From assembly GCA_023145835.1 (NCBI GenBank), contig JAGLDH010000121.1, forward strand, positions 1 to 64,000: DNA of 64,000 bases, in the 5' to 3' direction. This DNA comes from Methylococcales bacterium. GTDB lineage: Bacteria; Pseudomonadota; Gammaproteobacteria; Methylococcales; Methylomonadaceae. Positions 1 to 64,000 of this stretch are shown here, one piece after another. The position numbers were made by a program, and so were the translations under genes. Numbering within the stretch: the first letter of the stretch is position 1; each line of letters starts with the position of its first letter. The notes below the pieces were generated by a model. The model was not told the origin of the DNA. It did not search any database and saw nothing but the letters and a program-made list of their open reading frames with translations.

Positions 1-148
1 ATCAAGTCCAATTATTTTTAGCTGGTTAAAATTGCCGATATTTTCCACGAAGATCGGTGAAATAGAATGACTATTTCCTCTCACTTCGTAAAAAATAGCG
101 ACCGTTTTTTCTGTGCTAAATTCTAATCGACTTAATCAGAGCCTCTTT
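1..148. repeat. Dispersed palindromic element, family A, copy 1 (MITE-like, cut by window edge)
   Basis: This stretch is closely similar to 27514-27670 in the same orientation and to 38098-38257 in the opposite orientation. Shared blocks include the end AATCAGAGCCTC, an internal TTTTTTCTG.GCTAAATT block and ACGAAGAT.GGTG. The two halves are imperfect reverse complements of each other, so a transcript would fold into one long hairpin. The left terminus is probably just outside the window. It lies between genes, and no transposase is present. What is seen is the repeat; calling it a non-autonomous transposable element is inference. Confidence 0.75.
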
Positions 149-380
149 AAGAATAAATATGAATTAGTATTAGTTATTTTGTTTTTAATATATTGGATAA
201 AAAAATTTATTGCTAATTCTATAGTGAAATGAGCCAGTTTCATAGTACTTTGAAAAAAAAAGTGTGAAGTTGGGCACATTATTTGACTTAAAGCATTGAT
301 TTATCAATTTAAATAAGCATTGCTGGCTGCTTTATGAGGTAACATCTTAACCCGTAAATGAAATTACGGATTTTTAATTT
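149..380. other. Intergenic remainder downstream of the permease gene
   Basis: Apart from the repeat at 1-148 and the small hairpin at 352-369, nothing recognisable was found. The sequence is AT-rich, with no open frame of useful length and no RNA gene. Confidence 0.5.
352..369 (-). terminator. Stem-loop just after the permease stop codon
   Basis: CCGTAA and TTACGG form a 6-bp stem around a 6-nt loop, 12 nt beyond the stop codon of the minus-strand permease gene. The T-rich run is on the plus-strand side, so on the operon's own strand it is not a textbook intrinsic terminator. It may mark the operon's 3' end. Confidence 0.35.
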
Positions 381-1586
381 TTAAATTTCACGCATTCCTT
401 CTGCTGGTTCGATGAAGGAGGCGCGGATACCTGCTAATGCAGCAACTAATATAGCAAGAAGGGTGGATGCCAATAAGGAAGTTAAATAGTGTACAGGAAG
501 TAGAATACAGACTTGTGTTCCTGTTTCTAATTGACTATTCATTAGGGTATTGATCCATAGAGAAACGACTTGATAAACAGCAACAGCTAATAACCATCCA
601 AAAAAAATGGTCAGTAAACTTTGTATAACTGGGAAAACAATTAAGTCTATTGTGGAGAAACCAATAACACGGATAATTGCAAGCTCTCTTCTTTTTCTTT
701 CCACATTGGCCCATAAATTTGCACCTAGAGATGTTGCGAAACCAATGATGCCAATCATGGCTATGATCCAATAGATAGTTGATAGAGTTTGTTCCATATT
801 TTGAACTGACTCTATTTCATCAACTTTAGTGATTACTTCTACACCTTGAGTTTCTAACCATTTTTGTAAGTTGGCAACACCTTGGAGGGATTGAGAAAAC
901 AGACGAAAACCCGTAAAATATTTCTCTTCTTTTATCGGCTCTGACCCAGGCCATTCTAGTGCTGGAACGGCTTGTCCATCTCGATAGCTTTCAATTGCTT
1001 CAAGTAAAGCGAGTGAAGTAAAAGCACCGTCACGAGTAAAAGCACTACTGCTAGCAATTGAAACTACCTTTAAGGGTAAGTGCTCCCGCTCTTTAGATCC
1101 CCTATAACGCCTTTGTATGCTTCCACTGATTATATCACCTGATTTAACATTTAATTTTTTTGCTACTGATTTTGATAAAACAATTGATTCAAATCTTTTG
1201 GGGTATTCTAATATATTGGAAAGTAAAGGGTCATTATTAGATGTTGGAATAAGTTCCACACTAATTATGCTAGGTGCATTTTGACTTTTCAAAGACATGC
1301 TTGCTGCTAGGCTACGAGTTTTTGGTACTAAAAAGCTAACATCGGGACGTTTTTTTAATTCCTCCATCCATTCAATATTAAAATGTCCACTATATACGGG
1401 TCTTAATTCACGATTTCTAGGGTCATCAATTAATTGCCCAAACATGCCTGAAATAATGCCGTATTTTAAAGCAAATAAAACCATCATTGGACCAAGTACT
1501 GCAGCTAAGGCAAGGATGTAACAACTAGAAATTTGCCAGTCATTAAAAAAATCTTTGATAGCTAACCTTGATATTTTAAAAATCAT
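381..1586 (-). CDS. ABC transporter permease, FtsX/MacB type (TagS-like)
   Basis: This 401-residue inner-membrane protein has one hydrophobic segment near the N-terminus (about residues 18-45) and a large soluble domain up to about residue 265. Three hydrophobic segments follow (about 270-295, 310-345 and 365-390), which is the layout of FtsX-like permeases that couple cytoplasmic ATP hydrolysis to periplasmic work instead of moving a solute. It starts 7 nt after the stop of the ATPase gene and is last in a three-gene operon with that ATPase and an exported vWA protein. The order and domain types resemble TagT-TagS next to PpkA in type VI secretion clusters, but that link is inference. A LolCDE- or MacB-like role is the alternative. 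Confidence 0.8.
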   Translation of the reverse strand: MIFKISRLAIKDFFNDWQISSCYILALAAVLGPMMVLFALKYGIISGMFGQLIDDPRNRELRPVYSGHFNIEWMEELKKRPDVSFLVPKTRSLAASMSLKSQNAPSIISVELIPTSNNDPLLSNILEYPKRFESIVLSKSVAKKLNVKSGDIISGSIQRRYRGSKEREHLPLKVVSIASSSAFTRDGAFTSLALLEAIESYRDGQAVPALEWPGSEPIKEEKYFTGFRLFSQSLQGVANLQKWLETQGVEVITKVDEIESVQNMEQTLSTIYWIIAMIGIIGFATSLGANLWANVERKRRELAIIRVIGFSTIDLIVFPVIQSLLTIFFGWLLAVAVYQVVSLWINTLMNSQLETGTQVCILLPVHYLTSLLASTLLAILVAALAGIRASFIEPAEGMREI

Positions 1587-1593
1587 AATGCGC

Positions 1594-2370
1594 TTATCCT
1601 GTCACTATAGTCTCTGTTTTCAACTCTTCGGGTGATCGTAACGAATGATGTGATAATCGACGTAACCCTAAGTCTTTAATGTCATCCCATGCATGGCTTG
1701 CAATAATAATTGTAATTCCCATTTCCTCTACTAATCGAATAAAAATATCCATGACCGTTCTTGATGCATAAGGGTCTAATGAAGCTGTAGGTTCATCGGC
1801 TATGATAATTTCAGGACGGTGAGCTAAAGCTCGAGCTATTGCCACGCGTTGGCGTTCACCAGTAGATAAAGATTTTGGTGGCTTTTTTAAATGATAATTT
1901 AGTCCTAATTCTTTTACTAGGGTATTTATAGTGTCATCTTTTGGCAGGCCAAGAATTTCACGAGAAAGAGAAATATTCTCTTTTACTGTTAAATACGGTA
2001 ACAAGCCTCCAGTCTGCATTACATAGCCAATATGTTGTCTACGAATTTTACTTAATGAATTATGACGCTGTTTTTTCCATAATTGATCAATATTTTTTTG
2101 ATGCACATTATCCTTAATTTTATGCTGAAAAATAAAAGTATCACTTTTAGTGGGTTGTGAAATAAAAGCTAACAAGTCTAATAGTGTTGATTTTCCACAA
2201 CCACTTTGCCCTATTAAAGCAATTTTTTCACCTTTAGTAATTTGCAAAGTTGGAATGGTTAGTTGAAAAGCAACACCTTCCGCCTCTCGGCTTTTATACA
2301 CACCTCGTAAGTCATAAATAATGTCATTTTTTAAAGAAGTAAAATTTTCTTTAGTTTCCATTTTTTGCAT
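1594..2370 (-). CDS. ABC transporter ATP-binding protein (TagT/LolD-like)
   Basis: A 258-residue ATPase with Walker A GQSGCGKST (about 54-62), Q-loop near YVMQTGG (116-122), signature LSTGERQRVAIARAL (168-182) and Walker B IIIADEPTASLDP (188-200). It should hydrolyse ATP on the cytoplasmic face and drive the adjacent FtsX-type permease. A charged insertion between Walker A and the Q-loop (about 75-108) makes it longer than the roughly 225-residue LolD/MacB ATPases. It lies 17 nt after the vWA gene and 7 nt before the permease gene, so the three are almost certainly co-transcribed. The ATPase family is certain; the cargo or partner is not shown by the sequence. Confidence 0.88.
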   Translation of the reverse strand: MQKMETKENFTSLKNDIIYDLRGVYKSREAEGVAFQLTIPTLQITKGEKIALIGQSGCGKSTLLDLLAFISQPTKSDTFIFQHKIKDNVHQKNIDQLWKKQRHNSLSKIRRQHIGYVMQTGGLLPYLTVKENISLSREILGLPKDDTINTLVKELGLNYHLKKPPKSLSTGERQRVAIARALAHRPEIIIADEPTASLDPYASRTVMDIFIRLVEEMGITIIIASHAWDDIKDLGLRRLSHHSLRSPEELKTETIVTG

Positions 2371-2387
2371 ATTTAATGATTCCTTCT

Positions 2388-4388
2388 TTAAGGGAGCATA
2401 TCCAAAGGTATTGGAAAAACTGAGTCACCATCTATTGAGCTACCCTTTAAACTTACCCATAAATCAATATTCTCGTGGAGATTTTGATAGTAATTAATTT
2501 TGTTTTCAAGATTTTGTAAAAATTCAATCTGTCGTTTAACAGGCCAACTCTGCCAATCATCTAAAGACATAGTCATTACCTCTCCGGTATAAGGTAGTCC
2601 TTCAATATATTCACGCATAAATCCCATTTCAGAAAGGCTGTGCCCTTCTCCAGCCGTAATTGCGGTTGTACCTCCTAATTGATCTGGATCACGCGATGTT
2701 GTTGCTGCTAAACTTTTAAGCTCATTAAGAAAATTTTTGGGTGAAATAACTCCTTTTTCAGCAGTATCTAATATTTGCTTTAAAATAATATGAAGATCTG
2801 ATAATTGGTTTCTTGTCAATAGTACCCTAACCTCGACCATTTTCTTTTCAGGGTTTTGAAAATCTTTATCAACTATCCAAGCTTTAAATACATTAGGAGC
2901 CTTTTCTCCTTTTTTTTTGTTGATGTATTTCATACGAAAGGCATAGCCTAGTTTCTCAACTTTAGATTTTAAAGACTGTAATTGTGTTTCTTCTTGTTCT
3001 TTTTCTTTGGTAGTTTCTTTAGAGTTTCCTAGTTTCATCTGGTCAACTTGAGCTGTAATTTGTGTAGACAAGCTTTCAATAGCCTTACCAAAATCACGAG
3101 TGCTACCAGTGGGGACACTATAATAAAAATCACCTATACCGGGATATTCAGAGAGTGACTTATATTGTTCTTCAGCCATCTTATGGTCAGCATAGCCAGA
3201 AGATGTTAATAAATGCATAACAAAAATAGCAACATTTTTTTTCTGTGCAAGTTCACGCAATTTGATTAAACTTGTGTCTGAGCTGGATAAAGGATCTTTT
3301 TCATCTCTAGAGCTAGCATCTGTAATCAATACGATATATCGAGCAGCAAAAGGAGACCATTCCATTTCTTGTAATGCTTGATGAACACCAGCAAAACTAT
3401 CTTCAACAAAACCACTGCTTGAAAAGTTAGTTGCTTTTAAGTCAGCAACTTGATCCATAAATGATTCTGGATTTTTACCTTGTTTTAAACTGACATATTG
3501 TTTTGTGACATATTCAATGTTTGGTGTTATGCCGATATTATCTCTAAAAGCAATTAGCCCAAAACTTACATCACCCAAAAGATTTGCTTGTTCAATGTGG
3601 TTGTATATTGTTTTTACAGCTTTTCGCGTTCGGTCAATATATGGTTGCATTGATAACGTTGAATCAATAACAAATGTAATTCCTGCAGCATAAGGGGTAT
3701 CAGAGGGCTTTTCCTGTTGATAAGGCGGATCAATAATTTTTTTTAATTCTGATACAGAGGAGGGAGAGGGATCATTTTCACCTAAAGGAATGCTAGAGAC
3801 TAGTAATAATCTGGCTGTTTCATCCTTCATGAAAAATTCTTCATAGCTATGAATGGGTATTAAATAAAAATTATTTCTAATATCAATATTTTCTGCAGGC
3901 TGAATAGCGACTACAGGTGAATTGGCTTGCTCCTTTCCTGAACTTGCTGCTTGATAAATTTTTTTATATTCCTTTAAATTTGAACTTGTTGCCAGTTTTT
4001 CAGCTGATAACTTGTCTTTGAATAACAATACTCTATCTTGTCCGGCTTTAGGGTCTTTAAAAGTTAATGTTAGTCTTTGGCTCCATTCCAATGTTTTTTC
4101 TTCTTTAATCCAACCTTCTGTTTTGCCATAACGTCCCAGTCCAACTTGTAGCCATTGTTGATTGTTTTCTGCATTTTTTCGTGCGTAAACATAATAGACA
4201 GTAAAAACGGGTAAGGGGGCAATATCTTTCTGAGTATCTTTAGCTTGAGGAAAAAGTTGAGCGTCTGGAAGTGAAAGAACTCTTTGATAGAGATTCTTTT
4301 TGTTTGCCATAAGTAATGGCTTATCATTTTTTGCTAGAGTTTGCAGACTAACGATAGTTAGTATAAAAATGAAAAATACTTGCTTCAT
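2388..4388 (-). CDS. Exported SH3-like/von Willebrand A protein (PpkA-type vWA region, no kinase domain)
   Basis: A 666-residue protein with an N-terminal signal peptide (hydrophobic run at 4-18, likely cleavage after TLA at about residue 19). An SH3-like region (about 60-125) contains GLGRYGKTEGWI. A von Willebrand A domain (about 230-450) begins FVIDSTLSM, giving the MIDAS pattern DxTxS, and VLITDASSRD supplies the later metal-site aspartate. A Lys/Glu-rich, probably coiled stretch lies at about 445-480. The C-terminal part ends FPIPLDMLP, which resembles the tail of the vWA half of type VI secretion kinase PpkA. No kinase motifs are present. It is first in an operon with an ABC ATPase and permease and probably acts in the periplasm, perhaps as a sensor or scaffold. 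The function is not established. Confidence 0.75.
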   Translation of the reverse strand: MKQVFFIFILTIVSLQTLAKNDKPLLMANKKNLYQRVLSLPDAQLFPQAKDTQKDIAPLPVFTVYYVYARKNAENNQQWLQVGLGRYGKTEGWIKEEKTLEWSQRLTLTFKDPKAGQDRVLLFKDKLSAEKLATSSNLKEYKKIYQAASSGKEQANSPVVAIQPAENIDIRNNFYLIPIHSYEEFFMKDETARLLLVSSIPLGENDPSPSSVSELKKIIDPPYQQEKPSDTPYAAGITFVIDSTLSMQPYIDRTRKAVKTIYNHIEQANLLGDVSFGLIAFRDNIGITPNIEYVTKQYVSLKQGKNPESFMDQVADLKATNFSSSGFVEDSFAGVHQALQEMEWSPFAARYIVLITDASSRDEKDPLSSSDTSLIKLRELAQKKNVAIFVMHLLTSSGYADHKMAEEQYKSLSEYPGIGDFYYSVPTGSTRDFGKAIESLSTQITAQVDQMKLGNSKETTKEKEQEETQLQSLKSKVEKLGYAFRMKYINKKKGEKAPNVFKAWIVDKDFQNPEKKMVEVRVLLTRNQLSDLHIILKQILDTAEKGVISPKNFLNELKSLAATTSRDPDQLGGTTAITAGEGHSLSEMGFMREYIEGLPYTGEVMTMSLDDWQSWPVKRQIEFLQNLENKINYYQNLHENIDLWVSLKGSSIDGDSVFPIPLDMLP

Positions 4389-4938
4389 AATGATTGCATT
4401 TATTTAATTAAGTTTGTAAGAGCTACTTGCAAAAAATATTAATGCAAAGAAGGAGTTAGTCACCTAGGTAGCTAAAGATAAGCAAACGTACTAATTTATC
4501 AATGATAAAAAGGGATTTTAAATAAAAGCCAAAAATATCGGTAAAATGAGTAAGTTACTCAACAGATTATCATAAACCTAATGGGGTATTCAAGGGTCTT
4601 TGTTTTCTTGGATTGTAAAAGTACTCGGTGGGATGTTGCAGAAAAATAGGGGTTATAGCGGAATAAAAAACGTTTATAAATTGACGAAAGCATGTGTTTT
4701 ATTGATATAAGATGTTCACTAAAAGGTTATACATCAAATGGAAAAACTTTTATTACGAGATGATTTATAGCATGTTCACAACGAATTACAATAAAAGTGA
4801 GCCTCTGTTAAGTCAAGTCAGAATTGATATAGAAAAGCCTTTAACCTAATGGTGGCTTTACTTACACCGTTTTATAAGTTCGTTCACATGCTATCTATGG
4901 AATAAAGAATTATTATATAGAATTGGTTTTTTGATAAA
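4389..4938. other. Intergenic region between the vWA operon and the Roadblock cluster
   Basis: These 550 bases contain no convincing gene. They should hold the promoter of the minus-strand vWA operon, but no clear -35/-10 pair was recognised. Around 4798-4840 there is a degenerate resemblance to one end of repeat family A. ATAGCATGT at 4767 and ACATGCTAT at 4886 form an inverted pair about 110 bp apart. Both are weak signals. Confidence 0.45.
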
Positions 4939-5301
4939 TTAGAGGACTTTAATAATTCTTTCCACAGCTCTTTTTACATCTAGAAAAATTAAGCCTAGTT
5001 TTGCATTAGGTTTTGCTATTACAGTTAAAACAGCATCAGATCCTGCGTAAGACATGAGTACATAGCCATCATTACCTTTAATTAAAACTTGCTTCAATTC
5101 TCCTCGATTGAGTTCCTGAGCTGTTCTATCTCCTAGCGAAAGCATTGCTGCACTCATCGCTCCCACGCGATCTTCATCAAGTCCTGCTGGTAAAACAGAG
5201 GCTATCATCAAGCCGTCTGTAGAAATTACACCAGAGGCTTCGATATCAGCTGATGTACCATTTAATTCATTTAATATTGATGTTAGTAAATCTTCTCTCA
5301 T
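4939..5301 (-). CDS. Roadblock/LC7 domain protein (MglB-like)
   Basis: A 120-residue single-domain protein. The Roadblock/LC7 fold is recognisable from the pattern LTSILNELN (5-13), a GVISTDGLMIASVLP strand pair (24-38), AMLSLGDRTAQEL in the middle helix and VLTVIAKPNAKLGLIFLDVKRAVE at the C-terminus. Family members dimerise and commonly regulate small Ras-like GTPases, as MglB does for MglA in polarity and gliding or type IV pilus motility. No GTPase gene is in the window, so the partner is unknown. It is the last of three closely spaced minus-strand genes, 20 nt after the next one. Family assignment is strong; the biological role is open. Confidence 0.85.
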   Translation of the reverse strand: MREDLLTSILNELNGTSADIEASGVISTDGLMIASVLPAGLDEDRVGAMSAAMLSLGDRTAQELNRGELKQVLIKGNDGYVLMSYAGSDAVLTVIAKPNAKLGLIFLDVKRAVERIIKVL

Positions 5302-5321
5302 AGTAATCCTTAATTATTAAA

Positions 5322-5960
5322 TTAGATTTGTTGATAGCGAATACTTAATGCCCAGATTAGTGTGACAAAACCTGGTCTATTAAAATGTGGAATACCAGAA
5401 ATAGTGATAACAAATTGACTATCTCCAATGAATAGAGGCCAAAAGCCTAATTGGCTACTGCCAAATGCATCAACAATTGCCCAGGCATGACTGTCAATTG
5501 TTAAGCTATTTGCTAGCATATCTATTCTTCTCTCATGTATTGTTTCTATTTCTGCACTAATAGCAGAGAGCTGTTCCGCAGTTTCATTAGTAAAGCCACT
5601 GCAAGCAAGATGAAATCCTTGTTCATCAGATAATAATACGTTTCCTGTTTCAGATACCTTATCTAAGAGAGAAGGGAGTATAGTATCCAGAGTACCTATG
5701 GGAGATTCTATGCTTTCTTTAACCCCTTGAATCCAGCCTTTATTTTGGCAGTGATGTAGTAATTCTATAGCATCTTTTTCTGATTCAACATTCATTAAGT
5801 TTTTTAATGTTTTAATGTTTAATGCTGGAGTTCTAGGTTGTTTTAATAGCCGATTAATGAAATTTTTTGCATCATCACCAATAAATGAAGATACTGCATA
5901 ATAACAGCCAATAGGGGTCGGATAGATAAATAGTCCATCGACTAGAATATGTTTGCTCAC
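5322..5960 (-). CDS. Uncharacterised protein with probable C-terminal Roadblock-like domain
   Basis: A 212-residue protein not assigned to a named family. It starts with GTG; the spacing to an upstream AAGGAT is good. The first 100 residues look like a small helical, possibly winged-helix unit (TLKNLMNVESEKDAIELLHH, then GWIQGV). The last 110 resemble a Roadblock/LC7 fold: NVLLSDEQGFHLACSGF (about 106-122), AEQLSAISAEIETIHERR (127-144) and a strand-rich C-terminus. It lies between a clear Roadblock protein and another unknown gene on the same strand. A role as partner of the neighbouring Roadblock protein is inference from context and fold pattern. Confidence 0.6.
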   Translation of the reverse strand: MSKHILVDGLFIYPTPIGCYYAVSSFIGDDAKNFINRLLKQPRTPALNIKTLKNLMNVESEKDAIELLHHCQNKGWIQGVKESIESPIGTLDTILPSLLDKVSETGNVLLSDEQGFHLACSGFTNETAEQLSAISAEIETIHERRIDMLANSLTIDSHAWAIVDAFGSSQLGFWPLFIGDSQFVITISGIPHFNRPGFVTLIWALSIRYQQI

Positions 5961-6017
5961 TCTTTTTTATCCTTACGAAGGGTTTGAAAAAGTTTGATAT
6001 ATCTTAACTAGGAAAAG

Positions 6018-6503
6018 TTAGTTGCTTTTTTTAGCAAGTAAAATAGAAGAACCAATTAATCCTTTTGTAAGTACTGTATATTTGTTTTCGGGTAATAGCG
6101 TCAAATCCTGAGTTTGTAAATATCGAGTTAAAGTTTGGTGTTGTTGGTTCGATAATAATGAATGGGAGAGGGAAATCATACGGTTACTTAATTGTTTGCC
6201 GTTGCCATCTAGTATCAAAAGTAAGTCAATTAATGCAGCATACAATGGGCTATTCATCTTCCATGTGTAAGTGAAGTAAACTCTTTGTATATGAGACATT
6301 AAATGTTTTGGGTTTCTTAATACCTTAAATACTATTTGAGTATACTGATCATTATTCTCTTTTGCTGTTATTGTTGTCCATAGTACATGTTTAACCAAAA
6401 ATTTTTGGTTGGATTCAATAGATGCTGAGTTAATTTCGTTTTCAGCTTTAAATAATGGAAGACTTTGTAACATATTTAAGTCGTAGAGATAATTAATAAA
6501 CAC
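6018..6503 (-). CDS. Uncharacterised protein, first gene of the Roadblock cluster
   Basis: A 161-residue protein of unknown family, probably cytoplasmic. There is no signal peptide or membrane segment, and most of it looks helical. Start choice is uncertain: GTG at 6503 sits almost against a GAAGGA box, while ATG at 6473 (residue 11) has no visible ribosome site. It lies 57 nt upstream of the next gene on the same strand, so it is probably the promoter-proximal gene of the three-gene Roadblock cluster. No catalytic motif was recognised. Confidence 0.55.
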   Translation of the reverse strand: MFINYLYDLNMLQSLPLFKAENEINSASIESNQKFLVKHVLWTTITAKENNDQYTQIVFKVLRNPKHLMSHIQRVYFTYTWKMNSPLYAALIDLLLILDGNGKQLSNRMISLSHSLLSNQQHQTLTRYLQTQDLTLLPENKYTVLTKGLIGSSILLAKKSN

Positions 6504-6925
6504 TTCCTTCTTTTTGTGAAGTGTATAGGTTAAAGATAAATTTATTTATTCTCGAACAATATTTTGTAATTATTGAGCGATTAAATTTTTCGTATGTTGC
6601 AAATGGTTAATTTTAGCATAAGTGAATTTTTCTTAAAGGGCAAGGTGATGTAGAATTGGGCTGTGGAAGCCTATTTTATACAATTACATTAAATTCAATA
6701 GCTTGGATATTAATGATGTGTGTAATTAAAATATAGTTTATTTAACTTTGATGTGTTTTAGGTCATACAGTACGGTTTTCTTTTGATTTTTACACTTTTA
6801 TTATAGTTAAACCAATGATTAATGTTAGTTAACGAAGTTATTCAATTTCAAGATATTTAGAACTAGACATGGTTACTTAAGAATAAAAAATTATAACAAT
6901 ATGATGAAAATAACGATGCTTCTTA
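6504..6925. other. Divergent intergenic region
   Basis: These 420 bases separate two divergently transcribed genes and should hold both promoters. One plus-strand candidate is TTGGGC (6656-6661), a 17-nt spacer and TACAAT (6679-6684). No RNA gene, repeat or open frame of note was seen. Confidence 0.4.
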
Positions 6926-7006
6926 GTGAGTGGAAGGTATAATTCATTATCTAGAGGGTTTGTAGAAGATTTACTATTAAAGTTGTATGTTTATAAAAGG
7001 TATGGT

Positions 7007-7852
7007 ATGAGAGCTCGAAATTTACTAAAAGTTTCATTACATGGCATGAATGAGCGAATGCAAATGATGATGGCCGCATACTTAGAGCTAAACTGTAGAG
7101 GTATGGCATATGTTGTTGATGAGCTAGAGGCCGAGGTAGAAATTGTAGATGTTGATGTAGCCGATTCGAAAACTATTCTACAGCAAAGATTGGAGCAACA
7201 GCCAGGTAAGCCTATTATTGTAATTTCTTTATATGACGAATTGTCTGATTTAGCTTTTTACGTTAAGAAACCTATTGAAACAAATGATTTAGTTAATGCT
7301 CTTAATAAAGCGAAGGAAGTTATTCTTACTGGCAGAACGGATTTTAAGGCGGTAAATGAGCATCTTATTGATTCTAAAATAAAACTTCCTAGTAAAGATA
7401 GAGGTCTTATTGATGTAACTAATACTGAATTAGGTTCTAACTCAGATATTGATCAATTCTTGAAAGATTTTAATAATAACCCGAGGCTTAATGAAATTAT
7501 AAAGTCAGGGGTTTCAAATAAAGAAAAAAATCGGCGAGATACTGTTAGGTATGTTTTCAAAGCAGTGGTTGGATGTGTGAAAAAACACTCATTTCTAGGG
7601 TTTAATAAAAGATTGCCTATATCTATAGAGACTGTTAGCAGTGCTGGAGCACTTATTAAAATGGAACAAAAACTTAAACTAAAGGGAGAGGTGACTTTAG
7701 AAATCCAGCTTGACTCACAAAAAGTTTTTATTATTCCAGCAAAAATAATTAGGACAAATAGCAATAAAACATATGGGTTAGAGTTTTCTAATTATCAACA
7801 TAAATTGACAGAATATTTAATTGATTCTGGTCGTTCATTTAGTATTATGTAA
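7007..7852 (+). CDS. Receiver-like/PilZ-like two-domain protein
   Basis: A 281-residue protein from the ATG at 7007, chosen because AAAAGG lies 6 nt upstream. A GTG at 6926 would add 27 residues but has no ribosome site. The first 110 residues look like a receiver fold without clear phosphorylation residues (LLKVSLHGMNERMQMMMAAY, then VVDELEAEVEIVDVDVADS, then PIIVISLYD and KKPIETNDLV). The last 100 residues resemble a PilZ domain: RRDTVRY (about 200), then SIETVSSAGALI where DxSxxG would be expected but Asp is replaced, then a FIIPAKIIRTNSNKTYGLEF strand pair. PilZ domains often bind c-di-GMP; the altered motif makes binding doubtful. It stands alone, divergent from the Roadblock cluster. 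Confidence 0.6.
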   Translation: MRARNLLKVSLHGMNERMQMMMAAYLELNCRGMAYVVDELEAEVEIVDVDVADSKTILQQRLEQQPGKPIIVISLYDELSDLAFYVKKPIETNDLVNALNKAKEVILTGRTDFKAVNEHLIDSKIKLPSKDRGLIDVTNTELGSNSDIDQFLKDFNNNPRLNEIIKSGVSNKEKNRRDTVRYVFKAVVGCVKKHSFLGFNKRLPISIETVSSAGALIKMEQKLKLKGEVTLEIQLDSQKVFIIPAKIIRTNSNKTYGLEFSNYQHKLTEYLIDSGRSFSIM

Positions 7853-7971
7853 AGATTTTAGGATGATTTTTTTCGACTTATTATATTGTATATGATTGAT
7901 CAGGTTAATTGTAAGTAGTTGATTAATTAGTATCTATTGATGCTAATAAGTAAAGTTTGTTTTTGTGTGTT

Positions 7972-8017
7972 GCAGATAAATATCATATGCTTCTGTAAGA
8001 AAAAATATGATATCTGC
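7972..8017. repeat. Inverted repeat (hairpin) downstream of the PilZ-like gene
   Basis: GCAGAT...ATCATAT at the left pairs with ATATGATATCTGC at the right, 13 paired bases with a small bulge on the left arm. No T-run follows, and it lies 120 bp after the stop codon, so it is not a standard terminator. Confidence 0.5.
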
Positions 8018-8235
8018 TTCATTTGTTAACAAGAGTTGTGCAACTAAAAGATAAATGTACTTAGTATAATTTCAATATTACTCGCATCAATACCCCTGAT
8101 TCAAGCATAATCTATCTGCATTACTGAAATGGTTGTATAGCTTGCTATATGCTCATTTTAGTGCCTTGTTTTACTCTTAGCAAAAATAACTCAATATAAA
8201 AACCAAAAGCCTAGCCGCGCAGAGTATCAAGCGTT

Positions 8236-8478
8236 TTAGGGTATCTTTATTAATTCTGTCTGAACTGATAAGTGATTAAAATGGTTGAGAGCAAGGTCAA
8301 GAGAGTGGCTAATAGAATGCCTATTAACAAGGTTTTTAACGAAGATATCATAGTAGGGCACCTCTATTAATTGTGGATGAGAAAATTGAGTCCAAAACAT
8401 CCAATCTCTGCGTTGAAGTTCTTCCCAATAGCCTGCTATTACGTGCGAATATCGCCTTGGTCTTGAATGTTTTGGTTC
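8236..8478 (-). pseudogene. Coding remnant, possibly the C-terminal end of a lost gene
   Basis: The minus strand is open for 80 codons from just after a TGA at 8479-8481 to a TAA at 8236-8238, which is long for such AT-rich sequence. The translation looks protein-like, with segments HVIAGYWEELQRRDWMFW, QLIEVPYYDIFVKN and LDLALNHFNHLSVQTELIKI. The only ATG (8400) gives 54 residues, and no ribosome site was seen. The frame runs across the left boundary of the inverted-repeat element at 8356-8512. It may be the 3' end of a decayed gene, perhaps a transposase, but the family was not recognised. Confidence 0.35.
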
Positions 8479-8512
8479 TCAATTTTCTCATCCACAATTA
8501 ATAGAGGTACCC
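8356..8512. mobile_element. Inverted-repeat element, family B (MITE-like), with probable 4-bp target duplication
   Basis: The ends are long terminal inverted repeats of about 34 bases or more (8356-8389 against 8479-8512) with one mismatch: GGGCACCTCTATTAATTG at the left and GGGTACCTCTATTAATTG read from the right on the other strand. Directly outside lie AGTA (8352-8355) and AGTA (8513-8516), as expected for a 4-bp target duplication. The 157-bp unit has no complete gene. A single copy is present in this window. Confidence 0.6.
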
Positions 8513-8645
8513 AGTAGATACATTTCAGTAATTGTATTATATGGAATAAGTAGGACGCTTATGCTTCAATTGATTGATTTTGTAGTAAAATCTATGGTTA
8601 ATTAGATGTATATAAGTGAGGTTTTCTTTTATTGAAAACATGATG

Positions 8646-8686
8646 TTTAGTTTTAGTTTTAGTTTTAGTTTTAGTTTTAGTTTTTT
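8646..8686. repeat. Hexanucleotide tandem repeat (TTTTAG) upstream of the DUF192 gene
   Basis: Five perfect TTTTAG units (8651-8680) are flanked by partial units, ending about 20 nt before the ATG at 8707. Such repeats change length by slippage. Here a change would alter promoter or leader spacing, not reading frame. Confidence 0.85.
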
Positions 8687-8706
8687 GATGAGTCCCTGAG
8701 TAATAA

Positions 8707-9168
8707 ATGTTAAAAAAAAGATTGTGTGTTTCTATTGTGTTATTGATTTTTTTTTTGATATCGAAAGTGTATGGTGAAGATCAAAACAAGAAATTTAGAA
8801 ATGGAAAAGTGATGTTGTTCGATCAAACTCTATCTTTTAATGTTGAAATAGCAAGGACTGAACTACAACGAAATATAGGTCTTATGTATAGAAAATTTTT
8901 GCCTCAGTATAATGGAATGCTATTTATTTTTGAGGAAGAAGTCATTCAAAGGGTTTGGATGAAAAATACGTTGATTTCATTGGATGTGATTTTTATTTCA
9001 GCAGAAAATAATGTCGTTTCCATAATTAAAAATTTGCAACCCTGTTCGAAACAATTGTGTCGTATTTTTGAGTCGGCTAAAAAATCAAAATATATGTTAG
9101 AACTTAATGCGGGAATGGTACAAAAAAATGGGATTAAAATTGGACAAAAAATCTTGTTTGAATGGTGA
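8707..9168 (+). CDS. DUF192 family exported protein
   Basis: A 153-residue protein with an N-terminal signal peptide (hydrophobic run at about 6-20, likely cleavage after VYG at 23). The DUF192 (COG1430) pattern is clear: FNVEIARTELQRNIGLMYRK, then YNGMLFIFEEE, RVWMKNTLISLDVIFI and LELNAGMVQKNGIKIGQKI. The family is widespread and its biochemical role is not known. Within the signal-peptide codons there is a run of eight A (8712-8719) and one of ten T (8747-8756), which could slip and shift the frame. A TTTTAG repeat lies directly upstream. No strong ribosome site is visible. It is probably a single-gene unit. Confidence 0.85.
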   Translation: MLKKRLCVSIVLLIFFLISKVYGEDQNKKFRNGKVMLFDQTLSFNVEIARTELQRNIGLMYRKFLPQYNGMLFIFEEEVIQRVWMKNTLISLDVIFISAENNVVSIIKNLQPCSKQLCRIFESAKKSKYMLELNAGMVQKNGIKIGQKILFEW

Positions 9169-9363
9169 TTCAGATACTCTTCATTAATAATTACCAAAAA
9201 GCTGTGTGTTCTCAAGAGATGATTGTTCTAATAAAATAAACTCGTTGATAATTCTGTCTCATTGTCTGCGTGAAGTATAAGCTTGTTTTATGCGATAATT
9301 ACACTTTTAAACCAATAATATTAATCAGGTAAGACTTAGCTTTACTGATAAAAGGAGAAATGC

Positions 9364-9861
9364 ATGACCGCACTAATAGGCATTATTATGGGCTCAACTT
9401 CAGATTGGGATACTATGGTGCATGCTGCTGAAGCATTGGAACAACTTAAGATTCCTCATGAAGTGGAGGTGGTTTCTGCTCACAGAACTCCAGATAAATT
9501 ATTTCAGTATGCTGAAACGGCCGAGCCTAAAGGTCTTGAGGTTATTATTGCAGGTGCCGGTGGCGCAGCTCATCTTCCTGGTATGACGGCGGCTAAAACT
9601 ATAATTCCTGTTCTAGGTGTGCCTGTCCAGTCAAAAACGCTTAATGGAATGGACTCTTTGTTATCTATCGTGCAAATGCCAGCGGGCATTCCTGTTGGGA
9701 CGTTAGCAATAGGTCGTGCGGGGGCAATAAATGCTGCTTTAATGGCAGCAGCAATTGTCAGTAATAAACATCCTCAATATCGTAAGGCGCTTAATGATTA
9801 TCGACAAAACCAAACGGATAAGGTCTCTCAAAATTCTGATCCTCGTGAGGTAGCTTCATGA
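9364..9861 (+). CDS. purE: 5-(carboxyamino)imidazole ribonucleotide mutase
   Basis: PurE converts N5-CAIR to CAIR in purine synthesis. At 165 residues it has the normal class I length. Diagnostic motifs are GSTSDWDTM (10-18), SAHRTPDKL (39-47, substrate-binding Ser-His-Arg) and [17 protein letters not shown] (63-79). AAAGGAG lies 5 nt upstream of the ATG. The last four bases overlap the start of purK (ATGA), indicating translational coupling of the two steps. The C-terminal 15 residues are polar and variable, as usual for the family. Confidence 0.97.
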
Positions 9862-10952
9862 AGGTCGGTATTCTAGGGGGAGGGCAATTAGCGCGAATGA
9901 TTGCGTTATCTGGCTACCCTTTAGGACTAGATTTTATTATTCTTGATCCAAGTAAAGATGCTGGGGCGGTTGGTTTAGGAGAGCATTTACATGGTCAATA
10001 TGATGACCATGCTTTATTGGCTGAACTTGCTGAAAAAGCAGATGTTGTGACTTATGAGTTTGAAAATGTACCAGCAGAAGTTGCTACATTTTTGGCGGAT
10101 CATACGCGTGTGTTTCCTGCACCTAATGCCTTGGCTGTTTCACAAGACAGATTGCATGAGAAGGGTTTTTTAGAACAACTCAATATTCCTACCGCTGTTT
10201 ACGCATCTATAAATAGCCTAAAAGACTTAGAAGTCGCAATTGAAAATATTGGGTTACCTGCGATATTAAAAAGTCGGAGAATGGGGTATGACGGGAAAGG
10301 GCAGGTCGTATTAAAAACGAAAGACCAATTGGCTTCAGCGTGGGAATCAATGCAAAATGCTGATTCTATTGTAGAAGGTTTTGTGCCTTTTCAACGAGAA
10401 GTCTCTATTATTGCAGCACGAAGACCCTGTGGTGATGTTGTTTTTTACCCGTTATCAGAGAATACGCACGAGAAAGGCATTTTACGGGTTTCAGAGTGTT
10501 GTATAGATGATCAACTTCAAACACTCGCTGAAAACTATATGACTCGATTGTTAGATGCTCTAGATTATGTTGGTGTTGTTGCATTAGAATTATTTGATGT
10601 TGATGGAAAGCTTGTGGCTAATGAGTTTGCTCCAAGAGTCCATAATTCTGGGCATTGGACAATAGAAGGTGCAGAAACCAGTCAGTTTGAAAATCACTTA
10701 CGTGCTATTTTAAATTTGCCTCTGGGGTCAACTAAGGCGTTAGGTCATACAGGAATGGTTAATTTTATTGGTGGTCTTCCTTTACTAGAAGATATATTAA
10801 AAGCTGATAACAGCCATCTTCACCTATATGCTAAAGATTTTAGGAAAGGTAGAAAAGTTGCTCATGCAACTGTTAGAGATAATAAGGAAGAGGAGTATTC
10901 ACAAACGCTTAAATATTTAAGTGATTTAGCTAAATTAACAGACGATTCTTGA
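9858..10952 (+). CDS. purK: 5-(carboxyamino)imidazole ribonucleotide synthase
   Basis: PurK makes N5-CAIR from AIR, bicarbonate and ATP, the substrate of PurE. It has 364 residues with an N-terminal [11 protein letters not shown] nucleotide-binding loop (3-13). The ATP-grasp core contains [13 protein letters not shown] (about 137-149), [16 protein letters not shown] (174-189) and [14 protein letters not shown] (256-269). The start overlaps the purE stop by four bases. Cytoplasmic; normal length for the family. Confidence 0.97.
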
Positions 10953-11417
10953 TTCTTTTCTTCTTTATGTGATTTTGAGGTATTTGACGCATTAAAAAGT
11001 GGTTAAATGCCTTGGAAAATATCAACTTCTATAAAATATATCTTATTTCTATTTCGTAAAAATTATGGTTATTACTTTCTATTAATTTATTGATAAATAG
11101 ATTAAATTGTGTTTTTGATTAAGGTATTACCCTGCTTAATAATGGCACTATACCTTGGTTTAACTTGGTTTTTGATGATTCATTGCCGCTATTGAAAATT
11201 AGCCGACTATAAAATTCTCATTTGTAATTGTACTCAAAATAGCTTGTTTTCTACAGCTCAAACTAACCATACCTTTCAACTAACGTGCCAATTAGGAGTG
11301 GCATATTGACGCGCGGCAATTTACCACATTTTCAAGTATTATTTTATTGTCTAAACTCTTCTTAACCTATTAAATTATATATGGTTATTTTTTTAATTTT
11401 GATGCGGAGATGTAAAT
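10953..11417. other. Intergenic region between purK and the small exported protein
   Basis: These 465 AT-rich bases have no open frame of note. A short hairpin, TGCCA and TGGCA around AATTAGGAG near 11288-11306, is the only structure seen. The promoter of the downstream gene should lie near the right end. Confidence 0.4.
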
Positions 11418-11663
11418 ATGAAGAAAAAAGGTTTAATTATTGGATTGGTTCTTACAACAATTGCTATCACTGCGATAGCTGAGACAAATAATAGTGAAGC
11501 AAGTAGTAAGGAAGAGGAGTCAGTAGGTTGGTATTTAGCAAATATTAAAGAAGCTCGCGTAAAAAATAAAGAATGCTTTGATAATCCAGGTCTACAGGCA
11601 TCTGAAGGATGTAAAAATTCACAACATGCATTGGAGCTTGCTTATGTTGGTGTGGGTAATTAA
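11418..11663 (+). CDS. Small exported EexN-like protein without a lipobox
   Basis: An 81-residue protein with a signal peptide (KKK then hydrophobic 5-20; probable cleavage after AIA at 21). The mature part contains VGWYLANIKEARVKNKEC followed by DNPGLQASEGCKNSQHAL, which matches the spacing of conserved residues in the EexN family of plasmid entry-exclusion lipoproteins (SV.WYL..., C...DPGL...C.NA). EexN proteins normally carry a lipobox cysteine at the end of the signal; none is present here, so the product is probably soluble in the periplasm. GGAG precedes the ATG. No conjugation genes are nearby. Family assignment rests on motif memory, not a search. Confidence 0.6.
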   Translation: MKKKGLIIGLVLTTIAITAIAETNNSEASSKEEESVGWYLANIKEARVKNKECFDNPGLQASEGCKNSQHALELAYVGVGN

Positions 11664-11858
11664 AAAAAATATAGTATGAGATGTATACTTCTCGTGACTA
11701 AAGGTGCAGTTTATTTATTGAGTGATGTTTGCGGGTAGATTTTGTTGTTTAAACAAGTTTGTGATTTATTATGAATCCCCTGTATTTTGGTAGCATGTAT
11801 CCTTATAGCCTCTTGCTGTTGACATAACTCCTTGGTCACGTGAAGTATAAAAACGTTT

Positions 11859-12407
11859 TTAACGAATTTGTTGTTTATTTAAAATGTCATAAATTGGAGT
11901 CGCTTGTTTTAAGTGACCTACTTGGCCAGGAAGTATAAATAAGCTTTTGTTTTTAAAGTTATTTGAGACCATCCATGAGTACGTGGCAGGAGGTTTATCG
12001 TGAGTGTTTGCGCTGGTTGAGATTACAGGAGCACCATTTTCTTTGCATAACGCTTGAGCAATAGGATGATCAGTTACTCTTACTGCTAGAGAGCTGTGTT
12101 TTCCTGTTAACCATTTAGGAACCCACGATTGGCAAGGTATTAACCAAGTGACAGGGCCAGGCCAAGTGTTTTGGATTTGAGATGTTATAGTTGGGGTTAA
12201 TTGAAGGTAGGGCTCAAGTTGAGTGAGTGATGAGGCAATGAGAATTAAGCCTTTGTCAATAGAGCGTTTTTTTAAAGTTAATAGATTCAGTACTGCCTCT
12301 TTATTTAAGGGGTCACAGCCTAACCCAAAAACAGCTTCAGTTGGATAGGCAATAACTTCACCTGCTTTAATTTTTTCTACAGCTTGGCGAATTTGAAATG
12401 AAGACAT
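11859..12407 (-). CDS. tsaC: L-threonylcarbamoyladenylate synthase
   Basis: TsaC makes threonylcarbamoyl-AMP from Thr, bicarbonate and ATP for the t6A37 modification of ANN-decoding tRNAs. It has 182 residues, the short bacterial YrdC form without a Sua5 domain. Motifs are GEVIAYPTEAVFGLGCDP (16-33), LKKRSIDKGLILIAS (45-59), SLAVRVTDHP (106-115) and APVISTSANTHDKPP (127-141). It sits downstream of topA on the same strand with a hairpin between them, in the smg/dprA/tsaC neighbourhood usual for gammaproteobacteria. Confidence 0.94.
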   Translation of the reverse strand: MSSFQIRQAVEKIKAGEVIAYPTEAVFGLGCDPLNKEAVLNLLTLKKRSIDKGLILIASSLTQLEPYLQLTPTITSQIQNTWPGPVTWLIPCQSWVPKWLTGKHSSLAVRVTDHPIAQALCKENGAPVISTSANTHDKPPATYSWMVSNNFKNKSLFILPGQVGHLKQATPIYDILNKQQIR

Positions 12408-12430
12408 TAATAGTATGTTGGTATAGGTTT

Positions 12431-12450
12431 GAGCGGAGTAAAGTCCGCTC
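12431..12450. terminator. Hairpin between topA and tsaC
   Basis: GAGCGGA and TCCGCTC form a 7-bp GC-rich stem with a 6-nt loop, just after the topA stop. No U-tract follows on the minus strand, so termination may be partial and allow read-through into tsaC. Confidence 0.45.
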
Positions 12451-12456
12451 TACTAT

Positions 12457-14784
12457 TTATTTAGAAGGAGGCTCTTTGGGGCCATTAACATCCTCAGGGT
12501 CTCCTTCATAAGGCGTGGCATATTTACATTCTTTTTGAGGGCAGACTTTTTCTGGGCCTCGTCTTTTAGTTGTTTTTAACGTTAAAATTGGCCAATTACA
12601 ATCAGGACAACTTTCTTTTACTGGGGCATTCCAGATGGCGTATTCACATTTAGGATAAGCTGAGCATGAATAAAATATTTTCCCATAACGAGATTTACGT
12701 TTAAGAATATTGTCTTTTTTACATTGAGGACACTCAACACCTGTATCTAAGGGTTTTTCCAAAGGTTCTATATGTTTACAATTAGGATAGTCACTGCAGC
12801 CAATAAACTTACCATAGCGACCTGTTTTTATCACTAAATCTGATTTGCATTTTGGGCACGTCCTTCCTTCAACAACTTCAGGTGCTGTGGTTTCTGTTCC
12901 ATCGTCATTTAGATTGCGAGTGTAGGAGCAAGTTGGGTAATCAGTACAGCCAATAAAGCGACCATTTCGCCCAAGTCTGATAGAAAGAGGTTTGTCACAT
13001 TCAGGACATTTTTCATCAATGGCTTCCTGAGTCACATCTTTACGCTGAACACTTTCTTCCTTTTCAACAATTAATTTGGTAAAGGGTTTCCAAAAGTCAT
13101 GCATCAGGGGAATCCATTCTTTTTCCCCTCGTGCTACTGCATCAAGATCATCTTCTAAATTGGCAGTAAAATCATAGTCAACATACTTATTGAAATGATC
13201 AGTTAAAAATTTATTGACGATTCTACCCACATCAGTTGGATGAAAGCGTTTAGTTTCTAGTGTTACGTATTCTCTATTTTGTAGAGTAGAGATAATAGTT
13301 GCATAGGTTGATGGCCTGCCGATACCATGTTCTTCCAATGCTTTAACTAGACTAGCTTCACCATATCGAGGAGGGGGCTCTGTGAAATGTTGGGTAGCAA
13401 TAATTTCATTTAGAGGAATAGGTCGACCTTCTTTCATTGGAGGGAGAAAGCTTTCTTTGTCATCATTTTCCTTGTTATCATCTTTACCTTCTAAGTACAC
13501 CGCCATAAATCCTGGTTTAGCAATGGTAGAACCGGTAGCACGGAACATATTTTCTTTGCCACCACAGCTTAAATCAACAGCAACCTGGTTAAGCGTTGCA
13601 TGAATCATTTGGCAAGCAATGGTTCGCTTCCAGATTAATTGATAGAGTTTAAATTGGTCGGTAGATAAGTGGTTTTTTATTTTTTCTGGTAAATTATGAG
13701 CCAAGGTAGGGCGGATGGCCTCATGAGCTTCCTGTGCATTTTTTGATTTGGTTTTAAAAGAACGGGGTTGCGGTGGTACATTTTCTTTCCCGTACTTTTC
13801 AGCAATTAGATCACGGATTTGTCCAAGTGCTTCATCAGATAAGTTAACTGAGTCTGTACGCATATAGGTGATTAAACCAGCTGATTCACCTTTAACCTCA
13901 ATTCCCTCATAAAGTTGTTGAGCAACCATCATGGTTTTTTTAGTGGTGAACCCTAACTTTCTAGACGCTTCTTGTTGTAGTGTTGATGTGATGAATGGTG
14001 CTGCAGGATTACGTTTACGTTGTTTTTTTTCTAATTTCTCAACAATTAATTTTCCGTCAGCTGCCGCAATTAAGGCATGTTTTACTTTTTCTGCATTATC
14101 TTTATCTGTGATACTAAATTGCTTCAGTTTTTCACCCTCAAAGTAAGTCAGTTTTGCTTTAAATTTTTGTTTTTCAGCAGTTAGTTCAGCAGTATGAGAC
14201 CAATATTCTTGTGTTTTAAATGCTTCAATTTCTAACTCACGTTCAACGATCATTCTTAAAGCAGGGCTTTGTACCCGACCTGCAGATAAACCTCTACGAA
14301 TTTTTTTCCATAGGAGTGGTGATAAATTAAAGCCTACTAAATAGTCAAGTGCACGGCGAGCTTGCTGTGCATTAACCATGTTGATTGATAACTCTGTTGG
14401 ATTAGCAATGGCTTCAGTCACTGCTTTTTTAGTGATTTCATGAAAAACTACCCGACGGACATCTTTATCTTTTAAGGCTTTTTTTGCTTTTAAATGTTCA
14501 AAAACATGCCATGAAATGGCCTCACCTTCTCTATCAGGATCAGTTGCTAGATATAAAGTCTCGGCTTTTTTAACAGCTTTTGTGATTTCTTGGAGATGAC
14601 GTTGATTTCGATCAATGATTTGATATTTCATTTTGAAATCATGCTCGGTATCAACAGCGCCTTCTTTAGGGATTAAGTCCCTAACATGGCCATACGAGGC
14701 TAAGACTTGAAAGTCTTTTCCTAAATATTTTTCAATGGTTTTACACTTTGCAGGTGATTCTACAATGACGAGATTTTTACTCAT
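12457..14784 (-). CDS. topA: DNA topoisomerase I
   Basis: A type IA topoisomerase that relaxes negative supercoils. The 775 residues begin with a Toprim domain (NLVIVESPAKCKTIEKYLG, TDPDREGE at 81-88 for Mg). The catalytic tyrosine is in GLITYMRTDSVNLS (Tyr307), and the HEAIRPT region follows. The C-terminus carries zinc-ribbon repeats from about residue 595: CPEC...C..C, CPKC...C..C and CPQC...C..C, plus a fourth CPDC-type unit. It is followed by tsaC and preceded by smg and dprA on the same strand. No oddity was seen in the core motifs. Confidence 0.97.
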   Translation of the reverse strand: MSKNLVIVESPAKCKTIEKYLGKDFQVLASYGHVRDLIPKEGAVDTEHDFKMKYQIIDRNQRHLQEITKAVKKAETLYLATDPDREGEAISWHVFEHLKAKKALKDKDVRRVVFHEITKKAVTEAIANPTELSINMVNAQQARRALDYLVGFNLSPLLWKKIRRGLSAGRVQSPALRMIVERELEIEAFKTQEYWSHTAELTAEKQKFKAKLTYFEGEKLKQFSITDKDNAEKVKHALIAAADGKLIVEKLEKKQRKRNPAAPFITSTLQQEASRKLGFTTKKTMMVAQQLYEGIEVKGESAGLITYMRTDSVNLSDEALGQIRDLIAEKYGKENVPPQPRSFKTKSKNAQEAHEAIRPTLAHNLPEKIKNHLSTDQFKLYQLIWKRTIACQMIHATLNQVAVDLSCGGKENMFRATGSTIAKPGFMAVYLEGKDDNKENDDKESFLPPMKEGRPIPLNEIIATQHFTEPPPRYGEASLVKALEEHGIGRPSTYATIISTLQNREYVTLETKRFHPTDVGRIVNKFLTDHFNKYVDYDFTANLEDDLDAVARGEKEWIPLMHDFWKPFTKLIVEKEESVQRKDVTQEAIDEKCPECDKPLSIRLGRNGRFIGCTDYPTCSYTRNLNDDGTETTAPEVVEGRTCPKCKSDLVIKTGRYGKFIGCSDYPNCKHIEPLEKPLDTGVECPQCKKDNILKRKSRYGKIFYSCSAYPKCEYAIWNAPVKESCPDCNWPILTLKTTKRRGPEKVCPQKECKYATPYEGDPEDVNGPKEPPSK

Positions 14785-14813
14785 TATAATAAAAAAATAT
14801 GGAAGTTAAGTGG

Positions 14814-15281
14814 TTAATGTAACAGCGTAGGTACTAAATCATAGACAATATCTTCCATTCTTGAAAAGGCAATGTCGTCGTCTGTTTGACTTAATAAAAC
14901 CATTAATACAGTCCATTTTAATTCATCTAGGGTAAGCGTTTTGTTTTCAATTGCCATTGCTCTGTCAATAACAATTTCTCGGTTAGTGAGCGTTAAGATA
15001 CCATTGTGCTCAAGAAAAAGTAATAAATTACGACATTCTAAATCCAGTTTTATTTCTTCTTGAGGTGTAAAAATACGAAATGCAGAAGAAAGGCTGGGTT
15101 TGATTGAGCTTTTTTCAGTTAAGGTTTCTAACCAATTAAATGCATTATTTATTTCAGACTGTTTGAAGCCTGCCTGAACAAGTTCGGTTTTAATATCTTC
15201 GCTATCAGGAAGTAGGTCTATTGAATCATCTAAATAATTTTCAAAAAGATAGATTAAGACATCAAATATATTTTCTTTCAT
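14814..15281 (-). CDS. smg: Smg family protein (DUF494)
   Basis: A 155-residue acidic protein beginning MKENIFDVLIYLFENYL, the usual Smg N-terminus, with IKTELVQAGFKQSEINNAFNWL predicting a helical pair and IVIDRAMAIENKTLTLDELKWTVLMVL in the second half. Smg proteins lie next to dprA in many gammaproteobacteria; their biochemical function is not known. The gene lies 8 nt after dprA and 29 nt before topA, in one apparent operon. Confidence 0.92.
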   Translation of the reverse strand: MKENIFDVLIYLFENYLDDSIDLLPDSEDIKTELVQAGFKQSEINNAFNWLETLTEKSSIKPSLSSAFRIFTPQEEIKLDLECRNLLLFLEHNGILTLTNREIVIDRAMAIENKTLTLDELKWTVLMVLLSQTDDDIAFSRMEDIVYDLVPTLLH

Positions 15282-15289
15282 AGGATCAG

Positions 15290-16390
15290 TTATTTAAGTC
15301 GTATATAGCCACTAGGTGTGGCTGCAATAGAACCTTGTAATTCAAGTATTAATAACATCGAAGAGATGATTTCTACTGAAAAACCTGATTCCTGTACTAA
15401 CCAATCTACAGATGTGGGGCTGAACATAATAAGATTCAATAGATTTTGTTGCTCCAGGTCAAGTGTTGATTTAATGTTTTTTTGTGGATAATCTGTAACC
15501 TGTTGATTATGCTCGCCTATTTCGTCAAAAATATCTTGAGTATTTTCGACAAGTTTTGCACCTTCTTTGATTAAAGCATTACAACCTCGAGCTAATGGGT
15601 TGTGGATAGAGCCAGGAATTGCGAATACTTCTCGGTTTTCTTCAAGTGCCATACGAGCCGTAATTAATGAACCACTTTGTTTGGCAGCCTCAACAACTAA
15701 CAAGCCAATACATAATCCACTGATAATTCTATTTCTTCTTGGGAAATGATTGGCTTTAGCTGTTGTTCCAGGAGGAAATTCAGAAATAAGGAGTCCAGTT
15801 TTTGCAATTTCTGTTGCTAGTTTTTTATTGCAAGCAGGATAAACTCTATCTAGGCCTGTTCCTGTGACAGCAATGGTGTGACCTTTAGCGTTTAATGCAC
15901 CTTGGTGACTTGCTGCATCAATACCTAAGGCAAGACCACTGGTAATTGTAAATCCATGATTGACCAAGGAATAAGCAAAATCTATCGCGGCTTGGTTACC
16001 TAATGGTGATGGATTTCGACTGCCAACGATGGCTATTTGAGGTTGGGTGAGTAGCTCTTTATTACCATGTATAAACAATAAGGGAGGAGGATTATCTATT
16101 TCTTTTAATTGAGAGGGGTAGTTTGGGTCAATGATAGTTACAACATCATTATTAGTTTGGCTTACCCAAAGCAAATCTTTTTCGATAAGCTCCCAGTTAG
16201 GAGACCGAATGAAATTGATACTTTTGGTGTTTAATCCTAAAGCGAAAAGAGAGCTATGAGATTGAGAAAATAATTGATGGGGTTGGTAAGTGTTTAGAAC
16301 GTTTAGAAATGTTTTAGCACCTACCCCAGGTGTTCTTAGGAGTGCTAACCAGTATTTGAGTTGTTCTGAAGTAGGAGGAGGTGTGGTCAC
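15290..16390 (-). CDS. dprA: DNA-processing protein DprA
   Basis: DprA binds incoming single-stranded DNA and loads RecA during natural transformation. It has 366 residues: an N-terminal helical SAM-like part (1-80), then the Rossmann-type DprA core with IAIVGSRNPSPLGNQAA (about 110-126), FTITSGLALGIDAASHQGAL (143-162), GTGLDRVYPACN and ISEFPPGT, and a C-terminal winged-helix part (about 305-366). It is first of the dprA-smg-topA-tsaC series. Two short hairpins occupy its upstream region. Other competence genes are outside the window apart from pilF. Confidence 0.95.
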   Translation of the reverse strand: MTTPPPTSEQLKYWLALLRTPGVGAKTFLNVLNTYQPHQLFSQSHSSLFALGLNTKSINFIRSPNWELIEKDLLWVSQTNNDVVTIIDPNYPSQLKEIDNPPPLLFIHGNKELLTQPQIAIVGSRNPSPLGNQAAIDFAYSLVNHGFTITSGLALGIDAASHQGALNAKGHTIAVTGTGLDRVYPACNKKLATEIAKTGLLISEFPPGTTAKANHFPRRNRIISGLCIGLLVVEAAKQSGSLITARMALEENREVFAIPGSIHNPLARGCNALIKEGAKLVENTQDIFDEIGEHNQQVTDYPQKNIKSTLDLEQQNLLNLIMFSPTSVDWLVQESGFSVEIISSMLLILELQGSIAATPSGYIRLK

Positions 16391-16461
16391 TAATAAATAC
16401 TTGAGGAAGATTGGAGAAACAATTTTCTTCGAAGGTTGTTGTGACCGAGCGAAGTATGGTT

Positions 16462-16477
16462 TTCACATCCTTGTGAA
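16462..16477. repeat. Short hairpin upstream of dprA
   Basis: TTCACA and TGTGAA pair around a 4-nt loop in the lysM-dprA gap. With the neighbouring hairpin at 16483-16506 it forms a pair of stem-loops between the two genes. Confidence 0.5.
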
Positions 16478-16482
16478 GGGTT

Positions 16483-16506
16483 TTGGCATTAGCAATCTAA
16501 TGCCAA
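16483..16506. terminator. Perfect 10-bp hairpin between the LysM gene and dprA
   Basis: TTGGCATTAG and CTAATGCCAA pair perfectly around a CAAT loop, 20 nt after the stop of the minus-strand LysM gene. Only AAAACCC follows on that strand, so it is a terminator candidate without a proper U-tract. It could instead be a regulatory or processing site. Confidence 0.45.
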
Positions 16507-16526
16507 ATTCAATTGTTAATAGAATA

Positions 16527-17558
16527 CTAAGGTGTGAGTACTTTATCAAGCACATGAATGGGTTGAGTTGCCATTAGCACTAAAGCATAGCTTACCCGCT
16601 TAAATGGGCGAAAGACCATGAGAACGCCCGCATATTCATCAGGCAGTTTTACTGCAGCATTTTTTTGCTTGCTGAAAGGGTCAGGAATAATACGTCCTTT
16701 TTGGTGAATATTAAATATATGACCGCTTTTTATGCCGTCATCAGACCCTCTGTTTAATACAACAATATTATGTTGACCTATTTGAGAAATACCGTCCATC
16801 ACGCTAATAATGCTTCCAGAGATAGGTTCTTTTGGTGGACGAGGGAAATAGTTTAAGGCTATTTCATTGTTAGAGGAAGGCATTATCCTATCGCCTCTAC
16901 GAATTTCTCGGTTAGATTTAGTAATGGCAAGTGTCGCTGGGTCGCCATTTTTTTCTAAAGTGGTATCAGCAACAAATTTTGCTTCATAACCTAAAACTTC
17001 TTTTGTTTCTGGGTCGACATAAGTTTCTCCTGAGCGGTAAATGGTGTAATTATAAAAGTTGGAAGAAGGAATGGATCTGACATAAACTCTATCTCCGGCT
17101 CCTACAATTAAATGTTCTCCTGCAAAGTCAATAATATAAGGTGCATTGTCCAATGTATCTTTATCAACAACTTTGGGTGACGTTAAAAATTGGGCGATAG
17201 CATCTGTTGGAATAAGTTTTATAGCTTCTTCAATAGATGATTTTCTTATGCGAGGTTTAAGCCTTGTACTATTTAGGTTTTTTGAAAAGCTAAGTCGCGG
17301 TTTACCATTGACAATAGAAAAATATAAGGTATCCCCTGGATAAATTAAGTCAGGATTTTTAATCTGAGGATTGTTACCCCATAATTCAGGCCAACGCCAT
17401 GGGTCTTGCAAAAAATGCTCAGAGATATCCCATAAGGTGTCACCTTTTACAACAGTATATTGGTCTGGGTGATTTGGCTTAATTTTAAGATTTTGTGCTA
17501 AGGTATTTACACTGAATAATAAGGGGAGGAGTATCCCTATAATTGTTCTAAAAACCAT
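16527..17558 (-). CDS. LysM-domain exported protein
   Basis: A 343-residue protein with a signal peptide (hydrophobic 4-20, cleavage probably after LAQ at 22). A LysM peptidoglycan-binding domain at about 34-82 shows YTVVKGDTLWDISEHFL, DPWRWPELWGNNPQI and PDLIYPGDTLYF. The remaining 250 residues are strand-rich, including a repeat around HIFNIHQKGRI. The family (COG1652) is normally found divergent from def and upstream of dprA, exactly as here. A cell-wall binding role in the periplasm is likely; no enzymatic motif is seen. Confidence 0.9.
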   Translation of the reverse strand: MVFRTIIGILLPLLFSVNTLAQNLKIKPNHPDQYTVVKGDTLWDISEHFLQDPWRWPELWGNNPQIKNPDLIYPGDTLYFSIVNGKPRLSFSKNLNSTRLKPRIRKSSIEEAIKLIPTDAIAQFLTSPKVVDKDTLDNAPYIIDFAGEHLIVGAGDRVYVRSIPSSNFYNYTIYRSGETYVDPETKEVLGYEAKFVADTTLEKNGDPATLAITKSNREIRRGDRIMPSSNNEIALNYFPRPPKEPISGSIISVMDGISQIGQHNIVVLNRGSDDGIKSGHIFNIHQKGRIIPDPFSKQKNAAVKLPDEYAGVLMVFRPFKRVSYALVLMATQPIHVLDKVLTP

Positions 17559-17664
17559 ACTATATTTTATCCTATAAATTTAAAAGGCACTATAAATTCA
17601 AAGTTTAGATGAAATCGGATAGAATTCTAGTATTTTAAAAGACTATTAAAAAGTGGAGTGTTAG

Positions 17665-18180
17665 TTGAGTATTCTAACTATTCTTGAGTTTCCTGATAAA
17701 CGATTGAGAACAAAAGCAAAAGAAATTACTGTTTTTGATGGAAAGGTTAAGACATTAGTAAATAATATGTTGGAGACAATGTATGATTATAAAGGCGTTG
17801 GGTTAGCTGCAACCCAGGTTAATGTTCATCAGCGAGTTATTGTGATAGATGTAAGTGAAGACAAAAATGAACATTTATGTTTGATCAATCCTTTGATAAT
17901 TGAAAAAGATGGAGAAGAAGAGACGGAAGAGGGCTGCTTATCTGTGCCTGGTTTTTTTGAAATGGTTTATCGCGCAGAGCATATTAAAGTAAAAGCAATG
18001 GATAAAGATGGTAAACCCTTTGAAATTGAAGCTAAGGGTCTTTTGTCCGTTTGTATTCAGCATGAGATGGATCATTTGGACGGAAAGTTATTTGTGGATT
18101 ATTTATCTTCGTTTAAAAGAAAGCGAATAAAAACTAAATTAGACAAAATACATAAACAGGAAGGTAAAAACACTAAATGA
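17665..18180 (+). CDS. def: Peptide deformylase
   Basis: Def removes the formyl group from nascent N-terminal methionine. It has 171 residues with all three metalloenzyme motifs: GVGLAATQV (about 44-52), [10 protein letters not shown] (91-100, metal Cys) and [12 protein letters not shown] (132-143, metal His pair and catalytic Glu). The start is TTG at 17665, which gives the family-typical [10 protein letters not shown] beginning. AGTGGAG lies upstream, and no ATG fits. It overlaps fmt by four bases and heads def-fmt-rsmB. Confidence 0.97.
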
Positions 18181-19103
18181 AAATAATTTTTGCTGGAACA
18201 CCTGATTTTGCAGTGCCAGCCTTACAAATGTTGATTGATTCAAATCACGAAATTTGTGCGGTCTATACCCAGCCTGATAGACCCTCGGGTAGAGGAAGAA
18301 AACTAACTCCAAGCCCCGTTAAAGCCTTGGCATTAAATGCTGATATTCCAGTGCTTCAACCAGAAACATTAAGAACAAGTGATAATTTAGAACAGTTTGT
18401 TTCCTTTAAAGCTGACTTGATGATTGTTGTTGCTTATGGAATTCTTCTGCCACAAAAAATATTGGATGTTCCTCGACTGGGATGCATTAATATTCATGGT
18501 TCTTTATTGCCTCGCTGGCGTGGAGCTGCACCTATTCATCGTGCTGTTATGGCGGGAGACGATGAAACAGGCGTTACGATTATGCGAATTATAAAAAAAC
18601 TGGATGCAGGTGATATGTTGCATAAAGAAAAATGTAAGATAGAGCCATATCATACTAGCAGTGATTTGCATGATAAGTTGGCTAATTTAGGAGCAGTAGG
18701 TTTACAGAAAGTATTGGCACAGCTAGAAACTGAAACTGTCGTGGCTGAGAAGCAAGATGAGGTATTAGTGACGTATGCATCTAAACTGGAAAAAAGTGAG
18801 GCATTGTTAGACTGGGCTCAATCTGCAGTAGAGTTGGACAGAAAAATAAGAGGATTTAATAGTTGGCCCGTAGCCCAAACACTTTTTCAAGGAAAAGTGA
18901 TGCGAGTATGGAAGGCAGCATTAACTGAGCAAGAAAGTGATTTGTTGCCAGGGACTGTTATGCACTTGGGAAAGCAGATGAAGGTAGTAACGGGTGATGG
19001 CGTTATTGATTTATTGGAAGTTCAATTGCCTGGGGGGAAAAGAATGGAAATACATGCTTTCTTAAATTCTCATGATGTTGATGGTGTTAAGTTAGGCAAA
19101 TGA
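18177..19103 (+). CDS. fmt: Methionyl-tRNA formyltransferase
   Basis: Fmt formylates initiator Met-tRNA using 10-formyl-THF. The 308 residues start with [16 protein letters not shown]. The catalytic block [20 protein letters not shown] (about 106-125) and LDAGDML (143-149) supply the Asn, His and Asp of the active site. A C-terminal OB-like domain (about 205-305) includes [11 protein letters not shown]. It is coupled by ATGA overlaps to def before it and rsmB after it, so formylation and deformylation enzymes are made together. Confidence 0.97.
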
Positions 19104-20398
19104 ATTTACGTTTAGTTTCTGCGAGTGTTTTATCTAAAGTTATTAAAGATGGACAATCTTTAACAGTCGCTTTAGATGCTGTTTTTTCTTCTTCTATTGA
19201 GGAGAGTAAAGATAGAGCTTTTATACAAGCTTTATGTTTTGGGGTGGTGCGGCAATATCATCGACTTGATTTTATATTGCTACAACTGCTACCTAAGCCG
19301 CTTAGAAATAAAGATACGGATATAAAAATGTTATTGCTGATAGGGCTGTATCAGTTGAAATATATGCGGGTTAAGTCGCATGCGGCTGTTTCAGAAACCG
19401 TTTCGGCAGCCAAGAAAAAGAACTGGGCAAAATCATTAATAAATGGTGTTCTTAGGCGATATATTAGAGAGCAGGATGATTTAGAAAAGAAGGCAGATCA
19501 AAGCTGGTCGACTTTATATTCTCATCCTGAGTGGTTGATTAATGCAATTAAGGATGATTGGGGGGAGCAAGCGCAGAATATTTTTATAGAAAATAACCGC
19601 CAGCCACCGATGGTGTTGCGTGTTAATGTGTCGAAGATGACTCAAGTAGCTTATTTAGATTTATTGACTGAACAGTTATTTAAAGCTGATCCTATGCCAT
19701 TTTGCACCTCCGCGATTGTGTTGGAACAGGCGGTTGCTGTAGAAAAATTACCTGGATTTAGTGGTGGAGTCGTTTCTGTGCAAGATACCGCAGCACAGTT
19801 GGCTGCTGAATTATTAGATGTACAGCCTAATAATTCTGTACTAGATTTATGCTCTGCACCCGGTGGAAAAGCGGCAGCTATTCTTGAGCGAGAGCCAAAA
19901 ATAAAGTCTCTGCTCGCTGTTGATATTGATAAAAATAGAATAGAGCGAGTGACCGAAAATTTGCAGCGATTAGGATTGCAAGCCGATGTGGTTGTTGGCG
20001 ATGCCTCTCAACCAGGTGTATGGGTGCGAGGTAAAACCTTTGATAGGATTCTTGTTGATGTGCCTTGTTCAGCTCTTGGTGTAATTAGGCGGCACCCCGA
20101 CATAAAGGTGTTGCGCAGAGAATCTGATATTGAAGCATTACAAATTGTTCAACAGAAAATTTTAAATGCAGCCTGGGAGTTATTAGTTCCTGGTGGTCTA
20201 TTGTTGTATGCAACTTGTTCTATTTTAAAACAGGAGAACGAAAACCAGATTGGTGTGTTTTTACATGATCATGCGAATGCATCTGAGATTATTATTAATG
20301 GGGAGTGGGGTATAAAAAGGCAGTTTGGACGTCAAATCTTAACAGGTGAGCAAGGTATGGATGGCTTTTATTATGCTAAATTGGTCAAACAACTATAA
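19100..20398 (+). CDS. rsmB: 16S rRNA m5C967 methyltransferase
   Basis: RsmB (Sun/Fmu) methylates C967 of 16S rRNA with S-adenosylmethionine. The 432 residues comprise an N-terminal NusB-like RNA-binding domain (1-140) and a Rossmann methyltransferase domain with DLCSAPGGKAAAIL (about 250-263). The catalytic cysteines lie in VDVPCSALGVIRRHPD (about 320-335) and LLYATCSIL (373-381). The start overlaps the fmt stop by four bases, and its 3' end overlaps the next gene. Confidence 0.96.
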   Translation: MNLRLVSASVLSKVIKDGQSLTVALDAVFSSSIEESKDRAFIQALCFGVVRQYHRLDFILLQLLPKPLRNKDTDIKMLLLIGLYQLKYMRVKSHAAVSETVSAAKKKNWAKSLINGVLRRYIREQDDLEKKADQSWSTLYSHPEWLINAIKDDWGEQAQNIFIENNRQPPMVLRVNVSKMTQVAYLDLLTEQLFKADPMPFCTSAIVLEQAVAVEKLPGFSGGVVSVQDTAAQLAAELLDVQPNNSVLDLCSAPGGKAAAILEREPKIKSLLAVDIDKNRIERVTENLQRLGLQADVVVGDASQPGVWVRGKTFDRILVDVPCSALGVIRRHPDIKVLRRESDIEALQIVQQKILNAAWELLVPGGLLLYATCSILKQENENQIGVFLHDHANASEIIINGEWGIKRQFGRQILTGEQGMDGFYYAKLVKQL

Positions 20399-20942
20399 AA
20401 TTATCGGTATTGTATTTTTTCTTGGGTTCTTTGCAGACCCGGCTTATTCAGAAGATTATTCAGCAAAGATTAAAAATATTATTGTTGAAGTAAAGCCTAA
20501 AAGTCCATGGTTTACATTAAATGCAGATATAAATTTTAAATTAAGCCCTATAGCTAAAGAAGCGTTGCAAAAAGGAATTGTATTGACTTGGGTAATTGTC
20601 ATTAAAGTTGAACAAGAAGGATGGTTTTGGAACACAGTGCTGGAAGAAAAACAAATAAGTTATAAGATTAAAAACCATGAATTATTAAATCTTTATAGTG
20701 TTGATGAAAATGGGGTGGTAGATATGTTTTCTACTTTGAAAGCCTCATTCAATGCAATATCAAAAATTCGTAATTTAGCTATTATTAATAAGCAAGAAAT
20801 ACAAAAAAATAAACAAATTCTGGTGGCTGTAAAAGTCTTGTTCGATCGTGAGGCTCTGCCCATTCCTTTACGTCCTATTTCATATTTTGACTCTCAATGG
20901 GCGTTATCTAGTCAGTGGGCAATATGGCAACAAAAAAAATAA
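20361..20942 (+). CDS. DUF4390 family exported protein
   Basis: The start was set at ATG 20361, because AAGG lies 5 nt upstream; GTG 20346 would add five residues. The product has 193 residues with a signal peptide (hydrophobic stretch before DPAYS, cleavage near residue 30). The rest is strand-rich, with PKSPWFTLNADINFKLS and VKVLFDREALPIPLRPISYF, the DUF4390 pattern. The family occurs between rsmB and ntrY in many gammaproteobacteria, as here, and its function is unknown. It overlaps rsmB upstream and ntrY downstream, so it is translationally coupled to both. Confidence 0.82.
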   Translation: MAFIMLNWSNNYKIIGIVFFLGFFADPAYSEDYSAKIKNIIVEVKPKSPWFTLNADINFKLSPIAKEALQKGIVLTWVIVIKVEQEGWFWNTVLEEKQISYKIKNHELLNLYSVDENGVVDMFSTLKASFNAISKIRNLAIINKQEIQKNKQILVAVKVLFDREALPIPLRPISYFDSQWALSSQWAIWQQKK

Positions 20943-23065
20943 AACTGCCTGCTAATGTTTTAATTCTAATATTATTTTGTTTAATAATATTGTCGTTGCA
21001 GTTAATGAGCTCTGCAACTTTGGAGTCTTCAGAATTAAATGATATGTATTCATGGTTATTATTGGGTAATAGCCTTGGGTCGATTATTTTATTAGCACTT
21101 ATTGCGATTAATGTTTACTCTTTGGCGCGTGAGTTAAAAAAGAGGGAGGCTGGTTCTAAGCTGACAGCAAGGATGATATTTTTGTTTGTATTGTTATCTA
21201 TTGCGCCAGCAACAATTGTTTTTTATTTTTCTGTGCAGTTTTTACACCAAGGCATTGATAGCTGGTTTAATGTGGAATTAGACAAGGCGATGGAAGATGC
21301 TTTAGAGTTGAGTGAAGTGTCTTTAGATCAGAGAATGCGATTACATCTTAAGCAAACGAGAGGATTAGCTAGAGAAATAAAAGGGAAATCTCAAACATTA
21401 ATTACACTTGAAATGGGAGATATACGAAATAAAGTGGGGGCAACTGAAATAGCACTGTTTTCTCGCCAAGGTCATGTTATCGCTTCAAATAGTATTGATC
21501 CAAGTGATATTCTTCCTCAATTACCAGAAAAAGATATTTGGTTACAAGCGCGACAGAATAGAGATTATTATGCATTGAGCCATAGCAAAGATGGAGAGCT
21601 TTTGATTCAGGTGATTGTCCCTGTTTATGAAGAACCGCCACGCTATTTGCAGGTATTATTTCCTATTCCTGAGAGAATTTCTGATTTGGCAGATTCTATA
21701 GATTTTGCTTTTGTGCGTTACCAAGAAATGAAGTTTTTACGCGACTCTTTAAAAACAAGTTTCTTATTAGTATTGTCGTTAATTTTGTTGTTAAGTTTGT
21801 TAGCTGCTATTTGGGTGGCTTTTATTAGTATTCGACATATTGTTGCTCCAGTTAAGGAGTTGGTGAAAGGAACGCAAGCTGTTGCCAGTGGAGACTATAA
21901 AAAACAATTGCCAGTAATGAGGCAGGATGACTTGGGTTTTTTGGTTGAGTCATTTAATGAAATGACTCAGCGAATAGCTATGTCTAATGACGAAATAATG
22001 GCAGCAGGTACAGAGGTTGAGCATCAAAGAGCATATCTTGAGAGTGTTTTATCAAACTTGACTGCTGGTGTTATTAGTTTTGGATCTTCGCATAAAATAC
22101 GAACCGCAAATCAAGCTGCTTATAGAATACTTCATGTTCATGTGAGTCATTTTGTTGGTCAAAATTTATCAGAAATTATTAAAGAACATGCGGAATTGGC
22201 TCAATTGTTGAATGAGATACAAGGTTTGTTAGAGCAATCAGATGATATCTGGGAACAAAGATTTGCATTTTTAGGGCCTAATGGACGTCAAGAATTATTA
22301 TGTAGAGGAACTTCATTATTTTCTTCTTTAGGTCTGCGGGTAGGTGCAATCGTTGTTTTTGATGATGTGACAGATTTGATACAGGCACAAAAAAATGCTG
22401 CCTGGGGTGAGGTTGCCAAGCGATTAGCCCATGAAATAAAAAACCCGTTAACCCCTATTCAATTAGCAGCAGAAAGATTACAGCATAAATTAGCAGATGA
22501 ATTGACAGATAAGTCAGCACAAATGTTGCAGAGATCAACTCAGACAATTGTTCAGCAAGTAGAAGCAATGAAAAGTATGGTTGATGACTTTTCAGAATAT
22601 GCTCGTCCTAGTAAAAAACAGGTAGAACTCATTAATCTTAATGAGTTGGTAAATGAGGTTTTGGCATTATATCTATTTCAGGCCAAAATTAAGATAGAGA
22701 CTCAATTCAATTTTGAAAATATTACTGTTGAAGTGGATCCAGTTAGCATTAGACAAGTTATACATAATATAATAAAAAATGCACAGGAAGCCATGGAAGG
22801 CAAAGGGAAAATAATAATTAAGCTCGATAAAGTCATACTAAATAATGCAATTTATGCTGAGTTAGGAATATATGATAATGGATGTGGGCTAAATACAGAG
22901 CAGATAGACACATTATTTGAGCCTTATGTTACAACTAAAGTAAAAGGAACAGGTTTAGGGTTAGCTATTGTAAAGAAAATTATTGAAGAGCATGGAGGCG
23001 TAATCTGGGTGGATACAGCGTATACTAATGGTGCTGGATTTGTTATTCAGTTACCCACAATTTAG
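20924..23065 (+). CDS. ntrY: Nitrogen-regulation type sensor histidine kinase NtrY
   Basis: A membrane-bound kinase of 713 residues from ATG 20924 (GTG 20915 would add three). Three hydrophobic segments lie near the N-terminus (about 8-27, 40-60 and 80-105), followed by an extracytoplasmic sensor part to about 280, a further membrane segment (about 283-310), HAMP (to about 360) and PAS (365-480). The kinase core follows: phospho-acceptor His in RLAHEIKNPLTPIQLAAERL (about 500), N box IIKNAQEAM, G1 DNGCGLN and G2 GTGLGLAIVKKIIEEHGG. The cognate regulator ntrX starts 9 nt downstream. The signal is unknown. It overlaps the DUF4390 gene. Confidence 0.94.
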   Translation: MATKKIKLPANVLILILFCLIILSLQLMSSATLESSELNDMYSWLLLGNSLGSIILLALIAINVYSLARELKKREAGSKLTARMIFLFVLLSIAPATIVFYFSVQFLHQGIDSWFNVELDKAMEDALELSEVSLDQRMRLHLKQTRGLAREIKGKSQTLITLEMGDIRNKVGATEIALFSRQGHVIASNSIDPSDILPQLPEKDIWLQARQNRDYYALSHSKDGELLIQVIVPVYEEPPRYLQVLFPIPERISDLADSIDFAFVRYQEMKFLRDSLKTSFLLVLSLILLLSLLAAIWVAFISIRHIVAPVKELVKGTQAVASGDYKKQLPVMRQDDLGFLVESFNEMTQRIAMSNDEIMAAGTEVEHQRAYLESVLSNLTAGVISFGSSHKIRTANQAAYRILHVHVSHFVGQNLSEIIKEHAELAQLLNEIQGLLEQSDDIWEQRFAFLGPNGRQELLCRGTSLFSSLGLRVGAIVVFDDVTDLIQAQKNAAWGEVAKRLAHEIKNPLTPIQLAAERLQHKLADELTDKSAQMLQRSTQTIVQQVEAMKSMVDDFSEYARPSKKQVELINLNELVNEVLALYLFQAKIKIETQFNFENITVEVDPVSIRQVIHNIIKNAQEAMEGKGKIIIKLDKVILNNAIYAELGIYDNGCGLNTEQIDTLFEPYVTTKVKGTGLGLAIVKKIIEEHGGVIWVDTAYTNGAGFVIQLPTI

Positions 23066-23074
23066 GATAAAACA

Positions 23075-24436
23075 TTGAAAGCAGAATTACCTTTTATACT
23101 TGTTGTTGATGATGAGCCGGATATCAGACAATTAGTGTCTGAAATTCTTGAAGATGAAGGTTATCAGGTTGAAATGGCAGAAGATGCTGCTTCGGCGAGA
23201 GATAAAAAAAAACAACGACAACCTCATTTGATTTTACTTGATATTTGGATGCCCGATACTGATGGAATAACTTTATTAAAAGAGTGGGTAGCAGAAGATA
23301 AAACACTTTGCCCTGTTGTTATGATGTCAGGACATGGTTCTGTTGAATCGGCTGTAGAGGCAACAAGACTAGGGGCTTATGATTTTTTAGAAAAACCATT
23401 GTCTTTAGCAAAACTATTGCTGACAGTTGAGAGAGCACTTGAAGCTAGTTATTTACAACAAGAGAATGCAGGTCTTAAACAGCAATTAATGTTAGAAATA
23501 GAACCTGTTGGCAAAAGTGTGGTGGTTGAGCGAACAAAAGAACAGTTGAAACGATTAGCTCAACATAATGCAAAATTATTGCTTGTTGGGGAGGCTGGCG
23601 TTGGTAAAGAGCTGTTTGCTCGATATTTGCACAATAATACTGCTCGTCGTGAAGGGCCTTTTATTGATGTAACAGTGGGAAGTATTTCTCCAGAAAACTC
23701 AACCGTTGAGTTTTTTGGTAAAGAAGACGGTGAAAAAGTTTACCAAGGGCTTCTAGAGCAGGCTCACGGAGGAACATTATTTTTAGGAGAAATAGCTGGA
23801 ATGGATCTGGAAACTCAGGCTAGGTTGCTGAGTGCTTTGGAGTCTAGTTCTTTTCTCAGGGTCGGTGGTAGTGAAGCTGTTCGGGTAGATATAAGGGTTA
23901 TTACATCAACACGAGTGAACTTGGATGAGGAAGTCAATGAAGGACGGTTTCGTCAAGATTTATATTATTTGTTGAACGAAGTCGCTTTAGATATTCATTC
24001 TTTAAGAGATCATGGTGAAGATGTCCCTAGCCTGTTAAGTTATTATGTAGATTATTTTATCAATGTTGAAAAGCTTCCTTTTAGAAAATTTTCTATGGCA
24101 TCGCAAAATTATTTAAGAAATTATAGTTGGCCTGGTAATGTGCGGGAGTTGAGAAACTTAGTTCAGCGCTTAATGATTTTGGGTGCTGGAGACGATATTG
24201 AAATGGATGAAGTGAAAGCAGCACTAGGATCAATATCTGCTGAGCCTACATTAAATTCATCAGTTCCTGAGTTTTTTAATTTTCCTTTAAAAGAAGCAAG
24301 AGAGCATTTTGAAAAATCTTACCTAGAATATCATTTTGAAAAAACAGAAGGTAGTGTGGCAAAACTTGCTGCAGCTATTGGTATGGAAAGAACACATTTA
24401 TATCGTAAATTACACGCACTCAATATAAAATTATAA
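23075..24436 (+). CDS. ntrX: NtrX-type response regulator with degenerate AAA+ motifs
   Basis: A 453-residue regulator with a TTG start. The receiver domain (5-120) has DDE at 12-14, the phospho-acceptor Asp56 in LLDIWMPD and Lys in FLEKPLS. The AAA+ domain (about 145-380) keeps Walker A GEAGVGKE (172-179). The GAFTGA loop that contacts sigma-54 is absent: the stretch at 214-226 reads FGKEDGEKVYQGL. The Walker B motif reads TLFLGEI, with Gly in place of the usual Asp. A Fis-type helix-turn-helix is present at the C-terminus (KLAAAIGMERTHLYRKLHAL). DNA binding and phosphorylation should be intact. Classic sigma-54 activation is doubtful. Confidence 0.92.
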   Translation: MKAELPFILVVDDEPDIRQLVSEILEDEGYQVEMAEDAASARDKKKQRQPHLILLDIWMPDTDGITLLKEWVAEDKTLCPVVMMSGHGSVESAVEATRLGAYDFLEKPLSLAKLLLTVERALEASYLQQENAGLKQQLMLEIEPVGKSVVVERTKEQLKRLAQHNAKLLLVGEAGVGKELFARYLHNNTARREGPFIDVTVGSISPENSTVEFFGKEDGEKVYQGLLEQAHGGTLFLGEIAGMDLETQARLLSALESSSFLRVGGSEAVRVDIRVITSTRVNLDEEVNEGRFRQDLYYLLNEVALDIHSLRDHGEDVPSLLSYYVDYFINVEKLPFRKFSMASQNYLRNYSWPGNVRELRNLVQRLMILGAGDDIEMDEVKAALGSISAEPTLNSSVPEFFNFPLKEAREHFEKSYLEYHFEKTEGSVAKLAAAIGMERTHLYRKLHALNIKL

Positions 24437-24442
24437 ATAGAC

Positions 24443-24471
24443 TTGAAAGTATTGGTTTTGTCTAGTACAAT
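24443..24471 (+). promoter_or_regulatory. Sigma-70 type promoter for rplM-rpsI
   Basis: TTGAAA (24443-24448), a 17-nt spacer and TACAAT (24466-24471) lie 38 nt upstream of the rplM start. The spacing is ideal and both boxes are near consensus. Confidence 0.65.
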
Positions 24472-24509
24472 TTCCGCTTTTAAAGCCTTAACGAATTACT
24501 AAAGTAAAG

Positions 24510-24938
24510 ATGAGAACATTTAGTGCAAAGCCAGCAGAAGTTAAGCGCGATTGGTACGTAATTGATGCAGAAGGTAAGACATTAGGTCGCCTTGCTACTG
24601 AAGTTGCACGACGTCTTCGCGGTAAACATAAGCCAGAATATACACCACATGTCGATACAGGTGATTACATTATCGTAATTAACGCTGAAAAAATTGGTGT
24701 AACTGGTAATAAAGAACAAGATAAAATTTATTACCATCACACGGGTTATATTGGTAATTTAAAGTCTGTAAGTTTAGGTAAGTTAAGAAAAACTTTTCCT
24801 GATCGTATTATTAGAAGTGCAGTTGAAGGTATGTTGCCTAAAAACCCATTGGGTCGTGCAATGTTCAAGAAATTGAAAGTATATGCAGGATCTTCTCATG
24901 ATCATCAGGCTCAACAGCCAAAAGCTTTAGAAATATAG
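24510..24938 (+). CDS. rplM: 50S ribosomal protein L13
   Basis: A 142-residue ribosomal protein of standard length. Conserved stretches are [20 protein letters not shown] (about 15-34), [20 protein letters not shown] (39-58) and [20 protein letters not shown] (103-122). L13 is an early assembly protein of the large subunit. It forms the conserved rplM-rpsI pair, with 7 nt to the next gene. Confidence 0.98.
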
Positions 24939-24945
24939 GATAATT

Positions 24946-25335
24946 ATGGCAGCTCAATATTATGGAACAGGTCGTCGTAAAAGTGCGGTGGCGCGTGTTT
25001 ATGCAACAGTTGGATCAGGTAAGTTTACTGTTAACAGTCAAACTATAGAAGAGTATTTTGGTCGTAAAACTGACCAAATGGTTGCTAGGCAGCCACTAGA
25101 GCTTCTTGAGAAAGTGGCTGATTTTGACTTGAATGTTATTGTAAAAGGTGGTGGCCCTTCTGGTCAGGCCGGAGCCATTCGTCATGGTCTTACTAGAGCG
25201 TTAATGGACTTTGATGAAGAATTGCGTCCTACGTTGAGAGCGGCGGGATATGTAACTCGTGATGCGCGTGTTGTAGAACGTAAGAAAGTTGGTCTACATA
25301 AAGCTAGAAAGCGTCCGCAATACTCAAAACGTTAA
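24946..25335 (+). CDS. rpsI: 30S ribosomal protein S9
   Basis: A 129-residue protein. The N-terminal [15 protein letters not shown] block, [20 protein letters not shown] in the middle and the C-terminal basic tail ending RPQYSKR, which reaches the ribosomal P-site, identify S9. GGATAATT precedes the ATG. It is followed by a strong intrinsic terminator. Confidence 0.98.
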
Positions 25336-25371
25336 TCGTATTATTGGAAAGGGGTTTTTACTCATTTCTAC

Positions 25372-25408
25372 AAAAAGGCCGTAGTCGAAAGACACGGCCT
25401 TTTTTTTT
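25372..25408 (+). terminator. Intrinsic terminator after rpsI
   Basis: AAAAAGGCCGT and ACGGCCTTTTT form an 11-bp stem with an 11-nt loop, followed by a long T-run. This is a textbook Rho-independent terminator 36 nt after the rpsI stop. Confidence 0.93.
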
Positions 25409-25493
25409 GGTTCTAGAATAGGGTCTTTTTTTATCTGGCAAAGAGATTCTTATACTGGATTGAAAATATATGGAGTTGATATTTAAATTTTAT

Positions 25494-25521
25494 CTTGAAA
25501 AATAAAATTATGGCCCCAAAT
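25494..25521 (+). promoter_or_regulatory. Heat-shock (sigma-32) promoter for htpG
   Basis: CTTGAAA (25494-25500), a 13-nt spacer and CCCCAAAT (25514-25521) match the known RpoH consensus (CTTGAAA, then CCCCATnT) very well. It lies 47 nt upstream of the htpG ATG. No competing sigma-70 promoter of similar quality was seen. Confidence 0.8.
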
Positions 25522-25567
25522 AATAACCAAACCAATTTAGTAAATTAGAATTACAGGAAAAAACAAA

Positions 25568-27499
25568 ATGGCTGTTGAAACAAAAAAAGAAACACTCGGG
25601 TTTCAGACTGAAGTTAAGCATTTATTACATTTAATGATCCATTCTTTGTACAGTAACAAAGAAATATTTCTTCGTGAGTTGATTTCGAATGGTTCTGATG
25701 CAGCGGATAAATTACGATTTGAAGCATTATCGGATGAAAGCCTTTATGAAGGTGATAGTGATCTTTCAATTCGTGTTGATTTTGATAAAGATGAGCGTAC
25801 CGTTACTGTAACAGATACGGGTATTGGTATGACTAGAGAAGAAGTTCAGGATCATATCGGCACTATTGCAAAATCAGGAACCAAACAGTTTTTTGAGAAG
25901 TTAACAGGGGATCAAGCAAAAGATAGTGAGTTAATCGGTCAGTTTGGTGTAGGTTTCTATTCATCATTTATTGTGGCAGATAAAGTAACTTTGACAACGC
26001 GTAAAGCAGGTGAAAAAGAAGCTGTGCGATGGGAGTCGGCGGGTGAAGGTGATTACACGTTAGAAACTGTAGATAAAAAAACTCGTGGAACAGAGGTTGT
26101 CCTGCACCTGAAAGAGGGTGAGGATGAGTTTCTTGATGGTTTTAGGTTGCGCTCTATCGTAAAGAAGTTTTCGGATCATATTTCTCTACCCATCATCATG
26201 AGTCAAGATATTCCTGCAGAAACTGATGAAGATGGTAAAGAGACGGCTCCAGCACGAATTGAAGATGAAACAGTTAACAGCGCGTCAGCCTTATGGACTC
26301 GATCAAAAGATGAGATCTCAGATGAAGAATATAGCGAATTTTACAAGCATGTCGGTCATGATTTTCAAGATCCATTAACACATGTGCATAGCAAAGTAGA
26401 AGGTGTAAATGAGTATACATTGTTGCTCTATGTGCCTGCTAGAGCCCCCTTTGATATGTGGGATAGAGATGCTAAGCATGGTGTAAAACTTTATATTCGT
26501 AAAGTTTTCATTACTGATGATGCTGAGCAGTTAATGCCTCGCTATTTGCGTTTTGTTCGTGGGGTGATCGATGCTGATTCATTGCCATTGAATGTATCTA
26601 GAGAAATTTTACAGCAAAGTAAGCAAATAAGTACCATCAAAGCCGGAGCCGTTAAAAAGGTTTTAGGGCTTTTGAAAACGATGGCTAATAACGATGCTGA
26701 AACGTATGAAAAGTTTTGGTCTGAGTTTGGTAATGTAATTAAAGAGGGTGTGATTGAAGATCATAAAAATAAAGATGCTGTAGCAAAATTATTGCGATTT
26801 TCTTCAACTCATACGGATAAAGAGAAGCAGGATGTGTCACTTACTGATTATGTGGGGCGTATGCAAGAAGATCAGGAGCATATTTATTATGTGACTGCTG
26901 ACAGTTTTTCTGCGGCTAAAAATAGTCCGCATTTAGAGATTTTTCGTAAAAAAGGCATTGAAGTCATTTTGATGGCTGATCGTGTTGATGAATGGTTGAT
27001 TTCTAATTTGACTGATTTTGATGGAAAACACCTGCAGTCTGTCGCAAAAGGTGAGTTGGATCTAGATAAATTAGATACTGAAGAAGATAAAAAAGAAAAG
27101 GAAGAAACAAGTAAGAGCTTTGAAGCTGTTATTAAACAAATGAAAGAAGTTTTAGGTGAGAAGGTTAGTGAGGTGCGTATTACAAATCGCTTAACAGACT
27201 CACCTGCTTGTTTGGTGACAGGTGCTCATGATATGAGTTTGAATATGGAGCGTATTATGAAAGAAGCAGGGCAATCAATGAATATGCTGGGCGGTATGGG
27301 AGGCTCAAAACCGGTCTTTGAGATTAACCCTGAGCATGCTTTGGTTGCCAATATTAAAGATGAGCAGGATGATGATCGCTTCGCAGATATTACTAATATT
27401 TTATTTGATCAGGCAATTTTAAGTGAAGGTGGTCAGTTGGATGACCCTAGTGCTTTTGTTCATAAGTTGAATGGGTTGTTACAAGGGCTGTTAAAATAA
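25568..27499 (+). CDS. htpG: Molecular chaperone HtpG (Hsp90)
   Basis: A 643-residue Hsp90. The N-terminal GHKL ATPase domain shows [20 protein letters not shown] (about 30-49), [19 protein letters not shown] and [17 protein letters not shown]. The middle domain has [38 protein letters not shown] in pieces. The C-terminal dimerisation domain is complete. AGGAAAAAAC precedes the ATG, and a sigma-32 type promoter lies upstream. It stands alone as a single-gene heat-shock unit. Bacterial HtpG lacks the MEEVD tail, as here. Confidence 0.98.
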
Positions 27500-27513
27500 A
27501 ACCAGAGTCAATT

Positions 27514-27670
27514 AAGGAGTTTCTGATCAAGTTCAATTGTTTTTTAGCTTGCTAAAATGGCCGGTATTTTTTACGAAGATTGGTGTAATAGAATGACTAT
27601 TACGTCCCGCTTTGTGAAAAATATAGGCAGTTTTTTCTGCGCTAAATTTTATTCGACTTAATCAGGGCTT
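27514..27670. repeat. Dispersed palindromic element, family A, copy 2
   Basis: A 157-bp copy in the same orientation as copy 1, with ends AAGGAGTTTCTGA and TCAGGGCTT. Most of the element folds on itself as an imperfect hairpin. It begins 15 bp after the htpG stop and ends just before an intrinsic terminator. Confidence 0.8.
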
Positions 27671-27683
27671 GCTGGCTGTAGAG

Positions 27684-27713
27684 TAAAAAAGGCCGGTCGC
27701 TCCGGCCTTTTTT
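27684..27713 (+). terminator. Strong intrinsic terminator between htpG and tgt
   Basis: A-rich AGGCCGG pairs with CCGGCCTT across a 5-nt loop and is followed by a T-run. The stem is extended by A:T pairs. It ends only 28 bp before the tgt start codon, which is unusual for a terminator serving only the upstream gene. Confidence 0.9.
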
Positions 27714-27717
27714 ATGA

Positions 27718-28857
<1,140 letters not shown>

Positions 28858-28931
28858 TATAATGTTTTGTTCCAAATCATTTGAATTGAATGGTTTTGAT
28901 TAAATAATTATTATAATAATCGAGGATAAAG

Positions 28932-29279
28932 ATGAGTTTTTTTATATCTGATGCGGCAGCTCAAGCTGCCCCAGCAGCTGCGGCACCTGGTATTGAGGGG
29001 TTGGTGTTTCCGTTAGCTATTTTGTTGTTTTTTTATTTTCTATTTATTCGACCACAACAGAAACGGGCTAAAGAACAAAAGGAAATGCTCGGAGCACTTT
29101 CAAAAGGTGCTGAAATTGTTACAACTGGAGGCGTCTTGGGGAAAGTGGTGGATCTTGATGATAATTTTGTGAAAGTTGAAATATCAGATAATACTTTTAT
29201 ACAAGTTCAGCGTCATGCAATTGCTAATTTGATGCCTAAAGGTACGTATAAAACCGTCAATAAAAAATCTAGAAGTTAA
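28932..29279 (+). CDS. yajC: Sec translocon accessory protein YajC
   Basis: A 115-residue inner-membrane protein with one transmembrane segment (about 25-45: LVFPLAILLFFYFLFIRPQQ) and the family-typical RPQQKRAKEQKEML cytoplasmic start. It is followed by a small strand-rich domain (GAEIVTTGGVLGKVVDLDD). YajC associates with SecD and SecF, encoded just downstream. GAGGATAAAG precedes the ATG. The N-terminal Ala-rich linker is typical of gammaproteobacterial forms. Confidence 0.96.
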   Translation: MSFFISDAAAQAAPAAAAPGIEGLVFPLAILLFFYFLFIRPQQKRAKEQKEMLGALSKGAEIVTTGGVLGKVVDLDDNFVKVEISDNTFIQVQRHAIANLMPKGTYKTVNKKSRS

Positions 29280-29286
29280 TATTGGT

Positions 29287-29318
29287 AGAAGCGAGGCTAT
29301 TATTGAATCTTCGCTTCT
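29287..29318. repeat. Hairpin after yajC
   Basis: AGAAGCGA and TCGCTTCT pair perfectly (8 bp) around a 16-nt loop starting 8 nt after the yajC stop. No T-run follows. Confidence 0.5.
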
Positions 29319-29370
29319 TAATTTGGCTTTATATCTTATAAATAAAGCTCAACAGGATATAGCTGTTGAT

Positions 29371-29400
29371 TTAAAAAATGAGTGGCCACTCATTTTTTAA
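29371..29400. terminator. 30-bp perfect palindrome between yajC and secD
   Basis: The sequence is perfectly self-complementary over 30 bases. Its centre is AGTGGCCACT, flanked by A-runs on the left and T-runs on the right. It has the form of a bidirectional intrinsic terminator yet lies inside a conserved operon, 21 bp before the secD start. An attenuator or a transcription reset before secDF is possible. Confidence 0.7.
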
Positions 29401-29421
29401 AGCTTAATCGTTGGAAAAAAA

Positions 29422-31269
29422 ATGCAAAACCGTTTCCCTTTTTGGAAAAACCTTCTTATTCTGATTGTTTTAATTGTCGGAGTTCTTTATGCATTACCAA
29501 ATTTATTTGGAAATGATCCTTCAGTTCAATTGTCTTCATCGACAACAACTAAATTTGAGCAAATAAAAGCAGATGAAATTGAAGCAAGTATAAAGAAGTC
29601 AGGTGCACCATTAAAATCATTTGAATTTGCAGATGGTAAAGTGCTTGCTCGGTTCAATAATACTGATGATCAATTAAAAGCAGCTGATTTTCTTAGAGAA
29701 ACCAAAGGGCGAGATACAACAGTTGCGTTAAATTTAGCCCCAGCAACACCTGGGTGGCTACGTTCATTTGGTGCTAGCCCTATGTATTTAGGTCTTGATT
29801 TACGTGGTGGAGTTCACTTTCTATTGGAAGTGGATATGGATGCAGCAATTAAGCAAGCAGAAGATCGATACTATAATGATATTCGTTCTGCATTAAGAGC
29901 AAAAAAAATAAGATATCAGTCTGTTACTAAAGACAGTGGGCGTATTAAGATAAAACTCAAAACAGAAGAAGATACAGCGGCTGTTATAAACATTTTAGAT
30001 AATGATTTCAGAGAGCTAAATGTTGTGAGTACAGAAGGAAGCAGTGAGTTATTTGTTTCTCTGTCTGAAAATGAACAAAAGGAAATTAAAAAATTTGCTT
30101 TAGCTCAGAATATGACTACTTTGCGTAATCGAGTTAATGAAATTGGTGTTGCAGAGCCTGTTATTCAGCAGCAAGGTGATAATAGGATTGTTGTTCAATT
30201 ACCTGGTGTACAGGATACGACTCGAGCAAAAGAAATATTAGGTACAACTGCAACCTTAGAATATCGATTGGCAGATGTTGAACATGATGTTCAAAAGGCA
30301 GTTAATGGACGTGCCCCCGTTGGTTCCCGGTTATTTTATGAAAAAAATGGCCAACCTATCTTACTAAAACGCCGAGTTATTGTAACTGGAGATCAAATTG
30401 TTGATGCATCTTCTGGGATAGATCAAAACGGTTCAGCTGCTGTGTTTATTACCTTGAATGGGATAGGCGCAAAAAAAATGGGGAAAATGACCCAGAAAAA
30501 TATTGGTAAACCAATGGCTGTCGTGTTTATTGAATATAAAACTGAGACACGTACAGTTAATGGAAAGAAGGTCAGGCATAAAGAAAAAGTAGAAAAAGTT
30601 ATTAGTGTTGCGACAATTAGAGATACTTTTAGTAAAAGGTTTCAAACAACTGGATTAGATAATCCTCAAGAAGCACGTAATTTGGCATTATTGTTGAGAG
30701 CAGGTGCTTTAGCTGCACCCGTAGATATTGTAGAAGAGCGTACAGTTGGGCCAAGCTTAGGGCAGGATAATATTGATAAAGGAATGATGTCAGTCTTTGT
30801 AGGGTTCGCTTTGGTTCTGGTTTTTATGGCTATCTACTATAAGACCTTTGGGATTATTGCGAATGTTGCCTTAGCGTTTAATTTAGTTATTATTGTTGCT
30901 GTTTTGTCTTTACTACAGGCAACACTGACTTTACCGGGCATAGCAGGAATTGTATTAACGGTTGGTATGGCAGTTGATGCAAATGTACTGATTTTTGAAA
31001 GAATTAAAGAAGAAATAAAGATTGGAAACACTCCGCAGTCTAGTATTTTTATAGGATATGAAAAAGCTTTTGTCACTATTTTTGATGCTAATATTACGAC
31101 ACTGTTAGTTGCTTTAGTCTTGTTTGGTTTTGGTACTGGACCAGTGAAAGGTTTTGCTGTGACTTTATCTATTGGTATTTTGGTGTCTTTATTTACTGCA
31201 ATTTGGGGAACACGAATGATAGTAAATAAGGTTTATGGAAATCGTCATGTTGAAAACCTATCAATTTAA
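29422..31269 (+). CDS. secD: Protein translocase subunit SecD
   Basis: A 615-residue inner-membrane protein that, with SecF, uses the proton gradient to help late export. One transmembrane segment lies at about 8-27. A large periplasmic region contains the LGLDLRGGVHFLLEVD motif (about 123-138). Five more membrane segments lie from about 455 onward, with VGMAVDANVLIFERIKEE (about 513-530) holding the conserved aspartate and arginine. The length matches gammaproteobacterial SecD. It is followed by secF after 24 nt. Confidence 0.97.
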   Translation: MQNRFPFWKNLLILIVLIVGVLYALPNLFGNDPSVQLSSSTTTKFEQIKADEIEASIKKSGAPLKSFEFADGKVLARFNNTDDQLKAADFLRETKGRDTTVALNLAPATPGWLRSFGASPMYLGLDLRGGVHFLLEVDMDAAIKQAEDRYYNDIRSALRAKKIRYQSVTKDSGRIKIKLKTEEDTAAVINILDNDFRELNVVSTEGSSELFVSLSENEQKEIKKFALAQNMTTLRNRVNEIGVAEPVIQQQGDNRIVVQLPGVQDTTRAKEILGTTATLEYRLADVEHDVQKAVNGRAPVGSRLFYEKNGQPILLKRRVIVTGDQIVDASSGIDQNGSAAVFITLNGIGAKKMGKMTQKNIGKPMAVVFIEYKTETRTVNGKKVRHKEKVEKVISVATIRDTFSKRFQTTGLDNPQEARNLALLLRAGALAAPVDIVEERTVGPSLGQDNIDKGMMSVFVGFALVLVFMAIYYKTFGIIANVALAFNLVIIVAVLSLLQATLTLPGIAGIVLTVGMAVDANVLIFERIKEEIKIGNTPQSSIFIGYEKAFVTIFDANITTLLVALVLFGFGTGPVKGFAVTLSIGILVSLFTAIWGTRMIVNKVYGNRHVENLSI

Positions 31270-31293
31270 TTAGGCTTAATTGGAAGAAATAAG

Positions 31294-32220
31294 ATGTTAA
31301 ACAATAAAATAGATTTTTTAGGAAAACGTAAAATAGCCCTAATTGTTTCGAGTATTTTAATTATTACTTCAATAGTATCTTTAGCAGTCAATGGTTTAAA
31401 GTTAGGAATTGATTTTACAGGGGGTACGCTGGTTGAAGTCGGATATAAGCAAGCTGTTGATTTGACTGAACTACGCAGTGCGCTGGCAGAATCTGGTTTT
31501 GAAGATGCCACTGTGCAAAATTTTGGTACGGCTAAAGATGTTCTTATTCGTATTAAACCACGAGAGGGTGTTAGTAATTCTGAGCTGAGTACTGCAGTAT
31601 TAAGTTCTGTCAATAGTATTAGTAAAGAACCTGCTGATTTACGTCGAGTTGAGTTTGTTGGTCCACAAGTGGGTGATGAATTAGCTGAAGATGGTGGGTT
31701 AGCGCTACTTTATTCTATTTTTGGTATCCTGCTTTATGTCGCTTGGCGTTTTGAACATAAATTTTCGTTAGGTTCGGTTGCAGCTTTAATCCATGATGTG
31801 CTTATTACATTAGGTTTCTTTTCCATTTTAAGAATGGAGTTTGATTTGACTGTATTAGCTGCAGTATTAGCTGTTATCGGCTATTCTCTAAATGATACGA
31901 TCGTTGTCTATGATCGAATAAGAGAAAATTTCAGAGAACTAAGAAAAGGATCATCTGAAGAAATAATGAATATTTCACTTAATCAAACATTAAGTAGGAC
32001 ATTGATGACATCAATAACAACAGCTCTTGTCTTAATTGCTTTAGCTGTGCTGGGGGGGGAGATTATTCATAATTTTGCAATTGCACTTTTAATAGGGGTT
32101 GGTATTGGTACTTATTCATCTATTTATGTGGCGAGTCCTATCGTACTGGCTTTAGGAATTACTAAAGAAGATTTAATGTTACCTGTTAAAGAAGGTGAAG
32201 AAATAGATGAGTTACCATAA
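31294..32220 (+). CDS. secF: Protein translocase subunit SecF
   Basis: A 308-residue partner of SecD with six membrane segments (first at about 15-35, the rest from about 135). Conserved motifs are LGIDFTGGTLVEV (about 38-50), VGPQVGDELAEDG and AVIGYSLNDTIVVYDRIREN (about 193-212), which contains the coupling Asp-Arg pair. It ends the tgt-yajC-secD-secF series. Confidence 0.97.
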   Translation: MLNNKIDFLGKRKIALIVSSILIITSIVSLAVNGLKLGIDFTGGTLVEVGYKQAVDLTELRSALAESGFEDATVQNFGTAKDVLIRIKPREGVSNSELSTAVLSSVNSISKEPADLRRVEFVGPQVGDELAEDGGLALLYSIFGILLYVAWRFEHKFSLGSVAALIHDVLITLGFFSILRMEFDLTVLAAVLAVIGYSLNDTIVVYDRIRENFRELRKGSSEEIMNISLNQTLSRTLMTSITTALVLIALAVLGGEIIHNFAIALLIGVGIGTYSSIYVASPIVLALGITKEDLMLPVKEGEEIDELP

Positions 32221-32305
32221 CGCATCTTTATTTTATTAAGCTACTAAAAAGCCAAGCCTTTAATCATTTTAATTATTTATATAACAAAACTGGAGTTTAC
32301 AAAAA

Positions 32306-32737
32306 ATGGCAATAGAACGTACTTTTTCAATTATAAAACCAGATGCTGTCGCAAAAAATGTAATTGGTGAAATCGTAAGTCGTTTTGAAAAAAATGGGTT
32401 AAGAGTTGTTGCATCAAAAATGCTGCAATTATCTAAAGAGCAAGCTCAAGGTTTTTATGGGGAGCATAAAGAGCGTCCTTTCTTTAATGATTTAGTTTCA
32501 TTTATGACTTCTGGCCCTGTTGTTGTACAGGTTTTAGAAGGTGAAGGCGCTGTTTTAAAGAATCGTGATCTTATGGGGGCAACTAACCCAAAAGAAGCGG
32601 ATGCCGGAACTATTCGTGCTGATTTTGCAGAAAGTATTGATGAAAATGCTGTTCATGGTTCTGATGCGACTGAATCAGCAGCAAGAGAGATTTCGTATTT
32701 CTTTTCAAATGATGAGCTCTGTGACCGTATCCGCTAA
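32306..32737 (+). CDS. ndk: Nucleoside diphosphate kinase
   Basis: Ndk transfers the gamma phosphate among nucleotides. It has 143 residues with [20 protein letters not shown] at the N-terminus and the phospho-histidine in [12 protein letters not shown] (about 115-126). The rlmN start lies inside its last 29 bases, in another frame, so the two are likely co-translated. It begins the conserved ndk-rlmN-pilF group. Confidence 0.97.
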
Positions 32738-33827
32738 GACAGAGTTAATTAATTTACTAGATTTCGACAGAAAAGGCCTTCAGGATTTTTTTGTCGGAAT
32801 TAGTGAAAAACCCTTTCGGGCAACACAGTTGCTGAAATGGATTTATCAGGAAGATGTTGCTGATTTTGATCAAATGACAAACCTGAGTAAAGGATTGCGT
32901 GTTTATCTAAACGAACATTGTACGATTACCCCTCCAGAAATGCTTGTTGAGCAAGTTGCTTCAGATGGAACTCGAAAATGGGCAATCGAAATGAGTTGCG
33001 GAAATCGAGTAGAGTCAGTTTTTATTCCAGAAGAAAAACGTGGAACACTCTGCGTTTCTTCTCAAATAGGGTGCGCTCTAGCTTGTACATTTTGTTCCAC
33101 TGCTAGGCAAGGGTTTAACCGAAACTTATCTGTTTCTGAAATTATTGGACAGCTTTATGTGGCTCAAAAAAGGTTAGGGCAAGAAACAAAAATTACTAAT
33201 GTTGTGATGATGGGTATGGGCGAACCCTTGCTAAACTTTGATAATGTAGTTGCTGCAATGAACTTGATGATGGATGATTTTACATTTGGTTTATCCAAAC
33301 GTAGAGTGACCATAAGTACATCTGGAATTGTACCTGCTATGAATCGTTTAAATGAAGCAAGTGATGTCAGTATGGCTGTTTCTTTACATGCGGCAAATGA
33401 TGATCTTAGAAATGAACTTGTACCTATTAATCTAAAATACCCCTTAGATGAACTAATGGAGGCATGTCGGGAATATGCTAAACAAGGCCCCAGAAGACAT
33501 ATTACTTTTGAATATGTCATGTTGGATGGAGTTAATGATTCAGTTCAGGATGCAAGGCAGTTAGTTAAGTTATTGAAAGATGTGCCATCAAAGATAAACC
33601 TTATACCGTTTAACCCATTTCCTAATTCAAACTATCTTTGTTCTTCAAGTGAAGCCATTTTACGGTTTAAAAAAGTTCTGTATAAAGCAGGTGTCGTGAC
33701 CACTATTAGGAAAACTAGGGGTGAAGATATTGATGCTGCATGTGGTCAGTTGGTTGGTAAAGTTAAAGATAAAAGTCGTAGATATTTAAAACTACAAAAA
33801 ATGGAAGACTCTCATGTTGCATATTAA
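32709..33827 (+). CDS. rlmN: Dual-specificity 23S rRNA/tRNA adenine C2-methyltransferase
   Basis: A radical-SAM enzyme that makes m2A2503 in 23S rRNA and m2A37 in tRNA. From ATG 32709 it has 372 residues (ATG 32712 is equally possible). A longer frame back to 32565 is only a shadow of ndk. The cluster motif CALACTFC (CxxxCxxC, about 119-126) binds the 4Fe-4S. The SAM-binding [14 protein letters not shown] and the C-terminal [19 protein letters not shown] with the methyl-carrying Cys are present. The start overlaps ndk by 29 bases, and the end overlaps pilF by 14. Confidence 0.95.
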
Positions 33828-34578
33828 AAGTATTAGATTGTTGTTTTTAGCTTTATTATGTGTCTTGATGAGTGCATGTATTAGTAGTCAAAGTTCTAAA
33901 AAAACAGTTTCTGATAAAGAAAAAGCAGCGTTAAATTTACAATTAGGTAGACGCTATTTAGAAATGAATATGTTAAAAGCTGCAAAGGATAAGTTAGAAG
34001 ATGCGGTTGATTTGGATGAGGGAAATGCAGGCGTTTATAATGCTTTAGGAGTGTTACATGAACGATTACACCAATATGAGATTGCTGGAGAAAAATATAA
34101 AAAAGCCATAAAATTAGATGAAGATGATTCAACTATTCAAAATAACTATGGCCGTTTTTTGTGTGAAAGAGGAGACTCTCAGCTTGGATTAGTATTATTG
34201 AAAAATGCTTTAAATAAACCTCTTAATAAGAGAAAGTGGTTTGCATATACTAATATAGGGCGTTGTGAGTTAAGACTTGGTAATCAAGAATTAGCAGAAA
34301 GTAATTTTCGCCAAGCGTTACAAGAAAATAATATATATTCACCTGTTCTTTTTGAAATGCAGAAAATAAGTTATCAAACAAAAAAATATATGTCGTCACG
34401 TGCATTTTTACAACGCTATTTAGCAGTAGCTAAACATACTCCAAAAACATTATGGTACGCAATACAAACTGAACAGGCATTAGGGAATAGTCAATTATCT
34501 GAAAAATATAGAGAACAATTATTAACGCTATTTCCAATTTCAAAAGAAGCTCAGCAGTTAAAAAAAGCAACTAAATAA
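33814..34578 (+). CDS. pilF: Type IV pilus biogenesis lipoprotein PilF/PilW
   Basis: A 254-residue outer-membrane lipoprotein that pilots the PilQ secretin. The signal peptide ends in the lipobox LMSAC (Cys at about 22). TPR repeats run from about 40 to 235, e.g. [40 protein letters not shown] and [20 protein letters not shown]. It overlaps rlmN by 14 bases. In most gammaproteobacteria rodZ and ispG follow; here hisS follows after only 84 bp. Confidence 0.93.
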
Positions 34579-34662
34579 ATGGTAGTTGGTGATAAGAGTA
34601 GATATGTACATGATTCGTGCGGACTGTATGATTAATAATTACAAAAAACAATAATATATTCA

Positions 34663-35958
34663 ATGGCTACAAAAAAATCATCCGTTCAAGCTATTCGTGG
34701 AATGCATGATGTTCTACCCGAACAGACTCCACGTTGGCAATATGCAGAGAAAATTATTAGAAAGGTACTTGCAAGTTATTGTTATAAAGAAATTAGGTTG
34801 CCTATTGTTGAAAAAACAGAACTTTTTAAGCGATCAATTGGTGAAGTAACGGATATCGTTGAAAAGGAAATGTATACTTTTGATGATCGTAACAATGATT
34901 CATTGACGTTAAGACCAGAAGGAACTGCTGGGTGTTTAAGAGCAAGTTTAGAACATGGTTTGCTGCATAATCAAGTGCATAGGCTCTGGTATTATGGGCC
35001 GATGTTCAGGCATGAACGCCCTCAAAAAGGCCGTTATCGACAATTTTATCAGCTGGGCGTAGAAACCTATGGTATGTCTGGTTCTGACATTGATGCTGAA
35101 ATTATTTTATTGACAGATAGATTATGGAAAGAGCTAGGTATTAGAGATAAGGTAAGGCTAGAATTGAATTCTTTGGGAACAACCGAAGAAAGGTTGGTTT
35201 ATAGAGCCAAGCTTGTAGAGTATTTTAAGCAACATATCGAGATATTGGATGAAGATAGCCTACGTAGATTAGAAACCAATCCATTGAGAATTCTCGATAG
35301 TAAAAATAAAGATTTACAGTCAGTGATTAGTGATGCTCCAGAATTAATGGATTATTTGGGAGAAGAGAGTCGATCTCATTTTGAATCATTAACTAGTATG
35401 CTAGATAAATTGGGGATTAAGTATCAGTTAAATTCTCGATTAGTTCGAGGACTGGACTATTATGGAAAGACTGTTTTTGAATGGATTACTGATGATTTAG
35501 GAGCACAAGGAACTATATGTGCTGGTGGACGATATGATGGTTTGATAGAGCAACTAGGTGGTAAAGCTAATCATGCGATTGGTTTTGCAATGGGAATGGA
35601 AAGATTGTTGTTATTACTGGAGCAATTAGAAAACCTTCCAATTAGACGTAGTGTAGATGTCTATATGATTTTAGTCGGGACTGAAGCCGAAAAAGAAGGA
35701 TTGCCATTAGCTGAATTTATCAGGAATGAGGTTGGAGGAATTAAGCTGCAAGTTAATTGTGGTGGTGGTAGCTTTAAAAGCCAATTTAAAAAAGCAGATA
35801 AAAGTGGTGCTGAATATGCGGTTATTTTAGGTGAAGATGAAGTGAGCCGTGGGGAAGTTAGTTTAAAACCTCTAAGGGCTGACCAAGAGCAAAAAAATAT
35901 GCAGCGCAATGACCTGATTCAATTATTAAGAGATAAGATTAATTCGGATATTAAATGA
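34663..35958 (+). CDS. hisS: Histidyl-tRNA synthetase
   Basis: A class II synthetase of 431 residues. Motif 1 lies around [20 protein letters not shown]. Motif 2 is [21 protein letters not shown] (about 109-129, read in two parts). The histidine-specific motif is [13 protein letters not shown] (about 263-275), and motif 3 is [14 protein letters not shown] (about 307-320). The C-terminal anticodon-binding domain is complete. It lies between pilF and yfgM. Confidence 0.97.
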
Positions 35959-36020
35959 TAATTAGAGTGAAAGTTTTTATCATAATTTATAAATTTTTTT
36001 AAAATTATAGAGAATAAAAA

Positions 36021-36662
36021 GTGGAAATATACGACACAGAAGAAGAACAGGTTGCCGCAATAAAAAGGTGGTGGAAAGAGAATAGCACGTCAACTATTAT
36101 TGGCGTCATTGTTGGAATATTGTTGATTGCAGGTTGGAATTTCTGGCAGAGTTATACAAAAGATAAGGCAACACAAGCTTCTGCATTATATGGCAAGCTT
36201 TTGGATAGTGTTGAGAAAAACAATAATGACGATGTTCAAAAAATAAATGATAAAATTTCTATTGAGTATGGATCAACAGCTTATTCAACTTACTCAGCTT
36301 TATTACTAGCTAAAACTAAAATAAAGCAAGGTGACTTAGACGGAGCAAAGGCTATATTTGAAAAACAAATGCGAGAATCTGATTCAGCAGAGCTTAAAAA
36401 TATAGCTAGAATTAGGTTGATAAGATTAATGCAATCTACAGGTGAAAATGAAAAAGGGTTGCAGTTGATTGCTGAGGTTGACCAAGCAAATGCTAAAGGT
36501 TTTTCCACTAGTTATGATGAATTAAAAGGTGATCTTTATGTTGCTTTAGACCGTTTAGGAGAGGCAAGAACTGCTTATCAAAGTGCATTAAGGTCGGGTA
36601 CTGGCTCGCGGTTATTGCAATTTAAATTGGATGATATTGCCGCTGCGGACACTGCATTATAA
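36021..36662 (+). CDS. yfgM: YfgM-type ancillary SecYEG/BamB-associated membrane protein
   Basis: A 213-residue inner-membrane protein with a GTG start and AATAAAAAG just before it. The cytoplasmic head EEEQVAAIKRWWKEN is family-typical. It is followed by one membrane segment (about 23-41, TIIGVIVGILLIAGW) and a periplasmic TPR-like region (about 65-210). In E. coli YfgM links the Sec translocon with periplasmic chaperones. It lies between hisS and bamB as usual. Confidence 0.93.
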   Translation: MEIYDTEEEQVAAIKRWWKENSTSTIIGVIVGILLIAGWNFWQSYTKDKATQASALYGKLLDSVEKNNNDDVQKINDKISIEYGSTAYSTYSALLLAKTKIKQGDLDGAKAIFEKQMRESDSAELKNIARIRLIRLMQSTGENEKGLQLIAEVDQANAKGFSTSYDELKGDLYVALDRLGEARTAYQSALRSGTGSRLLQFKLDDIAAADTAL

Positions 36663-36765
36663 GTCTAGTTGGGTTATGACACCCTTCAATGCAAGTGAAA
36701 TATGTAGATTGTTTTATGGACTATTGTAAATGTAATTTGTTTATAAACCAAAATTGAAGAAATTG

Positions 36766-37983
36766 ATGATAAAAAGAATACGTTGTTTTGCTTTGTTTTT
36801 AATTGGCTTAGCAATATTGTCACTAACTGGCTGCTCGGTATTAGAGACTACCAATGAATTGGTAACGGGTGTTGGGAGTTATTTTTTAGGTGGTGAAGAT
36901 AATAAAGAACCACCTGCTGAGCTTGTTGAATATAAGAAAGAAATTCAAATTGTTGAGCTTTGGAGCGAAAATGTCAGTGAGGGTGAAGGTGAAGAGCATT
37001 TTTTGAATCTTTTACTTGCTATTAGTGATGAAAAAGCTTTGGTAGCTGATATAGAAGGATTAGTGCAAGCCAGAGATATAAAAACTGGTGATTTAATCTG
37101 GGAAACGGAGACAGAATATAGTTTTTCTGCGGGGCCGGGTATCGGAGAGAAAATAGCGGTTTTAGCAACAACTAATGCTGAAATTATTGCTATCGATATT
37201 GAAACAGGAGAAAAAAAATGGAATGTTTCTGTTTCGAGTGAAGTACTAGCAAACCCCGTAGTTGCAAATGGGATTGTTCTTGTGCGTACTACAGATGGCA
37301 AAATGATTGCATTAAGCAGAGATGATGGTTCTCAAATGTGGGTTTTTGAAAAAAATGTACCTGCGTTAAGTATTAGAGGAACAGGAACTCCCATTGTAGT
37401 TGATGAAAATATTATTGCTGGTTATGCAACTGGAAAGTTACTTGCTTTAAGGGTAATTGATGGGAAAAGTGGATGGGAAACTAGCATTGATATACCTAGT
37501 GGACGATCTGAAGTTGAACGATTAGTTGATTTGGATGTAGATCCTGTTGAAACAAATGGATCAGTCTTTATTGCTAGTTACCAAGGTGGAACAACATCAG
37601 TTTTAGCGGTTGATGGCGATGTTCTATGGCGTAATGAATATGTTTCATCATATACAGGAATTAGTTATGACTGGAGGTATTTGTACATTAGTGATACTCG
37701 TAGTCATGTATGGCAATTAGATCAACGAAATGGCGCATCACTTTGGAAGCAAGATGAATTATTTAATAGAAGGTTGACGGCTCCGGTTTTATATAGCGAA
37801 TATGTGGTTGTTGGTGACTTTGATGGATATGTGCATTGGTTAGCTGGGAGTGATGGAAGGCAGTTAGGTCGAATTAAAGTTGCTGATTCTGCCATTGAGG
37901 CTAAACCAGTTGTCGTTGATGATGTTGTGTATGTATATTCTAAAGATGGTACTCTGACTGCATTAAAAGCAAACTTATTCTGA
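36766..37983 (+). CDS. bamB: Outer membrane assembly lipoprotein BamB
   Basis: BamB is a lipoprotein of the BAM complex that folds outer-membrane beta-barrels. It has 405 residues from ATG 36766; TTG 36754 would add four. The signal peptide ends in the lipobox LTGC. The rest is an eight-bladed PQQ-like propeller with repeats such as DIKTGDLIWETE, DIETGEKKWNVSV, DGKSGWETSI and DQRNGASLWKQDE. It lies before der, which is the conserved order. Confidence 0.95.
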   Translation: MIKRIRCFALFLIGLAILSLTGCSVLETTNELVTGVGSYFLGGEDNKEPPAELVEYKKEIQIVELWSENVSEGEGEEHFLNLLLAISDEKALVADIEGLVQARDIKTGDLIWETETEYSFSAGPGIGEKIAVLATTNAEIIAIDIETGEKKWNVSVSSEVLANPVVANGIVLVRTTDGKMIALSRDDGSQMWVFEKNVPALSIRGTGTPIVVDENIIAGYATGKLLALRVIDGKSGWETSIDIPSGRSEVERLVDLDVDPVETNGSVFIASYQGGTTSVLAVDGDVLWRNEYVSSYTGISYDWRYLYISDTRSHVWQLDQRNGASLWKQDELFNRRLTAPVLYSEYVVVGDFDGYVHWLAGSDGRQLGRIKVADSAIEAKPVVVDDVVYVYSKDGTLTALKANLF

Positions 37984-38429
37984 ATTAAGAAATATGTATT
38001 AGAAATGCAATGATTTGATTAATAAGGTTGCTTTTGGCGATTCGCTATTTGTAAATAGTCGCTATTCCGATCAATACAGACTATATTCGAGTTTTTTAAG
38101 GAACCTCTGACTAAGTTGATTAGAATTTAGCGCAGAAAAAACTGTCGCTATTTTTTACGAAGTGAGACGTCATAGTCATTCTATTGCACCGATCTTCGTG
38201 GAAAATATCGGCAGTTTTAGTAAGCTAAAAATAATTGGACTTGATCAGAGGTTCCTTGAACAATATTTTATGAATTTTAAGCTATAAATTACAAAGCGAT
38301 TTCTGGTTTTATTGTTCATTTTCAAATATAGAGCCCCACGTTTTTTTAAGATAAATTTTATTTTTTTATTAATTAGGATGCTTTTTTTTATCTTATTTCA
38401 CTCCATATTCCTCAGAGAGTATTAACTTA
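37984..38429. other. Intergenic region between bamB and der
   Basis: These 446 bases hold copy 3 of repeat family A (38098-38257). The flanks are AT-rich without a gene. A small palindrome CTATTTGTAAATAG lies near 38047. The promoter of der should lie between 38260 and 38429 if the repeat ended co-transcription with bamB. Confidence 0.5.
38098..38257. repeat. Dispersed palindromic element, family A, copy 3 (best preserved, inverted)
   Basis: A 160-bp element with perfect 13-bp terminal inverted repeats, AAGGAACCTCTGA and TCAGAGGTTCCTT. The whole sequence is an imperfect palindrome: the left half (TAGAATTTAGCGCAG, ACTGTCGCTATTTTTTACGAAG) matches the reverse complement of the right half. It is inverted relative to copies 1 and 2. 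No clear target duplication was identified. Confidence 0.85.
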
Positions 38430-39818
38430 ATGTTACCTGTTATCGCCTTGGTTGGCCGTCCAAATGTTGGGAAATCAACGCTTTTTAATTATTTAACACG
38501 TAGTCGAGAGGCATTGGTTGCTGATTACCCAGGATTAACTCGAGATCGAAAATATGGCCGAGTTAAAAGAGGAGAAAGAGACTGCCTTGTTGTTGATACA
38601 GGTGGGATTTCTGATGAAAGTGAGGGAATTGATAGTTTTGCTAAAAAGCAGGTTCAAGTCGCATTAGATGAGGCAGATATAGTTTTTTTTATGGTGGATG
38701 CTCGAGAGGGCATGAATAGTTCTGATGAAGCGATTGCAAACTCATTAAGAAAACTTGATAAGCCTGTTGTCTTGGTAACTAATAAGATTGATGGCTTAAA
38801 TGCAGATGTTGCAACAGTTGACTTTTATTCTTTAGCCTTGGGTGAGCCCGTTCAAATTGCAGCGACACATGGACGAGGAGTAGGAGAGTTATTAACCCGA
38901 ATTGATGAGTTAATCATTCCACCAGAAGATGAAATAGAAGAAGAGGAAAAAGGGATTAGTATTGCTGTTGTTGGTAGACCTAATGTTGGTAAATCAACTT
39001 TAGTAAACAGAATATTAGGTGAAGAAAGAGTCGTTGTTTTTGATGAGGCTGGAACAACGAGGGATAGTATTTATATTCCTTTTGAACGAAATGGGCAAAG
39101 ATTCACCTTGATCGATACTGCCGGAATGAGAAGAAAGGCTAAGGTATCGTTAGTTGTAGAAAAATTTAGTATTATTAAAGCGCTGCAGGCTGTTGAAAAA
39201 TCAAATGTTGTTATTTATTTAATTGATGCACGAGAAGGAGTAACAGATCAGGATGCGCATCTATTAGGAATGGTCTTAGAAGCTGGTCGAGCACTTATTA
39301 TTGGTTTAAATAAATGGGATGGAATTAGTGTAGAGCAAAAAGAATTGGTAAAAAAACAGCTTGAGATTAAATTATCGTTTCTAGAGTTTGCTGAAAAACA
39401 TCCAATTTCAGCTTTGCATGGCAGTGGTGTCGGTAAATTGTTTGATGTTGTTCATGATTTGTATGATGCAGCTATGGTAGATATGTCTACTCCTGTGTTA
39501 ACAAGAATACTAAAAGAAGCGATTACCTCACATCAGCCGCCTTTAGTTAGAGGACGAAGAATAAAATTAAAATATGCTCATCAAGGAGGACGTAATCCTC
39601 CAACCATCGTTATTCATGGGGTGCAAACAGATTCACTGCCAGGAGCATATAAGCGCTTTTTAATGAATTTTTTTAGAACGCAGCTGGAATTACATGGAAC
39701 ACCGGTAAAGTTGGTTTTTAAATCTACTGAAAATCCATTTAAAGGTTTGAAAAATAAACTGACCGAGCGGCAAATAAAAAAAAGGCAGCGTTTAGTTAAG
39801 CATCATAAAAAAAAGTAA
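38430..39818 (+). CDS. der: Ribosome-assembly GTPase Der (EngA)
   Basis: A 462-residue protein with two tandem GTPase domains, the hallmark of Der, needed for 50S assembly. Domain 1 has GRPNVGKST (8-16), DTGGI and NKID. Domain 2 has GRPNVGKST (about 184-192), DTAGM and NKWD. A KH-like C-terminal domain (about 360-440) ends in a basic tail, [13 protein letters not shown]. Length and order are standard for gammaproteobacteria. Confidence 0.98.
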
Positions 39819-39882
39819 CATTTCTTTTTTGTTTAGAATAAATGCAAAAAAGAGAACAAGTCTGGATAAGCAGGAGGAATTT

Positions 39883-40386
39883 ATGGCGACAATAACTTTT
39901 CAGGGTAAATCACTTAATACATCAGGAGAGTTGCCTGTTGTTGGGTCTACAGCATTAGATTTTTCACTCGTTAGTGGAAAATTGAAAAATGTTTCGTTAG
40001 AAACTTACGCAGGTAAAATAAAAATACTTAGCATAGTGCCTAGTCTAGATACACCAACTTGTGCAGCTTCTGCAAGGATTTTTAATCAAAAAACTAATGG
40101 ATTAGAAAATACTGTGGTATTAGTAATATCAGCAGATTTACCTTTTGCACAAAGCCGATTTTGTGAAACAGAAGGATTAAAAAAAGTTATTCCACTCTCT
40201 TCTTTTCGTTCGAATTTTGCTGAAGAATATGGGGTTAAAATTATGGATACTGTTTTAGCCGGGTTGATGACTAGAGCAATTATTATTCTTGATGAAGAAA
40301 ACAAGGTAGTGTATGTCGAATTAGTAGCTGACGTAGCAGAAGAGCCAAACTATGAAGCTGCTTTGGAAGTGATTAAAAATCTTTAA
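39883..40386 (+). CDS. tpx: Thiol peroxidase (atypical 2-Cys peroxiredoxin)
   Basis: Tpx reduces hydrogen and lipid peroxides using thioredoxin. The start ATG 39883 follows a strong AGGAGG at the right distance; an earlier TTG frame start (39829) is not credible. The product has 167 residues. The peroxidatic Cys lies in DTPTCAASARIF (about 57-68) and the resolving Cys in QSRFCETEG (about 92-100), the Tpx spacing. Cytoplasmic or periplasmic location is not decided by a signal; none is present. Confidence 0.95.
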   Translation: MATITFQGKSLNTSGELPVVGSTALDFSLVSGKLKNVSLETYAGKIKILSIVPSLDTPTCAASARIFNQKTNGLENTVVLVISADLPFAQSRFCETEGLKKVIPLSSFRSNFAEEYGVKIMDTVLAGLMTRAIIILDEENKVVYVELVADVAEEPNYEAALEVIKNL

Positions 40387-40478
40387 TAAATATAATGATG
40401 TATGAAGAAAAAGCAATGGATTATTCCTAGTGAATACATATAGAACCTCAAAAATCAAAGAGTCCTTGTGTAATAAGG

Positions 40479-40730
40479 GTGATATATAAAGCTATATTGC
40501 TAGTCTTACAGAGGTTTTTATGGTCAAAAATAAGAGGTAACATTAAATCTAAATTATCTTTTTTAGTCATGGTCTTAGTTGTATTTCTTCTGTTAGGAGG
40601 ATTCTTTTCTTCCCATTATTATAAAACCCCATATATGCAAGGAGTCTGGCGGATGTTGGAATATATGGAGAATAGCTTTATTCAAGTAGATCAGCTATTG
40701 AGTGAAATATGGGATAAGTGGAGAAAATAA
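40479..40730 (+). CDS. Small membrane protein of unknown function
   Basis: A possible 83-residue protein with a GTG start and no strong ribosome site. It has a basic N-terminal stretch, one clear membrane segment (about 27-45, LSFLVMVLVVFLLLGGFF) and a C-terminal amphipathic tail ending EIWDKWRK. No family was recognised. It lies between tpx and the tRNA-Leu gene, and other genes on both sides are on the same strand. Confidence 0.45.
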   Translation: MIYKAILLVLQRFLWSKIRGNIKSKLSFLVMVLVVFLLLGGFFSSHYYKTPYMQGVWRMLEYMENSFIQVDQLLSEIWDKWRK

Positions 40731-40813
40731 ATAGGTCTTTACTTTGTAAAGTTTCTAATGAAAATTTATTGATTTGATAGAATTGTTCGATTATAATAAC
40801 TAGTTCTTTAAGT

Positions 40814-40898
40814 GCGAGCGTGGCGGAATTGGTAGACGCGCTGGTTTTAGGTACCAGTATCTTATGATGTGAGAGTTCAAGTCTCTCCGCTCGCACCA
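40814..40898 (+). tRNA. tRNA-Leu (anticodon UAG)
   Basis: An 85-nt tRNA with a long variable arm. The 7-bp acceptor GCGAGCG pairs with CGCTCGC. The D-loop is GGAATTGGTAGACGC. The anticodon stem CTGGT/ACCAG encloses TTTAGGT (anticodon TAG). The T-arm is present as GAGAGTTCAAGTCTCTC, and CCA is encoded. Confidence 0.97.
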
Positions 40899-41095
40899 CT
40901 TAGATTTGTTTTGGTTAACGATAATCAGCGTTAATTTCTTATTTGGTTATACTTTTTTTATCAGAGTTTCATTTAATATACTAAATAATTACTCTAATTA
41001 CGAAAAAACTATATATTATATAGCTGTAGAACGTTATATATTTATAAATCGCTGGGTATCGGTATAAAAAATCACATATTATTAGAGGTAAAGTA

Positions 41096-42397
41096 ATGCA
41101 AGTTTCCGTCGAAAAAACATCGGAATTAAGCCGTAAAATGACTGTTAGTCTTCCTGAAGATATGATTCAGGAAAAAATGGAAGCAAGATATAAGGCTTTG
41201 GCACGCGAAGTTAAAATAGATGGTTTTCGTCCTGGGAAAGTACCTGTTCGAGTTGTTAAAAAAATGTATTCGGATAGAGTGAGAGGAGAGATAACAGGGG
41301 ACTTGATACAATCAACTTATTTTCAAGCATTACAAGAGCAAAAATTGAATCCTGCTGGTCAGCCACACATTAATCCAACGAATGAAGCCGTTGGTTTTGA
41401 ATATACGGCTGAATTTGAAGTCTATCCTGAAGTGTCTTTGGAAGGATTGTCTTCGTTAGAAATTAAAAAGCCTCATGCTGTAGTTGAGCAAGCTGATCAT
41501 GATGCAATGGTTACTAAATTAAGAGATCAAAAGAAAGAATGGAATGTTGTTGAAAGAGCCTCTGAAAATGGTGATCGTGTTACGGTTCATTTTTCTGGTG
41601 TTTGCGAAGGAGAAAACTTTACAGATGGTAAGGTAGAACATTACCCCGTTGAAATAGGTTCTGAAAAAATGATACCGGGCTTTGAAGATGAAGTTGTTGG
41701 TTTAGAGGCTGGAGCAACTAAAACTTTTGAAATAACATTTCCTGAAGACTATGGTAATGATAAATTAGCAGGAAAAGTTGCTGAATTTGATATTGAAGTC
41801 CTTATAGTCGAAGCTTCTGTATTACCTGAAATAGATGAAGATTTTATTAAAGCATATGGAATAGAAGATGGTACTACAGATTCTTTTAATGCTGATGTTA
41901 AGACCAATATGGAAAGAGAGTTAGCACTAGGGTTAAAAGCAAAGCTAAAAAATTCAGTTATGGATGCTTTATATGAAAAAATACAGATCACAGTACCTAC
42001 ATCTTTAGTTGATCAAGAAATCCAAAATATGATGAAGCCTTATGAGGCTAATGCTAGAAAGCAAAATATGAAGCTAGAAGACCTTGACATACCAAGAGAT
42101 ATGTTTGAAGGACAAGCTAAACGTAGAGTTGCATTGGGATTGCTGTTGGGTGAAATCATCAAAAATAATGAAATTAAAGTTGATGATGCTAAAGTTCGGA
42201 CTACAATTGAAGAAATGGCTAGTAGTTATGAAAGTCCTGAAGAGGTGATTACATGGTACTATTCTGATGAAACTCGTTTGAATGAAATTAAGCAAATGGA
42301 TATGGAAGATCAAACGGTTGAGTGGATTGTTAAACAAGCTCAGGTGACTGATGAGAATGTTAGTTTTGATGATGTAATGGATAAAGAATCGAAATAA
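41096..42397 (+). CDS. tig: Trigger factor
   Basis: A ribosome-bound chaperone and prolyl isomerase of 433 residues. The N-terminal ribosome-binding signature is GFRPGKVPVRVVKKMY (about 43-58). The FKBP domain (about 155-245) has GDRVTVHFSGVCEGENF and PEDYGNDKLAGKVAEF. A helical C-terminal domain completes it. GAGGTAAAGTA precedes the ATG. It begins the tig-clpP-clpX-lon block. Confidence 0.97.
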   Translation: MQVSVEKTSELSRKMTVSLPEDMIQEKMEARYKALAREVKIDGFRPGKVPVRVVKKMYSDRVRGEITGDLIQSTYFQALQEQKLNPAGQPHINPTNEAVGFEYTAEFEVYPEVSLEGLSSLEIKKPHAVVEQADHDAMVTKLRDQKKEWNVVERASENGDRVTVHFSGVCEGENFTDGKVEHYPVEIGSEKMIPGFEDEVVGLEAGATKTFEITFPEDYGNDKLAGKVAEFDIEVLIVEASVLPEIDEDFIKAYGIEDGTTDSFNADVKTNMERELALGLKAKLKNSVMDALYEKIQITVPTSLVDQEIQNMMKPYEANARKQNMKLEDLDIPRDMFEGQAKRRVALGLLLGEIIKNNEIKVDDAKVRTTIEEMASSYESPEEVITWYYSDETRLNEIKQMDMEDQTVEWIVKQAQVTDENVSFDDVMDKESK

Positions 42398-42415
42398 TAG
42401 GATAAGGTAACGGGC

Positions 42416-43063
42416 ATGAATCAATATGATAGTTTTGGGCAAATAACATCACCACAAGCAGCAGGTGGCTTGGTGCCAATGGTAATTGAGCAAACTGCAA
42501 GAGGTGAGCGCTCTTTTGATATCTATTCAAGATTATTAAAAGAAAGAGTGATTTTTTTGGTGGGTCAAGTAGAAGATTACATGGCTAATCTTATTGTTGC
42601 TCAGTTGTTATTTCTTGAATCTGAAAATCCAGATAAAGATATTCATTTGTATATTAATTCGCCTGGTGGTTCAGTAACTGCTGGCATGGCAATTTATGAT
42701 ACGATGCAATTTATTAAAGCAGATGTAAGTACAATGTGTATTGGGCAAGCAGCTAGCATGGGATCTTTATTGTTAACAGCAGGAGCGAAGGGAAAGCGTT
42801 TTTGTTTGCCTCATTCAAGAGTGATGATTCACCAGCCTTTAGGAGGGTTTCAAGGGCAAGCATCAGATATTGATATTCATGCTAAAGAAATATTATTAGT
42901 AAGAGAAAAACTTAATAAAATTTTATCTTTTCATACAGGCCAAGATAAAGATACAATTCAGAAAGACACGGATAGAGATAATTTTTTAAGTGCAGAAGAT
43001 GCTTTGGCATATGGTTTGATTGATAAAGTATTATCTAACAGAGATAGCAATACTAACGATTAA
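42416..43063 (+). CDS. clpP: ATP-dependent Clp protease proteolytic subunit
   Basis: A serine peptidase of 215 residues forming the 14-mer chamber for ClpX and ClpA. The catalytic triad is Ser in [11 protein letters not shown] (about 106-116), His in [11 protein letters not shown] (about 131-141) and Asp in [13 protein letters not shown] (about 184-196). IYINSPGG-like [15 protein letters not shown] is present. An N-terminal propeptide of about 15 residues is likely. It lies 18 nt after tig. Confidence 0.98.
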
Positions 43064-43130
43064 GGTTGGTATTTTTTTTTATCCATTCTATTCTTTAGTT
43101 ATGAAAATATATAATGAAGGAGCTTAACCA

Positions 43131-44390
43131 ATGAGTAAAGACAAAGGCAGTAAGGGTGATGAAAAATTACTATATTGTTCTTTTTGTGGTAAAAGTCAGG
43201 ATGAAGTTAGAAAGCTAATAGCAGGTCCATCTGTTTATGTTTGTGACGAATGTGTTGAGCTTTGTAATGACATTATTAGAGATGAATTGCAAGAAGATAG
43301 AGATGGTGAAGACGCCGAATTACCTAAGCCAAAAGAAATAAAAGTTGAGCTTGATAACTATGTAATTGGTCAGGAAGACGCAAAAAAAATGTTATCTGTA
43401 GCTGTTTATAACCACTACAAGCGGATTCGAAGTAATACTAAGAAAGATGATATTGAATTAGCAAAATCTAATATTTTATTGATTGGGCCAACTGGATCTG
43501 GAAAAACATTACTTGCAGAAACACTAGCAAGATTACTTGATGTCCCTTTTACTATTGCAGATGCAACAACGTTAACTGAAGCAGGTTATGTCGGTGAAGA
43601 TGTTGAAAATATAATTCAAAAAATTTTGCAGAAGTGTGATTATGATGTTGAAAAAGCAGAAACTGGGATTGTTTATATAGATGAGATAGATAAAATTACA
43701 AGAAAATCAGATAATCCATCAATTACTCGTGATGTATCTGGTGAAGGTGTCCAACAAGCATTGTTGAAATTAATTGAAGGTACAGTCGCTTCAATTCCAC
43801 CACAAGGTGGTAGAAAACATCCTCAGCAAGAGTTTCTTCAAGTAAATACAGCGAATATTTTATTTATTGTAGGTGGTGCATTTGCTGGACTAGATAATGT
43901 AATTAGAGATCGTACTGAAAAAGGTGGAATAGGATTTTCTGCTGAAGTAAAGTCTAAAAATGAAACCAAGAATGTGGGAGAGCTCTTTTCTCAAATTGAA
44001 GCAGAAGATTTGATTAAATATGGATTAATACCTGAGTTTGTTGGACGATTACCTGTGGTTGCAACACTAGAAGAGTTGGATGAAGAAGCGTTGGTAGAGA
44101 TTTTAACTCAACCAAAAAATGCACTGATCAAGCAATATCAGCATTTATTCACAATGGAGGGTGCTGAACTTGAATTTAGAGATGACTCTTTGTCTGCTAT
44201 TGCACGAAAAGCAATGGAAAGAAAAACAGGGGCTCGTGGACTAAGAACTATTGTAGAAAATGTATTGCTTGAAACGATGTATGAAATCCCATCTGCAGAG
44301 AATATTAGCAAAGTTGTTGTTGATGAAAGTGTTATTTTAGGCAAATCTGAGCCACTTTTGGTTTATGAAACGGAACAGAAAAAAGCATAA
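43131..44390 (+). CDS. clpX: ATP-dependent Clp protease ATP-binding subunit ClpX
   Basis: A AAA+ unfoldase of 419 residues. The N-terminal zinc domain has CSFCGK and CDECVELC. Walker A is GPTGSGKT (about 121-128), Walker [10 protein letters not shown], and substrate-gripping pore loops include GYVGEDVE and [14 protein letters not shown]. Sensor 2 lies in [10 protein letters not shown]. The protein feeds substrates to ClpP, encoded 67 nt upstream. A terminator follows. Confidence 0.98.
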
Positions 44391-44457
44391 TCATTTTTAT
44401 GCATTCTAATGTAGATAAATTTTTTATAAAACTTAGGTAAAACTAAATATTGAATGA

Positions 44458-44494
44458 AACGGGGAGCTTGGTTAACAAGGTTCCCGTTTTTTTT
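44458..44494 (+). terminator. Intrinsic terminator after clpX
   Basis: AACGGGGA and TTCCCGTT pair at the base of the stem, and CTTG and CAAG pair near the tip. Eight T residues follow. It separates clpX from lon, which has its own promoter. Confidence 0.88.
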
Positions 44495-44510
44495 GAGCTT
44501 AAGATAGTGT

Positions 44511-44539
44511 TTGATTTTTTGAAATGCTCCCCCATATAC
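44511..44539 (+). promoter_or_regulatory. Promoter of lon with sigma-70 and sigma-32 like features
   Basis: TTGATT (44511-44516), a 17-nt spacer and TATACT (44534-44539) fit sigma-70. The overlapping CCCCCATATA (44529-44538) matches the -10 of heat-shock promoters. The matching -35 is weak (GTTTGAT), so the heat-shock reading is less sure than for htpG. Confidence 0.55.
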
Positions 44540-44574
44540 TATATTCACAGTAAGATTATTTAAAGGTTCCATTT

Positions 44575-46992
44575 ATGGAAGAACAGACAGATTTACAGCA
44601 AATAGATGAATTTATTCCAGTATTACCGCTTAGAGATGTAGTGGTATATCCACATATGGTTATCCCGTTATTTGTTGGTAGGGATAAATCGATAGATGCA
44701 ATTGAAGCGGCGATGAATGATGATAAGCAACTTCTTTTAGTTGCTCAAAAAGAAGCTGATAATGACAATCCTGCATTTGATGATCTTTATCAAGCAGGCA
44801 CGTTAGCCAATATTCTACAGTTACTTAAATTACCTGATGGAACTGTCAAAGTTTTAGTTGAAGGTGAGCGCCGATGTAAAGTTACGAAATATCAAGATAT
44901 TGATGGGTATATTGTCGCGTCAACTGTAGATATAAATGATCAGCTGGATATTTCAGAGCAGGAAAAAGAAGTTATACAGCGCACGACAATTAGTTCATTT
45001 GATCGTTATGTAAAGTTAAATAATAAAATACCACCTGAAGTATTAAATTCATTGGTAGGTATCGATGACCCAAGCCGATTGGCAGATACTATTGCTGCAC
45101 ATATGACTTTAAAAGTTGTAGATAAACAAGCAGTTTTAGAAATGGAAGATGTTGCTCAACGCCTTGAAAAATTGATGACTTTCATGGAAGGTGAAAATGA
45201 TTTGCTAGAAATGGAAAAGCGAATTCGAGGGCGTGTTAAAAAACAAATGGAGAAAAACCAAAAAGAATACTATATGAATGAGCAAATGAAGGCCATTCAG
45301 AAAGAGTTGGGTGAGATGGATGATGCCACAAATGAAATTGATGAACTAGAAAAGAAAATAAAAGTATCTGGTATGACAAAGGATGCTAAAACTAAAGCTG
45401 ATACAGAGCTTAATAAATTAAAATTAATGTCTCCTATGTCTGCTGAAGCATCAGTTGTTCGGAATTATATAGATTGGATGGTTGGGGTTCCTTGGAAAAA
45501 GAAGACCAAAGTACGTCATGACTTGAAGGTGGCTGAAGAAGTTTTAGAATCAGAGCATTATGGGCTTGATAAAGTAAAGGAACGGATACTTGAATATCTG
45601 GCTGTGCAGCAACGGGTTAAACAGCTAAAAGGCCCTATTCTTTGTTTGGTTGGACCGCCAGGCGTTGGTAAAACATCCTTAGGTAAATCAATTGCCAGAG
45701 CAACTAATCGAAAGTATGTCCGGATGGCTTTGGGTGGCGTTAGAGATGAAGCTGAAATTAGAGGACATAGGCGTACCTATATTGGTTCAATGCCAGGGAA
45801 AATTTTGCAAAACTTGTCTAAGGTGAAAACTAGAAACCCTATGTTTCTGTTGGATGAAATTGACAAAATGGCTGCTGATTTTAGAGGGGATCCAGCATCA
45901 GCGCTTTTAGAGGTTTTAGATCCTGAGCAGAACCACACCTTTGCTGATCATTATTTAGAAGTGGATTTTGATTTGTCTGATGTGATGTTTGTTGCAACAG
46001 CTAATACTATGAATATTCCCGCTGCTTTATTAGATAGAATGGAAGTTATTCGGTTAGCAGGATATACAGAAGACGAAAAAATTAATATTGCTACTCGTTT
46101 TTTAATCTCTAAACAAATTGAAAATAATGGATTAAAATCAAAAGAAATCGATATTTCTGGTTCTGCTGTAAAAAGTATTATTAGGTTTTATACCCGTGAA
46201 GCAGGTGTTCGAGGGCTGGAGCGCGAGATATCGAAGATCTGTCGTAAAGTTGTCAAAAGTTTGTTATTAACAGCGGATAAGAAAAAGGTATCTGTTACTG
46301 ATAAAAATTTAGATGATTATTTAGGTGTTAAGCGTTTTAGTTATGGACTTGCGGAAGAGAAGGATCAAATTGGCCAAGTGACTGGTTTGGCTTGGACAGA
46401 AGTAGGAGGAGAGTTGCTTACTATTGAAACAGCCGTCATGCCAGGGAAAGGTAAGCAATCAGCTACAGGTAAACTAGGTGATGTAATGAAGGAGTCAATA
46501 GAAGCTGCGGTAACAGTTGTTAGAAGTCGATCAGAGTTATTGGGAATTAATAGTGAAGTTTTTCAAAAAAATGATATCCATATTCACGTTCCAGAAGGAG
46601 CTACACCCAAAGATGGTCCCAGTGCAGGGATTGGCATGTGTACGGCAATTATATCTGCATTAACAAAAATACCTGTAAAAGCTAATGTGGCTATGACGGG
46701 TGAAATAACACTTAGAGGTGAGGTGCTACCAATTGGTGGGTTGAAAGAAAAACTATTAGCTGCTCACCGTGGAGGCATCACAACTGTTTTGATTCCTTCT
46801 GAGAATGAAAAAGATTTGGCTGAAATTCCCAGCAATATAAAGCAGAGCTTAGATATTAAGCCTGTCCACTGGATTGATGAGGTTTTAGAGATTGCTTTGC
46901 AATATATGCCAGTGCCAGAAGATGGAACTAAAAAAGAAAAAAGAGGTCCAAATATTGGTAAAACAAAAGGGACTAAAATAATTTCTCATTAA
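44575..46992 (+). CDS. lon: ATP-dependent protease Lon
   Basis: An 805-residue LonA protease. The N-terminal substrate-binding domain begins [20 protein letters not shown] (15-34). The central coiled part includes [25 protein letters not shown]. The AAA+ domain has GPPGVGKTS (about 363-371) and FLLDEIDKM. The Ser-Lys dyad protease domain has Ser in [11 protein letters not shown] (about 680-690) and Lys about 43 residues later in [14 protein letters not shown]. The C-terminal tail is basic. GGTTCC precedes the ATG. Confidence 0.98.
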
Positions 46993-47060
46993 ATTTATAT
47001 TAAAAACCTGTTAATCTATCCAAGAATCCTTTAATATCATAGTGTCTAGGTGTTTTTTAC

Positions 47061-47090
47061 TTGACATACAGTGGGTGCAATTGTTATAAA
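47061..47090 (+). promoter_or_regulatory. Strong sigma-70 type promoter for hupB
   Basis: A perfect TTGACA (47061-47066), an 18-nt spacer and TATAAA (47085-47090); TTATAA one base earlier gives a 17-nt spacer. It lies about 110 bp upstream of the HU gene, in line with high expression. Confidence 0.75.
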
Positions 47091-47197
47091 TAGCCTGCTT
47101 CTTTATAGATTAGTTTTTTTGTAAAAATATGTAATCTATAACGAATTCTATAGAAGATATAAACAAACATTATCAGTTTAATTCCTAAGGGGGAATA

Positions 47198-47470
47198 ATG
47201 AATAAATCGGAACTTATCGACGCAATTTCAGATGCATCTGAATTAACGAAGGCGGACGCTGGACGCGCTTTAGACGGCTTTCTTAGCTCTGTAACAGAAG
47301 CATTGAGCAATGGTGATTCGGTTGCATTAGTTGGCTTTGGCACCTTTTCAGTAAAGGATAGAGCAGAGCGAAAAGGACGTAATCCACAAACTGGCGCAGA
47401 AATCACTATTAAAGCTGCTAAAATTCCTTCATTTAAAGCTGGTAAATCTTTAAAAGATGCTGTAAACTAG
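47198..47470 (+). CDS. hupB: DNA-binding protein HU-beta
   Basis: A nucleoid protein of 90 residues, the standard HU length. [21 protein letters not shown] forms the dimer helices, [21 protein letters not shown] the DNA-binding arm and the start of its beta-ribbon, and [14 protein letters not shown] the C-terminal helix. The strong AAGGGGG precedes the ATG. It follows lon, as in many gammaproteobacteria, and two tRNA genes follow. Confidence 0.98.
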
Positions 47471-47482
47471 GCGTCTTTAGTC

Positions 47483-47558
47483 GGGTGCTTAGCTCAGCTG
47501 GGAGAGCATCGCCCTTACAAGGCGAGGGTCGGGGGTTCGATCCCCTCAGCACCCACCA
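47483..47558 (+). tRNA. tRNA-Val (anticodon UAC)
   Basis: A 76-nt tRNA. The acceptor GGGTGCT pairs with AGCACCC. The anticodon stem TCGCC/GGCGA encloses CTTACAA (anticodon TAC). The T-loop GGTTCGATCCC and an encoded CCA are present. It starts 12 nt after hupB. Confidence 0.97.
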
Positions 47559-47564
47559 GACTAT

Positions 47565-47641
47565 GGAGCGGTAGTTCAGTTGGTTAGAATACCGGCCTGT
47601 CACGCCGGGGGTCGCGGGTTCGAGTCCCGTCCGCTCCGCCA
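47565..47641 (+). tRNA. tRNA-Asp (anticodon GUC)
   Basis: A 77-nt tRNA. The acceptor GGAGCGG pairs with CCGCTCC. The anticodon stem CCGGC/GCCGG encloses CTGTCAC (anticodon GTC). The T-arm CGGGTTCGAGTCCCG and CCA are present. It lies 6 nt after tRNA-Val, in one transcript. It would be a Tgt substrate (G34). Confidence 0.97.
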
Positions 47642-47647
47642 TATAAG

Positions 47648-47683
47648 AAAACCCCGAACCAATTGGTTTGGGGTTTTTTTTTG
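47648..47683 (+). terminator. Intrinsic terminator after the tRNA pair
   Basis: AAAACCCC and GGGGTTTT form the outer stem, and AACC and GGTT extend it inward around AATT. A run of T follows. It ends the hupB-tRNA-Val-tRNA-Asp unit. Confidence 0.92.
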
Positions 47684-47781
47684 CTTAAAAATTGCTTACT
47701 ATTGTGCTTTAATTGTTCGCATTAAAGTTACTAATAGACAACTTTCTTCAGTTAATACTGATCTGTTTAAGGACAAAATAT

Positions 47782-49671
47782 ATGTTATTAAAGATTAGAG
47801 AAAAATCACAAGGGGTATTTGCTTGGGTTATTTTGATATTAATCTGTGTGCCGTTTATGTTATGGGGCATTCAAAACTATATGGGGGGCGGTTCAGAAAC
47901 TGCTATCGCTACTGTTGGGGATAAAGAGTTTTATCAACAAGATGTAAATAGGGCTTATTCTCAATATAGTCAAAATTTAGCAGGGATGAATATTGAAGAG
48001 AGTGTATTAAAAAAACAAGCATTAGATAAACTAATTCAAGATGAAGTGTTATTTCAACATGTAGAAAATGAAGGGTTAGTTGTTACTGATACATCAGCTA
48101 AACGATTTATTAAGGGATTAGAGTATTTTCAAACAGATGGAAAGTTTGATAACAAACAATATAAAGCGTTGTTAGGTTCACAAAGATTGTCGCCAGGAGA
48201 GTTTGTTAATAGAATTAAAAAAGCGCTCATGATGGAGCAATTTCAGAAGAGTGTTATAGAAAGCAGCTTTGCGACTGAAATGGATATCAAAAATTTCTTT
48301 AAAATACAAAATCAGACGCGTGATATTGAAATTATTTCAGTTGCTTTACCTCAGTTAGAAGAGACACCTTCCAATGAAGATATTAGTGAATATTACGAAA
48401 AAAATAAAAATGTATATTTAACTGAGGAGCAAATTGCTATTGAATATATAGAGTTATCTTTGGATGATTTAGCCAAGCAAGTAGAGCCAACTAGTGAACA
48501 ATTGCAAACTTATTATAATGAGCAAAAGGAACAGTACACAACTAAAGAGAGACGTAAAATAAGTCATATATTATTTGCTTTTACTAAGGATGCAAATGAT
48601 GATGAAGTGCAGTTAAAAAAAGCATTAGAGGCTAAGTTAGCACTAGGGGAAAAGGAGTTCTCTGTTTTGGCACAAGAATTGTCTGATGATAAGTTAACTG
48701 CGAAAAAAGGTGGTGATTTAGGGCTTTTTAATATTGGTGTTATGGACAAAGCTTTTGAGGATGTTGCTAGTTCTTTAAAATTAGATGAGGTTTCAGAGCC
48801 AGTAAAATCAGCATTTGGATACCATTTAATTAAAGTCACAGAGCTAGTGCCTGGTGATGTAAAATCATTTGATGCTGTTAAAAATGAATTAACTATTGCT
48901 TACCAAAGATCTATTGCAGAGACTTCTTTTTATGAAAAAGGGGAATCTTTGACTGAATTAAGTTATGAAAACCCAGATAGCTTGGAAGTAGTATCGGATC
49001 AATTAGGGTTGGACATAAAGAAAACTAGTTTTTTTGGTAAACAACCAGCAACGCCTCCCACAGAAAAATTTGAGATAACGAAAGAGACTGTCATTATAGA
49101 TGCAGCATTTTCTGAGGATGTATTAAAAGGTAATAATAGCCAACCTATTGAAATTGGAACAGATAAGTTGGTTGTTTTAAGGATGGCTGAGCATCATCCT
49201 GCAGATGTAAAAGAACTAGACAAAGTAAAGCCTCTGATTATTACTTCAATTTTAAGAAATAAAGCTAAAAAAATAGTTTTAGATAAGGCTACAGAGATGA
49301 AAAAAAGCATTTTATCTGGAGAAAAAATGCAAAAAGTGGCTGAGGATAAGGGATTGAAGGTGCTGAGTTATCCTAAATTAACTCGCACTAACAAAGATGT
49401 TGCTTGGCAAGTTAATCAGGCAGTTTTTAAGGCGTCGAAACCTTCTAAAGGAAAGACAACAGTTTTAACTGTTGAAGAGCCTTCGGGTACACAAACAGTC
49501 ATTAATATACTTGCTGTAACGGAAGGGGTAATGACAGAAGAAGACAAAACTCAAGGTGAATTAGCAGAAAAAAATATGGCTAATGCATTTGGAGAAGCGG
49601 AGTTTTCAAGTACTTTAAATAGTTTGCGAGAAAATACAGTAATCAGGTTAAATATTCCTGGATCAAATTAA
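47782..49671 (+). CDS. ppiD: Periplasmic peptidyl-prolyl isomerase/chaperone PpiD
   Basis: A membrane-anchored folding factor of 629 residues. The start ATG 47782 was chosen because AAGGA lies 8 nt upstream; a longer frame from 47713 lacks this. The N-terminal membrane anchor is VFAWVILILICVPFMLWGI (about 12-30). A SurA-like helical region (about 35-190) is followed by a parvulin domain (about 255-355) with RKISHILFAF, KKGGDLGLFNIG and VKSAFGYHLIKV. The position after hupB is the E. coli order. A terminator follows. Confidence 0.95.
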   Translation: MLLKIREKSQGVFAWVILILICVPFMLWGIQNYMGGGSETAIATVGDKEFYQQDVNRAYSQYSQNLAGMNIEESVLKKQALDKLIQDEVLFQHVENEGLVVTDTSAKRFIKGLEYFQTDGKFDNKQYKALLGSQRLSPGEFVNRIKKALMMEQFQKSVIESSFATEMDIKNFFKIQNQTRDIEIISVALPQLEETPSNEDISEYYEKNKNVYLTEEQIAIEYIELSLDDLAKQVEPTSEQLQTYYNEQKEQYTTKERRKISHILFAFTKDANDDEVQLKKALEAKLALGEKEFSVLAQELSDDKLTAKKGGDLGLFNIGVMDKAFEDVASSLKLDEVSEPVKSAFGYHLIKVTELVPGDVKSFDAVKNELTIAYQRSIAETSFYEKGESLTELSYENPDSLEVVSDQLGLDIKKTSFFGKQPATPPTEKFEITKETVIIDAAFSEDVLKGNNSQPIEIGTDKLVVLRMAEHHPADVKELDKVKPLIITSILRNKAKKIVLDKATEMKKSILSGEKMQKVAEDKGLKVLSYPKLTRTNKDVAWQVNQAVFKASKPSKGKTTVLTVEEPSGTQTVINILAVTEGVMTEEDKTQGELAEKNMANAFGEAEFSSTLNSLRENTVIRLNIPGSN

Positions 49672-49690
49672 GATGCTAAATTAGTTGTAT

Positions 49691-49717
49691 AGCGGACTTT
49701 TAGTCCGCTTTTTATTT
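49691..49717 (+). terminator. Intrinsic terminator after ppiD
   Basis: AGCGGACT and AGTCCGCT form a perfect 8-bp stem around TTT, followed by a T-run, 20 nt after the stop codon. Confidence 0.9.
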
Positions 49718-49779
49718 GTAAAAATAAAGTTGACCGATGTTGATAATTTATATAATTAATGAAAATTATTTTTTTGTGA

Positions 49780-50577
49780 TTAGTTAATTTTATCAGCAAC
49801 TTGGATCATAATACTGACACGACGGTTTTTTTCTCTTCCTTCGGATGTGACGTTGTCAGATATGGGTTTTGTTGCTGCACTGCTAATAGCTCTAAGTCGT
49901 GAACTATCAATGTCTTGAGTTGCTAAATAATGTAAAACATTGGTTGCTCGTGTTGCTCCAAGCTCCCAGTTTGAAGGAAACCGCTTAGTTTTAATAGGTC
50001 GATTGTCGGTGTGGCCTTCTATAAAAATTAATCCTAAAGACTGAGCCAATAGAGGAGCCAGTTTTTTCAGAAGTATTTGTCCATCTCCTAATAAGTTAGC
50101 CTCAGAAGATTTAAATAGAATTTTATCTTGTATTTCAAGTTGCGCATAACCTAGCGTTACTTTCATGTCTACAGCACTATGTAAGCCTAGCTCTTTAATT
50201 GCTTTAGTTAATTGCTCTTGTAATTTATTTTTGTTTGATTGTCTATTAGAGATTATTTTTTTGCCTTGATGGTTTTTTGTTTTATCAATAAATGAATTAT
50301 TCTCTATTTGTGTTTGTAGAGTAGTGCGCATCTTGCTGGGGGTATTAGTAGATTCTATATGGTGGTTTGATTTTTTTTCTGTAATTATTTTTTGTTCTTT
50401 TGATTGATGATTCGTTTCAAAATCACTTAAGGCCATTAATGTAATCACTAGCATAATAATTAAAACAAAAACATCAAGATAAGTTAATAACCAGTTATGC
50501 TCAGATCGATTAGATTGTTCGGAGATGTCTTCAATGGATAAAGATGCATGGTGTTTTGGAAGAAAAGAGCTACTCAT
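49780..50577 (-). CDS. MotB-type stator protein (OmpA domain)
   Basis: A 265-residue protein with a cytoplasmic head, one membrane helix (about 32-52, YLDVFVLIIMLVITLMAL) whose Asp35 fits the proton-carrying aspartate of MotB, and a long polar linker (about 55-135). The OmpA-type peptidoglycan-binding domain (about 140-262) has GLIFIEGHTDNRPI, FPSNWELGATRATNVLHYL and EGREKNRRVSIMI. With the MotA-like protein before it (8-base overlap) it should form a proton-driven stator. No flagellar genes lie near, so a role in flagellar or other surface motors is open. Confidence 0.85.
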   Translation of the reverse strand: MSSSFLPKHHASLSIEDISEQSNRSEHNWLLTYLDVFVLIIMLVITLMALSDFETNHQSKEQKIITEKKSNHHIESTNTPSKMRTTLQTQIENNSFIDKTKNHQGKKIISNRQSNKNKLQEQLTKAIKELGLHSAVDMKVTLGYAQLEIQDKILFKSSEANLLGDGQILLKKLAPLLAQSLGLIFIEGHTDNRPIKTKRFPSNWELGATRATNVLHYLATQDIDSSRLRAISSAATKPISDNVTSEGREKNRRVSIMIQVADKIN

Positions 50578-51379
50578 GATATGTTTTTATTTTTAGTTCA
50601 TCTTCGTGGTTAGCAATGAATGAGTTAAGTGTTTCTCGGACAAATGAAGGAGTTCTGCGGTCTGCAATTAAAGTAATGCCCTCCATTACCATACTCATAA
50701 TCATTACCCGTTGCTCTGTTCGTCTTTCTAATTTAACGGCTATAGGGTTGAAAATAAGGTTAGCAAGAAGAAGGCCGTAAAAGGTTGTAATGAGTGCAAC
50801 AGCCATATTGGATGTAATAGCACTAATATCACGAATTTCTATAATTTGTAACATGTTGATAAGTCCTACTAAAGTACCTAACATACCAAAAGCAGGCGCG
50901 TAGGATGCTAAGCTGTAGAATATATTAGACTCAGCTCTTTCTTTAGCTCTTAAACGTGCAATTCTCCATTTTAATAAAGCAAGAATATCGTCTACAGGTG
51001 TTTTATCAACAATAAGTTGAAAGCCTGTTTTTAAATATGGATTGTTGATTGTGTCGATAACGTTTTCTATTGCCACTGAGTCACGTTGAAACCACATTTT
51101 TGCAACGGCAGTAATTTCATCTGCTTCTTTTTGCGGGTTTAAGCTTTCGTATAGGAAAATGAGCTTGATTGACTTGACTCCCTGTTTGATATCCCTTAAA
51201 GGATAACTTAAAAAAGCCGCTGAAATGGTTCCTGAAATAACAATGGTAAAGCCAGAAAGGTTTAGAAATGTTGAAGGGTCATTTGCTGCATATAAAATAA
51301 TAAAAAGAACCAGCATAATACTAAATATTAAGCCTAATGCAGTTGAATAATTTATTGAGTTATTTTGAGGAAGTATCAT
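50570..51379 (-). CDS. MotA-type stator protein
   Basis: A 269-residue inner-membrane protein with four membrane segments (about 12-30, 37-57, 157-180 and 190-215). The MotA/TolQ/ExbB proton-channel block is YAPAFGMLGTLVGLINML (about 163-180), and RRTEQRVMIMSMVMEGI lies near the C-terminus. The cytoplasmic loop has YLKTGFQLIVDKTPVDDI. The start overlaps no gene; its end overlaps the MotB-like gene by 8 bases, which couples the two. The pair is more like MotAB or PomAB than ExbBD by length and OmpA partner. Confidence 0.87.
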   Translation of the reverse strand: MILPQNNSINYSTALGLIFSIMLVLFIILYAANDPSTFLNLSGFTIVISGTISAAFLSYPLRDIKQGVKSIKLIFLYESLNPQKEADEITAVAKMWFQRDSVAIENVIDTINNPYLKTGFQLIVDKTPVDDILALLKWRIARLRAKERAESNIFYSLASYAPAFGMLGTLVGLINMLQIIEIRDISAITSNMAVALITTFYGLLLANLIFNPIAVKLERRTEQRVMIMSMVMEGITLIADRRTPSFVRETLNSFIANHEDELKIKTYHE

Positions 51380-51893
51380 CTATATTTAAATAGTTATTTT
51401 CTTTATTTAATAATAGCAAAACTATTTAAAAAGGTAGGAAAAGCCATATTAAAAATAAATTTATATGTTGTTTAGAAAGTTTTTTGTAAGAAGTTGTTGT
51501 TTTTAAAAACTGAATTATTTGAATAATAAAATAGCTTTATTTTAGATATTAAACTTCAGTAAACCTAGAAAAATCAGTTGAAATGGGAAATTGAGGATAA
51601 TTTCTTTATATCACATTGATCTTTATGAAATTTATTTACTGCTCCGCAGTTGAACTCATTCACCCAACAGGTGAGCAACTGAAATGCAAAAAAACTTTAG
51701 TTTCAATGCGTTATGATGTCAATCAATATGCAACTGATTTTTCTAGGGTAAAGGGGAGAAAGCTGTTTTGAAAATTAAAGAGAGGTAGGGGTTTTACCAA
51801 TAAACTATATTTACGATGCTATTAGATAAATACAGTTTATTGGTAAAATTAAATAAATAGAAAATAGTCTGCGTGATTGGGTAATATTATTGC
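51380..51893. other. Intergenic region between mtdB copy and motA-like gene
   Basis: These 514 bases contain the promoter of the minus-strand motA-motB pair near the left end and a long hairpin at 51792-51848. Near 51650-51690 CAGTTG and CAACTG flank TTCACC...GGTGAG, another weak stem-loop. No gene was seen. Confidence 0.45.
51792..51848. repeat. Long hairpin downstream of the mtdB pair
   Basis: TTTTACCAATAAACT (51792-51806) and AGTTTATTGGTAAAA (51834-51848) are perfect 15-base inverted arms. A further TATTTA/TAAATA pair sits inside, leaving a 13-nt loop. It lies 46 nt after the mtdB copy stop on the minus strand, with no U-tract. It may protect or end the mtdB transcript. Confidence 0.75.
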
Positions 51894-52790
51894 TTAAACT
51901 ATTTTTTGAGCCATGTTAAAAGCATCTCTAAAATCGAGATAAACAGGCTTTTTAGTTTCTAAAATCAACTCGAGTAGTTTATGTTGTAGTTGGTACTTAA
52001 TATTTCCAACAGCTAATGCGCCAATTCCGGTAGCAGATTTTGGAGTGTCAAGGGTTACGCCATTATCGTTGGCACCAATTCCGGCAATACCTGCTGGTGG
52101 AACAGCGTTAACATCGCCCGCTACTCTTAGCTGGTTTGCTTGGGTAAGAACTTCAGCACTTAAAACTTGGATACCCGCTTTTGCAGTGCAAAATATAATA
52201 TCAATATCTGCAATTAACGAAATTATTTCTTCATCTGTGCCAGCTTTGGCTCCGGTTAGATTGCACTGGCAACGACGATTATATTCTTTTGCAGCATCAT
52301 TAGCAGTATCAATAGATTGGTGGTCTACAAGAGAAGTATTTGCCCCAGCTATAGATGCAATCACACCTGTGGCAATACCTACAGGCCCCGTTCCTCCAAA
52401 AACAAGTGCTTTGCAGTCTGAAAGGTTTTTGTTGTGTTTCTCTTTTAGTTCCTTTTCAACACAGGCAACTAATGCAGCGGCTGTAGTAAATGCTCCACTT
52501 GGATCTGCAAGAATAGAAACTTCAAAGGGGGGAACCATAGCCTGTTTGGCGCTATTGGTCATATCCATCGATAGACCGATGTCTCGACCCCCAATAAAAA
52601 TTCCGGTTCGCTTGATACCTGATGGACTACGTGAAAAAATAACATCTTGCGTTAAACCATGGATGTTATCCAGTTTTACATTATTATAAGGCATCAAAAC
52701 CTCAAATCCCGTATCAAGAGCCATGTTGATATCAAAGGGACTATTGTGTGGCATAGGGTCAAACATGTGAAGAATACTGCGCTTTGGCAT
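51894..52790 (-). CDS. mtdB: NAD(P)-dependent methylene-tetrahydromethanopterin dehydrogenase, copy 2 in the operon
   Basis: This enzyme oxidises methylene-H4MPT to methenyl-H4MPT, a step in formaldehyde oxidation by methylotrophs. It has 298 residues. The N-terminus ILHMFDPMPHNSPFDINMAL and the block TQDVIFSRSPSGIKRTGIFI (about 47-66) are family-typical. The nucleotide-binding loop is FGGTGPVGIATGVIA (about 131-145). By eye it matches the upstream copy at about half of positions. It lies 18 nt downstream of that copy. MtdB is more likely than MtdA from the N-terminal pattern; cofactor preference is not proven. Divergence makes a changed role possible. Confidence 0.85.
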   Translation of the reverse strand: MPKRSILHMFDPMPHNSPFDINMALDTGFEVLMPYNNVKLDNIHGLTQDVIFSRSPSGIKRTGIFIGGRDIGLSMDMTNSAKQAMVPPFEVSILADPSGAFTTAAALVACVEKELKEKHNKNLSDCKALVFGGTGPVGIATGVIASIAGANTSLVDHQSIDTANDAAKEYNRRCQCNLTGAKAGTDEEIISLIADIDIIFCTAKAGIQVLSAEVLTQANQLRVAGDVNAVPPAGIAGIGANDNGVTLDTPKSATGIGALAVGNIKYQLQHKLLELILETKKPVYLDFRDAFNMAQKIV

Positions 52791-52808
52791 TTTACTTCCT
52801 TTATCTAT

Positions 52809-53714
52809 TTAGATTGAGTTTGTAATTTCACGGGCAACTTCAAACGCATGTTCAAAATGCAGGTAAACGGGGTCATCGTTTTCGATCATTAGTTTAAGTA
52901 AGCGACTTTGTGTTTGATACTTGATATTGCCTATCGCTAATGCACCAAGACCTACCGCTCCAGAAGGGCTGTTAGTAATTATTTTTCCATTATCAAAAGC
53001 ATCAAGTCCTGCAATACCTGATGGAGGGACTGCATTTATATCAGCTGCAACCTGTAGTTTGTTGGCTGAAGCAATATGCTCTGCACTCAGGAGTTGAATA
53101 CCTGCTGCACCAGTAGAAAAAACAACTTCAGCTGTTTTAATATACTCGTCTTTTTCAGAATCAACTCCAGCTTCAATTGATATTTTTCCTTCACCAAATT
53201 CTTCATTACAGAGGTCGGCAATTCGTTGAGCTTTTTCTAATTGTCTTCCGATGATTTTGACATTTGCACCCGCTTGGGCCGCTATAACAGAGGCAGCTTG
53301 ACCAACCGGTCCCGTGCCTCCCAGTGTGAGAAGGTTTTTCCCTTCTAGAGAGGAATTAAATTTGTCTTTTAATTCTTTTTCAACAGCTGCAACCATGCCT
53401 GCAGCCGTTGTAAAGGCTCCACTTGGGTCTGCAAAAACTGATACTTCAAAAGGAGCAAACATAGAATTTTTTGCTGTTTTAAGCATATCCATCGCTTGCT
53501 TTGTATCTCTACCACCGATAAAGACACCTGTCTTTTTAAGGCCTTTGGGGCTACGAGAAAAAATAACATCTTGAATTAAGTCTTTAACCTCACTAGCTTC
53601 AACATTAATATAGGGAACTGCTGAAACCCAGCCAGCGTCTAGAGCCATATTCACGTCAAAGGGGCTTAAATTTTTAGCAGTGGTTAGCATGTGTAAGATG
53701 AATGGTTTTTCCAT
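52809..53714 (-). CDS. mtdB: NAD(P)-dependent methylene-tetrahydromethanopterin dehydrogenase, copy 1 in the operon
   Basis: A 301-residue paralog of the downstream gene with the same motifs: ILHMLTTAKNLSPFDVNMAL at the N-terminus, IQDVIFSRSPKGLKKTGVFI (about 47-66), ADPSGAFTTAAGMVAAVEKE and the nucleotide loop LGGTGPVGQAASVIAAQAG. It acts in the cytoplasm on H4MPT-bound one-carbon units. It is the promoter-proximal gene of the pair. A good promoter lies upstream on the minus strand. No other H4MPT genes (mch, fhc, fae) are in the window. Tandem paralogs suggest different cofactor use or regulation. Confidence 0.87.
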   Translation of the reverse strand: MEKPFILHMLTTAKNLSPFDVNMALDAGWVSAVPYINVEASEVKDLIQDVIFSRSPKGLKKTGVFIGGRDTKQAMDMLKTAKNSMFAPFEVSVFADPSGAFTTAAGMVAAVEKELKDKFNSSLEGKNLLTLGGTGPVGQAASVIAAQAGANVKIIGRQLEKAQRIADLCNEEFGEGKISIEAGVDSEKDEYIKTAEVVFSTGAAGIQLLSAEHIASANKLQVAADINAVPPSGIAGLDAFDNGKIITNSPSGAVGLGALAIGNIKYQTQSRLLKLMIENDDPVYLHFEHAFEVAREITNSI

Positions 53715-53770
53715 AGTTTTCTCGAGGTTATATTTATTGTCAGAATTATTATAGAAGAAAAGCAGTTTTG

Positions 53771-53800
53771 ATTATAGTTTATGCGCACCGTATTCAGCAA
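53771..53800 (-). promoter_or_regulatory. Sigma-70 type promoter for the mtdB pair
   Basis: Read on the minus strand: TTGCTG (53800-53795), an 18-nt spacer and a perfect TATAAT (53776-53771), about 57 nt upstream of the start codon. On the plus strand the same gap holds TATAAT at 53834-53839 as a -10 for the divergent isocitrate dehydrogenase gene. Confidence 0.6.
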
Positions 53801-53856
53801 AAAATAGTTAACTTGTGTATTATTACATCCATTTATAATCTTTGGGGAATTGAATA

Positions 53857-54864
53857 ATGCATAATGTTACATTGATTAAAGGCGATGGAATTGGGCCTTC
53901 TATAATGGACGTGGCCGTTAAAATCATTGATGCAACAGGCGTTAAAATAAATTGGGAAGAAGCTGAAGCGGGTATGGCTGCTTTTGATAAATATGGCACA
54001 CCTATTCCTGATAAAACATTAGCTTCTATTGATAAAAACCGAATTGCTTTTAAAGGGCCGTTAACAACACCAATTGGTGGTGGTTTTAGAAGTATAAATG
54101 TTGCATTACGTCAGAAATATGATTTGTATGCGAATATACGGCCTGCTAAAATATGGAAAGGGGCACAGACAAAATTTGATAATGTTGATATTGTCATTGT
54201 TAGAGAGAATACGGAAGGTCTGTATATGGGGCTTGAACACTATTTAACTAGACAAAAAGATGTAGCAGAAAGTTTAGCTGTAATTACTAAAGAAGGCTCT
54301 GAACGAATTGTAGAATATGCTTTTAAATACGCTAAAGAAAATGGTCGTAAAAAGGTAACAGCATGTCATAAGGCTAATATTTTAAAATTAACATCAGGGT
54401 TGTTTTTGGATACAGCGAAAGAAGTTGCGAGAAGATACCCTGAAATTGAATTTGATGAGAAAATTGTTGATGCAACCTGTATGCATATGATTATGGACCC
54501 TTCACAGTTTGATGTTGTGGTAACCACTAATATGTTTGGTGATATTTTGTCTGATTTAACAGCTGGTTTAGTGGGTGGATTAGGTTTGATTCCGGGTGCT
54601 AATATTGGGGCTGATGCCGCTTTGTTTGAAGCTGTTCATGGAAGTGCGCCAGATATTGCTGGGAAAAATATAGCTAATCCAACAGCCGTAATTATGGCTG
54701 GGGTGATGTTATTAAATCACTTAGGAGAGCCTATTGCTGCTAATCAAATTAAAACTGCAGTTGAAAAAGTTGTTGAACAAGGTGATAGCGTGACTCCTGA
54801 TTTAAATCCTGGTTCAAAAGCCGGTACGATAGAAATGGGAAATGCTATTATTGCGGCATTATAA
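53857..54864 (+). CDS. Isocitrate dehydrogenase, NAD-dependent type
   Basis: A 335-residue member of the isocitrate/isopropylmalate dehydrogenase family. N-terminal VTLIKGDGIGPSIMDVAVKI is followed by PIGGGFRSINVALRQKYDLY and NIRPAK (about 67-95), the substrate-binding Ser and Arg pattern of isocitrate enzymes. IVRENTEGLYMG, TACHKANILKLTSGLF and the C-terminal HGSAPDIAGKNIANPTA fit as well. The short length and coordinates fit the NAD-type, eukaryote-like enzyme, not the long NADP Icd of E. coli. Divergent from the mtdB pair. A role in the TCA cycle is likely; homoisocitrate or isopropylmalate use is less likely. Confidence 0.85.
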   Translation: MHNVTLIKGDGIGPSIMDVAVKIIDATGVKINWEEAEAGMAAFDKYGTPIPDKTLASIDKNRIAFKGPLTTPIGGGFRSINVALRQKYDLYANIRPAKIWKGAQTKFDNVDIVIVRENTEGLYMGLEHYLTRQKDVAESLAVITKEGSERIVEYAFKYAKENGRKKVTACHKANILKLTSGLFLDTAKEVARRYPEIEFDEKIVDATCMHMIMDPSQFDVVVTTNMFGDILSDLTAGLVGGLGLIPGANIGADAALFEAVHGSAPDIAGKNIANPTAVIMAGVMLLNHLGEPIAANQIKTAVEKVVEQGDSVTPDLNPGSKAGTIEMGNAIIAAL

Positions 54865-54921
54865 ATTAGGTTATGTAGGAATGGTGTGGGGGGATGGTTT
54901 TACCCCGTTTCATTTTTAATT

Positions 54922-55500
54922 ATGATAGAAAAAAATCTGCAACGGGAGAGAGCCTACAAAGCTAGGAATGCTCAGGTTGATAAGGATAAACTGAGCCAAA
55001 TTATTTGTACTAAGTTTGTTTCACAGGCATCTTATAAAAAAGCTGATACGGTTATGTGGTATGTACATTGTCGTTCTGAAGTCAGAACCATCAATGCCTT
55101 AACAAAGGAGCTTAATGGATCAAAAAGAATTGTGGTACCTTTTTGTACTAAGGATGATAATCAACAAAATAAATTAGGTTTATGGATTCTTGATGATTTA
55201 GATGAATTAATACCAGGAACATGGGGTATTTTAGAGCCTCCACAAGAAAGATGGAATGAGAAAATAAAAACAATCGCTCCTCAGGAAATTGACGTAATTA
55301 TGGTTCCAGGTGTTGCATTTGATTGTAATGGGGGGCGGTTAGGCAATGGTGCAGGATATTATGATCGGCTATTGCAAGATGTTAGACTTGGTGCAGTGTT
55401 AACGGCCGTTTGCTATGAATCACAAGTATGTGAAAAAGTTATTATGGAAGATCATGATATTACAATGGATCATGTGTTGACAGAAAAGAACTGTTATTAA
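54922..55500 (+). CDS. 5-formyltetrahydrofolate cyclo-ligase
   Basis: This ATP-dependent enzyme converts 5-formyl-THF to 5,10-methenyl-THF. From ATG 54922 it has 192 residues, starting IEKNLQRERAYKARNAQ, the usual first helix. GTG 54886 would add 12 residues and has AGGAATG before it, so the start is not certain. The signature GGRLGNGAGYYDRLL (about 137-151) is complete. The gap to the isocitrate gene is too short for the 6S RNA that often precedes this gene. The next gene starts directly at its stop codon. Confidence 0.92.
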   Translation: MIEKNLQRERAYKARNAQVDKDKLSQIICTKFVSQASYKKADTVMWYVHCRSEVRTINALTKELNGSKRIVVPFCTKDDNQQNKLGLWILDDLDELIPGTWGILEPPQERWNEKIKTIAPQEIDVIMVPGVAFDCNGGRLGNGAGYYDRLLQDVRLGAVLTAVCYESQVCEKVIMEDHDITMDHVLTEKNCY

Positions 55501-56637
55501 ATGGATTTAAATGAATTAAAAAATAAAGTAAGGGAAACACCTGCATTTGTATTTGATGAAAAGGGTATTGATGCCAACTTATCTCAACTAGTTAATTTAA
55601 AAAAGAAGTCAGGTTGTCAGGTTTTATATTCTATTAAAGCCTTGCCTTTGGAGCGGGTTTTAAAGAAGGCCGCAGAATATTTAGATGGTTTATCAGTTAG
55701 CTCTTTGTTTGAAGCTCGTTTAGCAAAAGAAGTTATGGGGGAGACGGGCAGTATTCATCTAACTACCCCCGGTATCAGAGATGATGAATTTAATGAGCTA
55801 ATAGAACTTTGTACGCATATTAGTTTTAATTCAATTAATCAGTATCAACGCCTTATTCCATCCGCTATCACTGAGGAATCTTTTGGGTTTAGAATTAACC
55901 CAAAACTATCTTTTTCTGAAGACTCTCGGTTTGATCCTTGCAGGCAATATTCAAAGTTGGGTATAGAAATTGAAGCACTTGATTGTATTCCAAAAAAAAT
56001 ACAGGGTGTACATTTTCATACTGTGTTTGCTCATCAAGATTTTTTACCGTTAGAAAAAATAGTGGTTTTACTTAAAAGAAAATTTGGTCATAAATTAATA
56101 GAGCTAAAGTGGATGAACTTTGGAGGAGGGTATCTTTATAATCAAATATTGGATCAGGAACCTTTCACAAATTTAGTCAGACAATTAAAAACTGAATTTA
56201 ATATTAATGTTTATATAGAGCCAGGAAAGGCGGTTGTCGGAAATGCAGGCTATCTAGTCTCAACCGTTATTGACAGCTTTAGCTCAGATGGTAAAAGTGT
56301 GATGGTATTAGATACTTCGGTTAATCACAATCCAGAGGTATTTGAGTATCAGAGAAAACCTAATTTACTAGAGGAAGATAAGAAAGGAGCCTATTCATAT
56401 TTACTAGTTGGTTCAAGTTGTTTAGCAGGTGATCTATTTGGTGAATATAGGTTTACAACGGAATTAAAAATTGGAGATAGAGTTGTTTTTGTAAATGTAG
56501 GGGCATATAGTTTAATAAAAGCTAATCGATTTAATGGTTACAATTTGCCCGATATATACTGGGCTGATAAGACAAATAGAGTCACTCTTATTAAGCATAA
56601 TACCTACGAGAATTATCATCAGCAATGGGTGGAATAA
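55501..56637 (+). CDS. nspC: Carboxynorspermidine/carboxyspermidine decarboxylase
   Basis: A PLP-dependent, alanine-racemase-fold decarboxylase of 378 residues for the last step of the carboxy(nor)spermidine route. The PLP lysine is in VLYSIKALPLERVL (about 41-54). GVHFHTVFAHQ (about 169-179), NFGGGYLYN (about 202-210) and YIEPGKAVVG (about 239-248) follow. LLVGSSCLAGDLFGEY carries the C-terminal active-site Cys. The ATG abuts the stop of the cyclo-ligase gene. The partner synthase (carboxyspermidine dehydrogenase) is not in the window. Confidence 0.88.
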   Translation: MDLNELKNKVRETPAFVFDEKGIDANLSQLVNLKKKSGCQVLYSIKALPLERVLKKAAEYLDGLSVSSLFEARLAKEVMGETGSIHLTTPGIRDDEFNELIELCTHISFNSINQYQRLIPSAITEESFGFRINPKLSFSEDSRFDPCRQYSKLGIEIEALDCIPKKIQGVHFHTVFAHQDFLPLEKIVVLLKRKFGHKLIELKWMNFGGGYLYNQILDQEPFTNLVRQLKTEFNINVYIEPGKAVVGNAGYLVSTVIDSFSSDGKSVMVLDTSVNHNPEVFEYQRKPNLLEEDKKGAYSYLLVGSSCLAGDLFGEYRFTTELKIGDRVVFVNVGAYSLIKANRFNGYNLPDIYWADKTNRVTLIKHNTYENYHQQWVE

Positions 56638-57638
56638 TGAAAGTTGTACTAAGGGTGGATAAAGGAAAAGCTAAGAATGTTTTACAGTTGACTAATATTA
56701 CTGAGCCAGAGATTGTTAATGACACCGATGTTAAAATCAAAATAAAAGCAGCGGGCGTTAACCCTATTGACACAAAAGTCCGAATAAATGGTGGTTTTTA
56801 TCAAGGAGAAAGTACTTCTTTTATTTTAGGGTGTGATGGAGCTGGAGAAATTGTATCAGTTGGTATACAGGTTAATGATTTTAAAGTAGGAGACCAGGTT
56901 TGGTTTTGTCATGGTGGTTTAGGCAAGGAACAGGGTAATTATGCTGAATATACGGTTATTGATAGACGTTGGATTGCTTTAAAACCAAAGCAATGTTCTT
57001 TTGTAGAAGCTGCAGCGATGCCTTTAGCATTAATAACTGCATGGAATGCGTTATTTGAAAAAGGAAATCTGCAAAAAAATGAAACTGTTTTAATTCATGC
57101 GGGTGCCGGCGGAGTAGGCCATTTAGCAATACAGTTAGCAAAACTTAAAGGAGCTAGAGTAATAACGACTGTAAGTTCAGAAGAAAAAGTTGAGTTCGTT
57201 AAATCCTTAGGAGCTGATTTCACAATTGATTATACAAAGCAAGATTTTTTAGAGGAAGTAAATAGTCTAACAAGAGGAGGTGGGTGCAACCTTATAATAG
57301 ATACTGTAGGCTCAAAAGTTTTTAAAGACAGTATTCCTGCAACTTGCTATTTTGGTAAATTAATTACATTATTAGACCCTGGAGTTCAGGATTTATCTGA
57401 AGCTAGAATGAGAAATCTGTTGATAGGCTTTGAGCTTATGTTGACACCTATGCTAAAAAATTTAAGTGTCGCAAGAGATAAGCATATTAATATTTTAAGA
57501 CAGTGTGCTGAATGGGTTGATAACGGTACATTAAAAGTACATGTTTCAGATACTTTGCCATTAAATCAAGCGGCTCTCGCTCATAATAAAATTGAAAAAG
57601 GTCATACGATAGGGAAAATTGTTTTAGAAATTGATTGA
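56637..57638 (+). CDS. Zinc-independent quinone oxidoreductase-like protein (MDR family)
   Basis: A 333-residue medium-chain dehydrogenase/reductase. The ATG shares one base with the nspC stop (TAATG), with GGTGGA before it; ATG 56625 would add four. VNPIDTKVRINGGFY and FILGCDGAGEIVSVG (N-terminal GroES-like fold) and the nucleotide loop HAGAGGVGHLAIQLAKLKGA (about 145-164) place it in the family. The zinc ligands of alcohol dehydrogenases are not seen, so it belongs with the quinone oxidoreductase-like group. Substrate unknown. Context suggests co-expression with nspC. Confidence 0.85.
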   Translation: MKVVLRVDKGKAKNVLQLTNITEPEIVNDTDVKIKIKAAGVNPIDTKVRINGGFYQGESTSFILGCDGAGEIVSVGIQVNDFKVGDQVWFCHGGLGKEQGNYAEYTVIDRRWIALKPKQCSFVEAAAMPLALITAWNALFEKGNLQKNETVLIHAGAGGVGHLAIQLAKLKGARVITTVSSEEKVEFVKSLGADFTIDYTKQDFLEEVNSLTRGGGCNLIIDTVGSKVFKDSIPATCYFGKLITLLDPGVQDLSEARMRNLLIGFELMLTPMLKNLSVARDKHINILRQCAEWVDNGTLKVHVSDTLPLNQAALAHNKIEKGHTIGKIVLEID

Positions 57639-57650
57639 AAAAAGCCTCTT

Positions 57651-58493
57651 TTAGTAAAAGAGCTTAAAAATTTCTTCAAATTCTTCTTGTGAGTGGTCAA
57701 CGATCATTGCCATGTCATTTAAAGAAATATCTATATTGCTAATTTCAGTATCACTGAAGGAAATATCCATTTTACTATAACAATCTGCAAGACGAATAAT
57801 TGAAGCAATCCTGTGATGTGTTTCGGTGTTATCAGGAAAAGCATGTAATTGAATGCTTTGGGTAATAAGTTCTGGTAGCTTCCAGAGTTTAGTTAATGCA
57901 GCACCTGTTTGATAATGATCAAAACCGATAACTTCTTTTTCAGTTTTTATTTCATTTAGATACGTTAGCTCACCTTGTGTTTGTAGAATTAAATTTACTT
58001 CAGTAGCTAATTCAGGAATACGACGAAAAAATATTAACTGACCTATATTATGTAATAGGCCACAAATAAAAATGGAATCAGAAAATTCATTTCCTAATAA
58101 ATTGTCTATCCCTTTTGCAATAAGAGCACTCCGGAGATTTCTAGCCCAAAAATCGTGCATAGAAATTAACTCGCTTGGAAAACCAGAGAAATTTTCAATC
58201 ACTGCCGTGCTTAATACAATACTTTGTAATTCTTTGACTCCGATAAGACCAATGGCTCTATCTATTGAAGATATTTTTGAAGGGAAGCCGAAAAAAGCAC
58301 TATTAACTATTTTTAATAGTTTTATTGATAATGATGCATCCTTTTCTATAATATAAGCCGCATCAACGAGAGATTTAGTTGGATCGTCAATAGTTTCTTG
58401 TAATTTGAAATAGAGATTTGGAGTAGAAGCAAGCTTTAAGTCTCCTTTAAATAAGTCGGGAATTGTTAGGTCGTGTTTTATTGGGTTTAACAT
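57651..58493 (-). CDS. HDOD domain protein
   Basis: A 280-residue cytoplasmic protein. The HDOD fold (about 15-215) is seen from LASTPNLYFKLQETIDDP, DAAYIIEKDASLSIKLLKIVNSAFFGFP (in two parts), IDRAIGLIGVKELQSIVLST and ICGLLHNIGQLIFFRRIPE. The HD phosphohydrolase residues are replaced by HN (LLHNIG), as usual in HDOD proteins, so no enzyme activity is expected. Members often work in signalling with two-component or c-di-GMP proteins; one is encoded divergently. Confidence 0.88.
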   Translation of the reverse strand: MLNPIKHDLTIPDLFKGDLKLASTPNLYFKLQETIDDPTKSLVDAAYIIEKDASLSIKLLKIVNSAFFGFPSKISSIDRAIGLIGVKELQSIVLSTAVIENFSGFPSELISMHDFWARNLRSALIAKGIDNLLGNEFSDSIFICGLLHNIGQLIFFRRIPELATEVNLILQTQGELTYLNEIKTEKEVIGFDHYQTGAALTKLWKLPELITQSIQLHAFPDNTETHHRIASIIRLADCYSKMDISFSDTEISNIDISLNDMAMIVDHSQEEFEEIFKLFY

Positions 58494-58723
58494 AATCTGA
58501 CAAAATATAAAAAATTGGCTATAGTTAGTAGCGAATTATTGAAGGTAAGGTTAGAATACAGCTCTTAAGTATTTTAAACGTTAACTTCCTTAGGTACTGA
58601 TTTTTAAGGAAATCAACTATTGGCTTTAACTGTAGTTGGTAATGTAATTAACTTCAAGCTGGATTCTTGTCGTTGAATTTTATTGAAGGAATATAAAAAG
58701 ATTAAGATAGGCCGGTCATAAAT

Positions 58724-60583
58724 ATGGGAATTAGTGAAAGTCTAAAAGAGAAGATAATTATCATTGCAGATACTGACCCTAGTCAGGTTGTTGAAATATT
58801 ATCTTTTCTAAAAAAAGATGGATTTAATAATATTAAAATTGCAAAGGATGGTAACAAAGTTTATGACCTTTTAAGGCCTCATTATGAGAAGCCAGAGAAA
58901 ATTGGCTTAATTGTGGTTGGTGAAAGTTTACCTCAATGTAATGTCAATGAAATGAGTATGACATTGTCGAGTAATGAAGGAGGGATTGTTGTTCCTTTTA
59001 TTATTTTACGTTCTGATAATATAAAGAGCCATACTGATAAATCAGATGATTTTCATGCAAAGGGTCTGATTCATTATATGAGTCGACCTTTAAATTATTC
59101 GGAATTTATGCTTGTTGTAGGTTTTCAATTGAGCATGAATTATGAGCGATTTCTTAGGTATAAGCAGGAAGATCGATTAATTAATGAATTAGCGGAAAGA
59201 AGAGTTGTGGATGCCAGGTTAAAGTATTTGGTTGTTCATGATGAGTTGACTAACTTGTTAAACCGTCAAAACTTTGAGCGTCGATTACGGTTGATTTTGA
59301 AACGAAATAATAGGCTTCATCAAAATGGAGGATTATTATTTATAGATGTTGATTTATTTAGTTTAATTAATGAACTTGAAGGTTTCGATGTCGGTGACCA
59401 GTTATTGGTTGAAATTGTTGGCATCATTCGTCAGCTAACAAGTCAAGGCGATCTGTTTGCCCGTATTGGGTCAGATGAATTTTGTCTTTTTTTGGATAAT
59501 CGATCTGCTGAAGACATTATGCGGTTTGCAGAGAAAATTAGAAAAGATATTTATGGGTCAAGGCTTTTTATTGGTGATGCTTGTTATAGTGCTTCTGTCT
59601 CGATAGGCGTTTCAGCTCAAAACACAAAAAAAGTAGTTTATCATCCAGGTGAAATGATTTCTCGAGCTCGACAGGCTTGTGGAATGGCTAAGGAAAATGG
59701 CCGCAACTTAGTGAAGGAATACAATGAAGATAGTGCAAGGGTTCAAGAAAGAAATAAAGATGTTTATTGGGTGCCTTTAATCAGAAAAGCGCTTGTTGAA
59801 GGAAAACTTTTTCTTTTTTTCCAGCCTATTGTGGATTTAGTGACAGGTGATATTTCTCATTATGAAGCACTCATTAGAATGAGGGGGCTCGATAATGAAA
59901 TTATATCTCCAATTGATTTTATTCCTGTTGCAGAGCGAATCGGACTGATTCATAGGATTGATCTTTGGGTGATAGAGCAGGCTATTGATTTTCTTGCAGA
60001 ACTCCCGCCAAGTATGTCAGACATTGCATTGTCCATTAACCTTTCTAGTGTGGCATTTCAAGATAGCTCATTGTTACCAACAATTAAAGAAAAAATTGAT
60101 CTTAGCTGGGTAAATGCGCAACGAATTACGTTTGAGATTACTGAAACAGTGGCTGTTGATAAAGTAGAACAAACACGAGAATTAATAACTAAAATTCGAG
60201 CGCTAGGGTGTAAGTTTGCTTTAGATGATTTTGGTGCTGGTTTTTGTTCTTTTAATTATCTTAAATCTTTTCCTGTCGACTATATAAAAATTGATGGTCA
60301 ATTTATTCGAAATTTAATTAATGACGATACTGATCAGGTCTTAGTGAGATCTATGGTTGAAGTCGCTAAAAAATTAGGTAAAAAAACAATTGCAGAATAT
60401 GTGGAAACTCCTGATGCTATTCGCAAGCTAAGAGAAATAGGAATTGATCTGGGCCAAGGGTACATATTTGGTAAACCTCAGATGAAATTACTCTCTAAAA
60501 AGAATATATCATTAACTGACTTAATGAATGAAAAAAAACCGAGCAATAGAAAACTTCTGAAAATAGATACTTATACTAAGTAA
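58724..60583 (+). CDS. REC-like/GGDEF/EAL protein (FimX-like)
   Basis: A 619-residue protein with three parts. A receiver-like domain (about 10-140) lacks the phospho-acceptor: GLIVVGESLP has Gly at the usual Asp. A diguanylate cyclase-like domain (about 165-335) has GSDEF (249-253) in place of GGDEF, so cyclase activity is doubtful. An EAL domain (about 350-605) keeps EALIR (381-385), LDDFGAGFCSFNYL and GQGYIFGKP, so phosphodiesterase activity or c-di-GMP binding is possible. The layout resembles FimX, which controls type IV pili, and pilF is in this window. No membrane segment. Confidence 0.85.
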   Translation: MGISESLKEKIIIIADTDPSQVVEILSFLKKDGFNNIKIAKDGNKVYDLLRPHYEKPEKIGLIVVGESLPQCNVNEMSMTLSSNEGGIVVPFIILRSDNIKSHTDKSDDFHAKGLIHYMSRPLNYSEFMLVVGFQLSMNYERFLRYKQEDRLINELAERRVVDARLKYLVVHDELTNLLNRQNFERRLRLILKRNNRLHQNGGLLFIDVDLFSLINELEGFDVGDQLLVEIVGIIRQLTSQGDLFARIGSDEFCLFLDNRSAEDIMRFAEKIRKDIYGSRLFIGDACYSASVSIGVSAQNTKKVVYHPGEMISRARQACGMAKENGRNLVKEYNEDSARVQERNKDVYWVPLIRKALVEGKLFLFFQPIVDLVTGDISHYEALIRMRGLDNEIISPIDFIPVAERIGLIHRIDLWVIEQAIDFLAELPPSMSDIALSINLSSVAFQDSSLLPTIKEKIDLSWVNAQRITFEITETVAVDKVEQTRELITKIRALGCKFALDDFGAGFCSFNYLKSFPVDYIKIDGQFIRNLINDDTDQVLVRSMVEVAKKLGKKTIAEYVETPDAIRKLREIGIDLGQGYIFGKPQMKLLSKKNISLTDLMNEKKPSNRKLLKIDTYTK

Positions 60584-60625
60584 TATATACGATAATATCG
60601 GTTTTTATGATTTTGTTGTCAGGTA

Positions 60626-62947
60626 ATGCCTAAAAAAATTAATAAAAGTAAAAGTAAAAAAAATACTAAACAATCTTTACATTGGTTTAAGAAGAGTTTA
60701 TTTGTTTTTTTATTAATTTTTTGTTTTGCTTTCCTTTCTTATATTGGATATCTAGACTTTACAGTACGTAAAACATTTGCAGGGAAACCTTGGTCAATTC
60801 CTGCTAAGGTTTTTGCAAGTCCTTTAGAGATCTATAGTGGTTATCAAGTAAAAATTGATAAATTTGAAGATTTATTGTTGCAATTAAATTATCGACAGGA
60901 TTATCAACTTTCATCAGAAGGAACATATTACAAAAAAGGGCAACAAATTAGTATAAAAACCAGAAGATTTCTTTTCTGGGATAAAGAACAAAAAAGTCAG
61001 TTGTTAAGAGTTAAGTTTTCTAACACTGCGATCACTCACCTCCTTAGTTTAAGTTCGTCAAAAGATATACCTATTTTTAGAATGGATCCTATTCAAATTG
61101 GTAGTTTTTATCCCACTCGAAAAGAAGATCGTATATTAATTACTCTAGAACACGCTCCTGATTCTTTAATTCATGGCCTTTTGGCGACTGAAGATCATGA
61201 TTTTTATAATCATATTGGCATTTCATTTAAAGCAATAGCTAGAGCAGTTTGGGTAAATCTTCGTGCAGGTTCAGTAGTGCAAGGTGGAAGTACTATTACT
61301 CAGCAGTTGATTAAAAACTTTTATTTGTCACCTGAAAAAAGTCTATGGCGCAAATCGAAAGAAGCGTTAATGGCTATGATTTTAGAATTTAATTATGAGA
61401 AAGATGAGATATTAGAAGCCTATTTAAATGAAATTTATTTAGGTCAAGATGGGGCGAGTTCAGTTCATGGTTTTGGTTTGGCTAGTCATTTTTATTTTGG
61501 TCGACCATTGAAAAATTTACCGTTGCAGGATGTTTCTGCGCTTGTAGCTTTAGTAAGAGGACCTTCTTATTACGACCTTAGAAAACATCCTAACAGAGCT
61601 ATCAAACGCCGCAATTTAGTATTAGATGAAATGCATAAACAAGGGTTTATCACTAAAAGGCAAGCACTAGCTGCAAAAAATAAAAAAATAAATGTCATTG
61701 CTCGGACTCGGCAATCAGCTAATCGATATCCGAGTTTTTTGGATTTAGTGAGAAGACGGTTAAGCCAAGAGTATAGAGAAGAGGATTTAACTTCTGAAGG
61801 ACTAAGAATTTTTACTACACTAGATACACGTGTTCAAAATGCGCTTGAGAAAACGATAGAGCAAAAATTAATACAATTAGAAAAAAGACCTCAAACTGCA
61901 AATTTAGAAACAGCTGCAATCGTAACAAGAAGAGAAGGTGGCGAAATTGTTGCTTTAGCTGGAGGACGAGATGCAAGGGGTGTTGGGTTTAATAGAGCGT
62001 TAGATGCAATTAGGCCAATAGGCTCGTTAATAAAACCTGTTGTTTACTTAACGGCACTTGCATATTCAAATAAATATTCGATTACAACAAAAGTAAAGGA
62101 TACTACGGTTAGGATTAAGGATAAAAAAGGGAAAATATGGAAACCTAATAATTATGATAAAAAAGAACATGGTGAGGTTGCTTTTCATACAGCTTTAGCA
62201 AAGTCTTATAATCTAGCAACCGTACGTATAGGAATGGATGTGGGTGTCGCCAGAATTGCTAAAACGTTAAAAAATTTGGGTGTTGATAGACCGGTTAATT
62301 TATTTCCTTCTTTATTGCTAGGAGCTTCCCCTTTAACGCCTTTGGAAGTAACTCAATTATACCAAACATTAGCAGATGATGGGTTTTCTACACCGTTACG
62401 ATCTATAAGAGCAGTTATAGCAGCAGATGGGGAAAGGCTACAAAGTTATCCATATACAGTTAGGCAGGCAGTTGATCCCGCAGCGACTTATATTACTAAT
62501 ACTATTTTGCAAGAGGCGATGAGCAAAGGAACTGGGCGCTCGGCATATCGAAATATTTCTAAGGAGTTTGGGTTGGTTGGAAAAACGGGTACGACAAATG
62601 GATTAAGAGATAGTTGGTTTGCAGGATACAGTGGTGATTATCTTTCAGTTGCTTGGGTTGGTAGAGATGATAACAAACCTTCTGGGCTAACAGGAGCAGC
62701 TGGTGCACTACAAATTTGGACAAAATTGATGGAACAAATTTCTACTCAGCCAGTCTCTTTAATACCACCTGATAATATAGAAATGCACTGGGTGGATTCT
62801 ACGAATGGTTTCCTTGCAAATGAAGAATGTAACGGATCTTTTTTGTATCCTTATATTAGAGGTTCTGCTCCAGAACAAAGCTCACCATGTCTTGAAACGA
62901 CAATTAATCGAACAAAAACATGGTTTAATGATTTTTTTTCAAGGTAA
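60626..62947 (+). CDS. mrcB: Penicillin-binding protein 1B (bifunctional peptidoglycan synthase)
   Basis: A 773-residue class A PBP. The basic cytoplasmic head is followed by one membrane segment (about 24-44). A small UB2H-like region follows (about 60-155). The glycosyltransferase domain has Glu189 in ATEDHDFYNH and GGSTITQQLIKN (220-231). The transpeptidase domain has SLIK (467-470), SYN (527-529) and KTGT (653-656). All catalytic residues are present. The C-terminal region beyond about 725 is short. It is followed by lolA after 12 nt. Confidence 0.95.
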   Translation: MPKKINKSKSKKNTKQSLHWFKKSLFVFLLIFCFAFLSYIGYLDFTVRKTFAGKPWSIPAKVFASPLEIYSGYQVKIDKFEDLLLQLNYRQDYQLSSEGTYYKKGQQISIKTRRFLFWDKEQKSQLLRVKFSNTAITHLLSLSSSKDIPIFRMDPIQIGSFYPTRKEDRILITLEHAPDSLIHGLLATEDHDFYNHIGISFKAIARAVWVNLRAGSVVQGGSTITQQLIKNFYLSPEKSLWRKSKEALMAMILEFNYEKDEILEAYLNEIYLGQDGASSVHGFGLASHFYFGRPLKNLPLQDVSALVALVRGPSYYDLRKHPNRAIKRRNLVLDEMHKQGFITKRQALAAKNKKINVIARTRQSANRYPSFLDLVRRRLSQEYREEDLTSEGLRIFTTLDTRVQNALEKTIEQKLIQLEKRPQTANLETAAIVTRREGGEIVALAGGRDARGVGFNRALDAIRPIGSLIKPVVYLTALAYSNKYSITTKVKDTTVRIKDKKGKIWKPNNYDKKEHGEVAFHTALAKSYNLATVRIGMDVGVARIAKTLKNLGVDRPVNLFPSLLLGASPLTPLEVTQLYQTLADDGFSTPLRSIRAVIAADGERLQSYPYTVRQAVDPAATYITNTILQEAMSKGTGRSAYRNISKEFGLVGKTGTTNGLRDSWFAGYSGDYLSVAWVGRDDNKPSGLTGAAGALQIWTKLMEQISTQPVSLIPPDNIEMHWVDSTNGFLANEECNGSFLYPYIRGSAPEQSSPCLETTINRTKTWFNDFFSR

Positions 62948-62959
62948 CTTATATTAAGT

Positions 62960-63586
62960 ATGATACATAAAATAATGAGTCATTTATTAATTCTTTTTTT
63001 TCTATTGCTTGTTAATCAAGCAAATGCCGAATTAGCTCCGGTAAAACAATTAAAATCGTATTTATCAGCTACAAAAACTTTAACTGCAGATTTTAGGCAA
63101 GTCAGTTTAAATCAAAAAGGGCAACCTACTCAGACGAGTTATGGTGTTTTCTATTTAAGTAGACCAGGTAAGTTTCGCTGGAACTATAAAAAACCATTTC
63201 TTCAAGAAATTGTTTCTAGCTCTGGTAAAGTTTGGTTTTATGATGCCGATTTGGAGCAAGTGACGATTAAAAAATTGGATGACTCATTAGGCTCGACACC
63301 TGCTTTATTATTAAGTGGAGATATTGCATTAGAGAAAAATTTTATTATTGAAAAGCAAGGAATGGAAGAAGGATTGCAGTGGATAAAGCTATCTCCAAAA
63401 AAAGAAAGTGGATTTAAATATATTCTTATTGGTTTAAAAGATGGTGTTTTGGGTGGAATGGAGTTAAGTGATAACTTTGGTCAGTTAACGCGAATTTATT
63501 TTTCTAATATTAAACAAAATAAAAAATTAGATGATGCTCTTTTTATATTTATTGCTCCAGAAGGTGTTGATGTTTTTGAGAATTAA
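62960..63586 (+). CDS. lolA: Outer-membrane lipoprotein carrier LolA
   Basis: A periplasmic carrier that takes lipoproteins from LolCDE to LolB. It has 208 residues with a signal peptide (hydrophobic run 8-20, cleavage after ANA at about 23). [35 protein letters not shown] (about 68-83) and [17 protein letters not shown] (about 94-110) are the LolA hallmarks. It lies before rarA as in E. coli, with two bases between the genes. Confidence 0.95.
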
Positions 63587-63588
63587 AT

Positions 63589-64000
63589 ATGTTTGATGAC
63601 GCGGTTAAGCCGCTAGCTGATAGAATGCGACCGGTTTTATTAAGTGATTATATAGGCCAGAAACACCTTTTAAAGCCAGGGAAGCCCCTCTACGAAGCTG
63701 TTTCATCAGGACGGTTACATTCAATGATATTCTGGGGGCCTCCTGGAACGGGTAAAACCACATTGGCAAGAATGATAGCGCATCATTCAGATGCTGTATT
63801 TATGCCTGTTTCTGCAGTATTAGCGGGAGTAAAAGACATTCGAGCAGCTGTAGCTGATGCTAAAAAAATTCAATTAGAACAGAATAAAAGAACTATTCTG
63901 TTTGTTGATGAAGTTCATCGGTTTAATAAATCCCAACAGGATGCCTTTTTACCTCATGTGGAAGATGGAACTATTTATTTTATTGGTGCTACAACTGAAA
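63589..64000 (+). CDS. rarA: Replication-associated recombination protein A (partial, runs off the window)
   Basis: The first 137 codons of a AAA+ ATPase; the 3' end lies outside. The translation begins [27 protein letters not shown] and the Walker [16 protein letters not shown] follow at about 51-65. [20 protein letters not shown] holds Walker B and [13 protein letters not shown] the sensor 1 region. This matches RarA/MgsA, which acts at stalled replication forks. It follows lolA, the conserved order. Confidence 0.95.

Follow-up and report, generated by a model that had tools for sequence, protein, structure and literature searches.

What might a gene set akin to the PpkA, TagT and TagS proteins of type VI secretion system (T6SS) control do when it stands alone? 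The question is raised by an operon at positions 381-4388 (minus strand) of a Methylococcales contig, of which the whole 64,000-nucleotide stretch analysed is referred to here as the window.

The operon and its three proteins

Reading of the open reading frames gave three intact minus-strand genes, in the order vWA, ABC, permease, preceded by a non-coding gap:

2388..4388, minus strand: exported protein with a vWA domain, 666 aa, counterpart of the PpkA periplasmic half (ORF, Pfam, profile, alignment and fold model)
1594..2370, minus strand: TagT-like ABC ATPase, 258 aa, full set of catalytic motifs, 41-45% identity to TagT of T6SS clusters
381..1586, minus strand: TagS-like FtsX-type permease, 401 aa, four TM helices, 34-38% identity to TagS of T6SS clusters
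4389..4938, no strand: non-coding gap, site of a Sel1-like output gene in most relatives, no remnant seen

The frames have ATG starts and TAA stops, and their base composition matches that of the rest of the window. As the intergenic gaps are only 17 bp (vWA/ABC) and 7 bp (ABC/permease), the trio was considered operon-like. The contig begins at window base 1, so that 380 bp are visible past the permease gene; the draft source genome comprises 245 contigs totalling 3.9 Mb and is 95.6% complete.

A preliminary description of this DNA, made from its letters, had presented the first product as an exported SH3-like/vWA protein with a MIDAS site. The N-terminal start, MKQVFFIFILTIVSLQTLA, is signal-peptide-like and has no lipobox. 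Pfam VWA_4 matched at 29.7 bits (cut-off 27) and a fold search returned integrin I/vWA domains with a probability of 1.00; a PDB sequence search gave no significant match. The vWA domain spans residues about 235-453 and contains a MIDAS-type motif, D242-S-T-L-S246 plus T356-D357. In an alignment of 49 homologues D242, S246, T356 and D357 were invariant, and the middle position of the motif was mostly T, not S. Export signal, vWA domain and MIDAS site were thereby upheld, but the SH3 identity of the N-terminus was not, as no SH3 family in Pfam matched any of the 49 members. The structure model has a beta-rich N-terminal domain at about residues 36-123, and the C-terminal region is conserved and helical, terminating in PIPLDMLP. 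In 13 of the 49 aligned members, TssR_VWA (PF20782), which models the vWA domain of TssR, matched weakly (best E 0.014).

Walker A, signature, Walker B and H-loop were all found in the ATPase. The permease has an FtsX domain above the Pfam cut-off and four TM helices, a large periplasmic domain separating TM1 from TM2. With adjacent intact frames, this is concordant with the single operon with an ABC ATPase and FtsX-type permease described earlier. The permease model resembles the LolE, MacB, YtrF and FtsX folds, and the trio has its permease fold and ATPase superfamily in common with the type VII ABC systems LolCDE, MacAB and FtsEX. That fold also serves lipoprotein extraction (LolCDE) and the driving of cell-wall hydrolases (FtsEX), neither of which is sensing, and we know of no vWA partner in these systems. 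Against the curated LolCDE and MacB models, however, the trio sequences scored far below the family cut-offs: the permease reached 28 bits with LolE (cut-off 439), 23 with lolCE (362) and 8 with MacB (966), and the ATPase 130 bits with LolD (308). These scores and the conserved order of the trio ruled out LolCDE or MacB with a chance vWA neighbour, which the preliminary description had named as a refuting case.

Kinship to T6SS control proteins and linkage to T6SS genes

The proposed kinship to PpkA, TagT and TagS was confirmed, as the three proteins are homologous over their full length to the PpkA periplasmic half, TagT and TagS, respectively. A vWA profile built from members without any T6SS found proteins of about 1000 aa in Pseudomonadaceae, with PpkA scoring 600-625 bits. 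In all five Pseudomonadaceae loci fetched (5/5), the matched protein was a kinase-TM-vWA protein (PpkA), flanked by TssK, TssM, TagF, PppA, TagT, TagS and TagR. A Tistrella plasmid harbours a T6SS cluster (tssHJKM-tagF-PP2C-kinase-vWA-ABC-FtsX-SUMF1) in which kinase and vWA are separate genes. Identity of the window proteins to those of the Pseudomonadaceae and Tistrella T6SS loci was 31-35% for the vWA protein, 41-45% for the ATPase and 34-38% for the permease; with PpkA of the verified Pseudomonadaceae loci, the vWA protein shared 34-35% over about 650 aa.

The TagQRST-PpkA pathway of the Pseudomonas H1-T6SS is needed for the H1-T6SS response to atomic force microscopy (AFM) indentation and outer-membrane damage, and H1-T6SS assembly in response to either AFM indentation or polymyxin B nonapeptide, which damages the outer membrane, depends on TagQ and PpkA (PMC11881912). 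A sensor role has been proposed for the PpkA vWA domain (PMC3224232). The vWA half, TagT and TagS of this pathway are homologous to the window proteins and encoded in the same order, whereas the window has no kinase, TM fusion, PppA, TagF, TagR or T6SS genes, and its vWA part is a separately secreted protein instead of being fused to a kinase and TM segment as in PpkA.

The vWA half had been described as standing alone, and this was the case. Kinase, phosphatase, TagR, TssK, TssM, TagH, TagF and PppA were not found in the window, nor a kinase in the vWA ORF. The T6SS sheath gene product TssC was not found in the source genome (control positive in E. coli), so the draft gave no sign of a T6SS tag cluster just outside the window. 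Neither were SrfA, SrfB, SrfC and SrfD found in the window, nor SrfB in the genome, with a model that had no positive control genome but matches Klebsiella SrfB at 1252 bits. A hidden T6SS or srf cluster was rejected on these grounds.

The survey of genomes with and without T6SS suggested in the preliminary description was performed on 369 gammaproteobacterial genomes, 26 with a substantial match to the vWA family and 70 with TssC. TssC was present in 6/26 genomes with the family and in 64/343 without it. This overlap is no more than expected by chance (Fisher p = 0.60), which indicates that the trio mostly lives without a T6SS. A separate system with the same core parts was thus borne out, but as a large clade and not as a peculiarity of the window.

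Homologues of tagQRST and ppkA linked to srfABC were reported in 2013 in host-associated Deltaproteobacteria, only one of which had T6SS machinery genes (PMC3608642). These Desulfovibrio-type loci were grouped with the srfABC-linked vWA/ABC/FtsX/SUMF1 loci of Klebsiella and Lelliottia plasmids and of Pseudomonas. The latter have the trio in the same order as the window, with a secreted vWA protein, and were kinase-free in the loci read. Unlike the window, they possess srfABC, a SrfD that carries a Sel1 domain and, in most cases, a TagR-like protein; the source genome as a whole yielded neither SrfB nor a Sel1 domain. In a survey of plasmids the srf form turned up in Lelliottia and others as well as in Klebsiella, where 114 records had a vWA match. 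The Klebsiella plasmids with the kinase-free vWA relative were mostly from K. pneumoniae; on one IncFIB plasmid (L020, NZ_CP045662.1) the vWA/ABC/FtsX/SUMF1 set lies behind srfABC. The kinase-free plasmid protein is sometimes annotated as a Ser/Thr kinase despite having no kinase domain.

Output partners among relatives and the position of the window copy

A recurring output partner of the relatives, absent from the window, had been overlooked in the preliminary description. Among 124 distinct loci, the vWA gene was usually followed by the ABC and permease genes, the ABC/permease pair being divergently transcribed in AAA_22-fused loci. Upstream DNA was visible in 119 loci, and in 104 of these a protein with a Sel1-like C-terminus was encoded directly upstream of the vWA gene. 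In the examples checked, a TM helix precedes the Sel1-like domain, which is assigned to the periplasm, the variable end being cytosolic. The cytosolic part of the 104 partners was a short tail (72), SrfD (29), AAA_22 (2) or, in Tistrella, a kinase (1). In 8 of the 119 loci the vWA protein and its output form one fused protein with a TM helix in between, the output being a kinase in 5 and AAA_22 in 3; a Sel1 domain was seen in none of the eight. The remaining loci comprised one with a divergent SrfD and six, including the window, without a recognised partner.

Two lines of evidence underlie the Sel1-like assignment: Pfam Sel1 matched 12 of 17 proteins, though weakly (best E 0.0003), and a custom profile gave matches that include the C-termini of kinase and SrfD proteins. 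Since the small TM proteins were themselves the training set of this profile, the 72 short-tail cases are partly so by construction, whereas the SrfD and kinase matches are independent. Two divergent members, L029 (G060) and L240 (G607), have no Sel1 partner. The L029 vWA protein begins with a zinc-ribbon-like stretch of cysteine pairs and a hydrophobic segment, and similar short proteins adjoin it.

In a tree made by a quick method, with SH-aLRT support and some long branches, the kinase-free forms without srf genes constituted a group of 37 rows (100% support), with the window inside it. This deep, well-supported clade occurs in sulfur- and methane-oxidising Gammaproteobacteria. Its Chromatiales, Thiodiazotropha and Sedimenticola loci have the window's trio, no kinase and no adjoining T6SS genes, but differ in that the gene immediately upstream encodes a small TM protein bearing a Sel1-like domain. 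The window falls in a Methylococcales-centred sub-group with AAA_22 forms (100), as sister to the fused ones (95), on a long branch (0.58 changes per site). Its closest tree relatives (L066-L070, from Methylococcales and other gammaproteobacterial MAGs; 52-59% identity) share the trio and carry AAA_22-TM-Sel1 plus vWA, or a fused AAA_22-TM-vWA protein, with ABC/FtsX, whereas the AAA_22 domain is in no form present in the window.

No Sel1-like TM partner was found in the window or in the source genome, the latter in a search without a known-positive control genome, and no AAA_22 orthologue was found in the genome. Six-frame translation of the 550-bp gap upstream of the vWA gene matched neither Sel1 nor AAA_22 nor a kinase and showed no long open frame, and a decayed partner at this site was rejected. 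The window copy is accordingly described as an orphan receptor, with neither partner type found in a 96%-complete draft; the simplest reading of these sequences is that the trio lost, or became separated from, an AAA_22 output.

Further upstream (4939-6503, minus strand) three genes follow one another. They encode a Roadblock/LC7 protein of 120 aa, a protein of 212 aa that matches Roadblock weakly, and one of 161 aa of unknown family; none of the three was seen next to the trio among the relatives compared. The Roadblock genes (4939-5960) were rejected as a component of the trio, as the queries gave no match in the loci of the ten relatives compared. An anti-phage defence role was also rejected, since PADLOC had no match to the vWA protein or the permease and gave only generic ATPase matches for the ABC protein, as was a phage origin of the trio, for which no match was found.

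Possible function and alternative explanations

We lean towards reading the operon as a stand-alone TagS-TagT/PpkA-vWA envelope receptor. By analogy with Pseudomonas, the only group in which sensing of outer-membrane damage is known and from which sensing is extrapolated, the trio appears most likely to be a receptor that monitors envelope integrity and is powered by a type VII ABC motor. The TagS-like and TagT-like subunits would form an inner-membrane ABC complex of the type VII (MacB/LolCDE) fold, whose head, located between TM1 and TM2, lies in the periplasm. This head would be the docking site of the secreted vWA protein, and the metal site of that protein may bind an envelope component. 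Damage or rearrangement of the envelope would alter the complex, and ATP turnover would pass on or reset the change. In most relatives the signal may then reach the cytoplasm through the membrane-anchored Sel1-like partner or a direct fusion, ending in a kinase, an AAA_22 ATPase or SrfD. Most simply, the vWA protein and the TagST-like complex would be the receptor, and the Sel1 protein or the fusion the transmitter. The ligand, the docking and the direction of signalling, like mechanosensing by the trio, are what we infer from these comparisons.

As the output protein is missing in the window, its receptor would act within the envelope or with an unlinked partner. Both output types of the nearest relatives are lacking, so that cytoplasmic signalling by the window copy is unsupported. 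For want of a known transmitter, three rivals stay serious: an inside-out function, use of an unlinked partner, and decay. An inside-out machine would use ATP hydrolysis to move the periplasmic vWA protein for envelope work, as in FtsEX-EnvC, MacB and LolCDE, and would send no signal to the cytoplasm. The LolE/MacB/FtsX class of the permease fold and the lack of a detectable cytosolic output protein in the window are consistent with this, but in nearly every relative the vWA gene adjoins the gene of an output protein that is cytosolic or anchored in the membrane, the best-studied relative is a signalling system (PMC11881912) and the permease is far below the LolCE and MacB family cut-offs. We consider such a machine rather unlikely.

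About equally improbable is a complete signalling system whose output is encoded elsewhere, either by an unlinked AAA-TM-repeat protein or by a gene lost in assembly gaps, the genome being about 96% complete. A candidate at L033 (G000:C1:17234-19276) is an AAA-TM-TPR protein whose topology is that of the AAA_22 partners; among 46 relatives it matched strongly only in G013, a genome whose own trio is close to the window's. However, partners are adjacent in almost all relatives, and the candidate has no Sel1-like domain and belongs to a many-copy paralogue family. Moreover, G013 already has its own fused AAA, and no shared gene neighbourhood was seen. We regard the protein as a weak candidate for the trio partner.

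Somewhat less probable still is a relic, in which the lineage would have lost a fused or split AAA_22 output and the leftover trio would be disappearing. The position within the AAA_22 group, as sister to the fused forms, and the failure to find an AAA_22 orthologue or Sel1 protein in the genome point in this direction, as does the occurrence of the family in only one of eight other genomes of the genus (G008), where it is of a different, srf-linked type. Against this, all three frames are unbroken, and catalytic residues and MIDAS positions have been retained in spite of the long branch, which implies selection on the trio proteins until recently.

Across the family, the sensor looks like a general-purpose module to which different outputs are attached. 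We tentatively propose, at less than even confidence, that TagST and the PpkA-type vWA protein together make up an ancient envelope receptor of general use, with interchangeable outputs (kinase/T6SS, SrfABC, AAA_22 ATPase or a membrane anchor only), joined through a Sel1-like periplasmic connector or by fusion. T6SS control would then be one use, and the window copy a bare receptor working without an output protein. A literature search for Sel1 with vWA, FtsX or T6SS returned nothing relevant, and the searches run turned up neither an experiment on a kinase-free member nor an earlier description of the kinase-free clade, of AAA_22 as an output or of a Sel1-like connector; the partner pattern is new here. 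For the question of how Pseudomonas senses an envelope attack before firing its T6SS, a weapon-free receptor, present in more than 100 sampled loci and also on clinical Klebsiella plasmids, can be studied separately. Split and fused forms point, independently of each other, to the Sel1-like connector as a concrete site at which docking of receptor and output can be tested. At one locus (L169:5221-6837) a TagR-like (SUMF1) protein has a Sel1-like C-terminal domain, a fusion which suggests that the connector also joins the TagR part.
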